A stretch of DNA of 64,000 bases from Bacteroidia bacterium. Its GTDB lineage: Bacteria > Bacteroidota > Bacteroidia > J057 > JAIXKT01. Under the pieces are notes generated by a model. That model was not told the origin of the DNA. It did no database searches and worked only from the letters and a program-made list of their open reading frames with translations. Below, piece by piece: positions 1-64,000 of this stretch. Made by a program: the position numbers and the translations under genes. Location of the stretch: contig JAIXKT010000037.1 in assembly GCA_026932145.1 (NCBI GenBank), positions 1 through 64,000 of the forward strand, read 5' to 3'. Within the stretch, counting starts at the first letter, position 1. Every line of letters begins with the position of its first letter.

Positions 1-30
1 AGAACAAAACTACGCCGCAGGCGTAATGTC

Positions 31-166
31 GCTCAACGTTTTAGCAGCTTGGCGATGGAGCTGACTTTTAGCACAAATGCTCAATAGAATTACTACTGTT
101 CAACATTGCACAGAAGCCCAATAGAAGCACTTCACCGGCGCTATTGCCAATTTTTTTGTTATGAGC
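31..166 (-). repeat. attC-like hairpin repeat, 3' side of methyltransferase cassette
   Basis: This is an imperfect inverted repeat of about 136 nt. Its outer arms are GCTCAACGTT (31-40) and GTTATGAGC (158-166); its inner arms are TTGGCGATGG (49-58) and CTATTGCCAA (141-150), which pair with two wobble-like mismatches. It shares a 21-nt identical block (35-55, beginning AACGTTTTAGCAGC) with the repeat at 1087-1223. Two nested imperfectly paired boxes around a variable centre are the layout of integron attC sites. The attC identity is inferred from that layout; no integrase gene is in the window. Confidence 0.55.
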
Positions 167-171
167 AGTAT

Positions 172-1092
172 TTATCTTTTCTTCAACCATACACATAATT
201 GCATTCCTTTGTTTGTCCATTGCATATATGGTTTCAAAAAATAGTCCGCAAATTTAGGCATAAATGTTTGGCAGATATAATATTCGTGAAAAGCCAATTC
301 GTAGTCGTTTTGTCTTGCGTGTTCTTGAAATGATTTAAGGTCAAACTCGTATAAGTGAAATGGTTCGTGCATTGGACTTAAATTTCCAACGTAGTCAGTT
401 CGTTTTAGTTTGTAAAACAAGTTGATTATTTTTCCAATAAGCCAATTAGATGAAGGAACTTCAATGTGGATTATCCCATTTGGCTTTAGCCATTTCATTG
501 CTTTCAAAATTGAGTCAGACGGGTCGTACAGGTGTTCTAAAACTGCACCGAACGAAATAAAATCAAAATGATTTTCGGGATATGCAACTTCTTCAATCAT
601 TCCTAATTTTAACTTGTCAGGATTGATATTCATTTTTGAAATTGCTCTTTCGTGAAATTGTTTTGAAGGTTCAAAACCATAAGTGTCAAAACCCGCTTTG
701 CTCAATGCAATCATTTGTTTTCCCAAGCCTGCACCAATGTCTAACGATTTCATTCCGTCCTTGAAGTCAAGTAGTGTCTTTAGTCTTGCTATTTCGCCTT
801 GAAAATAGTTGTCCGTAATGGTGAAATAATTTTCTTTCCAATAGCTTTCTGGCGGAACTCCGTAATGGTCTTGTATGTCAAACGGCACAGGTTGCGGATT
901 TGAATAAATAAGTCCACAGTTTGCACATTTTACAATCGTTGTCGTTATACCGATTTTGTTTCTTGGATTTTTTCCTTGAGAAGTATTTAATCGTTTCCCA
1001 AGAATTTTATGTGTGTCTGTCTTTGAACCACACATATTACAGTTGTCTATGTGGTTGAAGTAATACCGTTTGGGTGCTGCTATATTGCTCAT
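172..1092 (-). CDS. class I SAM-dependent methyltransferase with N-terminal zinc-ribbon-like motif
   Basis: The 306-residue protein opens with two Cys pairs, CNMCG (about residues 18-22) and CANCGL (about 56-61), which resemble a zinc ribbon. A methyltransferase domain of the Methyltransf_23 type follows, with the SAM-binding glycine loop DIGAGLGKQ near residue 117 and a GAVLEHLYDP motif near 183. Proteins with this layout often methylate sugars or surface-glycan precursors, but the substrate here cannot be told. The ATG lies inside the outer arm of the repeat at 1087-1223 (GTTATGAGC on the coding strand), so the gene starts exactly at a repeat boundary and ends six bases before the next repeat. 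This is a cassette-like arrangement with no room for a promoter of its own. No neighbour shares an obvious pathway. Confidence 0.8.
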   Translation of the reverse strand: MSNIAAPKRYYFNHIDNCNMCGSKTDTHKILGKRLNTSQGKNPRNKIGITTTIVKCANCGLIYSNPQPVPFDIQDHYGVPPESYWKENYFTITDNYFQGEIARLKTLLDFKDGMKSLDIGAGLGKQMIALSKAGFDTYGFEPSKQFHERAISKMNINPDKLKLGMIEEVAYPENHFDFISFGAVLEHLYDPSDSILKAMKWLKPNGIIHIEVPSSNWLIGKIINLFYKLKRTDYVGNLSPMHEPFHLYEFDLKSFQEHARQNDYELAFHEYYICQTFMPKFADYFLKPYMQWTNKGMQLCVWLKKR

Positions 1093-1223
1093 AACGTTTT
1101 AGCAGCTTGGCGAAGTGGCGGATTTCGGAGTACAAAACTTTCATTTAACCATAAAAGCCGATGCGAGATAGAATTTTCAATTAACCACGTCACCCTCCAT
1201 TGTGCCAAACGCCTGTTATGCGG
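1087..1223 (-). repeat. attC-like hairpin repeat, 5' side of methyltransferase cassette
   Basis: This is a second imperfect inverted repeat of about 137 nt. The outer arms are CATAAC (1090-1095) and GTTATG (1215-1220); the inner arms are TTGGC (1107-1111) and GCCAA (1204-1208), extended by TGG/CCA after unpaired bases. It carries the same 21-nt block (1093-1113) as the repeat at 31-166 and has nearly the same length, while the central parts differ. Conserved ends with a variable middle is what attC sites of one integron platform show. The start codon of the methyltransferase sits in its outer arm. Confidence 0.55.
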
Positions 1224-1278
1224 TCGTTCTTTTTTCATTCGTCAGTTTTGTTAGTTCATCAATACAACCCTTTAAGGG

Positions 1279-1455
<177 letters not shown>

Positions 1456-1533
1456 TGGTGGGTTCTATAATTTAAATCATTGTTATTCAAGCAATTATAT
1501 GTATATTTGCGTATAATTTAACACGAAAACAAT

Positions 1534-1737
1534 ATGACATCACAAGAGTATAAAACCAATGGCCAAAAAGGATTATTTGACGAGCAATTTACTATTGAAC
1601 GTTTGTCTGCAATTGGCAACCCATTAGAAATAATAAGCGATGTTGTTGATTTTGAGGCATTTCGCAACACATTAGCATCTAACTTATTAAATACAGAAAA
1701 GAAAAACCAAAAAAATAATCCGAAAATACCGGCTTAA
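1534..1737 (+). pseudogene. IS5-family transposase, N-terminal fragment
   Basis: The 67 codons match the start of IS5-type transposases (DUF772 region): the sequence runs through LFDEQFTIERLSAIGNPLE and VDFEAFRNTLASNLL before it becomes unrelated (QKNNPKIPA) and stops. The helix-rich DUF772 continuation and the DD part of the catalytic DDE triad are absent. The ATG start and the location just inside the left inverted repeat agree with the normal start of such an IS gene. The deletion junction is near 1725-1740. Confidence 0.75.
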
Positions 1738-1987
1738 AAACCAAATACACAAAAAAGGATACAGAGGTAACCCTTTGACGGATAAACAAAAAGCAAAAAA
1801 TAAGATAAAATCTAAAACAAGGGTAAGAGTAGAACACGTATTTGATTTTATGGAACAAAGCATGAACGGGCTTGCTGTTAAATCTGTAGGAATAGCAAGA
1901 GCAACAGGTATAATCGAACTCATCAATCTTACCTACAACTTATTCAGGCTTGAACAAGTTCAAAGATTAAACTTATTTACATCGTAA
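1730..1987 (+). pseudogene. IS5-family transposase, C-terminal fragment
   Basis: The frame is open from about 1730 and encodes a segment with KKGYRGNPLTDKQKAKNKIK followed by RVRVEHVFDFMEQSMNG. This is the C-terminal part of IS5 transposases, where the R-x-x-x-E of RVEHVF supplies the last acidic catalytic residue. It is in a different frame from the fragment at 1534-1737 and has no proper start; the TTG at 1775 lies within the conserved region and is unlikely to be used. It ends with LTYNLFRLEQVQRL just before the right inverted repeat, as an intact gene would. Confidence 0.75.
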
Positions 1988-2010
1988 TATGCTATTAGTT
2001 AGTTAATTAG

Positions 2011-2151
2011 TTGCGAATTATCGAATAAAAAATAAGAATTTTGTATGTGAATTAAAAAATAATTTGTACAATTACTTACTTTTTCAACCCAGATTTAAAA
2101 GGATTCTGATTTGTGTCTGAAAAAAATAAAAAAAACTAATTTTTAGAAGCC
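2011..2151 (+). repeat. right terminal inverted repeat of the IS5-family element
   Basis: This is the reverse complement of 1279-1419 with three substitutions, ending CTAATTTTTAGAAGCC. It separates the dead transposase from the lipoprotein gene that starts at 2226. Confidence 0.85.
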
Positions 2152-2225
2152 ACCTTTGAATTTTTATAGCTTTAACTTTTTGAGAGGAACTTTTTGAGCT
2201 ATTTTTTTTGTTTAGTCAATTATCT

Positions 2226-2948
2226 ATGAGATATTTTTTAATTGCAATTTTAGTTCTGTCTGTATCATTTACAGCTTGTAAAAAAGATAAAGATACCCCG
2301 CCACCCGTAGAAAACAAACCAACACTTACGTTGGGCTTTTCTGTTGATAATCAAGCATTAGAATTTGACAAAATTCAGTACAAAAATGCTGCCGGAAATA
2401 ATTACAGCGTAACTAAGTTGCTATTTTATATCTCCGCCTTTGAATTTGAAAAAAAGACCGGAGAAAAAGTATTGTTAGACAATGTGTTTTTGGTAGATGC
2501 ACGGGACCCACAAAAGATTTCTTTTACGTTACCGAATCTACCTTTTGGGGACTATAAGAGTGTTAAATTTTTGATCGGCTTAGATAGCTTGCACAATATA
2601 GATAACGGCCTGCCAAACACACTTGACAACGTAAATATGGCTTGGCCAACTATGATGGGAGGCGGCTACCACTTTATGAAACTTGAAGGGAACTTCTTAG
2701 CCGATACTACAAGTTACGGATATGCAATGCACTTAGGCAAAAATAAAAACCGTGTACCAATCGAAATTATCCAAAACTTTAGCATCAGTAATAATTCCAA
2801 CCAAATAAAGCTAAAAATGAACCTAAACGAATGGTATCAAAGCCCAGCAAATTATGACTTTAACATTGACGGAAATTATTCGATGCACGATAGCACAGCT
2901 ATGGCCAAATTAGTACAAAATGGAATGGACGTTTTTACGTTAAATTGA
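2226..2948 (+). CDS. MbnP-family copper-binding lipoprotein
   Basis: The 240-residue protein has an N-terminal hydrophobic stretch and a lipobox ending at Cys18 (SFTAC), so it should be an envelope lipoprotein. The body fits the MbnP family: a beta-rich domain with the signature NMAWPTMMGGGYHFMKLEG around residues 137-155. In the methanotroph prototype MbnP has a tryptophan converted to kynurenine to complete a copper site; Trp140 and Trp203 are the Trp candidates visible after the signal. I chose the ATG at 2226 over the TTG at 2208 because it puts a normal signal peptide at the start. The next gene, a di-heme MbnH-type protein, begins seven bases after the stop, so the two are probably co-transcribed. 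Copper binding is inferred from the family. Confidence 0.72.
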   Translation: MRYFLIAILVLSVSFTACKKDKDTPPPVENKPTLTLGFSVDNQALEFDKIQYKNAAGNNYSVTKLLFYISAFEFEKKTGEKVLLDNVFLVDARDPQKISFTLPNLPFGDYKSVKFLIGLDSLHNIDNGLPNTLDNVNMAWPTMMGGGYHFMKLEGNFLADTTSYGYAMHLGKNKNRVPIEIIQNFSISNNSNQIKLKMNLNEWYQSPANYDFNIDGNYSMHDSTAMAKLVQNGMDVFTLN

Positions 2949-2955
2949 TAGAAAA

Positions 2956-3978
2956 ATGAGGAAAATTAATTTATTATTGTTGTCTCTCACCCTATTTGTG
3001 GGAGTTATTTCTTGTAAAAAGTCGGAAGACACCAAGATAGATTCAAATTTTCCGCCCTACAATCCTACGTATATTGACATACAGATTCCTAAGAATCTAC
3101 CCAATATGGTAATTCCTCCCGATAACCCAACAACCGTAGAAGGTGTTAGGCTCGGGAGGATGCTTTATTATGACAAACTGCTGCATCCAACCGGCAAGCA
3201 AGCCTGTGCTACCTGCCACCTACAAAGTTCTGGATTTACTACTCCCGGAACAAACATTATTCCGCATATTAACTTAGGATATGGAAGTAAATTTTTATGG
3301 GATGGATCTAAGCAGGGAAACTTAGAAAAAGCTATGCTCTTTGAAGTAGAAATCTTTTTTGGAACGGATGTTTCTCGTCTGCAAAATGACAGTAAATATC
3401 CGTTGTTATTTCATCAGGCTTTTGGATCTTCTATAATTGATTCCCAAAAATGCGCTTATGCCTTAGCGCAGTTTTTGAGAACTTTAATTTCCGGAAACTC
3501 TAAGTTTGACCGTTATATGCGCCGAGAAGCGGCTTTGACACCCAGTGAAATGCAGGGGCTTATCTTGTTTAATACCGAAAAAGGGGACTGTTTTCACTGC
3601 CATTCTGTGCCGCTAACTACCGATAGCGACCTGCATAACATCGGCTTAGATTCTATATTTAATGAAACCAATGCCGGATACTATAATATTTCCCATAACT
3701 CGGCGGACTTAGGCAAGTATAAAAGCCCTTCTCTCAGAAATGCCGGATTAAGAACCAGCTTTATGCACGATGGCCGCTTTAAAACCTTAGAAGAAGTTAT
3801 TGAACACTACAATAGCAAGGTAAAGCTATCCCCGTCATTAGACCCGATAATGACCAAGCCAGGTAAAGAATTTGGCCTACAACTTTCTCCTACCGAAAAA
3901 CAAAATCTAAAAGACTTTTTGTTGACTCTTACGGATTCAACAGTATTAACAGATCCGAATTTTTCGAGTCCTTTTTAG
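2956..3978 (+). CDS. MbnH-like di-heme cytochrome c peroxidase-family lipoprotein
   Basis: The 340-residue protein has a lipobox ending at Cys20 (GVISC) and two heme c motifs, CATCH (84-88) and CFHCH (212-216). The late motif DGRFKTLEEVIEHY is typical of the CcpA/MauG-like di-heme family. It directly follows the MbnP-like gene; in the established MbnP-MbnH system the di-heme enzyme oxidises a tryptophan of its partner. A general peroxidase role is the alternative if the MbnP assignment is wrong. The 3' end overlaps the convergent uvrA by four bases (3975-3978). Confidence 0.75.
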   Translation: MRKINLLLLSLTLFVGVISCKKSEDTKIDSNFPPYNPTYIDIQIPKNLPNMVIPPDNPTTVEGVRLGRMLYYDKLLHPTGKQACATCHLQSSGFTTPGTNIIPHINLGYGSKFLWDGSKQGNLEKAMLFEVEIFFGTDVSRLQNDSKYPLLFHQAFGSSIIDSQKCAYALAQFLRTLISGNSKFDRYMRREAALTPSEMQGLILFNTEKGDCFHCHSVPLTTDSDLHNIGLDSIFNETNAGYYNISHNSADLGKYKSPSLRNAGLRTSFMHDGRFKTLEEVIEHYNSKVKLSPSLDPIMTKPGKEFGLQLSPTEKQNLKDFLLTLTDSTVLTDPNFSSPF

Positions 3979-6866
3979 TTTGTATTTAGCTCTTTAACGA
4001 GATATTTCCCTGTTTCTGATGCGTCATTTTGGGCAATATCTTCGGGCGTTCCTTCGGCGATAATATAGCCGCCACGTTCACCGCCATAAGGCCCCATGTC
4101 TATAATCCAGTCAGCTATCTTGATTACATCTAAATTATGCTCTATTACCAGCACTGTATTTCCTTTACCTACTAAGCGGTTCAGAACATTCAGTAAATTT
4201 TCAATATCCTGAAAATGCAATCCGGTAGTTGGCTCATCTAAGATATAGATGGTTTTTCCGGTATCTCGTTTGGTGAGTTCGGTAGCTACCTTAACCCGTT
4301 GTGCTTCTCCGCCGGATAACGTTGTAGAAGACTGCCCAAGTGTAATGTATCCTAAACCGACATCATAAAGGGTTTGCAGTACTTGTTTGATTTTAGGATG
4401 AGCTTCAAAAAAGGTAAGTGCCTGCTCTACACTCATTTCCAACACATCATTGATAGATTTCCCTTTATATCTGACTTCTAATGTTTCTCTATTATAGCGT
4501 TTTCCTCGGCACTTTGGGCATTCTACCAAAACATCCGGCAAGAATCCCATTTCGATTACTTTTTTGCCGCCGCCACTACATTCTTCGCATCTTCCCCCTT
4601 TTATATTGAAAGAAAACCGTCCGGGCTTATAGCCCCGTATTTGGGATTCAGGAAGTAGCGCGAAAAAAGAACGTATCTCATCAAATAGCTTTGTGTAAGT
4701 CGCCGGATTGCTGCGCGGTGTTTTGCCAATAGGCGACTGATCTATCTCAATAACTTTGTTGATATATTCTAAACCGGATATTTCCTTAAAGGGTAATATT
4801 GGCTTCGGATGCTTAAAAACGTGTTCGTGTAAAATTGGGTATAATGTGTGCCGAATGATAGTGGACTTTCCAGAACCGGATACTCCCGTAACACACACAA
4901 ACATTCCCAACGGTAATTTTAACGTAATATCTTTGAGATTATGGCCGGTAGCTCCTGATAAAGTAAGAAAATAACCATTACCTGTTCTGCGGATTTTGGG
5001 TACTTGAATTTGCTGCCGTCCACTAAGATAATCTGCTGTGATTCCAGCTTGTGCGCAAAAAGTGGTTTTATCTCCAACGTTAATGATGTTTCCCCCATTT
5101 TTCCCGGCACCTGGCCCAACGTCTATGATATAATCAGATTCTAACATGATTTCCTTATCATGCTCTACCACCAAAATGCTATTTCCTAAATCTCGTAACG
5201 ACTTTAAGGAGTTGATAAGCCGCATATTATCTTTTTGATGCAGGCCGATGCTGGGTTCGTCTAATATGTATAAAACGCCGCTTAGCTGTGTGCCTATTTG
5301 TGTCGCTAATCGGATTCGCTGGCTTTCTCCACCCGATAAAGTGCCTGCCGGACGGTTCAAACTTAGGTAATCTAACCCAACGTCCAATAAAAATTGGACT
5401 CGCTTACGAATCTCTTTAAGAACCGGATCGGCTATTGTAGCATGGCTTTTGGAGAGCTTAGCCGGTAATTCTGATAACCAGTTCATTAACTTCTGCATAT
5501 CCAAAGCAGCAATCTCGCCGATATTTTTTTGATCTATCTTAAAAGATAAACTTTCTTTTTTTAAGCGCGTTCCAGCACATTCAGGGCATTTTACGACATC
5601 AAAATACTTGCTAAAATAGGTTTCAATAGATCCTCCATACAGGCAAAACTTTGTAATCATTTGCAAAATACCGGGAAAAGTATTTTTTTCAAAAAAACGA
5701 ATTAACTCACTAATATCCAGTTCCTTTCTTTTTGCTTTAGTAGTAATATCTTCTTGTTCATCTTCTCCACGAAGCAGTATATCTTGATGTTCTGTAGGCA
5801 ATTCTGCAAAAGGCTTCTCAAGTTTGATTTTATGTCGTTTGGCAACTGCCTTTATCTCTGATACTAAAACACTCACATAGTGGTAATGTATGTAAGAATC
5901 TTCTTCTTCAAAAGCCCAGCCGCCGTGCAACAAAGGCTTTGAGGGATCAATAATAATTTTATTTAGATCCAAAATCTTGACTTCACCTACGCCTGAGCAT
6001 CCCGGGCAAGATCCCACCGGAGAATTAAAAGAAAAGGTATTGGGTTCAGGCATCGAATAACTCAGGCCGGTAGAAACCTCCATTAACGTTTTGCAATACC
6101 AGCTGACACTGTCTGATGTTTTTGGGGATGAACTCTGTAATAAAACTCCAACCAAGCCATTCCCGAATTTAAAGGCAGATTTAAGAGAGTTTTCAAACCG
6201 CTTCAAATCACTTTCCGGAATTAAAGAGTCTATGACTAACTCAATGTTGTGGGTTGCGTATCTATCAAGCTGCATTTTGGGACGGAGGTCTTTGATAACA
6301 CCATCTATTCTTGCCTTAGAATAACCATATTTAATCATGGATTCAAAGAGTTCTCTATAATGTCCTTTCCTTTGGCGCACCAAAGAAGCAATAATAATGG
6401 TTGGTTTTGTGCCAAATGCAGCTAATATAGAAGATTGAATTTCTTCTTCGGATTGGCTGAGCATTTCTGCACCCGTTAAATAACTGAAAGCAGTACTCGC
6501 TCGGGCAAATAGTAATCGTAAAAAATCATAAATATCTGTTATCGTGCCCACAGTAGAGCGCAGATTCTTAGAGGTTGTCTTTTGGTCAATAGAAATAACC
6601 GGACTTAATCCGTTTATAATATCCACATCAGGGCGCTCTAACTCTCCTATAAACTGACGGGCATAGGCAGAAAAAGTCTCTAAATATCTTCGTTGCCCCT
6701 CCGCAAATATGGTATCAAAGGCTAATGATGACTTTCCGGAACCACTTACACCGGTTATTACCACCAACTTATCTCGGGGAATTGTTACATGAATATTTTT
6801 TAAATTATGAGTCCTTGCTCCAACAACTTCTATTTCTGCACAACCAATATCTTCCGTAGCCTCCAT
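3975..6866 (-). CDS. uvrA: UvrABC excision nuclease subunit A
   Basis: UvrA recognises DNA damage and loads UvrB in nucleotide excision repair. Two ABC ATPase halves are visible: Walker A GVSGSGKS near residues 39-46 and again near 660-667, with signatures LSGGESQRI and LSGGEAQRV. The zinc-binding CxxC pairs are present (CPGC/CPEC in the first half, CEEC/CPKC in the second). The ATG at 6866 gives 963 residues, a little over the usual ~940; an upstream in-frame TTG at 6884 would add six residues and is less likely. The gene stands alone on this strand, divergent from cmk and convergent with the MbnH-like gene. Confidence 0.97.
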
Positions 6867-6954
6867 AGTTATTAACCAGTGCAAAGTTCTAAATAAAATA
6901 CCAAAAGAGCATTACAAAATAATATGCCGTTAAATCAAGTTCAGCAAAAATTAG

Positions 6955-6962
6955 TATCTTTG
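6955..6962 (+). promoter_or_regulatory. Bacteroidota -7 box upstream of cmk
   Basis: TATCTTTG matches the Bacteroidota -7 consensus TAnnTTTG exactly and lies 17 bases before the cmk start codon. No convincing TTTG -33 box is visible at the expected distance. Confidence 0.45.
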
Positions 6963-6978
6963 CGTAAGGTTCGGAATC

Positions 6979-7713
6979 ATGAAAAAAATCAATATTGCCA
7001 TTGATGGATATGCCGGGTGCGGAAAATCTACTACTGCAAAATTGGTTGCACAGAAACTACATTATCTATTCGTTGATTCCGGCTCGATGTACCGAGCAGT
7101 TACCTTGTATTTTATTCAAAATCAGGTAGATATAACCAATTTAGAGCAGGTAAAAAAAGCTCTGTTAGATATTCACATAGTGTTTAAGAACAACGCCCAA
7201 ACGCACCAACGGGAAATCTATCTCAATGGCATTTGTGTAGAAAAAGAAATCCGCAGTTTGGAGGTTTCTAATTATGTAAGTGAAGTAAGTGCATTGAAAG
7301 AAGTGCGGGTGAATATGGTAAAACAGCAGCAGCGTATGGGGCTTCACAAAGGTGTGGTGATGGACGGGCGAGACATCGGCACGGTTGTTTTTCCCGATGC
7401 AGAACTTAAAATCTTTATGACAGCCACATTAGATGCCAGAGTTCAACGAAGAAAACTCGAATTTGCAGAAAAAGGACAGTCTTACTCAGCAGCTGTTCTA
7501 CGCGAAAACCTACTTTCTCGAGATGAAATTGACACTACCAGACAAGAATCTCCGCTTCGCCAAGCCCAAGATGCTTATGTTTTAGATACCACTTCGCTCT
7601 CCATTGACGAGCAGGTGAATTGGGTTATTGAAAAAGCGCAGCATATTATGGGGTCATTAGAATCTGCCCAAGCTCGGCAGGATATAATCCGGCAAGAACA
7701 GTCAGTAATTTAG
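6979..7713 (+). CDS. cmk: cytidylate kinase
   Basis: The enzyme phosphorylates CMP/dCMP with ATP in pyrimidine nucleotide synthesis. The P-loop GYAGCGKSTT is at about residues 10-19, followed by the VDSGSMYRA motif and VMDGRDIGTVVFPDA, both hallmarks of bacterial Cmk. The length of 244 is slightly above the usual ~225 because of a charged C-terminal tail after the conserved NWVIEKA region. The gene overlaps the convergent DUF1684 gene by four bases. Confidence 0.96.
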   Translation: MKKINIAIDGYAGCGKSTTAKLVAQKLHYLFVDSGSMYRAVTLYFIQNQVDITNLEQVKKALLDIHIVFKNNAQTHQREIYLNGICVEKEIRSLEVSNYVSEVSALKEVRVNMVKQQQRMGLHKGVVMDGRDIGTVVFPDAELKIFMTATLDARVQRRKLEFAEKGQSYSAAVLRENLLSRDEIDTTRQESPLRQAQDAYVLDTTSLSIDEQVNWVIEKAQHIMGSLESAQARQDIIRQEQSVI

Positions 7714-8324
7714 TGCGTTGCCGGCACACTTTTGGGAAGCCGTTCGCCCGCAAGTATCATAATATCCGTCTTGTTTTCCGGCGGAGGAAGCGGACAAACA
7801 TAGTCAGCATTAAAAGCACAATACGGTAAATATGCTGTGTTAAAGTCAATTATGAATCCAGCATCCTTAGGCGAAATGTCTATAAACCTTCCGCCACCGT
7901 AAGTAGTTTTTCCGGAAGTCCCATCTTGAAAAGCAAGCAAAATTTCATTATTCTGGGAAAGTTTTGGCTTCAAACCCATCCAAACACATTTTTTCCCGTG
8001 AATTTCAAAAGTAATTCGTGCCGTAATTTCAAGTTCATCCGAATAAGGTAGCGGTTGTGGCAGATTTTCTACCAAAGCATCAACTCGAAAACTTGGGTCT
8101 ATCTGATAATAATTTAATGGTAGCCAACTATTCTTTAAAGAATCCGGCATGGGAGAATCCGGAGAAGTCCGGAAATACTGATCTTTTGCAGCTCGTTGTT
8201 TTTCAAGTTGCTGAAAATAAACAGAATCTCCGGTATCATTGAATTTATTACTGAGTAAACTAAGCAAAACTCCAACAGCTATGGACAATATCCCAGCTAA
8301 GAGAATTTTATACCAGAAGCTCAT
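7710..8324 (-). CDS. DUF1684 domain-containing membrane-anchored or secreted protein
   Basis: The 204-residue protein begins with one hydrophobic segment (about residues 7-27) that may be an anchor or uncleaved signal. The C-terminal two thirds match DUF1684: a GLKPKLSQNNEILLAFQDGTSG region, then YGGGRFIDI, and the closing FNTAYLPYCAFN and CPLPPPEN motifs. The biochemical role of DUF1684 is not established. The stop overlaps cmk; the start lies one base downstream of the carB stop on the same strand, so it may be the second gene of a carB transcript. Confidence 0.75.
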   Translation of the reverse strand: MSFWYKILLAGILSIAVGVLLSLLSNKFNDTGDSVYFQQLEKQRAAKDQYFRTSPDSPMPDSLKNSWLPLNYYQIDPSFRVDALVENLPQPLPYSDELEITARITFEIHGKKCVWMGLKPKLSQNNEILLAFQDGTSGKTTYGGGRFIDISPKDAGFIIDFNTAYLPYCAFNADYVCPLPPPENKTDIMILAGERLPKSVPATH

Positions 8325-8325
8325 T

Positions 8326-11139
8326 TTATCTACTTAAAAATAGGTTACGCTCTTCGTAATATTTCTTAAAGAACTCATCTTCAAGATTTTGCATAAACCT
8401 GATTTCTTCACCAGTTGATTTCATTTCAGGCCCAAGTTCTTTTTGAATCTCCGGAAACTTTTGATATGAAAAAACAGGTATTTTCATGGCATAACCGCTT
8501 AGTTTTGGGCTAAACTCAAAGTCTGTTAGCTTGTTAATGCCTAACATGATTTTGGTAGCAAAGTTTACATACGGTTGCTGATAGGCTTTGCAGATAAATG
8601 GTAAGGTACGAGATGCTCTGGGGTTAGCCTCAATAACCATTATTTGTTCTTGATGATAAACGAATTGGACGTTAATAAGTCCTTTTACCTGCAAGGCGAG
8701 TGCTATTTTGGTTGTATATTCTTGAATTTTGGTGATTGCTTCGGGGGGCAAAGAGAAAGGCGGCAAAACGGAGGCAGAATCGCCGGAATGAATCCCCGCC
8801 GGCTCAATATGCTCCATAATACCGATGATATGAACGTTTTCTCCATCACAAATTGCGTCTGCTTCTGCTTCGATAGCTCCATCCAAGAATTGGTCAATCA
8901 GCACTTGATTACCGGGTAAGTCTTTGAGAAGGTCTATGATGTGCTCTTCAAGGGCTTCATCGTTGATAATGATTCTCATACCTTGCCCGCCAAGTACGTA
9001 TGAAGGGCGTACCAAAACCGGATAGCCGATTCTTTCTGTGATGGTTATTGCATCGCCGGCACGTGCTGCAACCCCAAAATCAGGATACGGAATCTGTAAT
9101 GACCTCAATAATTCCGAAAAACGCCCTCTGTCTTCGGCGGTATCCATAGAGTCAAAACTTGTTCCAATGATAGCTACACCGTATTTATTGAGTTTTTCGG
9201 CAAGTTTTAAGGCCGTTTGCCCTCCTAATTGAACAATAACACCTTCGGGTTTTTCTTGACGGATAATGTCATAAATGTATTCCCAAAAAACAGGTTCAAA
9301 ATAAAGTTTATCGGCTACGTCAAAATCTGTAGAAACGGTTTCCGGGTTGCAATTCACCATAATGGTTTCAAAGCCGGCTTCTTTGGCGGCAAGAACTCCG
9401 TGTACGCAGCAATAGTCAAATTCGATACCTTGTCCAATGCGATTTGGGCCAGACCCTAAAATCATCACTTTCTTTTTCTCTGTTCGCACTAATTCTGTTT
9501 GGGCACCAAAAGTAGAGTAATAATAAGGCGTTTGGGCAGGAAATTCTGCAGCGCAAGTATCTACACAACGATAGGTACGCTCAATTCTAAGGGAAATTCT
9601 TTTGTGGTAAACCTGACTTTCTAAGCAGCCTAAAAGGTGCGCTATTTGTCTGTCCGCAAACCCAAAACGTTTAGCTTCCAGCAAAATATCCTCAGAAATT
9701 GTATCTAAGGTGTATTTAGAGATAACGCGTTCAAAATTTGTACTACTTTCTATTTGTTTTAAAAACCAGGGGTCTATTTGGGTAAGTTTTTGGATTGTCT
9801 TAAAGGGAATCCCAAATAGGAAAGCATCGTGGATTTGGAAAATTCTATCCCAAGAGGGGTGTTCAAGGTTATGCAGAAGAGTTTCGTGTTTACGTGTTTC
9901 TTTGCCGTCAGCCCCTAATCCATTTCGCTTAACTTCTAATGATTGACAGGCTTTTTGCAGTGCTTCAATAAAGGTGCTTCCGATAGCCATTACTTCTCCT
10001 ACGGATTTCATTTGCAGGCCGAGTTCTCGGTTTGCTCCATGAAACTTATCAAAATTCCATCGGGGGATTTTGACCACTACATAATCTAAGGTTGGCTCAA
10101 AACAGGCGGAAGTCGTTTTGGTAATTTGATTTTTTAGTTCATCTAAGGTATAGCCGATAGCAAGTTTAGCGGCTATTTTGGCAATAGGGTATCCTGTAGC
10201 CTTTGACGCTAAGGCAGAAGAACGAGAAACTCTGGGGTTGATTTCTATGGTAACGATTCGCCCGGATACTGGGTCCATCGCAAATTGAGCGTTACAACCG
10301 CCGGCAAAACTACCTATTGCCCGAACAATTTTCCGCGCAATATCCCGCATCTCCTGATACTTAGTATCCGGCAACGTTAAAGCAGGAGCTATCGTTACCG
10401 AATCCCCTGTATGAATACCGGTAGGATCAACATTTTCAATAGAACAAATGATGATAAAATTACCGGTATTATCTTGTAATAATTCTAATTCGTATTCTTT
10501 CCATCCAAAAATACTTTCCTCCACCAATGCTTCATGGATAGGGCTTGCTTGAAGCCCACGAATTAACACGGATTCAAAGTCCTCTTTTTTATGGACGAAA
10601 CCTCCTCCGGTTCCGCCTAAGGTATAAGATGGACGAATTACCAACGGGTATCCTATGGCCTGCGCTATTTCTTTACCTTCTAACAAAGAACGGGCAATTT
10701 TAGCTTTGGGGACATCAACTCCGATTTCTTGCATGAGTTTTCGGAATATCTCTCTGTCTTCAGCTTTTTTTATTGCTTGCACATCTACACCAATCAACTG
10801 GACACCATGTTGTTTCCAGATGCCTAAACGCTCACATTCCATACAGAGATTTAGGGCCGTTTGGCCACCCATAGTTGGCAGAACGGCATCTATAGAATGT
10901 GTAGAAATGATTTTTTGAATTGATTTGGGTGTTAACGGAAGTAAAAAAATATGGTCTGCGGCAAAAGAATCCGTCATAATTGTTGCCGGATTAGAATTTA
11001 TCAAAAATACTTCGATACCTTCTTCGCGAAGTGAACGAGCCGCTTGTGAACCGGAATAATCAAATTCGCAAGCCTGACCGATAACAATAGGACCACTACC
11101 TATCAACAGTACCCGTTTAATAGCAGGGTTGCGGGGCAT
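8326..11139 (-). CDS. carB: carbamoyl-phosphate synthase large chain, short form without allosteric domain
   Basis: The enzyme makes carbamoyl phosphate from bicarbonate, ATP and glutamine-derived ammonia for pyrimidines and arginine. Two homologous ATP-grasp halves are visible, each opening with a GSGP nucleotide-binding motif (LLIGSGPIVIGQACEFDYSG near residue 10 and VMILGSGPNRIGQGIEFDYC near 560). At 937 residues it stops after the second ATP-grasp domain, while the E. coli protein is 1073 residues and ends in an MGS-like allosteric domain. That domain is absent here, as seems usual in Bacteroidota. I chose the ATG at 11139 (MPRNPAIK); a TTG six codons upstream is possible. carA is not in the window. 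Confidence 0.95.
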   Translation of the reverse strand: MPRNPAIKRVLLIGSGPIVIGQACEFDYSGSQAARSLREEGIEVFLINSNPATIMTDSFAADHIFLLPLTPKSIQKIISTHSIDAVLPTMGGQTALNLCMECERLGIWKQHGVQLIGVDVQAIKKAEDREIFRKLMQEIGVDVPKAKIARSLLEGKEIAQAIGYPLVIRPSYTLGGTGGGFVHKKEDFESVLIRGLQASPIHEALVEESIFGWKEYELELLQDNTGNFIIICSIENVDPTGIHTGDSVTIAPALTLPDTKYQEMRDIARKIVRAIGSFAGGCNAQFAMDPVSGRIVTIEINPRVSRSSALASKATGYPIAKIAAKLAIGYTLDELKNQITKTTSACFEPTLDYVVVKIPRWNFDKFHGANRELGLQMKSVGEVMAIGSTFIEALQKACQSLEVKRNGLGADGKETRKHETLLHNLEHPSWDRIFQIHDAFLFGIPFKTIQKLTQIDPWFLKQIESSTNFERVISKYTLDTISEDILLEAKRFGFADRQIAHLLGCLESQVYHKRISLRIERTYRCVDTCAAEFPAQTPYYYSTFGAQTELVRTEKKKVMILGSGPNRIGQGIEFDYCCVHGVLAAKEAGFETIMVNCNPETVSTDFDVADKLYFEPVFWEYIYDIIRQEKPEGVIVQLGGQTALKLAEKLNKYGVAIIGTSFDSMDTAEDRGRFSELLRSLQIPYPDFGVAARAGDAITITERIGYPVLVRPSYVLGGQGMRIIINDEALEEHIIDLLKDLPGNQVLIDQFLDGAIEAEADAICDGENVHIIGIMEHIEPAGIHSGDSASVLPPFSLPPEAITKIQEYTTKIALALQVKGLINVQFVYHQEQIMVIEANPRASRTLPFICKAYQQPYVNFATKIMLGINKLTDFEFSPKLSGYAMKIPVFSYQKFPEIQKELGPEMKSTGEEIRFMQNLEDEFFKKYYEERNLFLSR

Positions 11140-11314
11140 AGCCGCGAAATTACACAACTCTGCCTAACCGAAATCGCTTTTGTTGAAATTATTTTATCGG
11201 ACACTTGGATGTTTTAAAACAATACCTCAAGTTAAATAATAAGCTGGTTTTGTATAATATATCTGATAATAAGTATATTACAATTTTTGTCATCTACGTA
11301 GAAAAAAAATAACT

Positions 11315-11322
11315 TATTTTTG
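11315..11322 (+). promoter_or_regulatory. Bacteroidota -7 box upstream of glyA
   Basis: TATTTTTG matches TAnnTTTG and lies 19 bases before the glyA GTG. A TTTG at 11286-11289 is 25 bases upstream, slightly too far to be a standard -33 box. Confidence 0.4.
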
Positions 11323-11341
11323 AGGCAAAAAAATAATAATA

Positions 11342-12607
11342 GTGCAAGACGAAGTTTTTAATTGGATAGAAAAAGAATACCATCGCCAACAGTATGGCAT
11401 TGAGTTAATTGCATCTGAAAATTTTGTAAGTCCAGCAGTATTGCAGGCTGCAGGGTCATGTTTAACAAATAAATATGCAGAGGGTTTACCGGGTAAACGT
11501 TTTTACGGGGGTTGTCAATTTGTGGATGAAGTAGAAAATTTAGCGATTCAACGGGCTTGTCGTTTGTTTGGAGCTATTTGGGCTAATGTTCAGCCACATT
11601 CAGGGGCGCAAGCCAATGCCGCTTTAATGGCAGCCGTTTTAAAACCCGGCGATAAACTACTCGGTTTTAATTTGGCACATGGCGGCCACCTAACTCACGG
11701 TAGCCCGGTAAATTTCTCCGGAAAATTATATGAAGCACATTTTTACGGCGTTAATCCCCAAACAGGAATTATTGACTTCAACCAAATTGAAGATATTGCT
11801 AAAAAAGTTCAACCGAAACTGATTATTTGCGGAGCGAGTGCTTATGCCAGAGATTGGGATTATGCTACATTACGCCAGGTTGCAGATAAGGTAGGTGCTC
11901 TCTTAGTGGCAGATATAGCGCACCCAGCAGGGTTAATCGCGACCAAGTTGCTAAACAATCCATTACCACACTGCCATTTTGTAACGACTACTACCCATAA
12001 AACCCTTCGTGGCCCTCGCGGAGGCATGATCATGATGGGGCAGGATTTTGATACACCTAATATAGAGCAGCGCGCTAAAGGTACTCCTAAAAAAGTAACA
12101 GCATTGTTGGACTGGTCTGTCTTTCCCGGGACCCAAGGCGGCCCATTAATGCACGTTATTGCCGCTAAGGCCGTAGCGTTTGGGGAAGCATTATTGCCGG
12201 AATACACAACTTATTGTAAGCAAATCATCGCAAATGCTCAAACGCTCGCAAAATCATTGATAGAAAAAGGGTATCAAATTGTGTCTGACGGAACAGATAA
12301 TCACCTGATGCTGATAGATTTACGCAATAAAAACCTTACTGGGAAAGTTGCTGAAGCAGCCTTAGGTAAAGCCGAAATTACGGTTAATAAAAATATGATT
12401 CCCGATGACCCACAAACTCCTTTCATAACCAGCGGTATCCGTATTGGCACACCGGCCATCACCTCAAGAGGCTTAACTACCGAACATATGCCCTTAATTG
12501 CAGATATGATTGATAGAGTTTTGACCCAGCCAAACGATGAAACTGTTCACCAAAAAGTACGTCAAGAAGTGCATGACCTAATGAGCCAGCATCTATTACA
12601 TTATTAA
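11342..12607 (+). CDS. glyA: serine hydroxymethyltransferase
   Basis: The PLP enzyme interconverts serine and glycine and loads tetrahydrofolate with one-carbon units. [10 protein letters not shown] (21-30), the HSGAQANAA cofactor-phosphate loop (86-94) and the PLP lysine in [13 protein letters not shown] (Lys220) are intact, and the length of 421 is normal. The start is GTG at 11342; no in-frame ATG lies nearby upstream and the protein begins where SHMT proteins usually do. It leads a same-strand run with glpD, hemW and a membrane protein. Confidence 0.97.
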
Positions 12608-12650
12608 CGTCTGATGTCAAGAAATATCTTGCATATTTTAAAAAATAATT

Positions 12651-14282
12651 TTGACTGAAAACTTTTTTCAACTACCTAAGCGTAGCCAACTTTTAGCTGA
12701 AATACAGCAGGAGGAGTATGATATTGTTGTTATTGGAGGCGGAGCAAGCGGTTGTGGCGTAGCTTTAGAAGCTGCATTGCGCGGCTATAAAGTTCTTTTG
12801 ATAGAAGCATTTGACCTTGCGCAAGGGGCATCATCTGCATCCACAAAATTGGTGCATGGAGGAGTTCGTTATTTGGAAAAAGCTATCCGTGAGTTTGACT
12901 ACGGGCAATATAAATTAGTACAAGAAGCTCTACATGAACGAGTTAGGATGCTGCACAACGCGCCACACTTAGCTCAACCCTTAGAGATAATTATTCCGGT
13001 GTACCGCTGGTGGGAAACTTGGTATTACAAAATCGGCCTGTGGCTATATGACTTAATTTCTGGCGATAAACGCTGGCCGTCCAGTAGAGTTATTGCTGCT
13101 AAAGAAGTTTTTAGTAAAGTTCCGGAACTTAATCGGGAGAAAATTGCCGGAGGAATATTGTACTATGACGGCCAGTTTAATGATTCCCGTTATGCCGTTG
13201 CGGTAGCTCGTGCTGCCCAAAAAGCCGGTGCACAGATATTGAGTTATGTTGCTTGTACAGAACTATTAAAAAACCATGAAAACCAAGTAGAATCTATACA
13301 GTTTCTGGATAATTTAACGGGGATAGGCGGGAAAATTCGTGCAAAATGGTTCATTAACTGCACAGGAGCTATGGCAGATAAAATCCGCCAGATGGCGCGC
13401 CCAAATATTTTGCCAAGGCTAAAACCCTCTAAAGGAGTGCATTTAGTATTTCCTAAAACGTTATTAACCCACAAAACCGGCGTTTTAATACCTAAGACTT
13501 GGGATGGAAGGGTTATTTTTTTGCTCCCTTGGCAGCAAGGAGTTCTTTTTGGCACAACAGACACTGCCGTAAATGACTCATATTCACAACCTAATGCAGA
13601 TCAATCAGATATAGAATATTTAATTGACTATTTTAAGCAAGTTATTGATACTAAGTTTCACCAGACTTCTTTTCAGTCAGTTTTTGCAGGGAACCGTCCA
13701 TTGGTTCTGGAAGATCCGGAAAAACCTACCGAGGCATTAATTCGTAGCCATGAAGTAGAAGTTTGGGAGGCAGAGCATATCATTCATCTACTGGGTGGGA
13801 AATGGACAACCTACCGCCAAATGGCCGAAGATACCCTAAATGCGTTGGAAAAAACAACTCGCAACGCTGCAAAAAGTAGTTTAACAGAGAGTCATAAACT
13901 TCCGGGATTTGGAGATTTACCCAGATTCCCAAACTCAATTCCAGCAGATATTCAGCAACATATTCAGCAGTATGGATCTGAATCCCAGTGGTTTATAGAT
14001 TATTTTGAACAATATGGAGTTGTTCGGCTGTTAGAAAAATACCCATTTACTACGGCGGATGTGATTTTTGCTTGCCAATTTGAATTTGCCTTAACAATTG
14101 ATGATATTTTAGACAGAAGAATACGCTTAGAAACCACAGATTTACGGGCTGCTTATGAAGTTGCTCCGTTAGTTGCCCAGATATTGCATCAAAATTTTGG
14201 GGATTTTTTCCCTGACCCAGATAGTTTAGCCAATAATTATCGGGAGAGCTTGCAAAAAAAACTAACTTTGCTTAACCAATAA
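12651..14282 (+). CDS. glpD: glycerol-3-phosphate dehydrogenase/oxidase (FAD)
   Basis: The flavoprotein oxidises glycerol 3-phosphate to dihydroxyacetone phosphate at the membrane. The FAD-binding DIVVIGGGASGCGVALEA is near residues 25-42, SSASTKLVHGGVRYLE follows, and the C-terminal GGKWTTYRQMAED motif is characteristic of GlpD. The length of 543 is normal. The start codon appears to be TTG at 12651, 43 bases after the glyA stop; no ATG is available before the conserved region. hemW starts three bases after its stop. Confidence 0.93.
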   Translation: MTENFFQLPKRSQLLAEIQQEEYDIVVIGGGASGCGVALEAALRGYKVLLIEAFDLAQGASSASTKLVHGGVRYLEKAIREFDYGQYKLVQEALHERVRMLHNAPHLAQPLEIIIPVYRWWETWYYKIGLWLYDLISGDKRWPSSRVIAAKEVFSKVPELNREKIAGGILYYDGQFNDSRYAVAVARAAQKAGAQILSYVACTELLKNHENQVESIQFLDNLTGIGGKIRAKWFINCTGAMADKIRQMARPNILPRLKPSKGVHLVFPKTLLTHKTGVLIPKTWDGRVIFLLPWQQGVLFGTTDTAVNDSYSQPNADQSDIEYLIDYFKQVIDTKFHQTSFQSVFAGNRPLVLEDPEKPTEALIRSHEVEVWEAEHIIHLLGGKWTTYRQMAEDTLNALEKTTRNAAKSSLTESHKLPGFGDLPRFPNSIPADIQQHIQQYGSESQWFIDYFEQYGVVRLLEKYPFTTADVIFACQFEFALTIDDILDRRIRLETTDLRAAYEVAPLVAQILHQNFGDFFPDPDSLANNYRESLQKKLTLLNQ

Positions 14283-14285
14283 TCT

Positions 14286-15410
14286 ATGGCAGGAATCTAT
14301 GTACATATTCCTTTTTGTAGAAGTGCTTGTTCTTATTGTGATTTTTACTTTACGGTAAATCACAGAAGGTTAGCAGATTATGTTGAGGCTGTTCAATCAG
14401 AGATTTGGTTACGCCGTAATGATCTTTCTCAAAAGATAGAAACTATTTACTTTGGTGGAGGAACGCCTTCGGTGTTATCTATTCAAGCTATTGAAGGTAT
14501 TTTAAATCAGATATTTAAGTATTTTTCAGTCCTTTCTGATGCTGAAATTACGCTTGAGGCAAATCCGGAAGATATTACCGCAGAAACCTGTAAGCAATAC
14601 ATAGCTACAGGGATTAATCGGCTAAGTTTGGGGATTCAATCTTTATCAGATGATACATTGGTACGGTTAAATCGCCGACACACTGCCGATGCGGCAAGTA
14701 CTGCTTTAAAAACAACTCTTAGTGCAGGATTTCGTTCAGTTTCAGCAGACGTTATGTATGGAATTCCGACCGAAAAAAATAATTCATTTCATGAGACTAT
14801 TAAGCAGTTATTGTCAATACAAGTGCCGCATATTTCGGCATACGCACTTACCGTTGAATCCAAAACAAAGTTGAGTTTGGATATTATGAAAAACCAGTAT
14901 CCGCCGGTTTTAGATGAACAGCAGGTGTCTGAGTCTAATTGGTTAAATGAAATATTGACAGAAAACAAATTTGAACGTTATGAGATTTCTAACTATGCTT
15001 TAAGTGGGCATTATTCAAAACATAATATTGGTTATTGGAGTAGGAAACCTTACTTAGGGATTGGAGCGGCGGCACATTCTTTTGTGAACCAAACACGTTC
15101 TTGGAACATAAAGCCGGTTTCTGAATATATTCGGGCTGTCCGAGAAAATCGTTCTTTACAGGCTGGGCAAGAAACTTTAGTGGGAAACACTATTTGGAAT
15201 GATTTTGTTTTGACTAAGTTACGCATGAAGCAAGGGTTTACATGGCAAGAGGCGGAGCAGAATTTTCCCAACTTTCAAAAACAGTCATTGTTAAAAGTCG
15301 TTCAACCGCTTCAGCAAAAAGGCTGGTTACTACCCGATAGTACCAAAATTGCTCTAACCCAAGAAGGATTTCATTTTGCTGATAAGGTTATAACTTCCCT
15401 ATTTTTATAA
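14286..15410 (+). CDS. hemW: radical SAM heme chaperone HemW
   Basis: The protein begins MAGIYVHIPFCRSACSYCDF, giving the radical SAM cluster cysteines C11, C15 and C18. EANPEDI, GIQSLSDDTLVRLNRRHTAD and DVMYGIPTE are HemW/HemN-like motifs. The short 374-residue length and the cluster spacing place it with HemW, the heme-transfer chaperone, and not with the coproporphyrinogen dehydrogenase HemN; the two are often confused in annotations. It is tightly spaced between glpD and a membrane protein. Confidence 0.9.
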   Translation: MAGIYVHIPFCRSACSYCDFYFTVNHRRLADYVEAVQSEIWLRRNDLSQKIETIYFGGGTPSVLSIQAIEGILNQIFKYFSVLSDAEITLEANPEDITAETCKQYIATGINRLSLGIQSLSDDTLVRLNRRHTADAASTALKTTLSAGFRSVSADVMYGIPTEKNNSFHETIKQLLSIQVPHISAYALTVESKTKLSLDIMKNQYPPVLDEQQVSESNWLNEILTENKFERYEISNYALSGHYSKHNIGYWSRKPYLGIGAAAHSFVNQTRSWNIKPVSEYIRAVRENRSLQAGQETLVGNTIWNDFVLTKLRMKQGFTWQEAEQNFPNFQKQSLLKVVQPLQQKGWLLPDSTKIALTQEGFHFADKVITSLFL

Positions 15411-15421
15411 GAACAAAGAAG

Positions 15422-16903
15422 ATGTCTAACTTATTTTGCTTAGGTTATACTGCTGTTGCGGCTTATGTAAAACAGTTTTCGGTAATATCATGGGTAGATG
15501 CTATCTTAGTACCGTTTTTTATTGTAACGATACTTGGTATAGCGATTTTTTTTCGAAATTGGCGATATGCAAATAATCCGGTAAAGAAGTATTTTTTACC
15601 GGCATTAGCATTAAAAATGCTGGGTGGGCTTGGGGTGGGGCTTGTGTATGAATTTTACTACTCTGGTGGGGGAGATACTTTTGGGTATTACAAGACCATA
15701 AAAGTAATGGAAGAAGCATTTTGGGAGAGTCCTAAAGACGGTTTTAATCTGCTTACTATAGATTTTAGTGATACCGAAAATTATACAAACTATGACCTCT
15801 TAAAAAAATATGGATCAAAAATGCCTTTTTGGGGGCAGATAGATACTTATAGCGTTTGTAGAGTGTTCTTCTTTTTTGGAATCCCTACATTTGGGTCATA
15901 TTATGCATTAAGTATTTTTTCTTCAGTATTTTCTTTTATAGGTGTATGGGGGCTTTTTCGGGTTTTTGTGAGTTATTATCCGATGCTTATCAAGCAAATG
16001 GCCATCGCGGTACTTTTTATACCATCGGTGGTGTTTTGGGGGTCAGGGGTTCTTAAGGATAGTATTACCTTAGGAATGTTGGGAATGTTGGTTTATCTAA
16101 TTTACAAAGTATTTATTAAAAAGAAGCTAAATCCATTCTACTTAATACTTCTTTTTGTGTCAGGCTACATGATTTATCTTATCAAGCCTTATATTGTGAT
16201 ATCATTTATCCCGTTTGCAATATTTTGGGTGGGGTTAGAAAATCAGAGTAAAATCCCCAATGCGTTAATTCGTTTTGTTATAGGCCCTGTATTAATTGTA
16301 AGTTCTTTAATAGGGGGCTATTTTGCTTTAATTCAGCTTTCTGAGGGGTCATCCCGCTTTTCAGTGGATAATGTTGCTCAGTTTGCAGCAGCTCATAGAA
16401 ATGATATGTTGAATAATCAAGATTATTATAGACTTAATGAAAGTGGTGGAAGTCGATTTGATATAGGGTCGTTTGAAGCAACTCCAACAGGGATTTTAGT
16501 TAAGTTTCCCATTGCGGTATTTACCACTTTTTTTCGCCCTACGATATTTGAAACACGTTCTCCGTTAATATTTATTTCAGCAATTGAAAATGCGTACTTA
16601 TTGTATTTGACAATTATTATCTTGTACTCAACCGGACTTATGGGTTTTTTTCGGCACATTATCCAAAAACCAATTTTGATATTTTCATTTTTCTTTAGTA
16701 TTGCTTTTGCCTTTTCTGTCGGGCTTGCAACAAGCAACTTTGGCGCACTTGTTCGGTACAAAATCCCTTGTATTCCATTCTTTGTTGCGTCTCTCTTTAT
16801 TGTAAATTATTTAGAAAATGAACGAAAACGTAAAATTAAGGTACAGAATGAGTTGTTTAGAAAAACTATGCAACAAACGTATCAAAAAATGAATACAACC
16901 TAA
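15422..16903 (+). CDS. uncharacterised multi-spanning membrane protein
   Basis: The 493-residue protein has about ten hydrophobic segments. Between the second and third is a periplasmic-type loop with GGGDTFGYYK, and later PSVVFWGSGVLKDSITLG. A GGDxxxYY motif plus P-S-x-x-F-W-x-S-G-x-x-K-D resembles membrane glycosyltransferase-like (GT-C or EpsG-like) proteins of Bacteroidota, but I do not recognise a defined family. The C-terminus is basic and cytoplasmic-like. It starts 11 bases after hemW and probably belongs to the same transcript. Confidence 0.7.
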   Translation: MSNLFCLGYTAVAAYVKQFSVISWVDAILVPFFIVTILGIAIFFRNWRYANNPVKKYFLPALALKMLGGLGVGLVYEFYYSGGGDTFGYYKTIKVMEEAFWESPKDGFNLLTIDFSDTENYTNYDLLKKYGSKMPFWGQIDTYSVCRVFFFFGIPTFGSYYALSIFSSVFSFIGVWGLFRVFVSYYPMLIKQMAIAVLFIPSVVFWGSGVLKDSITLGMLGMLVYLIYKVFIKKKLNPFYLILLFVSGYMIYLIKPYIVISFIPFAIFWVGLENQSKIPNALIRFVIGPVLIVSSLIGGYFALIQLSEGSSRFSVDNVAQFAAAHRNDMLNNQDYYRLNESGGSRFDIGSFEATPTGILVKFPIAVFTTFFRPTIFETRSPLIFISAIENAYLLYLTIIILYSTGLMGFFRHIIQKPILIFSFFFSIAFAFSVGLATSNFGALVRYKIPCIPFFVASLFIVNYLENERKRKIKVQNELFRKTMQQTYQKMNTT

Positions 16904-16942
16904 TATTCTTGTGTCTTATCACAAAAGTATAGTGAAACGGTA

Positions 16943-17692
16943 TTATTTATCCTGAAATTGTTCAACCCAACTCTCCATTGATTGTTTGAACGGCTGAAAA
17001 GATACCGATTCGGGTATAGCGGTTAAACAAACTTTCTGTTTAGTTATCGGATGCTTAAACTCTAACAAATAGGCAGATAAAGAAATGGACAAATCTGGTA
17101 AAAAAGCAGTATTTTTTCCATATTTTCCGTCTCCTTGTATGGGGCAGGCTATTCGAGCTAACTGCGCCCGAATTTGGTGCTGTCTTCCGGTAAATAACTG
17201 CACATCTAACAAAGCTAAGCCATTCAAAGTTTGAATTACTCGATAGGCCATTCGTGCTTCTTGGGTATTTTTCTGGGGACTATTGTAAGCTACTGTAATA
17301 TTTTTACCTGGTATTTTTTTGAGATGATGAATCAACTCTTGGGATTCCGGGCGAGGGATCTGGGTAGTGATAGCAAAATACCGCTTCTTGATTTCTCCAA
17401 GCCGAAACTGCTCTGACATACGTGCAGCAGCCTTGCTGGTTTTAGCTAAAAGCATAATCCCCGATGTTGGCCTATCCAAACGGTGCAATAACGCTACATA
17501 TACATTCCCTTGTTTTTGGCAACTATTTCTAAGATAATTTTCTGCCAAAGTAACCATGCTCTCATCCCCCGTAGTATCTCCTTGGGACAAAACTCCCGTA
17601 GGTTTATAAACTGCCAGTAAATGATTATCCTCAAAAATCACCGATAAACCCACTTGTTTCACAAAATAGCCCACAAAATTACTACTTAGCAA
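16943..17692 (-). CDS. RluA-family RNA pseudouridine synthase
   Basis: The enzyme isomerises uridine in rRNA or tRNA. The motif HRLDRPTSG with catalytic Asp73 is intact, followed by the RluA-typical KKRYFAIT and FTGRQHQIRAQLA. The 249-residue protein has no S4 domain, so it belongs with the short RluA/RluC-like members (TruC/YqcB size). The target base cannot be predicted. It is convergent with the membrane protein gene and divergent from the E2 gene. Confidence 0.9.
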   Translation of the reverse strand: MLSSNFVGYFVKQVGLSVIFEDNHLLAVYKPTGVLSQGDTTGDESMVTLAENYLRNSCQKQGNVYVALLHRLDRPTSGIMLLAKTSKAAARMSEQFRLGEIKKRYFAITTQIPRPESQELIHHLKKIPGKNITVAYNSPQKNTQEARMAYRVIQTLNGLALLDVQLFTGRQHQIRAQLARIACPIQGDGKYGKNTAFLPDLSISLSAYLLEFKHPITKQKVCLTAIPESVSFQPFKQSMESWVEQFQDK

Positions 17693-17875
17693 ATAGTATC
17701 ATACTAAAAAATACCATAGAGCGTAATAAACTACTTTATGGTGAGTTTTTAGCATTCAAGAATACAGTGGTTATCCTATTTGTTATCAGACTCTTGGAGT
17801 TTTTTTGTAAAAGAACGGGAGTTATCGAGCAAAACTTTTCTAACTTTCGGGTCTGAAACTAAAAGTTTAAGGTAT

Positions 17876-19126
17876 ATGGCCGAGAGAATTGAGATGCCCA
17901 AAATGAGCGATACAATGACTGAAGGAGTTATAGTGTCTTGGCTTAAAGAAATTGGAGATACTGTAAAATCCGGAGATATTATTGCAGAGGTCGAAACAGA
18001 TAAGGCTACAATGGAATTGGAAGCTTATCAAGATGGAGTGCTACTTTATCGCGGAGTAGAGGCAGGCGGGAGAATTCCGGTAGGTGCTTTGTTGGCAATA
18101 TTGGGAAAATCGGGAGAAGATATTTCTGCACTAATTAACAAAAAAAACCCTGATACACAAACTATTGCAAAAAAAGAACCTACAAACGAAAAAAATATCG
18201 CTCCGGAAGTTACCGTTGTTAATCCTACTGTTGAAGTTTCCGTAATTCAGCCGGAAAATGATTCTCGTGTCAAAGCATCTCCTTTAGCGAAGGCTATTGC
18301 CAAAGACAAGGGAATAGATTTAGCACAAATAAGCGGCAGCGGAGACGGTGGCAGAATCATCAAACGTGATTTAGAAAACGTTGATATTTCAAAACCCAAA
18401 ACTTCCAACACAACCACTGCTCCAAAAGTCATTTCAGGAATCGGAGAAACTTACGAAGACGTTCCAACAAGCCAAATGCGGCGTACCATAGCCAGAAGGT
18501 TAGCAGAAAGTAAGTTTACAGCTCCACATTTCTACCTAACAATAGAGATTTTGATGGATGAAGCCATCCGCACTCGGGAAGCACTAAACCAAAGCTCATC
18601 AGTAAAGATTTCTTTCAACGATATGGTCGTTAAAGCAGTTGCTTCTGCATTACGTCGTCATCCCAAAGTGAATGCTTCATGGTTTGGAGACTATATTCGG
18701 TTTTATCATCACATTCATGTAGGGGTTGCCGTAGCAGTTGAAGACGGATTGCTTGTTCCGGTGATTCGATTTACTGACACAAAGGGATTATCCCAGATTG
18801 CAGAAGAAACACGCAGTTATGCCCAAAAAGCCAAAAATAAGCAACTGCAACCCACTGATTGGGAGGGTAACACTTTCACAATCTCTAACTTAGGAATGTT
18901 TGGCATAGACCAGTTTACGGCAATCATTAATCCGCCGGATGCCTGTATTTTGGCCGTAGGCGCAATTACCCAGCAACCTGTCGTTAAAAATGGAGAACTC
19001 GCAGTAGGGAATGTGATGAAGGTTACTTTATCTTGCGACCATCGGGTGGTAGATGGTGCATTGGGAGCCGCCTTCTTACAAACACTGAAGGAAAACTTAG
19101 AAAACCCGGTCCGAATGCTTTTGTAA
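17876..19126 (+). CDS. pyruvate dehydrogenase complex dihydrolipoamide acetyltransferase (E2)
   Basis: The E2 core enzyme transfers acyl groups from lipoyl-lysine to CoA. One lipoyl domain (about residues 1-80, lipoyl Lys43 in ETDKATMEL), a peripheral subunit-binding domain (about 132-168, KASPLAKAIAKDKGIDL) and a catalytic domain ending with SCDHRVVDG (386-394) are visible. I chose ATG at 17876 (MAERIEMPKMSD, 416 residues); the open frame extends 32 codons upstream but into sequence unlike the family. E1 and E3 genes are not in the window. The long basic/Pro-containing linker and PKMSDTMTEG start are typical of pyruvate-type E2. A YggS gene follows after three bases. Confidence 0.9.
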   Translation: MAERIEMPKMSDTMTEGVIVSWLKEIGDTVKSGDIIAEVETDKATMELEAYQDGVLLYRGVEAGGRIPVGALLAILGKSGEDISALINKKNPDTQTIAKKEPTNEKNIAPEVTVVNPTVEVSVIQPENDSRVKASPLAKAIAKDKGIDLAQISGSGDGGRIIKRDLENVDISKPKTSNTTTAPKVISGIGETYEDVPTSQMRRTIARRLAESKFTAPHFYLTIEILMDEAIRTREALNQSSSVKISFNDMVVKAVASALRRHPKVNASWFGDYIRFYHHIHVGVAVAVEDGLLVPVIRFTDTKGLSQIAEETRSYAQKAKNKQLQPTDWEGNTFTISNLGMFGIDQFTAIINPPDACILAVGAITQQPVVKNGELAVGNVMKVTLSCDHRVVDGALGAAFLQTLKENLENPVRMLL

Positions 19127-19129
19127 CCC

Positions 19130-19816
19130 ATGAATTTTCGAGATAATTGGCTGAGGATATTATCTCAAATCCAACAAGTTGCTAATCGGGTTGGACGTTC
19201 TCCCCAAGAAATTACTATAGTTGCGATATCCAAAACGCGCCCCATTGAGGAAATTCAGGAAGCATACGCTGCCGGCCAATATATTTTTGGAGAAAATAAA
19301 CCCCAAGAACTAAGTGCAAAACAAACCCTGCTCCCCCAAGCTACTTGGCACTTAGTAGGGCATCTGCAAACCAATAAAGTGAAATATATCGCCCCTTTTG
19401 TTCAACTCATTCATTCTTTGGATTCTGTTAAATTAGCAATAGAGATAAACCGCCAAGCCCAGAAAAATAACCGAATCATCCCCTGCCTTTTACAAATTAA
19501 TATTTCACAAGAAACTACCAAAGGCGGTTTTGCCGCCGAAGAACTCTCTGTCTTTTGGGAACAACAAGCAAATTTCCCAAATATCAGAATTGACGGCCTA
19601 ATGGGAATGGCAGAAGAAACTGATGATAAAAAATTGATTCATAAACAATTCCAAAGCCTGTATCAACTTCGGGAGAAAATTTTATCGGAACATAAAAGTA
19701 GTTTGGGAAATTTACCCCTACTCAGTATGGGAATGTCTAATGATTTTGAAATAGCCATTGAAGAAGGAGCTACCCACATTCGGCTGGGAAGTGCTTTGTT
19801 CGGTTCACGCAGTTGA
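19130..19816 (+). CDS. YggS-family PLP homeostasis protein
   Basis: The 228-residue single-domain TIM-barrel protein has the PLP lysine in VAISKTRP (Lys35), followed by FGENKPQEL and WHLVGHLQTNK, and ends with SMGMSNDFEIAIEEGATHIR and LGSALFG. These are hallmarks of PLPHP/YggS, which binds PLP without known catalysis and buffers the cofactor. It sits between the E2 gene and the adenylation enzyme on one strand. The family assignment is strong. Confidence 0.93.
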   Translation: MNFRDNWLRILSQIQQVANRVGRSPQEITIVAISKTRPIEEIQEAYAAGQYIFGENKPQELSAKQTLLPQATWHLVGHLQTNKVKYIAPFVQLIHSLDSVKLAIEINRQAQKNNRIIPCLLQINISQETTKGGFAAEELSVFWEQQANFPNIRIDGLMGMAEETDDKKLIHKQFQSLYQLREKILSEHKSSLGNLPLLSMGMSNDFEIAIEEGATHIRLGSALFGSRS

Positions 19817-19873
19817 ATTTCGTTACTTTTTACAACTTTTGGGATTACAGAATAACCATTACCAACTAAAACC

Positions 19874-21367
19874 ATGATTGTAAACAATATCTTTCAAAAT
19901 ATTCAACAGCTAAAAGAGAAAAAATCATTCTTTTTTGAGGGTGCTACCTATACTTATGAGGAGTTAGGGATCTATGTAACAAGTATTTACGGAAGTTTAC
20001 AAAAGTATGCCCAATCGGGAGACCGTATTGGAATAATTACCGGAGATAATATTTTTACTTATGCTTCGTTATTGGCTTGCTGGGCACTACGCTGCGCTTA
20101 TGTTCCATTAAATCTAAAAAACCCTTCCAACCGATTACAAGACCAAATAGAACAAGCCGAACTCTCTTGTATTCTGGGGTTCAAAAATTTACCATTTGAG
20201 TGTAATATTCCCTTTTTGAATACTTCGCAGATTCCGCTTAAACCGGATAGATTTATGCCGCTTCAAGTTCAGGATGATGATTTAGCGTATCTATTATTTA
20301 CATCCGGTAGCACAGGCCGCCCAAAAGGAGTTCCTATTTATCATCGAAACTTAGATAGCTTTCTGCAAACAATATTATTTTCAGGAATTTACGACTTTCA
20401 TCCAGATGACCGCTTTTTACAGATGTTTGAACTAACGTTTGATTTATCTGTCTTTAGCTGGTGCGTGCCGTTGTGTGTGGGTGCAAGCATCTATGTAGTG
20501 CCGGAAAGCGGCGTTTCGTATCTAAAAATCAGTTCATTATTAGAAGATCATGACTTAACAGTTGCTTTAATGGTTCCTTCTGTATTGAGTTATTTGCGGC
20601 GTTATTTTGATGAAATAACCCTGCCCTCGCTACGTTGGGGACTATTTTGTGGAGAAGCTTTACCGGCAGATTTAGTAACAGAGTGGGCTACTTGTGTGCC
20701 AAATGCTTGCTTAGAAAATGTTTATGGCCCCACAGAAGCAACTATATTTTGCACTCGCTACCGAATTTCATTACCGATACCCGCTCAATATCAGCATAAT
20801 GGAATAGTTTCTATTGGCCAGCCTTTTCCAAATATGCAATGTATCATTGTTGATGAAAAGGGAATTACTGAACTCCCGGGTAAAAGTGGTGAACTATGTT
20901 TGGTGGGCAACCAAGTAACAGATATGTATTGGCGAAATCCGCAAAAATCAATAACTGCATTTGTGGATATTCCCGCTTTCGGGCAAGGATATAAAACCGG
21001 AGATATTTGTATTGAAACCGATGATAATCACTATAATTACATAGGACGCGCAGACTTCCAGTTGAAAATTGACGGCTACCGAGTAGAAGCCGGAGAAATA
21101 GAACATCACGCCCGAAACTTTCTGCAAAAAACAACCATCGCCTTGGGTATTAGTGAAAATAATCAAACAATTCTTGTGTTAGCAGTAGAAACAGTTCCCA
21201 ACGATATAGACATTCCCCAGCTCCTTGAGCATCTGAAATTCAAAATCCCGGATTATATGATTCCCAAAAAAATAATTCCAATAAAGCAATTCCCAATCAA
21301 TCTGAATGGGAAAATTGACCGAAAAGCTATCCATGAAATTGTTTCAACCCAAATTTTGAACAACTAA
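19874..21367 (+). CDS. stand-alone amino-acid adenylation enzyme (AMP-binding)
   Basis: The 497-residue protein shows the ANL-superfamily core motifs: LLFTSGSTGRPKG (A3, 140-152), YGPTEAT (A5, 284-290), YKTGD (A7) and the C-terminal NLNGKIDRK (A10 lysine). FELTFDLSVFSW includes the Asp (residue 190) that in NRPS A domains binds the substrate alpha-amino group, so an amino acid is the likely substrate. There is no carrier or condensation domain, as in DltA-like enzymes. The gene starts 57 bases after the YggS gene and 48 bases before an ammonia-lyase. The acceptor and product are unknown; DltA-type D-alanine activation is possible, but no dlt partners are seen. Confidence 0.8.
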   Translation: MIVNNIFQNIQQLKEKKSFFFEGATYTYEELGIYVTSIYGSLQKYAQSGDRIGIITGDNIFTYASLLACWALRCAYVPLNLKNPSNRLQDQIEQAELSCILGFKNLPFECNIPFLNTSQIPLKPDRFMPLQVQDDDLAYLLFTSGSTGRPKGVPIYHRNLDSFLQTILFSGIYDFHPDDRFLQMFELTFDLSVFSWCVPLCVGASIYVVPESGVSYLKISSLLEDHDLTVALMVPSVLSYLRRYFDEITLPSLRWGLFCGEALPADLVTEWATCVPNACLENVYGPTEATIFCTRYRISLPIPAQYQHNGIVSIGQPFPNMQCIIVDEKGITELPGKSGELCLVGNQVTDMYWRNPQKSITAFVDIPAFGQGYKTGDICIETDDNHYNYIGRADFQLKIDGYRVEAGEIEHHARNFLQKTTIALGISENNQTILVLAVETVPNDIDIPQLLEHLKFKIPDYMIPKKIIPIKQFPINLNGKIDRKAIHEIVSTQILNN

Positions 21368-21415
21368 TTACCAACTTAATTAGATTGATTTTTCATATTA
21401 AAGAAATTATTTTTT

Positions 21416-22939
21416 ATGGCAGAAAAAAAAACACTTTATTTAGATAGTTCACCGCTAACATACCCGCAGTTAGTTGATTTTTGGAAGTATCCAACGGTTG
21501 TGAAACTATCAGAATTTAGCCAAAACCGAATTTTGCATAGCCACCAAACTATGTTGTCGCTCATCTCTTCGGGTAGTGCTCCAATTTATGGCATAAACAC
21601 AGGTTTTGGGTCGCTGTGCAATACTTCTATTCCGGCAGATCAATTAGGCCAACTTCAACTTAATCTATTGCGCAGCCATGCAGCCGGAGTAGGTAAGGAT
21701 GTCCCGGCAGAAATTGTACGACTAATGATGTTGCTCAAAATACACGCATTAGCCCAAGGTTATTCCGGTGTATCATTGCCGTTAGTAGAGAGATTACTGC
21801 TCTTTTTGAATGAAAATATCTTACCGGTTGTTTATCAGCAAGGTTCATTGGGGGCAAGTGGAGATTTAGCCCCATTAGCACATTTATGTTTGCCATTGAT
21901 AGGAGAGGGGGAGGCTTATTTTTTAGGGGAGAAAAAACAGTCAGCAGATGTACTTCAGCATTTACAAATAGAGCCTTTAGTCTTAGGGCCAAAGGAAGGG
22001 TTAGCTTTGCTAAATGGAACTCAGTTTATGAGTGCTTACTCTGTATATGCGTTAATTCAATCCCGCAATATCTCGTTTATGGCAGATTTTGTGGCAGCGT
22101 TGAGTTTGGATGTCTTTGACGCACGAAAAGAACCATTTGACAGCCGAATTGCAATGGTTCGGAAGCATCCGGGGCAAAAAATAGTTTCTGAAAGAATTAC
22201 AACTATGCGAAAAGATTCTGAATGGGCAGACCAAGCCAAAAAAGCAGTGCAAGACCCATATTCTTTTCGGTGTATCCCGCAGGTACATGGGGCAAGCTAT
22301 GATGCCATAGAATACGCTGCGCAAGTCTTTTTAACAGAAATTAATTCCGTAACCGATAACCCACTTATCTTCGATGATCCAGAACCCATAGCAATTTCAG
22401 GTGGGAATTTTCATGGGCAACCATTGGCATTAACCTTAGACTTTCTTTGCATAGCCTTAGCCGAATTAGGTTCAATAGCAGAACGTAGAATATTTTGGCT
22501 TTTAGCCGGTTCTCGAAATTTACCTCCTTTTTTGACAGAAAATCCGGGCATAAACTCCGGCCTAATGATAGCCCAATATTCCGCAGCAGCTTTGGCCAGT
22601 GCCAACAAACAGCTATGCACACCCGCCAGTGCCGATAACATTCCCTCATGCAACGGCCAAGAAGACCACGTGAGCATGGGCGCAAATGCTGCAACAAAAC
22701 TATATTCCGTTATCGAAAATACCTGGAATCTACTGGGTATTGAATGGCTTGCCAATACAACAGCCGCATGGATTAAATCCAAACAAGAACAAAAACAATT
22801 ACCAGTTAACCCAAATTTAGCCAAAGTAGTACGGCAATTCCATGAAATTTGTCCCTATTACGCGGAAGATACCTACCTTAATCCACGAATAATAAAAGCT
22901 ACCAGCTTCTTAAAAAATATAGATACTGACACTTTTTAG
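21416..22939 (+). CDS. hutH: histidine ammonia-lyase (HAL/PAL/TAL family)
   Basis: The enzyme eliminates ammonia from histidine to give urocanate using an MIO group formed from Ala-Ser-Gly. The MIO triad is Ala147-Ser148-Gly149 in GSLGASGDLAPLAHL; the proton-transfer Tyr58 lies in YGINTGFG. The substrate-selectivity pair is Ser87-His88 (LLRSHAAGVG), which in this family goes with histidine, while His-Leu and Phe-Leu pairs go with tyrosine and phenylalanine. The length of 507 is typical of HutH. None of the other hut genes is in the window; the adjacent gene activates an amino acid instead, so a role outside histidine catabolism is possible. Confidence 0.85.
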   Translation: MAEKKTLYLDSSPLTYPQLVDFWKYPTVVKLSEFSQNRILHSHQTMLSLISSGSAPIYGINTGFGSLCNTSIPADQLGQLQLNLLRSHAAGVGKDVPAEIVRLMMLLKIHALAQGYSGVSLPLVERLLLFLNENILPVVYQQGSLGASGDLAPLAHLCLPLIGEGEAYFLGEKKQSADVLQHLQIEPLVLGPKEGLALLNGTQFMSAYSVYALIQSRNISFMADFVAALSLDVFDARKEPFDSRIAMVRKHPGQKIVSERITTMRKDSEWADQAKKAVQDPYSFRCIPQVHGASYDAIEYAAQVFLTEINSVTDNPLIFDDPEPIAISGGNFHGQPLALTLDFLCIALAELGSIAERRIFWLLAGSRNLPPFLTENPGINSGLMIAQYSAAALASANKQLCTPASADNIPSCNGQEDHVSMGANAATKLYSVIENTWNLLGIEWLANTTAAWIKSKQEQKQLPVNPNLAKVVRQFHEICPYYAEDTYLNPRIIKATSFLKNIDTDTF

Positions 22940-23031
22940 GTAGAAAAAGATTTGGATTTTATAAAAAAAAGATAGAATTTTACAACCCAACTATATTTTC
23001 TTCGTATAAAGAACTAATTTCAACAACTTTT

Positions 23032-24918
23032 ATGAAACGCGTTTATTCTCTGGTTGTTTTGCTGATTTTGTTTTTGGGTTTTACACAACAAAATCTACTG
23101 GCTCAAAATAAATATAAGTGCGAAATAGATCAGTCGGTTCAGGGAGGCTTCCTGAATTTAGATTTTTATATTCAGCGAACTAGCGGGTCAGATTTTTATT
23201 TAGGGTCTTCTAATTTCAGTATTTATGTTACTGCCGCCAATCTAAACATTGATGCGATGCAACAAGATTATACAGCGAATGGCCCTTGGGATAGTAACAC
23301 CGACCCTAATTCCTATTATCCGCTATCTTCCGGCCATGGGTTAGATTATGTAAACTTAAACGTAAATGAGCAAACAACGATGCAGGGCCCTGGTCAGTTG
23401 GTAACCGCCACACGTACCAGAATAGGCCGCATTAAAGTCCCAATAACCAATCCAGCAGGGTTTAATACAGTAATTTGGAGAATAAAACCGATGGCTTTAT
23501 ATTCATTTTCCTTACAAAATATCAAGTCGTTAGGGACTTTCGTAAATCCGGCACCCAACTTCCCGTTATGTGAAACCCCTGCAATACCAATCTTATCAGC
23601 CTTAAATGGCAGCCAACTTTGCAACGGAGCCAGAACCTTACTTAAATCAAATTTTTCGGGTAAAAATGTATGGTATCTGGATGGAAACTTAATCTCAAAC
23701 TACGATGCTGATTCTATGTGGGTAAGTTCAGCCGGTAACTATACCGTTGCTGCTCAAAGTTATTCTTGCGTATCTAACCAATCTCCGGTTATTCAAATAC
23801 AAACCGGAACTTGTTCCTGCCCGATTGCTACAAACCTAAGTGCGCTGCCCGATTATACCAAAGCAGCTTTGAGTTGGACTCTAAACACAGATTTTCCGTA
23901 TTATCATGCGGATAGCTGCCAGGTTCAAATCAGAAAGTTAGGATCATCTAACTGGATGACCCGAAAAAATGCAACGTTGAGTTCTTTAACGGTTTATCTC
24001 TTAGACCAGAATACAACCTATGAGTGGCGGGTACGTACCTTCTGCGGACAAGGTAGTTCTACTTTTTCATCAATAGGAGTATTTACCACAGGAGCACCTT
24101 GCGGAACAATTTCTAACTTAGTGGCCTCCAATATCACGACCAATTCAGTGGCACTAAATTGGCAGATTTCCGGTGCCGTGCCGGATTCATATCAAGTAGG
24201 TTTTCGCCGTGCCGGCGAAAATGGCTGGATTCTTAGAACAGCTACTACAAATTCAATAACTTTAAACGGATTATTTAATAACCAAGCCTATGAGTGGCGA
24301 GTGCGTTCAATCTGTGCTTCTTCCAATAGTATTTGGACACAACCCTCAAACTTCAATACTTTACCCGGCTGTCTCAAACCTACAAATCTTACTGCTTCTA
24401 ATATTACCATAACGGGCGCAACTGTTTCTTGGGATAACTTAGCCAATGCAGATAGCTTTAATGTACAGTATCGAGTAGCCGGTAACAACGGTAATTTTAT
24501 CCAAAGAAATACTAAAACAACTTCTTTTGGCTTAGTCAATCTCTTATCGAATACTACTTACGAATGGCGTGTACGCGGTTTTTGCTCCGGCACTACTCTC
24601 GGATTTTCTGATAACGCTACTTTCAGCACCACAATTATGAAAACAATTGCTTCTGACCCAGATGCAGTTTTCAGAACCTATCCTAACCCAAATGCTGGTA
24701 TCTTTACAGTTGAATTTAATCTAATTCAAGATGCTTCTGTAAAAATCAAAGTATCAAACCAACTTGGCCAAACAGTATATGAAGCCAGCGACTATGTAGC
24801 CAAAGGAAACTACAAGCACGAAATCAATATAGCAAGTTTTGAAGCCGGTACCTATATCGTTGAGGTTTTTGATGGATCTCAAACATGGGTATCCAAAGTA
24901 GTGAAAAGTACCTATTAA
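23032..24918 (+). CDS. secreted fibronectin-III protein with T9SS type A sorting domain
   Basis: The 628-residue protein has a signal peptide (residues 1-25, ending LLAQ). An N-terminal cohesin/dockerin-like beta region is followed by three fibronectin type III repeats at about 260-350, 356-440 and 446-535, each with an EWRVR strand. The last ~85 residues (YPNPNAGIF near 550, then a GTYIVEV near the end) are a type A C-terminal signal for the type IX secretion system, so the protein should be exported and attached to the surface. The gene ends at a strong terminator and is not tightly linked to neighbours. Its ligand is unknown. Confidence 0.85.
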   Translation: MKRVYSLVVLLILFLGFTQQNLLAQNKYKCEIDQSVQGGFLNLDFYIQRTSGSDFYLGSSNFSIYVTAANLNIDAMQQDYTANGPWDSNTDPNSYYPLSSGHGLDYVNLNVNEQTTMQGPGQLVTATRTRIGRIKVPITNPAGFNTVIWRIKPMALYSFSLQNIKSLGTFVNPAPNFPLCETPAIPILSALNGSQLCNGARTLLKSNFSGKNVWYLDGNLISNYDADSMWVSSAGNYTVAAQSYSCVSNQSPVIQIQTGTCSCPIATNLSALPDYTKAALSWTLNTDFPYYHADSCQVQIRKLGSSNWMTRKNATLSSLTVYLLDQNTTYEWRVRTFCGQGSSTFSSIGVFTTGAPCGTISNLVASNITTNSVALNWQISGAVPDSYQVGFRRAGENGWILRTATTNSITLNGLFNNQAYEWRVRSICASSNSIWTQPSNFNTLPGCLKPTNLTASNITITGATVSWDNLANADSFNVQYRVAGNNGNFIQRNTKTTSFGLVNLLSNTTYEWRVRGFCSGTTLGFSDNATFSTTIMKTIASDPDAVFRTYPNPNAGIFTVEFNLIQDASVKIKVSNQLGQTVYEASDYVAKGNYKHEINIASFEAGTYIVEVFDGSQTWVSKVVKSTY

Positions 24919-24938
24919 TTATCATATTTTTGTAGTAA

Positions 24939-24988
24939 TATAATATTCAAAAGCCGCTAACTTACATTAGCGGCTTTTGAATATTATA
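24939..24988 (+). terminator. perfect 22-bp palindrome, bidirectional terminator
   Basis: Arms 24939-24960 and 24967-24988 are fully complementary around a 6-nt CTTACA loop, with a GC-rich core (AAGCCGCTAA) flanked by A and T runs, so it can terminate on either strand. It lies 21 bases after the stop of the T9SS gene. Confidence 0.85.
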
Positions 24989-25144
24989 AGGTCTTTTAGC
25001 AACTTGCTGCTTAAAATATACACCCATAGCAAGTAAATAGTGCAACAAAGCAATATTTTAGCCTTAATTAACGGTAAAAAAAGACCATTCTACTATAAAG
25101 GTAAACGATTCAGGAATAAAACAGCACTACGAGCCAAATAATTG

Positions 25145-25152
25145 TATTTTTG
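25145..25152 (+). promoter_or_regulatory. Bacteroidota -7 box upstream of the PKD surface protein
   Basis: TATTTTTG matches TAnnTTTG and lies 31 bases before the ATG at 25184. It supports that start over an in-frame TTG at 25142, which would lie upstream of the box. A -33 box is not clear. Confidence 0.4.
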
Positions 25153-25183
25153 TGGTCGGAAAACCGCGTTATCGGTTTGTTGC

Positions 25184-28100
25184 ATGAGATTAGTATTATT
25201 GTTTTTTGCGTACACTTTTTGGAGTACATATTTTGTGCAGGGGCAGGCTACATTTTCTTCTGGCTCTATTGCGGATTCTATGGTTTGTGCCGGCACAAAT
25301 GGAATTGTTTATGTGGCAGATGATTTATCAGGACCATACTCTTGGAACGTCTTAGGTGGTAGCATCATAAGTGGGCAGGGAACGCAGTCTGTAACTGTAG
25401 ATTGGGGAACAAGTACCAGCGGAGCTATTGAACTTACCGTTGGTGCTGCTACTGTAACTAAGACTATTACAATTACAGCCCTTCCCGAAGGAAATTTAGC
25501 CGGTACAGCTACAATTTGTGCTGGCCAAACTACTTATCTATCTGTATTGCTGACCGGAATAGGCCCATTTGATATACAGTACTTTGACGGCACTACTATA
25601 TTTGCCCAAAATGGAATTTCTAATGGAGATGTTATCGCCGTTTCTCCTACGGTAACTACCACATATTCATTAGTTTCTGTTATAGATAAAGGCACCCCGC
25701 TATCTTGTTCCGCTTTGATTTTAATTGGTACCCCTACTGTTACGGTGAATACGCTACCTACCGGAAATATTTCGGGAAATAAAACCTTATGTAAAGGCGA
25801 TACCGCTACTATTCATGTAAGCATGACAGGAACAGGCCCGTTTGAATTTGACTACTCAAACGGGCTTTCTACAACTACTGTTGTATGCTACAATACAGAT
25901 ACAAGTATCATAATAAATCCATCAAATACAGTAAGTTATACCTTAACTCGACTAATTGATTTAGGAATAACGCCCCAGTGCCAAGCAACCCAACTCACAG
26001 GAGCAGCCACTTTTACGGTAAATCCGCTCCCAACCGGTACTATTTCCGGCCTTGATACAATATGCCCAGGAGGCTCTGCTATAATCAACTTTTCTTTTTC
26101 CGGAACCGGCCCTTTTAATGCAGTTTATTCTGACGGAACAAACTCTTTCAATTTATCCAATGTACCGGATTCTGTTTCTGTAACCGTTTCACCAGCAACC
26201 ACTACCACTTATTCATTAGTTAGTTTAACGGACTTAGGAACTTCCCCAAACTGTGTAAGTAATAATTTATCTGGATTTGCCACCATAACGATAGAACCCT
26301 TCCCCATAATTACCGCTACACAAACGAATTTTTGTTCAGGTGATATTCAAAACTTTTCGGGTTCAACTGGATTATGGTCTATTTCTTCAAATATAGGCTC
26401 TACAATCAATTCTGTAACTGGAAGTTATATTTCCGGAACGGCAAATGTTGCTGAACAAGATACTGTATTTCTCACATCTCCGGCAGGTTGCAAAACACAG
26501 CTTTTACTAACCGTTCACTCCCGACCGTTTTTAAGCCATAATTCAAGTACACAAGACACTGCTTTTTGCCAAGGTGGAATCTTGACTCTTGCTCAAGCCC
26601 ATCCAAGCGATTCACTTTTTGGCGGATCCTCAGGAACTATATTTATTGGAACCGGAAATGTATCTGTTCAGTTTAACATTCCTCAACAAGAATACATTAT
26701 CTCAAAGTCTTCCGGAAATTGCCGAGACACTATTTTAGTTACAGTAAACCCATTTCCAAATGTTATCGTTACTCCGTTAGGAGATACAACTTTTTGTCAA
26801 GGTGATTCCGTAGTGCTTGAAGCACAAACAGGCTACAACAGTTATCAGTGGTTTCGTGATGGATTTTTGTTATCCGGTGCAACTCAATCAAGTTATACCG
26901 CAGCTATTTCAGGTAATTATAAAGTTGAAATAATCAATTCTTTTGGTTGCCGGGATACTTCATCTGAGATTACTGTTACAGCAAAATCACTTCCGATTGC
27001 AAATATTACGACAAATGACCCCCAAATATTTTGTTTTGGGAATCAGTCAGTTATACACGCAACAACCGGATTATTAACCTATCAATGGTTTCAAAATGGA
27101 TTAGCTATATCAGGTGCAATTGCGGATTCCTGTATTGTTACTCAGTCCGGAATTTACAACGTTTTGGTATCTAATACTTTAGGATGCGTTGATTCTTCTA
27201 CCAATGCAATTTTATTTGTGGTGAATCCACTACCAGTATCTACATTATTGGCTCAAACTACAACTACTTTTTGCCAAGGTGATTCTGTTGTTTTAGAAGC
27301 TACAAGCGGGTTTAGTAGCTATAATTGGTTATTAGACGGAATTAGCTTAGGTGTAACCAACAGCAATTTATACACAGCAACCGTTTCAGGAAACTATCAA
27401 GCTATTGCTTTAGATGGAAATGGCTGCTCTGATACCACCACCCAAACGATAATAGTAACCGTTAATCCTATTCCGGTATCCCAAACAATTAGCGGAAAAC
27501 AAGCCGTTTGTCGCTTCACAAATAATGTTGTTTATTCTGTACCGGCTACATTAGGAAGCACTTATTCATGGCAAGTAAGCGGAGGAAGTATAACCTCCGG
27601 ATCCGGAACTAATTCTATCACAGTAGATTGGGGCGGATTTGGAGATGGACTAATATTACTTACCGAGAAGAATAAGTTTAACTGTGTGGGGCCAACGGAT
27701 TCTCTTTCAGTCTTGATTGATTCAATAGCTACTCTAAGTGTAAAAGGAGTTTCTATTGCCTGCTTAAATACGACAGAATCATACGTTACCCAGCATCCCG
27801 GAAGTAATTATGTATGGAATGCAGTTGGTGGAGTGATTTTATCTGGTCAAGGGACGGATTCTATTACTGTAAATTGGAATACCGCAGGAGCCGCCTTACT
27901 TCAATTAACTGTATCGAATACAAGTGGTTGTACTACATCAGTTAGCAACCCGGTTAATGTAGTGAACCAATTAGGAACACCAATTATTGTAGGAGATACA
28001 TTAGTTTGCAGATATGTTCCTGAGTCTTATCATGTGGCGCATCCGGGGCCGGTTTACAATTGGGTTGTTTCCGGTGGAAATATCTTATTTGGCCAAAATA

Positions 28101-31100
28101 CAGATTCGGTTGTAGTAGAATGGATAAATCCGGGGATAGGCGGTGGCTTAACTTGCTATGTAAGCAATGGCGGCAATTGTGCTGATAGCAGTTCATATTT
28201 TGCTGTTCAGGTAGATACAGTAGCCACCCCACAAGTATTTGGAGCTAATACTAATATCTGTGCCAAAGAGATATTCGCTTACTGGACTGATCACACAGGA
28301 CCAAGTTACACTTGGAAAGTTGTAGGCGGCCAAATTATTTCAACGATTGCTCAAGACACAATTATCGTATTTTGGGATACTCCCGGAAATGGCTATGTAC
28401 GCCTTGTTGTAACAAACACAAACGGATGCCAAGATAGTTTAGATTACGCTGTTACCGTAAACGATTCTGTGCGGGTTCCACTCATCATTGGAGATACAGC
28501 GGCTTGCTCAAATAGCACTAAAATATACCGCACAAATCATCCCGGGCCTAACTATCTATGGTTTATTGCAGGGGGAACTATTTTAAGTGGACAAGGAACA
28601 GCTACAGTTACGGTAAATTGGGGAACAGTTCCTTTGAGTGGAATAGCCGTCAAGGTTACTAATGCCATTGGCTGTCAAGATAGTAGTAATATTCCGGTTC
28701 ATGTTACAGTTGTTGATGCGTCTTTTAGCGGCCTTGAGTTAGGATACTGCCTAAATAGCCCGCCGGATACATTATTCCCAGTTCAGGCCGGTGGCACATT
28801 CGTAGGTGTTGGAATGAATGGAAATATTTTTACTCCTTCCATTTTGGGCACTCAAACGATAAAATATATCATTGTAAATGGCGAATGTATAGATACAGTT
28901 GCCCAAACTACTTTTGTAACTGAAAACCCGTTTGGAGATGCCGGCTCAGATATTTTCTTATGCCAAGGACGCGGCCCAGTTACCTTACAAGGTGCAACAT
29001 TAGGAGCACCGGGTTGCAACTTTACCTATCAATGGTATGATGTCAATGGTAATTTTATTTCTGCTGTATTAAAACCCGTAGTAAATCCTTCATCCACAAC
29101 AGGATATATATTTACAACTAATTGTAATGGCTGCACAAGCACCCCAGATACTGTTATGGTATTTGTCTCTCCAACACTTCAGGTATTACCATATAATAAT
29201 CAGGTAGCTTTTTGTGCCGGTAGCGGGGGAACACAGATAGGCGTAACCGCTTCTGGCGGTGCTGGAAATTATGCTTATGCTTGGTATCCTACCACAGGGT
29301 TAAGTTCTGCTTTTGTGGCGAATCCAATTGCAAATCCAACAGCAAGCACTCGTTATGTGTGCGTGGTTACGGATATACGGGGCTGCTCTTCTGATTCTGT
29401 AGAAGTTTTTGTCCTCGTAGATTCTGTGCCGCAGGCTAATGCCGGTCCTGATAAAATTATTTGCAAAGGTTCGGGGCAAGGAGTCTTTTTGAACGGTCAG
29501 GGTGTAGGTGGCGGCTTTGGAAGTTACCATTATCGTTGGTATCCAAGTACCGGTTTGAGCGATTCTTCTATTTTAAATCCATACGCAAACCCAGATACCA
29601 CAACTATTTATGTTCTACAAGTGATCTCCAACCAAACCGGTTGTTCTAGCAGCCCTACTGCCTTAGATACCATAGCAACGGCAGTAGTATTTGTAGAAGA
29701 AATTCCGACGGCTCATGCAGGACCGGATACCTTTGTTTGTTTAGGGGGAGGCGTTCCGGTTGGAAATATGCCGGAGGGCGGCGGACCAAATTATAGTTAC
29801 TTGTGGTCTCCTTCTACCGGCCTAAGCGATTCAACGGCAAGACGGCCCATGGCAAGCCCAACCCAAACAACGACCTACTTTGTAACCGTAATTTCCAATG
29901 GCTGCGCCAGCACTGTTGATTCAGTATTGGTAACAGTAATTCCAAAGGCTACGGCTGAAGCTGGCCCCAACAAGCAAATTTGCCCTAAAGATTCTACTGT
30001 CTTAGAAGGTTTGGGAACTTTGTTTGGAGTACCTGATTCCTTACTTTCATACCGTTGGGAGCCAACGCAAGGATTAGATAATCCGTATGCACGTAAGCCA
30101 ATGGCTTCGCCGGATACAACTACTTGGTATCGCTTATTTGTAGGCTATCTTGGCTGCGAAGGTATTTATGACAGTGTTTTGGTTACTGTTTCACCGGTTG
30201 CCACCGTAGATGCAGACACCACTAACTCACCTACCGGCTTAGTAGTTTGTTCCGGAGCCGAAATCCACTTACCTGCACGGGTTATTGCACCGGTTCAACC
30301 GGTACATATCGAGTGGTATCCTACAACCGGTTTAGATAACCCATTCACATTAAATCCAATAGCTCGACCTACCGAAAGTATTGTATATTATCTTTCTGCC
30401 AGAATTGGAATTTGCACAATAACAGATTCAGTAGTGGTGAACGTTTTGCCGGGCATTGTAGCTACTGTTTCAGGAGATACAAACCGGATTTGTCAAGGTG
30501 ATTTTGTCGTTTTACGTTCCAATACAGGGCTTGGCCAAGAGCATTATGAATGGTCTCCCACTATCGGGCTGCTAAATAACGGAACTTCACAAGTAGTTGT
30601 AGCTCCGATGGTTTCAACTCTTTACACAGTTAAAATATCAGAAGCCGGTTGCGAAGATACTGCAAGTTATTACATAGAAGTTTTACCCAAGCCGGAGGCT
30701 AAATTTGTAAACACTATCGTAGATGGCTGCGTTGGCCATGAAGTTTCTTTTGTAAATCAAGCCCAAAATGGAGTTAGCTGGTTATGGATATTTGGGGATG
30801 GTACGTTCTCTAATGAGCACAATCCCGTTCATATTTATCAACAGCCCGGAATATTTCAACCAATACTGATAGCTCGGGCAACTGGGGGCTGCGAAGATAC
30901 ATTTTTTGCACCAGAACCAATAATAATCAATGAGTTGCAAGCAGACTTTGTATCTATTCCAAACTATCCGGTAAAATTGGTACTGCCATTGACAGAAATT
31001 GTGTTTATAGATTCTACTCCTAATTCTACCTCTTGGTTATGGCTTTTTGGGGACGGAACATCGGCCACCGGAAAATCAGTTACTCACTCTTACCAATATT

Positions 31101-31447
31101 TTGGAACTTACTATGTAACGTTATTCGTAACGAACCAGATAGGCTGCACAGATACCGTTATTCATGGCCCGTATTCAATTATTGAACCAGATATTATTAT
31201 CCCGGACGTTTTTACCCCTAATGGAGACGGTATCAACGAAGTTTTTAAAGTGAATTATACCGGCGGATTATCATTCCAGTTAGTGGTGCTTGACCGTTAT
31301 GGAATGCAAATGTTTGAAACAAACGATCCAAATACCGGATGGAATGGGAAAAATAATGGAACTGACGTACCGGAAGGAGTTTATTACTACAAAGTTATAG
31401 TTGGAAATAAGCATCCTTATACTGGAAATGTTACCTTACTGAGATAA
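25184..31447 (+). CDS. giant PKD-repeat surface protein with gliding-type (type B) T9SS C-terminal domain
   Basis: The ~2087-residue protein has a signal peptide (about 1-22, ending VQGQ) and a long series of ~80-90-residue beta-sandwich repeats. Many repeats contain LPTGNISG-type, SYTWxVxGGxI-type or FCQGDSVVLEA-type segments. Two clear PKD domains with the WLWIFGDGTFS / WLWLFGDGTSA motif lie at about 1855-2000. The last ~85 residues begin DVFTPNGDGINEVFK and contain LVVLDRYGMQMFE, which is the gliding motility-associated C-terminal domain (type B T9SS signal). It is predicted to be secreted and to act as an adhesin or structural surface protein. A hairpin surrounds the stop codon. Confidence 0.85.
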   Translation: MRLVLLFFAYTFWSTYFVQGQATFSSGSIADSMVCAGTNGIVYVADDLSGPYSWNVLGGSIISGQGTQSVTVDWGTSTSGAIELTVGAATVTKTITITALPEGNLAGTATICAGQTTYLSVLLTGIGPFDIQYFDGTTIFAQNGISNGDVIAVSPTVTTTYSLVSVIDKGTPLSCSALILIGTPTVTVNTLPTGNISGNKTLCKGDTATIHVSMTGTGPFEFDYSNGLSTTTVVCYNTDTSIIINPSNTVSYTLTRLIDLGITPQCQATQLTGAATFTVNPLPTGTISGLDTICPGGSAIINFSFSGTGPFNAVYSDGTNSFNLSNVPDSVSVTVSPATTTTYSLVSLTDLGTSPNCVSNNLSGFATITIEPFPIITATQTNFCSGDIQNFSGSTGLWSISSNIGSTINSVTGSYISGTANVAEQDTVFLTSPAGCKTQLLLTVHSRPFLSHNSSTQDTAFCQGGILTLAQAHPSDSLFGGSSGTIFIGTGNVSVQFNIPQQEYIISKSSGNCRDTILVTVNPFPNVIVTPLGDTTFCQGDSVVLEAQTGYNSYQWFRDGFLLSGATQSSYTAAISGNYKVEIINSFGCRDTSSEITVTAKSLPIANITTNDPQIFCFGNQSVIHATTGLLTYQWFQNGLAISGAIADSCIVTQSGIYNVLVSNTLGCVDSSTNAILFVVNPLPVSTLLAQTTTTFCQGDSVVLEATSGFSSYNWLLDGISLGVTNSNLYTATVSGNYQAIALDGNGCSDTTTQTIIVTVNPIPVSQTISGKQAVCRFTNNVVYSVPATLGSTYSWQVSGGSITSGSGTNSITVDWGGFGDGLILLTEKNKFNCVGPTDSLSVLIDSIATLSVKGVSIACLNTTESYVTQHPGSNYVWNAVGGVILSGQGTDSITVNWNTAGAALLQLTVSNTSGCTTSVSNPVNVVNQLGTPIIVGDTLVCRYVPESYHVAHPGPVYNWVVSGGNILFGQNTDSVVVEWINPGIGGGLTCYVSNGGNCADSSSYFAVQVDTVATPQVFGANTNICAKEIFAYWTDHTGPSYTWKVVGGQIISTIAQDTIIVFWDTPGNGYVRLVVTNTNGCQDSLDYAVTVNDSVRVPLIIGDTAACSNSTKIYRTNHPGPNYLWFIAGGTILSGQGTATVTVNWGTVPLSGIAVKVTNAIGCQDSSNIPVHVTVVDASFSGLELGYCLNSPPDTLFPVQAGGTFVGVGMNGNIFTPSILGTQTIKYIIVNGECIDTVAQTTFVTENPFGDAGSDIFLCQGRGPVTLQGATLGAPGCNFTYQWYDVNGNFISAVLKPVVNPSSTTGYIFTTNCNGCTSTPDTVMVFVSPTLQVLPYNNQVAFCAGSGGTQIGVTASGGAGNYAYAWYPTTGLSSAFVANPIANPTASTRYVCVVTDIRGCSSDSVEVFVLVDSVPQANAGPDKIICKGSGQGVFLNGQGVGGGFGSYHYRWYPSTGLSDSSILNPYANPDTTTIYVLQVISNQTGCSSSPTALDTIATAVVFVEEIPTAHAGPDTFVCLGGGVPVGNMPEGGGPNYSYLWSPSTGLSDSTARRPMASPTQTTTYFVTVISNGCASTVDSVLVTVIPKATAEAGPNKQICPKDSTVLEGLGTLFGVPDSLLSYRWEPTQGLDNPYARKPMASPDTTTWYRLFVGYLGCEGIYDSVLVTVSPVATVDADTTNSPTGLVVCSGAEIHLPARVIAPVQPVHIEWYPTTGLDNPFTLNPIARPTESIVYYLSARIGICTITDSVVVNVLPGIVATVSGDTNRICQGDFVVLRSNTGLGQEHYEWSPTIGLLNNGTSQVVVAPMVSTLYTVKISEAGCEDTASYYIEVLPKPEAKFVNTIVDGCVGHEVSFVNQAQNGVSWLWIFGDGTFSNEHNPVHIYQQPGIFQPILIARATGGCEDTFFAPEPIIINELQADFVSIPNYPVKLVLPLTEIVFIDSTPNSTSWLWLFGDGTSATGKSVTHSYQYFGTYYVTLFVTNQIGCTDTVIHGPYSIIEPDIIIPDVFTPNGDGINEVFKVNYTGGLSFQLVVLDRYGMQMFETNDPNTGWNGKNNGTDVPEGVYYYKVIVGNKHPYTGNVTLLR

Positions 31448-31462
31448 CTTAGGTAAGGTAAC
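31430..31462 (+). terminator. stem-loop enclosing the stop codon of the PKD protein
   Basis: Arms GTTACCTTAC (31430-31439) and GTAAGGTAAC (31453-31462) pair perfectly; the 13-nt loop contains the TAA stop (31445-31447). No T-run follows, so termination is plausible but not certain. Confidence 0.4.
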
Positions 31463-31580
31463 ATTTAAGCATCTGGGTAAGTTTTTCGGCTACTAACGAT
31501 AAGCAAAAAAAATAGGGCTGAACTTTTGTTATTTTCAGAAATATTGCGTTGTTTTGCGGGCTAAATTTTAAGGGCAAAAT

Positions 31581-32276
31581 ATGGCCGAACAACCAACTCC
31601 TGTTATTAACCAGCCAAAGACCGAAATTCCCGTTGTGGCAGAAACCGTTGAATCTACCATAAATTATGATGTACTTATTCAAAAGTACAAAAATTTTGCT
31701 CTGGGAATCTTAGGGGGCATTGTACTTGCTATTGGAGGATACTTATATTATCAAAGCTATTTAGGAGACCAGCAGAAAGAAGCTGTTGATCAGATGGTTC
31801 GGGCTGTCCGCTTTTTTGAAAAAGATTCAGTAGATAAAGCAATAAAAGGAGACTCACAGTATCCTGGATTTGAAAAATTGGCAGATGAATATAGCGGAAC
31901 ACCCGCAGGTAATTTGTGCAAATATTATTTAGGATGCTGCTATCTCAAAAAAGGAAATATAAATAAGGGAGTTGAATACTTGGAGAGTTTTTCCAAAGGA
32001 GATGACCTGATAGGCGCATCAGCCTACGCTGCACTTGCCTTTGCCCACGAAGAGAAAAAAGACTTTGCGGAAGCAGCTAAAAATTACCGAAAAGCTGCCT
32101 CAATTAACGAAAATAGCCAGACAACTCCTTTTTTCTTAATGAATGCCGCCAGAAATGAAGAACTTGCCGGAAATAACGCCGGTGCCTTAGAAATATACCA
32201 AACAATTAAGCGAAAATTTCCCAATAGCCAAGAAGGCCAGAGTGTCGAAAAATACATCGCTAAGTTTGAAGATTGA
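31581..32276 (+). CDS. membrane-anchored tetratricopeptide repeat protein
   Basis: The 231-residue protein has one transmembrane segment at about residues 38-58 (ALGILGGIVLAIGGYLYY) after a short cytoplasmic N-terminus, followed by TPR-like helices (AKYYLGCCYLKKGN-type, AAYAALAFAHEEKKDF, AAKNYRKAA). This is the layout of YfgM/YfiO-like envelope TPR proteins. Its stop overlaps the ribH ATG by one base (TGATG), so the two are translationally coupled. The specific partner is unknown. Confidence 0.8.
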   Translation: MAEQPTPVINQPKTEIPVVAETVESTINYDVLIQKYKNFALGILGGIVLAIGGYLYYQSYLGDQQKEAVDQMVRAVRFFEKDSVDKAIKGDSQYPGFEKLADEYSGTPAGNLCKYYLGCCYLKKGNINKGVEYLESFSKGDDLIGASAYAALAFAHEEKKDFAEAAKNYRKAASINENSQTTPFFLMNAARNEELAGNNAGALEIYQTIKRKFPNSQEGQSVEKYIAKFED

Positions 32277-32767
32277 TGGGAAAGAAACAACCCGCCGAAA
32301 TCACCTATAACAACAAACAAGACCACCAGAATACGCGGATAGCAATAGTTGTTGCTAAATGGAATAGTCAAGTAGTAGAAAATTTACGAGAGGCGGCAGT
32401 AGCAACTTTACAGAAATATGGGGTTATCCAAATATCGGTACTGTATGTGTCCGGTTCTTATGAACTCCCGCAGGGAGCTAATATCGCCCTTCAATATCAG
32501 CATTATGATGCTGTTATCTGCTTGGGTTGTGTGATACAAGGAGAAACCCGCCACTTTGAATTTATTTGTCAATCCGTAAGTAGCGCTATCCAACAAGTTT
32601 CGTTGAAATACAATAAACCGGTTGTTTTTGGCGTTTTAACAACAGACACCTTTGAACAAGCAGAGGAGCGTGCCGGCGGTAAGTTTGGGAACAAAGGCAC
32701 AGAAGCAGCCATCACAGCCTTAGAAATGATTGATTTAACCCAAAATATATCATCTTCAAAAATATGA
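32276..32767 (+). CDS. ribH: 6,7-dimethyl-8-ribityllumazine synthase
   Basis: The enzyme joins the ribityl-pyrimidine and dihydroxybutanone phosphate in riboflavin synthesis and usually forms large capsid-like shells. VAKWNSQVVENL, the SGSYELPQGA loop and GCVIQGETRHFEFI (with the catalytic His) are all intact. I chose the ATG at 32276, which overlaps the upstream TGA by one base. The stop overlaps the next gene by four bases (ATGA). The last step of the pathway to FAD, ribF, appears at the other end of the window. Confidence 0.94.
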   Translation: MGKKQPAEITYNNKQDHQNTRIAIVVAKWNSQVVENLREAAVATLQKYGVIQISVLYVSGSYELPQGANIALQYQHYDAVICLGCVIQGETRHFEFICQSVSSAIQQVSLKYNKPVVFGVLTTDTFEQAEERAGGKFGNKGTEAAITALEMIDLTQNISSSKI

Positions 32768-33369
32768 ACAGCATAAAAACAGTAATAAGCCGCGCATTTA
32801 CTTATTCGGAATATTTAGAATTAATAAAAAAACTGCTGGCAGAAAATAAAACAACGGGAACTGACCATAGCTCGGGAATGATAAACTACACCAAGTTAAA
32901 TCTTTCTCGTATGGAAAAATGGAATAAAATAGGCCAACTACTACCAGAATGGGAAAAACTAAAGAACATTAAAAACCAAACTTGGTGGCTGATAACTGAA
33001 GCATGGTGCGGAGATGCCTCACAAATTGTCCCATTTATCGCAAAAATTGCGGAAAACTACCCTCAAATAGAACTTAAAATTATCTTACGAGATGAAAACC
33101 AGTCTGTTATGAACCAATATCTAACAGACGGAAACCAGGCGATTCCAATATTAGTAGCTATTGAGTATAACCACGAGCATAATACAGAAAAAGAACTATT
33201 TGTTTGGGGACCCAGACCCCAAAATGCACAAAACCTTGTAAAAGAATGGAAAAAAAATCCAAACAACAGAACCAAAGAGCAGCTTTACGAGGAAATGCAC
33301 ACTTGGTATGCACATGATAAAGGAACTAATATACAACAAGAGTTGTTCTCAAAAGTAAGTTCTAATTAA
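32764..33369 (+). CDS. thioredoxin-fold protein with single-Cys active site
   Basis: The 201-residue protein has an N-terminal helical part and a thioredoxin-like domain with the motif TEAWCGDASQ at about 79-88, where the second cysteine of CxxC is missing. IPILVA (near 120) fits the cis-Pro strand. This matches the Bacteroidota thioredoxin_9-type family whose substrate is not known. It starts inside the ribH stop (ATGA) and is followed without gap by a ferredoxin. Confidence 0.8.
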   Translation: MNSIKTVISRAFTYSEYLELIKKLLAENKTTGTDHSSGMINYTKLNLSRMEKWNKIGQLLPEWEKLKNIKNQTWWLITEAWCGDASQIVPFIAKIAENYPQIELKIILRDENQSVMNQYLTDGNQAIPILVAIEYNHEHNTEKELFVWGPRPQNAQNLVKEWKKNPNNRTKEQLYEEMHTWYAHDKGTNIQQELFSKVSSN

Positions 33370-33708
33370 GTGAGTACAAATTTAAACCTACATAAAGTAA
33401 CCTTCCTATTTGAAAATAATCCACAAAAAACCATTGAGGTTCAGGCAGTTACAGGAGAAACACTGTTGGATATTTCTAAAGAAAATGAGATAGGGCTTCA
33501 TCATAATTGCGGCGGTGTTTGTGCCTGCACAACGTGCCATGTCTATATTGAGTCAGGAATGGAAAATATATCCGAAATGAGTGCCAGAGAAGAAGACTAT
33601 GTGGATAGTGCATTAGATCCCAGGTTAGAATCTCGTTTAGCCTGCCAATGCGAAATATCAGGAGATGTGGTAGTTACTATCCCTGACCAGAGCCGCCTTT
33701 CCGAATAA
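33370..33708 (+). CDS. ISC-type [2Fe-2S] ferredoxin
   Basis: The 112-residue protein carries the adrenodoxin-like cluster motif HNCGGVCACTTCHVYI with ligands Cys47, Cys53 and Cys56 and a fourth in RLACQC (Cys92 or Cys94). This is the ISC-type ferredoxin that supplies electrons for Fe-S assembly. The start is GTG at 33370, directly abutting the preceding TAA. An iscX gene follows nine bases later, which supports the Fe-S assembly role, although iscS and iscU are not in the window. Confidence 0.93.
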   Translation: MSTNLNLHKVTFLFENNPQKTIEVQAVTGETLLDISKENEIGLHHNCGGVCACTTCHVYIESGMENISEMSAREEDYVDSALDPRLESRLACQCEISGDVVVTIPDQSRLSE

Positions 33709-33717
33709 CAAAATTAA

Positions 33718-33978
33718 ATGCAGATGGAAAGTAAGCACTTTGAAATTCCGATTAACTGGAATGACACCGAAGACATTGCTATGGCTTTGTATGAAAGATT
33801 CGGCCATGAGTTTAACGAATCAAAAATTTATCGAATTCGTTTTGTAGATTTACATAAATGGATTTTGGAAATTCCTAATTTTGTGGGAAAACCAAACGAA
33901 TCAACCGAAGCTCACTTAGAAATGGCCCAAACTGCGTGGGTCTATGAGTGGCGAGATAACGAAAAAAATAACCTTTAA
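33718..33978 (+). CDS. iscX: IscX-like Fe-S cluster assembly protein
   Basis: The 86-residue acidic protein has the IscX layout: WNDTEDIAMALYERFGHE, then IRFVDLHKWILEIPNF and a C-terminal LEMAQTAWVYEWRD. IscX binds IscS and iron and tunes cluster assembly. The length is above the usual ~66 because of an N-terminal addition (MQMESKHFEIP); an internal start at the second Met is possible. It follows the ISC ferredoxin as in proteobacterial isc operons. Confidence 0.88.
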   Translation: MQMESKHFEIPINWNDTEDIAMALYERFGHEFNESKIYRIRFVDLHKWILEIPNFVGKPNESTEAHLEMAQTAWVYEWRDNEKNNL

Positions 33979-33996
33979 ATTAATTTTATAAAAAAT

Positions 33997-34413
33997 ATGT
34001 ATCCAGAAGCATTTGTAGCGCCGATGCGCAAAGAACTATCTGATGTAGGGATCTTAGAATTACACACTCCCGAAGAAGTTGTAAAAGCTCTTGACAATAA
34101 GTCAGGTACGCTTTTATTGGTCGTAAATTCTGTATGTGGTTGCGCTGCTGGTGGTGCCCGCCCGGGAGTGATAAGTGCCTTAAACCAGCCTACACGCCCA
34201 GACCGTATCGTGAGTGTATTTGCCGGCGTAGATAAAGAAGCAACCCAAAAAGCCAGAGAATATCTAATGCCGTTCCCGCCTTCATCACCAGCAATTGCTC
34301 TATTTAAAGATGGGCAACTCGTTCATATTTTAGAACGGCATCACATCGAAAGAAGCACGGTTCAAATGATTACCGAAAATTTAATAGCAGCTTTTGAAAA
34401 GCATTGCCGTTAA
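33997..34413 (+). CDS. BrxA/BrxB-family bacilliredoxin
   Basis: The 138-residue thioredoxin-fold protein has the CGC active site in NSVCGCAAGGARPG (Cys47 and Cys49), typical of bacilliredoxins, which remove bacillithiol from S-bacillithiolated proteins. MYPEAFVAPMRKEL is the usual N-terminus of the family. Bacillithiol synthesis genes are not in the window. It lies in the same-strand redox/Fe-S run. Confidence 0.92.
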   Translation: MYPEAFVAPMRKELSDVGILELHTPEEVVKALDNKSGTLLLVVNSVCGCAAGGARPGVISALNQPTRPDRIVSVFAGVDKEATQKAREYLMPFPPSSPAIALFKDGQLVHILERHHIERSTVQMITENLIAAFEKHCR

Positions 34414-34467
34414 TTTTTAACTTGCGAAACCTTTTTTAGCTAATTAAATTTTTGTTTTTTTAAAGTT

Positions 34468-34815
34468 ATGGCGATTCGCATTACCGAAGAGTGCATTAAC
34501 TGTGGTGCCTGTGAGCCGGAGTGCCCCAATAATGCTATTTATGAAGCCGGTGCCACGTGGGCTTTTGATGACGGAACCAGCCTATCAGGTGTCGTAGATC
34601 TCCCAGATGGCACTACTGTGCAAGCAAGTGATAGGCAAGAACCCCTTTCAAATGATGTCTTTTTTATTGTACCATTCAAATGCACAGAATGTATTGGTTT
34701 CCACGAAGAACCACAATGTGCGGCTGTTTGCCCAGTAGATTGCTGTGTACCGGACCCGGAATACAATGAAACAGAAGAAGAATTGATACAAAAGAAAGAA
34801 TGGTTGCACGGTTGA
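34468..34815 (+). CDS. 2[4Fe-4S] ferredoxin
   Basis: The 115-residue protein begins MAIRITEECINCGACEPECP with a canonical CxxCxxCxxxCP motif (Cys9, 12, 15, 19). The second set, CTECIGFHEEPQC and AVCPVDCC, follows after an insertion of about 45 residues. The YfhL-like spacing and the length are typical of Bacteroidota low-potential ferredoxins. Its TGA overlaps the PhoX-like ATG by one base. Confidence 0.93.
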   Translation: MAIRITEECINCGACEPECPNNAIYEAGATWAFDDGTSLSGVVDLPDGTTVQASDRQEPLSNDVFFIVPFKCTECIGFHEEPQCAAVCPVDCCVPDPEYNETEEELIQKKEWLHG

Positions 34816-36290
34816 TGCCCCATAAAAACACAGGATATACGTTGTTGTGTATCCTGTGTTTTGCTATTCAGCATACTTTTGCTCAACTTCCGACAATTTA
34901 TCCTTACCCTGAATGCGATACCGCAAATGTGCCGGTTGTGCCAAAACTCCCGCGTGGTTTTTCCTATAAGATATTATTCCAAGAAGAAACACCCGTTTAC
35001 AATGCACAATCTGCCAAACAGGGAAAAGCCAAACGAAACTTAGATTACCTTGCTTTTATTCCCACAGATTCAACCGGAAATAAAGGTCTAATTTATGTTT
35101 CCCACGAAACCAATGATACCTCAACAGTTTTGGGAGATGGCGGCGGAGGAACCGTTTTTAATGTAGTTAAATCTAAAAAAGATAACATTTGGGCAATAGA
35201 TGGAAAAATTCATAATATTGATTTTAAGCCGGTTGGGGGAACCTACAACAATTGTTCAGGCGCGATAACTCCTGCCAAAAACATCCTAACTGCCGAAGAG
35301 TTTCCTCCGGCTTCTAATACTGAATTATACCGTAAAGGGAGAGGCTTCCGAGATACTACAGATTTTTCCGGCATAAAACGATACCAAAATATGGGCTGGA
35401 TGGTAGAGGTAGATCCTTTTTCCCACAAAGCACTCCGCAAATTATATGCGATGGGACGTTTTTCGCACGAAGGAGCATTAATTATGCCGGACAGAAAAAC
35501 GGTGTATTTAGCAGACGACTTTGCCCCAGCAGTATTCTTTAAGTTTGTGGCAGATACTCCTGAAATTTTTGATAAAGGGCAACTATTTGCATTTAAGCAG
35601 CAAGACGCACTACACGGAGAATGGATACCTTTGCCGCGAGATTTAGATTCGCTAATATATGCCCGCGACGTAGCTATTAAACGAGGTGCTACATTATTTC
35701 TTCGATTTGAGTGGATGACCCTCGTTGATAATAGACTGTTTATCACCGAAACAGGTGCAGATTCTTTCTCCCTGCAAAAAAGCATAGATTTAGGCGGGAA
35801 GCCTGCATTCCACTTAGAGCAATATAAAGTTTCATCTCCCGAAGGAGATTTGTATGACTATCCCTATGGCTCTGTACTCGCCTTTGATGTAACCCAAAAT
35901 GTAATGTCTCAGCATCTTGCAGGCGGAAGTTCTCCCCAAGACCCCTTTAAGCACTTTTCAAATCCCGATTGTATCACCCATTTTGAAAAAGACGGAAAGA
36001 AGTATCTTGTTATCAGCGAAGATGTAGTTCGCACAGACAGAGGACGTTGCTCGTCTTATGCAGAAACCAATAAACTAAACTATAACGAGGTTTTTTTGCT
36101 GGATACATCTATTCCCGTACCTCGAGTCCATGATTTGCACCGGATAATGGTAGCACCTTTGGGCTGCGAAACCACCGGATCTTTTTTCTCCCCAGACCAG
36201 AAAACGCTATTTATCAATATTCAACATCCCAGTGAAAAAAATCCCACTCCCTTCAACAAATCAACGATGATTATGGTATCGGGATTTTAA
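34815..36290 (+). CDS. PhoX-like (DUF839) secreted phosphatase family protein
   Basis: The 491-residue protein has a signal peptide (about 1-25, ending HTFAQ). The body matches the PhoX/DUF839 beta-propeller family: LIYVSHETND, GAITPAKNILTAEE, GWMVEVDPFSHKALRKLYAMGRFSHEG, and PDRKTVYLADDF. PhoX enzymes are Ca/Fe-dependent alkaline phosphatases exported in folded form, but this one lacks an obvious twin-arginine motif, so the phosphatase activity is inferred only from the family. I chose ATG at 34815, overlapping the ferredoxin stop by one base. Confidence 0.8.
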   Translation: MPHKNTGYTLLCILCFAIQHTFAQLPTIYPYPECDTANVPVVPKLPRGFSYKILFQEETPVYNAQSAKQGKAKRNLDYLAFIPTDSTGNKGLIYVSHETNDTSTVLGDGGGGTVFNVVKSKKDNIWAIDGKIHNIDFKPVGGTYNNCSGAITPAKNILTAEEFPPASNTELYRKGRGFRDTTDFSGIKRYQNMGWMVEVDPFSHKALRKLYAMGRFSHEGALIMPDRKTVYLADDFAPAVFFKFVADTPEIFDKGQLFAFKQQDALHGEWIPLPRDLDSLIYARDVAIKRGATLFLRFEWMTLVDNRLFITETGADSFSLQKSIDLGGKPAFHLEQYKVSSPEGDLYDYPYGSVLAFDVTQNVMSQHLAGGSSPQDPFKHFSNPDCITHFEKDGKKYLVISEDVVRTDRGRCSSYAETNKLNYNEVFLLDTSIPVPRVHDLHRIMVAPLGCETTGSFFSPDQKTLFINIQHPSEKNPTPFNKSTMIMVSGF

Positions 36291-36430
36291 AATTCTTATT
36301 AATAATAAGCTGATTATCATGAAGATGTATTGAATTAATCTTTTTAGTGTTAATTCTATCAGAATATCTATGGGTATCAAGGATTTTATATCCTTGCCAA
36401 GCAATAAAGATTTAGATTATTGAAAATATT

Positions 36431-37000
36431 ATGTTCTTGAAAATCAATCATATAGTAGATTTGCATGATGCAAGGTATGCTGCTGCCGAAGGAGTGCATT
36501 CGATAACGCTCTGTGCGGATAGAAACCATCATCATAATTTATCGGAATCTATGATAGCTGAGTTTATCTCTTGGCTATCGGGAATAGAGGTTCTTTTAGA
36601 CTTAGGAACTGATTATGAGCAAATTTCTTTGTGCCGAAAATATAATCTTGGTGCGCAGATACGCTTTAGCAAGGACTTTTCTAAGATAGATTTTCAACCC
36701 AAAATAATTACTTACTCCATAGAAGAAATCAGATATTTACCGCAAGTTTCTGATAATCAATATTATGAATTTATTTTTCCGAGCTTTACCCAGCCTAAAT
36801 TAGTTAAAGAGGTTTCTGGCTTTATTGGGAATAAGAATATTATCATACAAGCTGATTCAATGCCGGAGGAGTATTTTTCCCAATTAAAGCCGGTAGGTTG
36901 GGCTTGGGAGAATAAGCTAAAATTAGATAATGGGCTGTTAGATTTTGATGAATTTGAGAGAATTTATCAGGAAGTTTCTGCAGTATCCAAAATCCGTTAA
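36431..37000 (+). CDS. TrpF-like barrel protein with altered active site
   Basis: The 189-residue protein resembles phosphoribosylanthranilate isomerase in outline: it starts MFLKINHIVDLHDARYAAAEGV, comparable to the VKICGITxxEDA opening of TrpF, and ends GLLDFDEFERIYQEV, comparable to the TrpF tail. The catalytic Cys of KICG is replaced (KINH) and the length is about 10-20 residues shorter than TrpF. I therefore call it a relative of unknown function, not an isomerase. No trp genes are nearby. The similarity is weak and read by eye. Confidence 0.45.
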   Translation: MFLKINHIVDLHDARYAAAEGVHSITLCADRNHHHNLSESMIAEFISWLSGIEVLLDLGTDYEQISLCRKYNLGAQIRFSKDFSKIDFQPKIITYSIEEIRYLPQVSDNQYYEFIFPSFTQPKLVKEVSGFIGNKNIIIQADSMPEEYFSQLKPVGWAWENKLKLDNGLLDFDEFERIYQEVSAVSKIR

Positions 37001-37037
37001 ACAAAAAGTCTAATATTAACGTCTAAAAATTATTGAG

Positions 37038-39743
37038 CTACCAAGATAGAGTAGCTGAGGTAGCTAATAGCTGAATTTCAGCAATTTTGGCTGCAAACTG
37101 TTGATTTATCAAGCGATTTAGTGAACGCTCGTAATTTTCAATTGCTTGTGTAGCTTCCCACAGACTAATATGGCCGTTTTTCAACTTGTTTAAGGCAGAG
37201 TTTGATAATGATTCTGCTAACAGGATATTTTGTCTTTCATTGCGAAGTTGCTGTATTGCCGTTTGGTATGCTTCCCAGTCTTTTTTGAATTTTATTTGCT
37301 GATTTTGCCTTGCGCCTTGCAGTTTTTGATATTGAATTTGTTGCTGTATATTACTCGATTCGATGGTGCGTTTAGCTGCTCCTCCGGAAAAAATAGGCAC
37401 AGAAAGCGAAATTCCGGCACTTGGCCCATAATTTTGATTCAATAAACTAAAACCTGCTGCAGCCTGACTTAAACTGTAGTTGTAGCCGGCAGAAAGCCGT
37501 AATGTAGGAAAACGTAATGATTGTGCCTCTTTTGAAAGCCAAACTCCAACTTCAACATCAGCTAAGGCAGATAGCAAGTAGGGATGTTTGCTAAGGTTAG
37601 AATAGAGTTTGGAATATTGCAGGGTAGTGTCAATATCAAAATTTTCCGGAAAACGATAGGAAGAATCAGGGGAAACCTGTATTTGCTCCAGCAAGTCAAA
37701 TTCTGCGTATTTTAGCATAAGTTTTTGACTTTCAAAGTTTTGTACGGCTACATTTTTGTCAAATTCTGCTTGCTGAAACTCATCTTGGGTGCTACGCCCC
37801 ATATCAATGCGTTGCTGAATAATCTGTAATTTGTTTTGAGCTGTTTCGATAAGTTTTTGGCTTGTTTTGAGATAAGCCTGTTGCCGGAGCACGTCATAAT
37901 ATTTCAGTAAAGTGGCAGAAGCTGTTTCTAAAATAGTAAGGTCGAGATTATACCGAGCTTGTGAATCCAGAACAGCTAACCGTTTTTGGGTGGCCTGTAT
38001 TTTCCAACCATTGAATAACGTCCATGTTCCGGCTAACTGTGAGTTGAGGCTATTGGAAGAAGCATAGTTTTTTTCAATGATAGTTCCGTTGCTTAGCTTT
38101 TGGTATAAATTAGATAGCTGCGGATTATCGTTTAGTGTTAGCGTAACTACCGGCAATGCACCTGCAATACTAGGGTGATTGTTTATATGTGCTATATCAG
38201 CTTGACTACGAGCTACTTGAATCTGATAATGATTTTTTAAAGCAGCATCAACGGCTTGTCGAGCTGTTAGGGTTTGCTGAGCAACTACTTTTCCGCCCAT
38301 AAATGAAAATAACAGAAGAATAGCTGCCTTTTTAAAGAAAGAATGAAAATTGAACATTTTTTTCCAACTATGTAGGTCAAATAAGCGTGAGTCTGTGGTA
38401 GATTGCCGGGATAAATACACTGCGATGGGAGCTGTAACCAAGATGGGAATCCAAACTCCTAACCATGTTGGTAGTACATCTTCGCGGGCTAATTTTTTCC
38501 CTTGTGTCATCAAAACATAAAATAAAATAAAGAAACCAATAGAAATGATAACCGGCATTCCTAAGCCTCCCTTTCTGATGATTGCTCCTAAGGGCGCTCC
38601 AATGTATAGAAATATAATACAAGCAATTGGTAAGCAGAACTTTAAATGATATTCGATACTATATTTAGCTTCACTTCTTTGTAATTCTGAATTGCGCAGG
38701 CGGGCAACTTCTAAATAATTCAGTGAGCCGCGAACCGAATTAAGGGTTCTTTGGCATATCTCTTTGCGCTGGTGCTGCGGGAATAAGCTAAGTGGATTGG
38801 AAAAAGTAGTGGTATCAGCATTATTATGCTTCTGTAAACGGGTTTCAAACATAAATTGTGGGTGTAAAAATAAACGGGTTTCTTCGGCAATAGTTTTGCG
38901 AAACTTTTTCATAGAATCTAAGGCAGTCCCAATCTCTTGAATATTTAACATATATTGATGAGAGGCAAATAGCTGCTCGTCAGTTTTATTAAGAGAAAAT
39001 CCGGTTAGGTCAAATCGGTATCTTAATGTATCAAAATAGAAGCGGGTATAAGTCCATTTTTGGGTTTTTCCGGGTTCAGGAACAGGTTCATTATGCTGGC
39101 TACCATGAAAAAGTGTCATCATCATAGAGCGCTTATCCGGTGAAATAATCATACTGCCGGAATCTGCTAAGATTCGCTGAACAACTCCGCGATTTTGGGT
39201 ATGGTCATAAATCTGAACATCATACAAAGTATTGGTTTCCGGATTTTTTCCAGAAATGCGTAAAGTATAACCATCTATGCCGTGATAAAATAATCCGGGC
39301 TTCAAAACAAGTTCGGGCTTAGTTTGTTGCACATCATATAACAAACTATACAATTTAAGGTTCGCTATCGGAATCAAATAAAAAGACAATGCAAAAGCAA
39401 CTCCCATCAGCAAAATAGTAACCAAAGCCAATGGATTAATGACCCGAAAGAGGCTGATTCCGGCGGATTTGATGGCTGCTAATTCATAGTTTTCCCCTAA
39501 TTTGCCAAGTGTCATTAAAGAAGCTAATAAAATAGCCAAGGGTAACGCCAGCAAACAAAGTGAGGCACTAGCATAGCAAAATAGCTGCATAATGACCCAA
39601 GTACCAAACCCTTTTCCAAAAATATCATCCTGATATTTTGCTAAAAATTGTAGCACTAATATGAAAAGTGTTACCGAGAACCCAGCAGCGAAAGGCCCTA
39701 TGAAAGAGCGCAGAATAAGAAGGTGAAGTTTTTTTAAAAACAA
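37038..39743 (-). CDS. in-frame fusion of LptF/LptG-family permease and TolC-family outer-membrane protein
   Basis: The 901-residue frame has two complete parts. Residues 1-462 (38358-39743) are an LptF/LptG permease of the LPS export machinery: six transmembrane segments, with a large periplasmic domain between the third and fourth and the family tail TTDSRLFDLHSW. Residues 463-901 (37038-38357) are a TolC-family protein: a signal-peptide-like stretch (FFKKAAILLLFSFMGG.. VVAQQ), then LTARQAVDAALKNHYQI, and long coiled-coil helices with ATQAIENYERSLNRL near the end. The join runs through an A7 tract next to an internal ATG (38357). The two parts may be separate genes joined by an indel or by slippage, or a true polyprotein cleaved at the internal signal peptide. 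The partner genes of either system are not adjacent. Confidence 0.85.
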   Translation of the reverse strand: MFLKKLHLLILRSFIGPFAAGFSVTLFILVLQFLAKYQDDIFGKGFGTWVIMQLFCYASASLCLLALPLAILLASLMTLGKLGENYELAAIKSAGISLFRVINPLALVTILLMGVAFALSFYLIPIANLKLYSLLYDVQQTKPELVLKPGLFYHGIDGYTLRISGKNPETNTLYDVQIYDHTQNRGVVQRILADSGSMIISPDKRSMMMTLFHGSQHNEPVPEPGKTQKWTYTRFYFDTLRYRFDLTGFSLNKTDEQLFASHQYMLNIQEIGTALDSMKKFRKTIAEETRLFLHPQFMFETRLQKHNNADTTTFSNPLSLFPQHQRKEICQRTLNSVRGSLNYLEVARLRNSELQRSEAKYSIEYHLKFCLPIACIIFLYIGAPLGAIIRKGGLGMPVIISIGFFILFYVLMTQGKKLAREDVLPTWLGVWIPILVTAPIAVYLSRQSTTDSRLFDLHSWKKMFNFHSFFKKAAILLLFSFMGGKVVAQQTLTARQAVDAALKNHYQIQVARSQADIAHINNHPSIAGALPVVTLTLNDNPQLSNLYQKLSNGTIIEKNYASSNSLNSQLAGTWTLFNGWKIQATQKRLAVLDSQARYNLDLTILETASATLLKYYDVLRQQAYLKTSQKLIETAQNKLQIIQQRIDMGRSTQDEFQQAEFDKNVAVQNFESQKLMLKYAEFDLLEQIQVSPDSSYRFPENFDIDTTLQYSKLYSNLSKHPYLLSALADVEVGVWLSKEAQSLRFPTLRLSAGYNYSLSQAAAGFSLLNQNYGPSAGISLSVPIFSGGAAKRTIESSNIQQQIQYQKLQGARQNQQIKFKKDWEAYQTAIQQLRNERQNILLAESLSNSALNKLKNGHISLWEATQAIENYERSLNRLINQQFAAKIAEIQLLATSATLSW
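38355..38363 (-). other. A7 homopolymer and internal ATG at the permease/TolC junction
   Basis: On the coding strand the sequence is GGAAAAAAATG, with seven A residues (38357-38363) of which the last is the A of an in-frame ATG (38357-38355). One extra A would end the permease at a TAA 12 codons later (WKKNVQFSFFL) and leave the TolC part to start at this ATG. Confidence 0.7.
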
Positions 39744-39749
39744 CGGAAT

Positions 39750-40385
39750 TTACAAATATTTAAGTTGAATTTCTGCGATAGTTTCCCGAATTCCCCGTGC
39801 CGGTGAAGCCTCTCCAATAACTTTAAACTCCCAATTTTGCCCAGAACGAACTAATTTAGCCAAAATCATCGTAACGTGCCCAGAAAAAGAACGCTCCGAA
39901 GAACAGTTATAGGTTGCAAAAACTTCCTGCACATATTTAGGAGTACCTTCATAAATGCGAATCTTGGAATAGGGAATATGCGCAAAATCCTGATTTTTAA
40001 AGGAATTTAAAAAAAAAACAATTTGCTCAATAGCCGGATTTATTTTGGAAAGTGTAACGCTAATTACTTCATTATCAAGATCATCATCACGCCCTAAATC
40101 ACCTTGGCGGTCATCTCCGCTATGCTGAACAGCTCCATCTGCCGAAATAAGTTTATTAAAGAAAATAGTATCAACGTTGTTTTTTTTATTATCAAATAAC
40201 GAAACGCTTGCATCTAAATCAACGGTTTCGGTTTGTTGAAATAAGTTAAAAAAAAATGAATGCTGAATAGCCCCCCAATTTACCCCAACGCAAATATGCT
40301 CTAACTTTGCCCCTTGTTTTTCTAAAGAGATAGAACTGCCCTTGCTGAGATTGATTCCGGTTTTTTTGTCTAAGTTGATTCCCAT
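39750..40385 (-). CDS. TerD-family calcium-binding protein
   Basis: The 211-residue protein has the TerD fold signature: GINLSKGSSISLEKQ, a VDLDASVSLFD strand and an acidic cluster GDDRQGDLGRDDDLDNE that fits the calcium-binding loop, then SKIRIYEGTP. TerD proteins occur in tellurite-resistance and stress operons. It starts three bases after the stop of a second TerD gene. No terA, terB, terC or ATPase genes are seen, so a stress or sensing role independent of tellurite is likely. Confidence 0.88.
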   Translation of the reverse strand: MGINLDKKTGINLSKGSSISLEKQGAKLEHICVGVNWGAIQHSFFFNLFQQTETVDLDASVSLFDNKKNNVDTIFFNKLISADGAVQHSGDDRQGDLGRDDDLDNEVISVTLSKINPAIEQIVFFLNSFKNQDFAHIPYSKIRIYEGTPKYVQEVFATYNCSSERSFSGHVTMILAKLVRSGQNWEFKVIGEASPARGIRETIAEIQLKYL

Positions 40386-40388
40386 TTC

Positions 40389-40949
40389 TCAGGTATATTT
40401 ATTTACATAGCCTTCTAAGCCAATTTTAGTGCCATTTCCGGTAGCTTGAAATTGCCATTCGTTATTTTCTCTACGCAGCCGCCCAAATTCCACCTCAGTC
40501 ATGTCGGAAAATTCGCTTCCTAAGTTATATCGTAAGATTTCCCGCTTGGTATCCACATCCACAATTCTGATGTAGGCATCGGCAAGTAACCCGAAATGCT
40601 GCCGTTTGGCTATCCCGTCATGGATACTTACTATAATGATAATTTCTTGAATAACAGCATCTACACTTGCAAGGTTTGCCAAAACCATTTCGTCATCATC
40701 ATCACCGATACCGCTCCGGTTATCACCAGTATGCTGAACAGATCCGTCCGGAGACTTCAAATTATTATAAAATATAAAAAACTCATCTACGGGTACTTTT
40801 CCGCTACTACTTAGCATAAAAATAGAAGCATCTAAGTCTAATGCTTGGGTAGTTTTAAGCTCCCAACCCAACCCAATAAGGGCTTTTTTGAGGCCAGGTT
40901 CTTGTTTTGTAAGGTTAAACTTACCTCCCTTTTGTAGGTTAATTGCCAT
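40389..40949 (-). CDS. TerD-family calcium-binding protein
   Basis: The 186-residue paralogue begins MAINLQKGGKFNLTKQEPGL and has LDLDASIFML, the acidic DNRSGIGDDDDE loop for calcium, and ends with GLEGYVNKYT. It is closer to the TerD/TerZ consensus than its neighbour. It is the first gene of a TerD-TerD-permease/TolC run, all on the reverse strand and separated by three and six bases, so all may share one transcript. Confidence 0.9.
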   Translation of the reverse strand: MAINLQKGGKFNLTKQEPGLKKALIGLGWELKTTQALDLDASIFMLSSSGKVPVDEFFIFYNNLKSPDGSVQHTGDNRSGIGDDDDEMVLANLASVDAVIQEIIIIVSIHDGIAKRQHFGLLADAYIRIVDVDTKREILRYNLGSEFSDMTEVEFGRLRRENNEWQFQATGNGTKIGLEGYVNKYT

Positions 40950-41340
40950 AACACATCACACTTCGAGCCGCAAAATAACAAAATTTAATACTATCTTTCT
41001 AATATATCAAATGTAATCCCAAACCTTAAAAAAAAGAAAAAACGAATAAACAAAAAAAGTAAACAAAATGACAAAATTCCGAGTTTTAGCAAAATTTCAA
41101 ATAATCACAAATTGACGTATTGTTGTTGTTTTGTGTATGAATAATAACAAGAAAACATAAAAGGCTGATTATAAATTAGATAGTATATTATAGAAAATAA
41201 ATATGTTATAATATTGATAGTTATTGACTATATTGTAATGCAAAATAGTTGAATAAAAACAAAAAAAAACACTTATTCGTTGTAAAAGTGATTTTTATTT
41301 AATATTTTTGGAGTTCGGAAGGTGTATAACATTTACCACT
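40950..41340 (+). other. AT-rich divergent intergenic region
   Basis: The 391 bases between the TerD gene and the small secreted protein are very AT-rich with no credible ORF or RNA gene. It must hold promoters for both directions; on the plus strand a good box is at 41303-41310. Several A and T runs (such as those near 41030 and 41255) suggest bent DNA. Confidence 0.6.
41280..41310 (+). promoter_or_regulatory. Bacteroidota promoter upstream of the adhesin operon
   Basis: TATTTTTG (41303-41310) matches TAnnTTTG and is preceded, 20 bases upstream, by GTTG (TTG at 41280-41282), close to the TTTG -33 box. It lies 31 bases before the ATG of the small secreted protein. Confidence 0.5.
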
Positions 41341-41880
41341 ATGAAACGTTTTTTTACAATAATCATACCGCTATTTATCTTATTGATAATGAGCGGTTTT
41401 CGGGACAAAGATGATAAGCCCGAAATGGAGTTTACTTATCGTGTACAAAGCTATCTTACCAGACAAGTTCCTTCATCAAACTTAGACTTCATCTTCTTAA
41501 ATGATGATGATTTAGAAGAGATGATAGCAAAGTATAGATCTGTTTACCCCAGAAAAAAAGAGGAAGAATTACGCGAAGGAGTAATATCCTTAAAAGAGCA
41601 GTCTCGTATCACCAGAAAATTATTTACGAAACTGTATCATTCCGTAGAATCTATGACTTTGGTTGAAAAAAACCAAGATAACGCACATGGCTACCAATGG
41701 TACCGATTAGTCTATGACACCAAACTTGCTAATGGCTTAACCGTAAAATTAGGCTTCGTAACAGTAGGTTTGACCAAAGGGCTTAAAATTGTGGCAATGA
41801 GCCAAGACGATATTAATGCCTATGATAAACTGATGAGAACAAATGAGAAATTATGCCCTACTTGCCCATCCAAAAATTAA
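41341..41880 (+). CDS. small secreted protein of unknown function upstream of giant adhesin
   Basis: The 179-residue protein has a hydrophobic N-terminal segment (about 4-20) that may be a signal peptide, then a charged body rich in Asp, Glu and Lys (GFRDKDDKPEMEF, DDDLEEMIAKYRSVY). Four residues from the end is a CPTCPSK with a Cys-x-x-Cys. I do not recognise the family. ATG at 41341 is preferred over the upstream in-frame ATG at 41308 because the latter overlaps the promoter box. The giant T9SS protein starts seven bases after its stop, so the two are probably co-expressed. Confidence 0.65.
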   Translation: MKRFFTIIIPLFILLIMSGFRDKDDKPEMEFTYRVQSYLTRQVPSSNLDFIFLNDDDLEEMIAKYRSVYPRKKEEELREGVISLKEQSRITRKLFTKLYHSVESMTLVEKNQDNAHGYQWYRLVYDTKLANGLTVKLGFVTVGLTKGLKIVAMSQDDINAYDKLMRTNEKLCPTCPSKN

Positions 41881-41887
41881 ATGAACT

Positions 41888-50716
<8,829 letters not shown>

Positions 50717-50739
50717 TAGCTTTTGAGAAAATTATCAGT

Positions 50740-50778
50740 TGAGGGGCGCAGTTTCCATACAGGAAACTACGCCCCTCA
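50740..50778 (+). terminator. 17-bp stem-loop terminator after the giant surface gene
   Basis: Arms TGAGGGGCGCAGTTTCC (50740-50756) and its complement (50762-50778) pair with one C-A mismatch around a 5-nt loop. No U-run follows, as is common in Bacteroidota terminators. It lies 24 bases after the stop. Confidence 0.75.
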
Positions 50779-50859
50779 GCTTTGATACAAGCCATAGAAA
50801 GAAGCCTATTAAAATTAACTGCGTAGAAATAAAAACCTTTTAAGGCAATAAAAAATATG

Positions 50860-50867
50860 TATCTTTG
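50860..50867 (+). promoter_or_regulatory. Bacteroidota -7 box upstream of rpsU
   Basis: TATCTTTG matches TAnnTTTG and lies 36 bases before the rpsU ATG; the -33 region is weak. Confidence 0.5.
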
Positions 50868-50902
50868 CAACCCAGAAATTTATTGAACAATTAAAAGTTT
50901 TT

Positions 50903-51097
50903 ATGCTTATTGTAAACGTTAAAGAAGGAGAAACAATAGATAAGGCATTACGCCGATTCAAAAAGAAATTTGAACGTACAGGGGTTTTAAAAAAAGTTCG
51001 AGCACGCACGTCCTTTGTAAAACCATCATTAAAGCGCCGAAATGTTATTAAAAAAGCTATTCGCAGAGAGCAATTTTTGCTGGGACTCGATAGTTAA
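50903..51097 (+). CDS. rpsU: 30S ribosomal protein S21
   Basis: The 64-residue basic protein begins MLIVNVKEGETIDKALRRFK and continues KKFERTGVLKKVRAR, typical of S21 in Bacteroidota. S21 sits near the anti-Shine-Dalgarno sequence of 16S rRNA. The strand opposite carries an accidental long frame. It stands between two independent promoters and is likely monocistronic. Confidence 0.96.
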   Translation: MLIVNVKEGETIDKALRRFKKKFERTGVLKKVRARTSFVKPSLKRRNVIKKAIRREQFLLGLDS

Positions 51098-51185
51098 AAA
51101 AGAAATAAATATATAGATTCCTGATACTCACTGGTTTAATAAACTTGTGTTATCAGGATTTTCATATTTAAAAAATCAAAACACT

Positions 51186-52709
51186 ATGCCGGAAAAAATA
51201 TTGATAATCGACTTTGGTTCACAGTACACACAACTAATAGCCAAACGTGTTAGAGAGCTAAATGTATATAGCGAGATTGTGCATTATAGTTCATCAATAG
51301 ATTTGGTCAATGTTTCCGGTATAATTTTATCGGGCGGCCCAGCCTCTGTTTATCAAGAAAATGCACCTGACATTAACTTAGAGCAGTTTTTAGGGAAAGT
51401 TCCTGTATTGGGAATTTGTTATGGTGCTCAGCTATTAGCACACCGCTTAGGGGGCAAGGTTGCAGCATCTTCAGTGCGGGAATATGGGCCAGCAAATTTA
51501 AAACGTACAGCTTTTTCTACTTTATTAGAGCGCTTTCCCAACACAACTCAGGTTTGGATGAGCCACGGTGATGCAATATTAGCTGCACCCAAAGACTTTG
51601 AGATAATTGCAGAAACAGACCAAATTGCAATAATAGCTTTTCAAAATGTAGAAAAAGGAGTTTATGGCCTCCAATTTCATCCAGAAGTTACCCACACAGA
51701 AGAAGGGCTTCAGTATTTTAAAAACTTTATTTTGGGTATCTGTAAAAGCGAGGCAAATTGGACATCACAAGCTATTGTAGAGCAGACAGTTGCTAATTTA
51801 GCTATTCAAATGCCAACAGGAAACGCTGTTTGCGGCCTTTCCGGCGGAGTTGATTCCTCAGTTGCGGCATCATTAGCTCAAAAAGCTATTGGCAAAAGGT
51901 TATTCTGTATTTTTGTAGATAACGGATTGCTACGCCAAAACGAATATGAACAAGTATTAGAACAATATTCGGAAATGGGGCTAACCATAATCCCGATAAA
52001 AGCAGGGGATAAATTTTTAACTGCCTTAAAAGGCGTTATTGACCCAGAAGAAAAAAGAAAAATTATTGGAAAAATATTTGTTGACGTTTTCTTAGAAGAA
52101 GCAGCTAAGATTACGAACGTTTGCTATTTAATACAAGGCACAATCTATCCTGATGTTATTGAGAGCAAATCTGTTAAGGGTCCGAGTGCCAGTATAAAAA
52201 CACATCACAATGTTGGCGGTCTTCCCCAAAATTTACCCCTTACACTTGTAGAGCCACTTCGATTCTTATTTAAAGATGATGTCAGACGGGTAGGAAAAGA
52301 AATCAAAGTTCACAAAGATATTTTGAGGCGGCATCCTTTTCCCGGTCCCGGATTAGCTATTCGCGTAATAGGAGAGATTACCGAAGAACGCTTAGAAATC
52401 CTCAGAAAAGCAGATGCTGTTTTTATACAAGAGTTAAAAAATCAAAATTTGTATAGAACTGTTTGGCAGGCATTTGCGGTACTACTTCCTGTTCAGTCCG
52501 TTGGTGTAATGGGAGACGGACGCACGTATGAGAACGTATTAGCCCTACGAGCCGTTACCTCCATAGACGGAATGACCGCAGACTGGGCAAAGCTGCCTCC
52601 AGAATTTCTATCAGACGTTTCCGCAAAAATTACCAATACAGTACACGGCGTAAACCGAGTAGTTTATGATATTAGCTCTAAACCCCCAGCTACAATAGAA
52701 TGGGAATAA
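51186..52709 (+). CDS. guaA: GMP synthase (glutamine-hydrolysing)
   Basis: The enzyme converts XMP to GMP. The N-terminal amidotransferase has LGICYGAQLLAHRLGG with nucleophile Cys78 and the FHPEVTHTEEG His/Glu; the ATP-pyrophosphatase domain has CGLSGGVDSSVAA. The C-terminal dimerisation domain ends SKPPATIEWE as usual. The ATG at 51186 gives 507 residues; an upstream in-frame TTG at 51147 would add 13 unusual residues. The end overlaps the next gene by ten bases. Confidence 0.96.
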   Translation: MPEKILIIDFGSQYTQLIAKRVRELNVYSEIVHYSSSIDLVNVSGIILSGGPASVYQENAPDINLEQFLGKVPVLGICYGAQLLAHRLGGKVAASSVREYGPANLKRTAFSTLLERFPNTTQVWMSHGDAILAAPKDFEIIAETDQIAIIAFQNVEKGVYGLQFHPEVTHTEEGLQYFKNFILGICKSEANWTSQAIVEQTVANLAIQMPTGNAVCGLSGGVDSSVAASLAQKAIGKRLFCIFVDNGLLRQNEYEQVLEQYSEMGLTIIPIKAGDKFLTALKGVIDPEEKRKIIGKIFVDVFLEEAAKITNVCYLIQGTIYPDVIESKSVKGPSASIKTHHNVGGLPQNLPLTLVEPLRFLFKDDVRRVGKEIKVHKDILRRHPFPGPGLAIRVIGEITEERLEILRKADAVFIQELKNQNLYRTVWQAFAVLLPVQSVGVMGDGRTYENVLALRAVTSIDGMTADWAKLPPEFLSDVSAKITNTVHGVNRVVYDISSKPPATIEWE

Positions 52710-54484
52710 TAGATTTACATAACATCCGGATAATCAGCAGAATATTAACTGTAATAATAGTTTATCTACTGCATAATAATTTACTTGCACAAACGCCGGA
52801 CGTTCCACTAAAAGAAAATCCTAAAGCTAAAGAAGCTGTTTCCGTAGCACTAAAATATTTTTCACAGCAAGAATACCACGACGCAGCTTCCTTTTTCGAA
52901 ACAGCTGCCCAACAGCAACCCCAGCATACCTTAACTACTTTTGCCCTCTATATGTCCGGCTTATCAAATTTTTATAGGAATGATAATCTTCGTGCCTTAG
53001 AAAGGTTTCAACTTTTATTAAAAAACTATCCCGCTTCAAAATATGCTGAAGATGCAGCTTATCACAAAGGAATTTTGATGGCCGAGAGAAGCGAATCCAG
53101 GGATGGAGGTTTTTATGTACTCCTAAACCTTGCGGAAAAGACTAAAAATGAGCAACTTAGAAATAATGCTGAAACCTATTTTAATCAATGCCTATACGAA
53201 AAATGCACCCGTGAGTACCTTGAAGAATATTACAACCGAGTAAGAAGCTCTTACAAAGGAACGGTCTTAACGGCTCTGTGTTTTAAACTAATTCAGGAAA
53301 AACAATACAAAAAAGTATCTGAACTCATTGGTGATTATCAAAAATCAGGAAACCAGCTTACACCAGAGTTACAAAAGATACAGCAGGTTTACGTAGATAG
53401 CCCAAGTTTCAATTTAGAAATCTCTAAAATGCGTGTGGCTATTTTACTACCTTTTTTTTCCAAAATAGCTGATACCGCTATGCAGGTTCCCGGTAGAACC
53501 TTAATGGCCTTAGAACTCTTTGAGGGTATCAAATTAGCTATTGACAATAACAAATCTCCTTTTATCCAAGAAATTGACATACAAGTATTTGACACAGAAA
53601 AAGATAGTATTAAAACGTTGACAGCTATTCACGACTTAAATCAATTTAAGCCGGATGTTATCATTGGAGATATTTTTAATGTTCCCTCTCGTTTAATATC
53701 TCAATATGCTGAGAATAAGAAAATTGTACATATTATACCGCTTTCGCCTGCGGACGAGCTAATTGAGCAGAAAAAATTTACCTTTTTGGCCAATCCGTCA
53801 TTTCTTACGCAGGGCAAAACGCTTGCTAAATACATTTCAACAGACTTAGCACTAAAAAAGGTTTTGATTATAGATGATGGCAATAAAATTGCAAAATCCT
53901 ACATTCAACCATTTTCAGATCAACTACTTAACTCAGGTACTCAATTCACGACGCGTACTTTATCTGATGAGGACAAGGAGTTTTATCAAGGAGTTTCAGG
54001 CTTAGTAAATGAAATAAAAAGCGATGGCTATGATGCCGTATTTTATCCATCTTCTTCCGAAGAGCGCGTAGTTTCTTTACTTGGCGGGATGAGCCGAGAC
54101 AGCGTCTTTCTGCAAGTTATTGGCACTCAAGATTGGAGAAGATTTGAATCTATCGAAAAAGAAATGCTCCTAAAATTCAATGTGTTATTTTGCGATTATC
54201 AATATCTACAAAATGATTTAATTGGTTATGAGTACTTTAAAGATTCTTACTTGTCTGCATTTAAGACTTTACCGGGGCAATATGTCGGGCAAGGCTATGA
54301 TATTATGCGTTTTTTGATGCTTGCGTTTCCGAATAAAATCGAAGCCGGCTCATTTGCCCAAGCACTACAAAATTTAGAATCTTTTCAGGGAGTACACCAA
54401 AATTATTACTTCAAAAATAGCCAAGATAACCAAGCAGTACAAATATTACAGTTTCGGGATGATGTTTTGACAAAAGTTAAATAA
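52700..54484 (+). CDS. TPR protein with periplasmic-binding-protein fold
   Basis: The 594-residue protein has a signal peptide (about 1-30, ending NNLLAQ), a TPR/YbgF-like region (about 45-225: ALKYFSQQEYHDAASFFETAAQQ and ALERFQLLLKNYP) and a periplasmic-binding type 1 domain (about 245-590, starting MRVAILLPFF). Such fusions are close to LpoA/LppC, the outer-membrane activator of penicillin-binding proteins, and to branched-chain amino-acid receptors. No ABC transporter genes lie nearby, which favours an envelope regulatory role. It overlaps guaA by ten bases and is followed three bases later by the transglutaminase-like gene. Confidence 0.75.
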   Translation: MGIIDLHNIRIISRILTVIIVYLLHNNLLAQTPDVPLKENPKAKEAVSVALKYFSQQEYHDAASFFETAAQQQPQHTLTTFALYMSGLSNFYRNDNLRALERFQLLLKNYPASKYAEDAAYHKGILMAERSESRDGGFYVLLNLAEKTKNEQLRNNAETYFNQCLYEKCTREYLEEYYNRVRSSYKGTVLTALCFKLIQEKQYKKVSELIGDYQKSGNQLTPELQKIQQVYVDSPSFNLEISKMRVAILLPFFSKIADTAMQVPGRTLMALELFEGIKLAIDNNKSPFIQEIDIQVFDTEKDSIKTLTAIHDLNQFKPDVIIGDIFNVPSRLISQYAENKKIVHIIPLSPADELIEQKKFTFLANPSFLTQGKTLAKYISTDLALKKVLIIDDGNKIAKSYIQPFSDQLLNSGTQFTTRTLSDEDKEFYQGVSGLVNEIKSDGYDAVFYPSSSEERVVSLLGGMSRDSVFLQVIGTQDWRRFESIEKEMLLKFNVLFCDYQYLQNDLIGYEYFKDSYLSAFKTLPGQYVGQGYDIMRFLMLAFPNKIEAGSFAQALQNLESFQGVHQNYYFKNSQDNQAVQILQFRDDVLTKVK

Positions 54485-54487
54485 CTT

Positions 54488-55135
54488 ATGGATATTTATT
54501 TAGCTCCGACTTTTATTATAGATTCAGATAACCCGCTGATTATTAAGGCAGCTAAAGAGTGCGTAGTAAGCTGTAATAATCAAATTGAGGCTGCAATAGC
54601 TATGTATTTATTCGTTCGGGACACCATTCGGTACAATCCATACCGTTTAGACCTGCGTCCAGAAGGCCTACAAGCATCATCGGTGTTGCAGCGTGATAGC
54701 GGTTACTGTGTAGAAAAAGCTGTTTTATTAGCGGCTCTATTGCGGGCAAACGGAATCCCAAGCCGCTTAGGCTTCGCAAACGTCCGGAACCATATCGGAA
54801 CACAAAGAATAGAAGAAAGATTGGGCACAGACGTGCTGGTCTTTCATGGATATACAGAGATTTACTTAAATCAAAAGTGGGTAAAAGCAACCCCGGCATT
54901 TAACCAAGAACTTTGCCACAAGTTAAACGTAGAACCATTGGAATTTAACGGCTTAGAAGATTCTGTTTTTCAAGACTATAATACTGAAAAGAAACTATTT
55001 ATGGAATACCTCCATGACTACGGAACTTTTGCAGATATGCCGTTCCAATTATTTATAGATTCGTTAAAACAGTATTACGGAAAGATTTTTGAATCTGCTC
55101 AGCCCGTTCAGGGCGGCTATCTTGTAACGTTTTAA
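54488..55135 (+). CDS. transglutaminase-like domain protein
   Basis: The 215-residue protein has the transglutaminase/papain-fold core: DTIRYNPYRLDLRPEGLQASSVL, the catalytic Cys in DSGYCVEKAVLLAALLRANGIP (about 77) and His in VFHGYTEIYLNQKWV (about 119), then ATPAFN where the usual Asp is expected. It has no signal peptide, so it is probably cytoplasmic. The substrate is unknown. It follows the TPR/binding protein on the same strand. Confidence 0.85.
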   Translation: MDIYLAPTFIIDSDNPLIIKAAKECVVSCNNQIEAAIAMYLFVRDTIRYNPYRLDLRPEGLQASSVLQRDSGYCVEKAVLLAALLRANGIPSRLGFANVRNHIGTQRIEERLGTDVLVFHGYTEIYLNQKWVKATPAFNQELCHKLNVEPLEFNGLEDSVFQDYNTEKKLFMEYLHDYGTFADMPFQLFIDSLKQYYGKIFESAQPVQGGYLVTF

Positions 55136-55232
55136 GTAGCAAACATTAAAATAACGAAAAGAACCTTAGAAGTGCTTGGAAATTTGGAGCGAAACTAACA
55201 ACTTTGCAACCTACTAAAAACTTATAGTTTTC

Positions 55233-56513
55233 ATGTCATATTTATTCACTTCCGAGTCTGTTTCTGAAGGTCATCCGGACAAAGTAGCAGACCAGATTTC
55301 AGATTCTATATTAGACGCTATACTATCTCAAGATCCCGATTCAAGGGTTGCTTGTGAAACATTGGTAACTACCGGCTTAACAATGATTGCCGGAGAAGTT
55401 ACTACTAACGCAACTATTGATGCTGGAGAAGTTGCCCGCCAAGCTATTCGCGAAATTGGATATACAAAAGCCGAATATATGTTTGAGGCAAACTCCTGCG
55501 GTATTACCGTTGCCATTCATCAACAATCTCCTGATATTGCCCAAGGTGTAAATGAGGGTCAAGGCTTAGATACCGACCAAGGAGCCGGCGACCAAGGTAT
55601 GATGTTTGGTTTTGCTACCAAGGAAACCCCTGAATTTCTACCTATGTCCTTAGCATTTGCACACCGTTTGGTAAAGGAATTAGCCAGAATCCGAAAAAAT
55701 GAACCACATCTAATGCCCTACTTGCGCCCTGACGCTAAATCACAAGTTACAATTGAATATGATGATAACCACAAACCTTTGCGGGTTCACACAATCGTAG
55801 TTTCAACTCAACATGATGATTTTGCCCCAGAGGAAGAGATGTTAAGGAAAATTCGGGAAGATGTAAAAAGTATCCTGATTCCACAGGTAATTCCGGCAGA
55901 ATTGATGGATGACAAAACCGTGATCCACGTAAACCCAACAGGCAAATTTGTTATCGGTGGCCCTCATGGAGATACCGGCCTAACCGGACGTAAGATTATT
56001 GTTGATACTTACGGTGGACGTGGCGCACACGGAGGCGGAGCTTTCTCCGGTAAAGACCCCTCAAAAGTAGATCGCTCAGCCGCCTATGCCGCAAGACATA
56101 TTGCCAAAAACTTAGTCGCAGCAGGCGTTGCCGACGAATGTCTTATTCAAGTTTCCTACGCTATCGGAATTGCTAAACCCATTTCTATCTTTGTAAACAC
56201 CTACGGAACAGCACACGTAAAACTCTCCGATACAGAGATAGCCCAAAAAATCAGCGAAATATTTGACTTACGCCCAAAAGCAATCATCGAAAGTTTAGGT
56301 CTTAAAAATCCAATTTACAGAGAATCAGCAGCTTATGGACACGTAGGCAGAGATTGCTACGAAAAAGAAGTACCACTTAACTTCGTAAAAATCACGGATA
56401 ACAATGGCGTTAGAACACAAACACACCAGACATCAAGCCGTAAAGTAAAATTCTTCTCTTGGGAAGAGCTAAACTATGTAGATACTATTCGCAAAAAATT
56501 TCAACTCACTTAA
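55233..56513 (+). CDS. metK: S-adenosylmethionine synthase
   Basis: The enzyme makes SAM from methionine and [23 protein letters not shown] is at the N-terminus, with [26 protein letters not shown] and the [19 protein letters not shown] motif with catalytic residues intact. At 426 residues it is longer than the E. coli enzyme (384), mostly through insertions that are also common in Bacteroidota. I looked upstream for a SAM riboswitch and saw none. Confidence 0.97.
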
Positions 56514-56565
56514 TAATAAGACTATCATTTTCTGCAAATGAATCTGTAATTTCGCGTAATTTTTT

Positions 56566-57348
56566 ATGAAACATATTACACTACTCTTGGGGCTTTTGGC
56601 AATCCAAACGTTGGTATTTGCTCAAAAAGGTATTCATTTGGGCGTTCAGGCTTATCCGGGAGCAAGCTGGATGCTTAATAAGCAGGACAGAACGGTTTCG
56701 GATGACCAATTTAAGTATAAATATACGTGGTCAATGGGAGTCGGTGTAAAAGGCGGATACGGCTTCAATGACCACATCGCATTACACTTAGGGCTGCTCT
56801 ATTTCACCCAAGGACAGGTACACCAATACAAAAACAGCAAATCAGATACTATTACCAACAACCTAAGGTTATACTATCTAAAAGTACCGGTTTTATTTCG
56901 CTGGACTACTGACGCTAACCGGAAATATGTATTTGCAGCCGAAGCCGGCCCACAGGCCTCTTTCTTCCTATCAAATAATGAGTGGAATAACGATAAGCGT
57001 TACTACCCGGAATCCCCGCAAGGGGTTACTTTAACCAATATGCCAAGCAGAAGAACTACCTTTACTCCGTTTAATATAGGACTTGCTGCGGCTGTTGGGG
57101 TGGATGTAAAACTCCGTTATAACTTGAAAATGAACGCGATGATTCGCGGAGACTTTGACTTTACAGACGCAGAAGATAAATCCAGAAAATTTGACGTTAC
57201 CAAAGACGGAACTACTACCCGTGAAGATTATTACTACTCTTCATACACCCGTCCTTATTACTCAAAAGAAAGAAAAGCCACCAATAATGCAACTCTTAGT
57301 TTAGGAATTGGGTTTACCTATATCTTTATTCCAAGGTTCCATTATTAA
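56566..57348 (+). CDS. outer-membrane beta-barrel protein (PorT/OmpW-like)
   Basis: The 260-residue protein has a signal peptide (about 1-19, ending LVFAQ) and alternating hydrophobic beta strands such as HLGVQAYPGASWML, IALHLGLLYFTQGQVH and LYYLKVPVLFRW, ending with the aromatic LSLGIGFTYIFIPRFHY. LKVPVLFRW in mid-sequence is a hallmark of the PorT/outer membrane beta-barrel (OMP_b-brl_2) family of Bacteroidota. Its function is unknown. The box TAATTTCG (56547-56554) upstream resembles a -7 element. Confidence 0.8.
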   Translation: MKHITLLLGLLAIQTLVFAQKGIHLGVQAYPGASWMLNKQDRTVSDDQFKYKYTWSMGVGVKGGYGFNDHIALHLGLLYFTQGQVHQYKNSKSDTITNNLRLYYLKVPVLFRWTTDANRKYVFAAEAGPQASFFLSNNEWNNDKRYYPESPQGVTLTNMPSRRTTFTPFNIGLAAAVGVDVKLRYNLKMNAMIRGDFDFTDAEDKSRKFDVTKDGTTTREDYYYSSYTRPYYSKERKATNNATLSLGIGFTYIFIPRFHY

Positions 57349-57366
57349 TTTTTAGAAATTTACAAT

Positions 57367-58215
57367 ATGCCAGAGGCAGAATTAAATCTTGCCTTGATTC
57401 AGTTTGCCCCTATTTGGGGCAAACCTGGGCAAAATACAAAACTATTGGATTCTTTATTAGAATCTGTATCTGCAAAGGCAGACTTAATAATTTTACCGGA
57501 GGCTTTTAGTACAGGGTTTGTAGTAGCACCAGAAGACTTTTTGTTGGCAGAAGATCTTAGCCATCCTGAAAATTCCCTTGAGTGGTTGCGGAAAAAAGCT
57601 GCACAGTACGGCTGCCCTGTATGTGGGTCTATTATTCACAGAAATAATTCCCAAAAACGCCAAAATACTTTTTTTTGGGTAAACCCTAACGGAACTACTT
57701 ATGCCGTAGATAAGCGTCATCTATTTGCGCTTGGGGGAGAAAAACAAACTCCCGAAGGAACAGCAGGCCCTTTTGAGCAGGGAAATAAACGCATTATTAT
57801 TCAATATAAAGAGTTTACAATATCGCCATTTATCTGTTACGACCTGCGCTTTCCCGTATGGTGCCGTAATCCAAATGATGTGCCGATTGACATTCTTCTA
57901 TTTGTAGCAAATTGGCCGGAAAAACGCATAGATGTTTGGAATACACTGTTAAAGGCCAGAGCTATTGAGAACCAGTCTTTTGTAGTTGGAGTGAATCGTG
58001 CTGGGACGGAACCTAATGGGATAGAATATTCGGGAAATTCTGGTGTGTATTCGCCTATTGGAAAAAACCACTTTATGTCGAAAGAGAAAGAAGGGATATA
58101 CTTTGTTTCAATTCAAAAAAGTGAACTAACAGAAACACGAGAAAAATTTCCTTTTCAAAAAGATGCAGACTGTTTTACTGTTTCAGATCAAGAAATAGAA
58201 TACTTAACAGTATAA
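57367..58215 (+). CDS. omega-amidase-type carbon-nitrogen hydrolase
   Basis: The 282-residue protein carries the nitrilase triad Glu45 (ILPEAFSTGF), Lys116 (VDKRHLF) and Cys157 (FICYDLRFPVWCRN). The FP-W-x-R-N context after the Cys and the NWPEKRIDVWNTLLKARAIENQ segment match the YafV/omega-amidase group, which removes the amide of alpha-ketoglutaramate and related compounds made by transamination, including in methionine salvage. Its location downstream of metK and the beta-barrel gene is compatible with that but does not prove it. Confidence 0.85.
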   Translation: MPEAELNLALIQFAPIWGKPGQNTKLLDSLLESVSAKADLIILPEAFSTGFVVAPEDFLLAEDLSHPENSLEWLRKKAAQYGCPVCGSIIHRNNSQKRQNTFFWVNPNGTTYAVDKRHLFALGGEKQTPEGTAGPFEQGNKRIIIQYKEFTISPFICYDLRFPVWCRNPNDVPIDILLFVANWPEKRIDVWNTLLKARAIENQSFVVGVNRAGTEPNGIEYSGNSGVYSPIGKNHFMSKEKEGIYFVSIQKSELTETREKFPFQKDADCFTVSDQEIEYLTV

Positions 58216-58240
58216 AGGGAATATTCTTTGCTATAAAGTG

Positions 58241-58313
58241 AGCCATCTGGCAGAATCGAACTGCCGGCCTGTTGATTACGAATCAACCGCTCTACCGACT
58301 GAGCTAAGATGGC
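58241..58313 (-). tRNA. tRNA-Thr (anticodon CGT)
   Basis: The reverse strand folds as a full cloverleaf: acceptor GCCATCT pairs with AGATGGC, D arm GCTC/GAGC with loop AGTCGGTA, anticodon stem GTTGA/TCAAC with loop TTCGTAA, and T arm GGCAG/CTGCC with loop TTCGATT. The anticodon CGT reads ACG codons. The 3' CCA is not encoded; the discriminator position is T. Confidence 0.95.
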
Positions 58314-58413
58314 CTAATATCGCGGCGCGAAATTACACAAAATTACGTTAATAGATAATGTGATTTACTTTTTTATTTTTTATTTGGATTAAATCTAAAA
58401 TTGGACTTGTTTT

Positions 58414-59352
58414 GTGGCTGTGAATGAGTTTATAATCACTTTTCGGGAAAGCTTAGAGGCAGCTCTTGTGGTAGGTATTGTTGGTGCATTTGTTTCTAAT
58501 TCAGGTGAAAAATCTAATTTTCGCTTTGTTTTATATGGAATACTTGCAGCCGTTGTTTGTAGTATTTTGGCGGCAGTAGCCTTAGAGTCTGCTGAGGAAT
58601 TACTCCAATATCATTCTGCCGAGTATTTTTTTGAGGCTGCTATGATGTTTTTAGCATCAGGTTTCTTGATTTATATGGTCTCATGGATGGCTAAGAGAAG
58701 CAATATTCGCCAAGAATTAGAACAAAAGACTTCTACGGCATTGGAAACCGGTAGTAAGTGGGGGATTTTCTCAATCGTATTTTTTGCAATCATGAGAGAG
58801 GGCTTTGAAACTGTACTTTTTCTATTTGCAAGTGAAAACCAGACAAAAAGTTTTTCTTACGTAGGCGCAATAACTGGAATAATAGCAGCTGTTTTGATAG
58901 CATGGCTGATATTTTCACAAAGTAAAAGGCTGCCAATAAAGCAATTTTTTAACATTACCTCTATATTGTTGATTGTGATGGCTGCCGGCATGGCGGCTTA
59001 TGGCACACATGAATTGGAAGAAGGTTTTGAAAAAGCTAAAATGTTAGGCTTGTTTGGTTTACATGATGAAACCTTACCTGACGGTAAAGTTATAGAAGCT
59101 GAAGATAAAATTGCCCGCCCATGGGATATTTTAAAACCCCAAAGTGAACTTTCCTCCGATTCAAATCCAACATTTTATACGCAGGCAAATGGCAAATATA
59201 TACATTGGTTTCATGATAAAGGTTTGATAGGAAGCTACTTAAAAGGATTTATTGGCTATAACAGCAATCCAAATTGGCCGGAGTTTTTTATCTGGATATT
59301 TACGTTAGGCTTTGGAATTTATTTATGGAAAAAGCCGGTGCTTAAACCGTAA
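58414..59352 (+). CDS. FTR1-family iron permease
   Basis: The 312-residue membrane protein has the two iron-transport motifs of the Ftr1/EfeU family, RESLE (residues 11-15) near the N-terminus and REGFE (128-132) in the fourth membrane helix. About seven transmembrane segments are visible, with a hydrophilic periplasmic insert (about 205-285) before the last. The start is GTG at 58414; a second GTG lies two codons on. EfeO and EfeB partners are absent, so iron oxidation would rely on other proteins. Confidence 0.9.
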   Translation: MAVNEFIITFRESLEAALVVGIVGAFVSNSGEKSNFRFVLYGILAAVVCSILAAVALESAEELLQYHSAEYFFEAAMMFLASGFLIYMVSWMAKRSNIRQELEQKTSTALETGSKWGIFSIVFFAIMREGFETVLFLFASENQTKSFSYVGAITGIIAAVLIAWLIFSQSKRLPIKQFFNITSILLIVMAAGMAAYGTHELEEGFEKAKMLGLFGLHDETLPDGKVIEAEDKIARPWDILKPQSELSSDSNPTFYTQANGKYIHWFHDKGLIGSYLKGFIGYNSNPNWPEFFIWIFTLGFGIYLWKKPVLKP

Positions 59353-59364
59353 ATAATCCGAATT

Positions 59365-60999
59365 TTGCCGCGAAGTATGCAGCAAAAGCCAAAAAACATC
59401 GAGGGTTTATTTTTTAGTAAATTTATTACTATTTATTTTTTGGGTGTCATCTTATTGGTAGGTTGCGCTATTGTTAGACCCCCAGAAGGAGGCCCAAAAG
59501 ATGAAACAGGCCCGAAAATAGCTGCTACCTACCCAGAAATGGGACAAAAACAGGTCAATTCCCTGCCTATTAAAATTTCCTTTGATGAATATATCGACCC
59601 AAATGTTTCACCAAACGATTTGATAATAAATCCATTACCCAAAAACCGCCCAACTATTTTTGTGCAAGGAAAATCCTTATTTATCAAATTGAATGAAGAT
59701 TTACTCCCTAATACTACATATTCACTTATCTTAAAGCCAAGTATTAAAGATTTTCGTGAGCGTAACCCGCTAAAAAAACCTTTTCACTTAGCTTTTTCAA
59801 CGGGTGAAACCCTTGATACCGCAAGTATTTCAGGTAAGGTTTCAGATGCGGCCTCCTTAAAACCCGAACCAACCTGCTTAGTAGCCTTGTTCCCAGCCGA
59901 AACCGTTCCAGATTCTAACTTTATAGATATAAAACCCAAATACCTGACCCTTACGGACTCAACCGGCTATTTTAACCTAAAACATATAGCTTCCGGAACG
60001 TATCTATTGGCAGCATTTACCGATACAGATTTTAGCAACTCTTATAACAACAATTCTGAAAAAATTGGCCTAACGGAAAATTGCATAATTAAGATTTCAG
60101 TAAATTCAGAAGTATCTGATTTACAGATATTTACACAAATTTGGGACACCCTTCCGCCCAGCGTCTCAAAAGTAAAATGGCTTGGAAAAACTGCCATAGA
60201 AGTTTTATTTTCCGAAGGCTTATTGAATTACCCGGTTGTTCAATCTCCTAAAACAGCATTTTCTTCTACGTGGATTACTCAGGGGGGGAAAGCAATCCAG
60301 ATTTTTTTGCCTCCTGAAAATCAACAGGATTCAATTATCCTGACACAAATAACAGATTCAGTAAAAAACACTACCTCAAGAACCATTTTTTTACCGGTAA
60401 CACTTCCGCCGGATACATTTTGGCTGGAGCAAAAACCGCATCCCCAGAAATTAGAAACTTGGTTACTACGTGCTAATGAAAATATTCCACCGGATTCTTT
60501 TACAACCCATCTTACCTGTATAGATACTGCCGGCAAAAAAGTAGTTATTCAGGCAGAAATGAACAAAGGAATTGTAGAATGGACTCACCCCAAAAATCTA
60601 AATCCAGAATCACAGTTAAAACTCTTATTAAGCCCGTTTAACTACCCAAAAATTAAAATTGATTCTATCAAAACAGTTTACTGTTTTCCCAGATATGCTA
60701 ATGATTTTGGCAGTTTATCCGGCCAAATTGACATAAAAGGGAATATAATTGTATATTTATTCAAGGAAGGAAATACTGTTCCGATAGCTATTCAAACAGA
60801 TAAAAATTTTACTTTCAATTTATTAGAACCCGGAAATTATTTTTTGTCTGTTGTTTTTGATGAAGATAATAACGGGATTCGTACTATGGGTAGGCTTAAA
60901 CCTTACAGGCTTCCTGAAAAAATATGGAAATGGAATGAACCTATTGTGGTAAAAGCAAATTGGGAAACTAACGTTAGTTCTTTAAAACCAGAATTTTAG
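59365..60999 (+). CDS. Ig-like (Big_5) lipoprotein of unknown function
   Basis: The 544-residue protein has a signal with lipobox near residue 34 (LLVGCAIV). It begins RPPEGGPKDETGPKIAATYP and a KISFDEYIDP-type motif typical of the Bacteroidota Ig-like-domain family (bacterial Ig-like domain 5), then a carboxypeptidase-regulatory-like beta domain (ISGKVSD, SGTYLLAAFTD). A start at the ATG at 59377 is an alternative to TTG 59365. It begins 12 bases after the FTR1 stop, so the two may be co-transcribed. Confidence 0.8.
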   Translation: MPRSMQQKPKNIEGLFFSKFITIYFLGVILLVGCAIVRPPEGGPKDETGPKIAATYPEMGQKQVNSLPIKISFDEYIDPNVSPNDLIINPLPKNRPTIFVQGKSLFIKLNEDLLPNTTYSLILKPSIKDFRERNPLKKPFHLAFSTGETLDTASISGKVSDAASLKPEPTCLVALFPAETVPDSNFIDIKPKYLTLTDSTGYFNLKHIASGTYLLAAFTDTDFSNSYNNNSEKIGLTENCIIKISVNSEVSDLQIFTQIWDTLPPSVSKVKWLGKTAIEVLFSEGLLNYPVVQSPKTAFSSTWITQGGKAIQIFLPPENQQDSIILTQITDSVKNTTSRTIFLPVTLPPDTFWLEQKPHPQKLETWLLRANENIPPDSFTTHLTCIDTAGKKVVIQAEMNKGIVEWTHPKNLNPESQLKLLLSPFNYPKIKIDSIKTVYCFPRYANDFGSLSGQIDIKGNIIVYLFKEGNTVPIAIQTDKNFTFNLLEPGNYFLSVVFDEDNNGIRTMGRLKPYRLPEKIWKWNEPIVVKANWETNVSSLKPEF

Positions 61000-61006
61000 G
61001 TGATTT

Positions 61007-61768
61007 TTAAAAAAGATATGAAAAGCCGTTCGTAAGTGTATAAAAGGTTTTATTGATTCCGGCAGGCGGGTACGTATCATGAAAAATATTGTAAGTTACA
61101 GCATAGGATAAATGCTTGGTGATTTTGAGCAATAGCCTTGTTTCGCTCGATATTCGGTAATCTGATAATATAGTAATATTGGGCTGAAAATAAGTTGTAT
61201 TGCTAATTAGATACTGATCTTTTATTCTCCAATAAAACGACAGATAGGTGCTGATTCTAAAATCTCTATTTTCTCGGTTTATTTCTGTTCTAAGCAGTTC
61301 ATTTTCCCACATTAAATTTAGTCCATAGAAAATACGTAAAGAGTCGTTTTGTAAAATTCTAAGGCGGCTACCGGCACCGATTAATGTTCTGGACTGTAAC
61401 GCCTGAATAGGATTGTTTTGCCATTGAGCAAAAGCCTCCGGAGTGAGCTTAGCTTTAGTATTTAGCGTAAAGCGTAAATGCTGAAAAGTTTGATTAACCA
61501 AATTTTGATCAATTGCCCGAATAAAGGTGTAACTGCTTACTAATAAAATAGTTGGTTTTTTCCAGTTATATTGAACATGAGAGATAGCAGTAGCATTGTA
61601 AATCAAAGTCTGATTTTTGGCCACTGATAGTGATAAATTGATATTTCCGATAAGCCCTGTATCGGCAGATACAAATCGCTGACTTTCAATATTAACGACT
61701 TGCCCTGATGTATAAAAGTAGGTAAGTAGCCACGCTCCAAAGCACCAAACTCTCAGAGAGAATATCAT
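61007..61768 (-). CDS. outer-membrane protein (DUF481-like)
   Basis: The 253-residue protein has a signal sequence (about 1-22, ending TSGQ) and a run of amphipathic beta strands such as HLRFTLNTKAKLTPEAFAQ and SRTLIGAGSRLRIL, ending TNGFSYLF with a terminal Phe as in outer-membrane barrels. It resembles DUF481 proteins. It starts three bases after the stop of the phosphatase-like gene on the same strand. Confidence 0.6.
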   Translation of the reverse strand: MIFSLRVWCFGAWLLTYFYTSGQVVNIESQRFVSADTGLIGNINLSLSVAKNQTLIYNATAISHVQYNWKKPTILLVSSYTFIRAIDQNLVNQTFQHLRFTLNTKAKLTPEAFAQWQNNPIQALQSRTLIGAGSRLRILQNDSLRIFYGLNLMWENELLRTEINRENRDFRISTYLSFYWRIKDQYLISNTTYFQPNITILSDYRISSETRLLLKITKHLSYAVTYNIFHDTYPPAGINKTFYTLTNGFSYLF

Positions 61769-61771
61769 GCA

Positions 61772-62812
61772 TTATTTTAGCTTCAAATAGATATAGACCG
61801 GTAGGTGGTCGCTGTATCCGCCTAAGTATTTGTCTCCAACGTAAGTACGCAGTGGACTTCCTTTATATTTGGGGTCAGTTTCAAAAAGAAAATCTGCTTT
61901 AAATATTGTGGCACTTCCCATAACATAGGAAATTCCTTTTTTGTTGTTTTGTGGAAGCAAGTCATAAGAAATAATAATATGGTCAAGCATACCCCAATTA
62001 CCTTTGTATAAGTGGCTTCCTTTTCCTTGTTCTTTGAGTGGATACATAGTATTGAAGAGTTCTCCCGGGCGAGTTTGTTCCGGCGTAGGCTTTGCTCCTA
62101 AGGTCTCTTTAACACTTTCGTCATTAGGCTCATCGTTCAAATCTCCCATGATTAAGATATAATCTTTATCAAACCGGTTCATAAGAGAGTCGCAAATATG
62201 TTTGACTACCTCTGCTGCTAACTTTCTTTTATAGATACTTTCGTTTCCGCCTCTTCTGGATGGCCAGTGGTTTACCAACACCGTTAAGGTGTCTTGCGTT
62301 GGTAATACCAACCCGGTAACGACCAAGACATCACGAGTTTTAAAATCGGCATTGGCTGGGTCAATAACGCCATATTTTTGTGTATTCAGTACCTGAAAAC
62401 GGCTTTTTTTGTACAATAATGCTACATCTATTCCACGATTATCGGGAGAATCAAAATGTACATATCCGTAGTTGCCTTTTAAGGAAGGTTGATTAGCTAA
62501 GTCTTTAACGGTCTTTTCATTCTCGACTTCAGAAAGTCCCACAATATCTGGCCCTGTAGGGTTTCCTATTTGGCTAATTGCCTTTGACATATTGCCCAAT
62601 TTTTGTTGGTATCTTTCTGGAGTCCATTTTTTAGGGCTTCCCGGTAAAAATTCAGCGTCATCTATAAGCGGGTCATCTTCGGTATCAAAGAGATTCTCTT
62701 GATTATAAAACGCAGCAACAAAGGGTTGCTTTGCCGTTAGTTTTTGGGACTGGCTACAGCCACTTAACACTAACAAACATAACGAAAGTAATAACAAATT
62801 TATACGGAGCAT
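61772..62812 (-). CDS. endonuclease/exonuclease/phosphatase-family lipoprotein
   Basis: The 346-residue protein has a lipobox ending at Cys19 (VLSGC). The EEP fold is indicated by FYNQENLFDTEDDP, GLSEVENEKTVKDL (the metal-binding Glu), LVNHWPSRRGG, LIMGDLNDEPND and the final GGYSDHLPVYI with the catalytic His. It should act on the periplasmic or outer-membrane side, perhaps as a nuclease that scavenges phosphate from DNA. It leads a two-gene unit with the DUF481-like protein. Confidence 0.88.
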   Translation of the reverse strand: MLRINLLLLSLCLLVLSGCSQSQKLTAKQPFVAAFYNQENLFDTEDDPLIDDAEFLPGSPKKWTPERYQQKLGNMSKAISQIGNPTGPDIVGLSEVENEKTVKDLANQPSLKGNYGYVHFDSPDNRGIDVALLYKKSRFQVLNTQKYGVIDPANADFKTRDVLVVTGLVLPTQDTLTVLVNHWPSRRGGNESIYKRKLAAEVVKHICDSLMNRFDKDYILIMGDLNDEPNDESVKETLGAKPTPEQTRPGELFNTMYPLKEQGKGSHLYKGNWGMLDHIIISYDLLPQNNKKGISYVMGSATIFKADFLFETDPKYKGSPLRTYVGDKYLGGYSDHLPVYIYLKLK

Positions 62813-63016
62813 CAGTAGTTGGATTTTTGGGTTTCTAAGTGATTATTTGTTGCACTAAAGCAATTACAAAGATACAGTTTTTGGTTAAAAACTTTTCGCT
62901 AAAAAATATTGCCTACAAATTGCCTGCGGATAAATCTGGGAAAACAGCTATATCCGAAAATATATTTAACGCTGATAAAATCAGCATTTCGTTATTTAGA
63001 GATAGCGGTGATGTTC

Positions 63017-63802
63017 TTAGGAAATCAGGTAGTTACTGTTTTGGGAGCGAACGCCTAATGCAGCAGCTTTTTCATAGATAGGAGAGGCCGTTTGCTCAAA
63101 TCCCGGAACATTAGACATACAATCTTCTAAGAGGATAAATTTTTGAGCAAAATTCATGTCGTATTCGATTGCTTGTGCTAAGGAATTTGCAACACAATGG
63201 GAGCGAGCTTCACCGGCAAGGTAGATTTCGTCAAACTGAGACAAGGTCTTGATAAGGTCATAATTCCAACCTGTTTCCGGAAAATCAGGCAGGATGATAT
63301 TTGCACGGAATATTCCAAAATGCTCAGTGTAAGGATTTTGCCCCTTTTGAATACATGAAAAAGATTGTCCGGTTAAATCTGCCCATTTTTGTATTATAGT
63401 AAGTAATTCCGGCATTATTTCAGCACCATAACTTCCTGATAAACAATGCTCTGTCCATATTATGTGGGGAAATTGTCCTTGTTTTTCTAATTCTTCAAGA
63501 TACCAAATTCCATGTTCTGGATTGGGTTGGAATACCCATTGTTTAGATTTGGCATCTTCTAAGGTGATTTGGGAAAACGGTTTCGGATGCTCCCCATTGG
63601 CATTAACCCAAGGTTCCGGAAGAGCAATATTTAGTTTTAAATGTGTATCCTGGGTGCAAAAAATCGCATCTATTTTGCCGGAATTATGAGAAATCCACCC
63701 ACATAGTTTTTCAATATCTATTTCTGAATTAGGAACATACAGAGAACCTGCTGGTGAGCAAAAATCAATTTGTGGGTCAATTATTAATACGGTACGTTTC
63801 AT
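63017..63802 (-). CDS. nicotinamidase/isochorismatase-family hydrolase
   Basis: The 261-residue protein has Asp9 in LIIDPQIDF, the metal ligands DTH in CTQDTH (about 52-54), and Cys in EARSHCVANS (about 204), the catalytic triad layout of the isochorismatase-like hydrolases. The long middle with WTEHCLSGSYGAEI is typical of nicotinamidases (the WTEHC-L motif). The function in NAD salvage is likely but not certain. Its ATG overlaps the ribF stop (ATGA), which suggests co-expression with flavin-cofactor synthesis. Confidence 0.85.
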   Translation of the reverse strand: MKRTVLIIDPQIDFCSPAGSLYVPNSEIDIEKLCGWISHNSGKIDAIFCTQDTHLKLNIALPEPWVNANGEHPKPFSQITLEDAKSKQWVFQPNPEHGIWYLEELEKQGQFPHIIWTEHCLSGSYGAEIMPELLTIIQKWADLTGQSFSCIQKGQNPYTEHFGIFRANIILPDFPETGWNYDLIKTLSQFDEIYLAGEARSHCVANSLAQAIEYDMNFAQKFILLEDCMSNVPGFEQTASPIYEKAAALGVRSQNSNYLIS

Positions 63803-64000
63803 GAGTTTTGAAAATCAGATAATTTATGTTGGCTTACAATAATGTCTTCCTGAATTTGAGCAATTAGTTTATCAACGGTTTCAAAGCGTTGTTGAGGGCG
63901 AATAAAATCAATGAACTCGATGGTTAGCGATTGGTCATAAAGATCTTGTTCAAAGTTAATTAAATGGGCTTCTATTTGTACATTTTGCCCGTTAAAAGTA
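63799..64000 (-). CDS. ribF: riboflavin kinase/FAD synthetase RibF, C-terminal part (truncated by window edge)
   Basis: The last 67 codons of a frame that enters from outside the window encode TFNGQNVQIEAHLINFEQDL and then DQSLTIEFIDFIRPQQRFET, the end of the riboflavin kinase domain. EFIDFIRPxxxF is characteristic. The stop overlaps the nicotinamidase-like start by four bases. The N-terminal FAD-synthetase domain lies beyond position 64000. Confidence 0.85.
   Translation of the reverse strand, partial: TFNGQNVQIEAHLINFEQDLYDQSLTIEFIDFIRPQQRFETVDKLIAQIQEDIIVSQHKLSDFQNS

Follow-up and report, generated by a model that had tools for sequence, protein, structure and literature searches.

The fused gene and its two halves

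The 64,000-nucleotide stretch of Bacteroidia DNA analysed here (the window, part of contig 37) carries on its minus strand a single open frame of 901 codons, in which an LptF/LptG-type permease (referred to below as LptG) runs into a TolC-family outer-membrane factor. The frame, its parts and the two genes upstream of it are arranged as follows.

37038..39743, minus strand: fused reading frame, 901 aa, with a TTG start and a stop at 37040-37038 (open reading frame)
38358..39743, minus strand: LptF/LptG-type permease half, residues 1-462, whose C-terminal tail holds the conserved W460 (Pfam LptF_LptG at 10-446; alignment with six relatives)
38357..38363, minus strand: A7 tract at the junction, covering codons K461 and K462 and the A of M463 (sequence)
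38280..38357, minus strand: internal signal-peptide-like stretch, residues 463-488 (MFNFHSFFKKAAILLLFSFMGGKVVA), with a predicted cut before Q489 (hydropathy; Q-rule; parallel with CusA-TolC)
37041..38279, minus strand: TolC-family outer-membrane factor in its predicted mature form, residues 489-901 (Pfam OEP; blastp against TolC proteins of RND operons, best 36-37%)
39750..40385, minus strand: TerD-domain gene upstream of the fusion, its stop 6 bases before the TTG
40389..40949, minus strand: second TerD-domain gene, upstream

At the position of the relatives' ATG the fused gene has TTA, and the TTG two codons upstream (39741-39743, minus strand), which closely follows the TerD-gene stop, was therefore taken as its likely start. 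Rfam returned no RNA feature near the fusion locus. Elsewhere in the window, on the plus strand (41888-50716), a gene encodes a probably secreted protein of 2942 aa, which has a signal peptide, repeated domains and a stretch very rich in glycine.

Both halves of the fused gene are complete. Pfam finds a full-length LptF_LptG domain at residues 10-446 (E 3e-77; 260 bits against a curated PF03739 cut-off of 27.9), and the permease part aligns end to end with its six nearest homologues at 46-50% identity across 464 residues. W460, which is common to all six, precedes the junction, indicating that the permease is not truncated. In its full-length match, conserved residues and tail, the permease thus resembles other members of the LptF/LptG family, which elsewhere in the genomes searched occur without a TolC part; its scores fall below the LptF and LptG equivalog thresholds of NCBIfam (157/230, 118/240), so that it is classed as LptF/LptG-type and as neither F nor G in particular. 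In the second half, OEP/TolC (PF02321) is matched in two stretches, the better at residues 715-895 (E 6e-34), and blastp aligns 430-440 residues to relatives at up to 37% identity. With full-length OEP repeats and a signal-like stretch directly ahead of them (463-488), this part has the make-up of an outer-membrane factor, its score lying below the NCBIfam TIGR01844 cut-off (89/225). A first-pass annotation of this DNA had described an LptF/LptG permease fused in frame to a complete TolC-family protein, and the 901-codon frame, the Pfam matches and the full-length alignments bear this out.

The source genome (3.48 Mb in 66 contigs, rated 100% complete) contains the fused gene as its sole long LptG copy, together with a second LptF/G of 364 aa on contig 12. 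As the only long LptG of a genome with this completeness rating, the product of the fused gene should be functional.

The junction and its A7 tract

Hydropathy analysis resolved the LptG membrane segments and one extra hydrophobic segment at residues 469-487. Across the junction the chain reads DSRLFDLHS-W460-K-K-M463-FNFHSFFKKAAILLLFSFMGGKVVA-QQTLTARQA, with A488 as the last residue before QQ, and it can be read both as the basic tail of an LptG and as a textbook TolC signal peptide. The six relatives continue past the conserved tryptophan for 15-18 residues, most of them basic, before the stop, and the n-region of the internal signal lies where these proteins carry that basic tail. All the features of a Q-rule signal are present, namely a basic n-region (FFKK), the core AAILLLFSFMGG, and KVVA|QQ with a small residue at -1 and Gln at +1. 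Among the predicted substrates of Bacteroidetes signal peptidase I, 71% on average have Gln at +1 (the 'Q-rule'; PMC5837995), and a crude scan of 500 kb of the source genome gave 56 signal-like N-termini, membrane proteins not yet removed, of which 29 had a small residue plus Gln after the core. On these features, a signal peptidase I cut after residue 488 (VVA|QQ) is predicted as likely. Since the C-terminus of LptG is cytoplasmic, the signal-like stretch that follows it could use the N-in orientation. The earlier proposal of a signal-like stretch at the start of TolC, placed in a topology that suits an internal signal and open to a cut that would free TolC, is thereby supported, VVA|QQ fitting the Q-rule (PMC5837995).

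The same junction holds an A7 tract, and a sequencing or assembly indel within it could have joined two genes that in truth overlap, lie in different frames and are each complete with a stop and a start. The tract sits exactly at the junction, a coincidence of 1-2% (five of 348 starts have an A7 there; 0.6 tracts per kb), LptG is a separate gene in all relatives, and a tract one base longer would stop LptG 10 residues past W460, near the end of the relatives' tail. We scored the coding frame on either side of every homopolymer of at least 7 bases in 500 kb of the source genome, and the frame was kept at 247 of 256 informative homopolymers (among them 194 tracts of 7 bases, 45 of 8 and 7 of 9). 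The nine frame-changing tracts were read, and most of them, including all five A7 cases, proved to be ordinary gene boundaries. No unexplained frame change was thus found at A7 among more than 190 other tracts in the coding DNA of these 500 kb, which places the error rate per tract below an upper bound of about 1.5%, and most 8- and 9-base tracts are intact too. Two separate genes would also have to overlap by 26 nt if the tract were one base longer, which 5 of 266 co-directional pairs reach, or by about 72 nt if it were one base shorter, which none of the 266 reaches. An indel artefact is therefore unlikely, and a small residual chance is left for it.

Two of the nine frame-changing tracts lie in a dnaX-type gene, at an A10, and in what is perhaps a transposase, at an A9. 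In the dnaX-type gene (L067:18568-19716 onwards, about 82568-83716 of contig 37) a first frame of 382 aa ends just past the A10 and the shifted frame goes on, marking a candidate slippage site that might yield a short and a long product; in Thermus dnaX, slippage gives two such products. At the A9 (contig 1:30493; about 10493 of L072) the gene continues in another frame, possibly through a programmed frameshift or because the gene is broken.

Programmed slippage on the A7 of the fused gene would, as in dnaX, produce part LptG stopping just past the tract and part fusion, and the dnaX-type A10 lends this some precedent within the genome. However, A7 is common in coding DNA here, the length-7 tracts counted above keep frame, and seven bases are short for transcriptional slippage, so that we consider this explanation very improbable.

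Occurrence and related fusions in Bacteroidota

A search of the full fusion against 59 related genomes and 395 genomes of the phylum (about 450 Bacteroidota), as the first-pass annotation had proposed, returned no other LptG and TolC in a single frame among the matches listed, where any LptG-TolC fusion would rank top. A first contig scan with the whole fusion as query also found no relative, and TolC was sought beside LptG in 30 named loci of GTDB genomes (L109-L138) and found in none of them. The same annotation had held that relatives with two separate genes would speak against the fusion. LptG is indeed separate in every other genome searched, but in the loci read TolC does not lie beside it, which makes the fusion lineage-specific rather than false. 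As judged from these searches, the LptG-TolC fusion is lineage-specific and known from one genome.

Several longer frames were considered as further fusions and rejected. In a 729-aa TolC frame of genome G028, Pfam finds TolC alone, preceded by an open stretch of high-GC DNA; the long LptG frames L140, L141 and L143 owe their length to open DNA upstream, and L139, L142 and L144 to extensions at the C-terminus of LptG.

LptG does run in frame into Fmt (methionyl-tRNA formyltransferase) in two Bacteroidales MAGs (L117:3977-6406, which includes a masked stretch, and L120:4001-6388), and several further LptG proteins bear C-terminal extensions, indicating that LptG tolerates C-terminal additions. 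The Fmt chains are like the present one in that the C-terminus of LptG runs on into the next gene; their second part is cytoplasmic and would need no signal, whereas the TolC part would be exported.

A parallel that involves TolC itself is provided by fusions with CusA/CzcA. The source genome encodes one, of about 1467-1468 aa (L054:4926-9329, equal to contig 21:190928-195328, minus strand), in which a CusA/CzcA RND pump (TIGR00914, 1160 bits) forms the first half and is followed by PPKAALLMLFGFFVFPAFS-QQ and then by TolC. About half of the 59 related genomes have CusA/CzcA-TolC in one frame, about 1450 aa long, and some (for example, G041) also carry a pump and a TolC as separate, adjacent genes. 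We read 31 CusA-TolC fusions, including the one from the source genome; in all 31, which are related sequences and so not 31 independent tests, a hydrophobic core after the pump is followed within about 25 residues by [AGS]-Q, typically AxA-Q. As a control, an [AGS]-Q-type pair occurs in 37% of 21-aa windows of TolC domains. The linker around the core varies among the 31, and in 23 of them no ATG lies ahead of the core. The simplest reading of these sequences is that CusA-TolC chains are polyproteins which signal peptidase I would cut; a literature search found no paper on their internal signal.

The count of ATG codons bears on another explanation of the LptG-TolC gene, in which the fusion frame is real, yet TolC would come mainly from translation that starts internally, at the in-frame ATG of M463, leaving the polyprotein as a by-product or minor species. 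M463 would give TolC a normal-looking signal peptide with the basic n-region FFKK, and its start-context score falls within the range of real starts, at their 20th percentile. The score lies equally within the range of internal ATGs, 19% of which score as high, and in those 23 of the 31 CusA-TolC fusions the ATG route is barred. We regard internal initiation as a minority possibility.

LptG-TolC and CusA/CzcA-TolC have in common an inner-membrane protein with a cytoplasmic C-terminus, an internal Q-rule signal-like stretch and TolC, in this order and in one frame. They differ in that the halves of CusA/CzcA-TolC are parts of one efflux pump, whereas LptG is functionally unrelated to TolC, and in that the CusA/CzcA fusion is old and conserved while LptG-TolC occurs in one genome. 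The first half of the 901-aa frame is LptF/LptG and not an RND pump (PF00873). By this comparison, the LptG-TolC chain is expected to work like the CusA/CzcA-TolC fusions but is not one of them. The first-pass annotation had known of no described example, which holds for LptG-TolC in the literature searched, but not for the layout of inner-membrane protein, internal signal and TolC, which is common in the phylum as CusA/CzcA-TolC.

The fbcH gene of Bradyrhizobium japonicum, which encodes a cytochrome b/c1 precursor, likewise places an internal signal peptide after an inner-membrane protein within one gene, and signal peptidase cuts its product there into two proteins. The case differs in that the proteins are unrelated and in that the fbcH products form one complex.

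Predicted products and their significance

The closest relatives of the TolC part in the phylum (35-37% identity) stand in HlyD-RND-TolC operons or alone, and its full-length match, at this identity, to the L055-L057 TolC proteins likens it to the outer-membrane factors (PF02321) of such operons. The operon TolC goes with its pump, whereas the LptG-attached TolC is not beside its own. An RND pump of this operon type has one clear counterpart in the source genome (contig 11:46680-49694; 61-62% identity to the pumps of L055 and L057), and no TolC is found among its neighbours. Because the TolC part belongs to the clade of RND operons and a matching pump without TolC is present on contig 11, we infer that this pump is most likely the one it serves.

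LPS export uses LptA and LptDE, so that no functional link between the LptG and TolC halves is expected, and a joint LPS-export/TolC transport function was dropped as no context supported it. The earlier suggestion that the fusion joins two transport routes of the envelope accordingly finds no support, given a TolC clade that is encoded with HlyD and RND pumps and a cognate-type pump on another contig. For the fusion to stay whole and act as a single transporter across the envelope, linking LPS export with TolC efflux, there is the shared reading frame only, against which stand the Q-rule cleavage site, the RND company of this TolC clade, the established use of LptA/LptDE and the matching RND pump without an adjacent TolC; we give an intact transporter almost no credence.

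We consider it probable, from the sequence comparisons taken together, that the locus is a real, lineage-specific fusion encoding a polyprotein that signal peptidase I would cut into LptG and TolC. The ribosome would make LptG first, as part of one chain, and from its cytoplasmic C-terminus the stretch 463-488 would engage the translocon in the usual way, N-in, with the TolC part exported behind this internal signal. Cleavage at VVA|QQ would then yield an LptG slightly extended at its C-terminus, and a normal TolC bound for the outer membrane. Each product would act on its own, LptG in LPS export, where permeases of its family work with the LptB ATPase, and TolC most likely as the exit duct of an RND pump. 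The fusion may have arisen when a TolC gene was placed downstream of lptG and the stop between them was lost, the signal peptide keeping both fused products usable. Points against a polyprotein are its occurrence in a single genome, the coincidence of the A7 tract and the good placement of M463 for an ordinary separate TolC start.

LptG-TolC is a rare variation on the CusA/CzcA-TolC layout and not a new transport machine. Its main interest is that it gives a second partner to an architecture widespread in the phylum, and it suggests that unrelated envelope genes can fuse harmlessly where a signal peptide parts them. Of wider bearing is the internal Q-rule site of the CusA-TolC fusions. That Bacteroidota commonly make TolC as the tail of inner-membrane proteins, with signal peptidase I freeing it at internal Q-rule sites, is a proposal for which we see the chances as even, and our literature search found no description of such a general habit. 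If cleavage is true, many 'CusA/CzcA pumps' of about 1450 aa would be two proteins, and the stoichiometry, localisation and annotation of CusA/CzcA-TolC would read differently.
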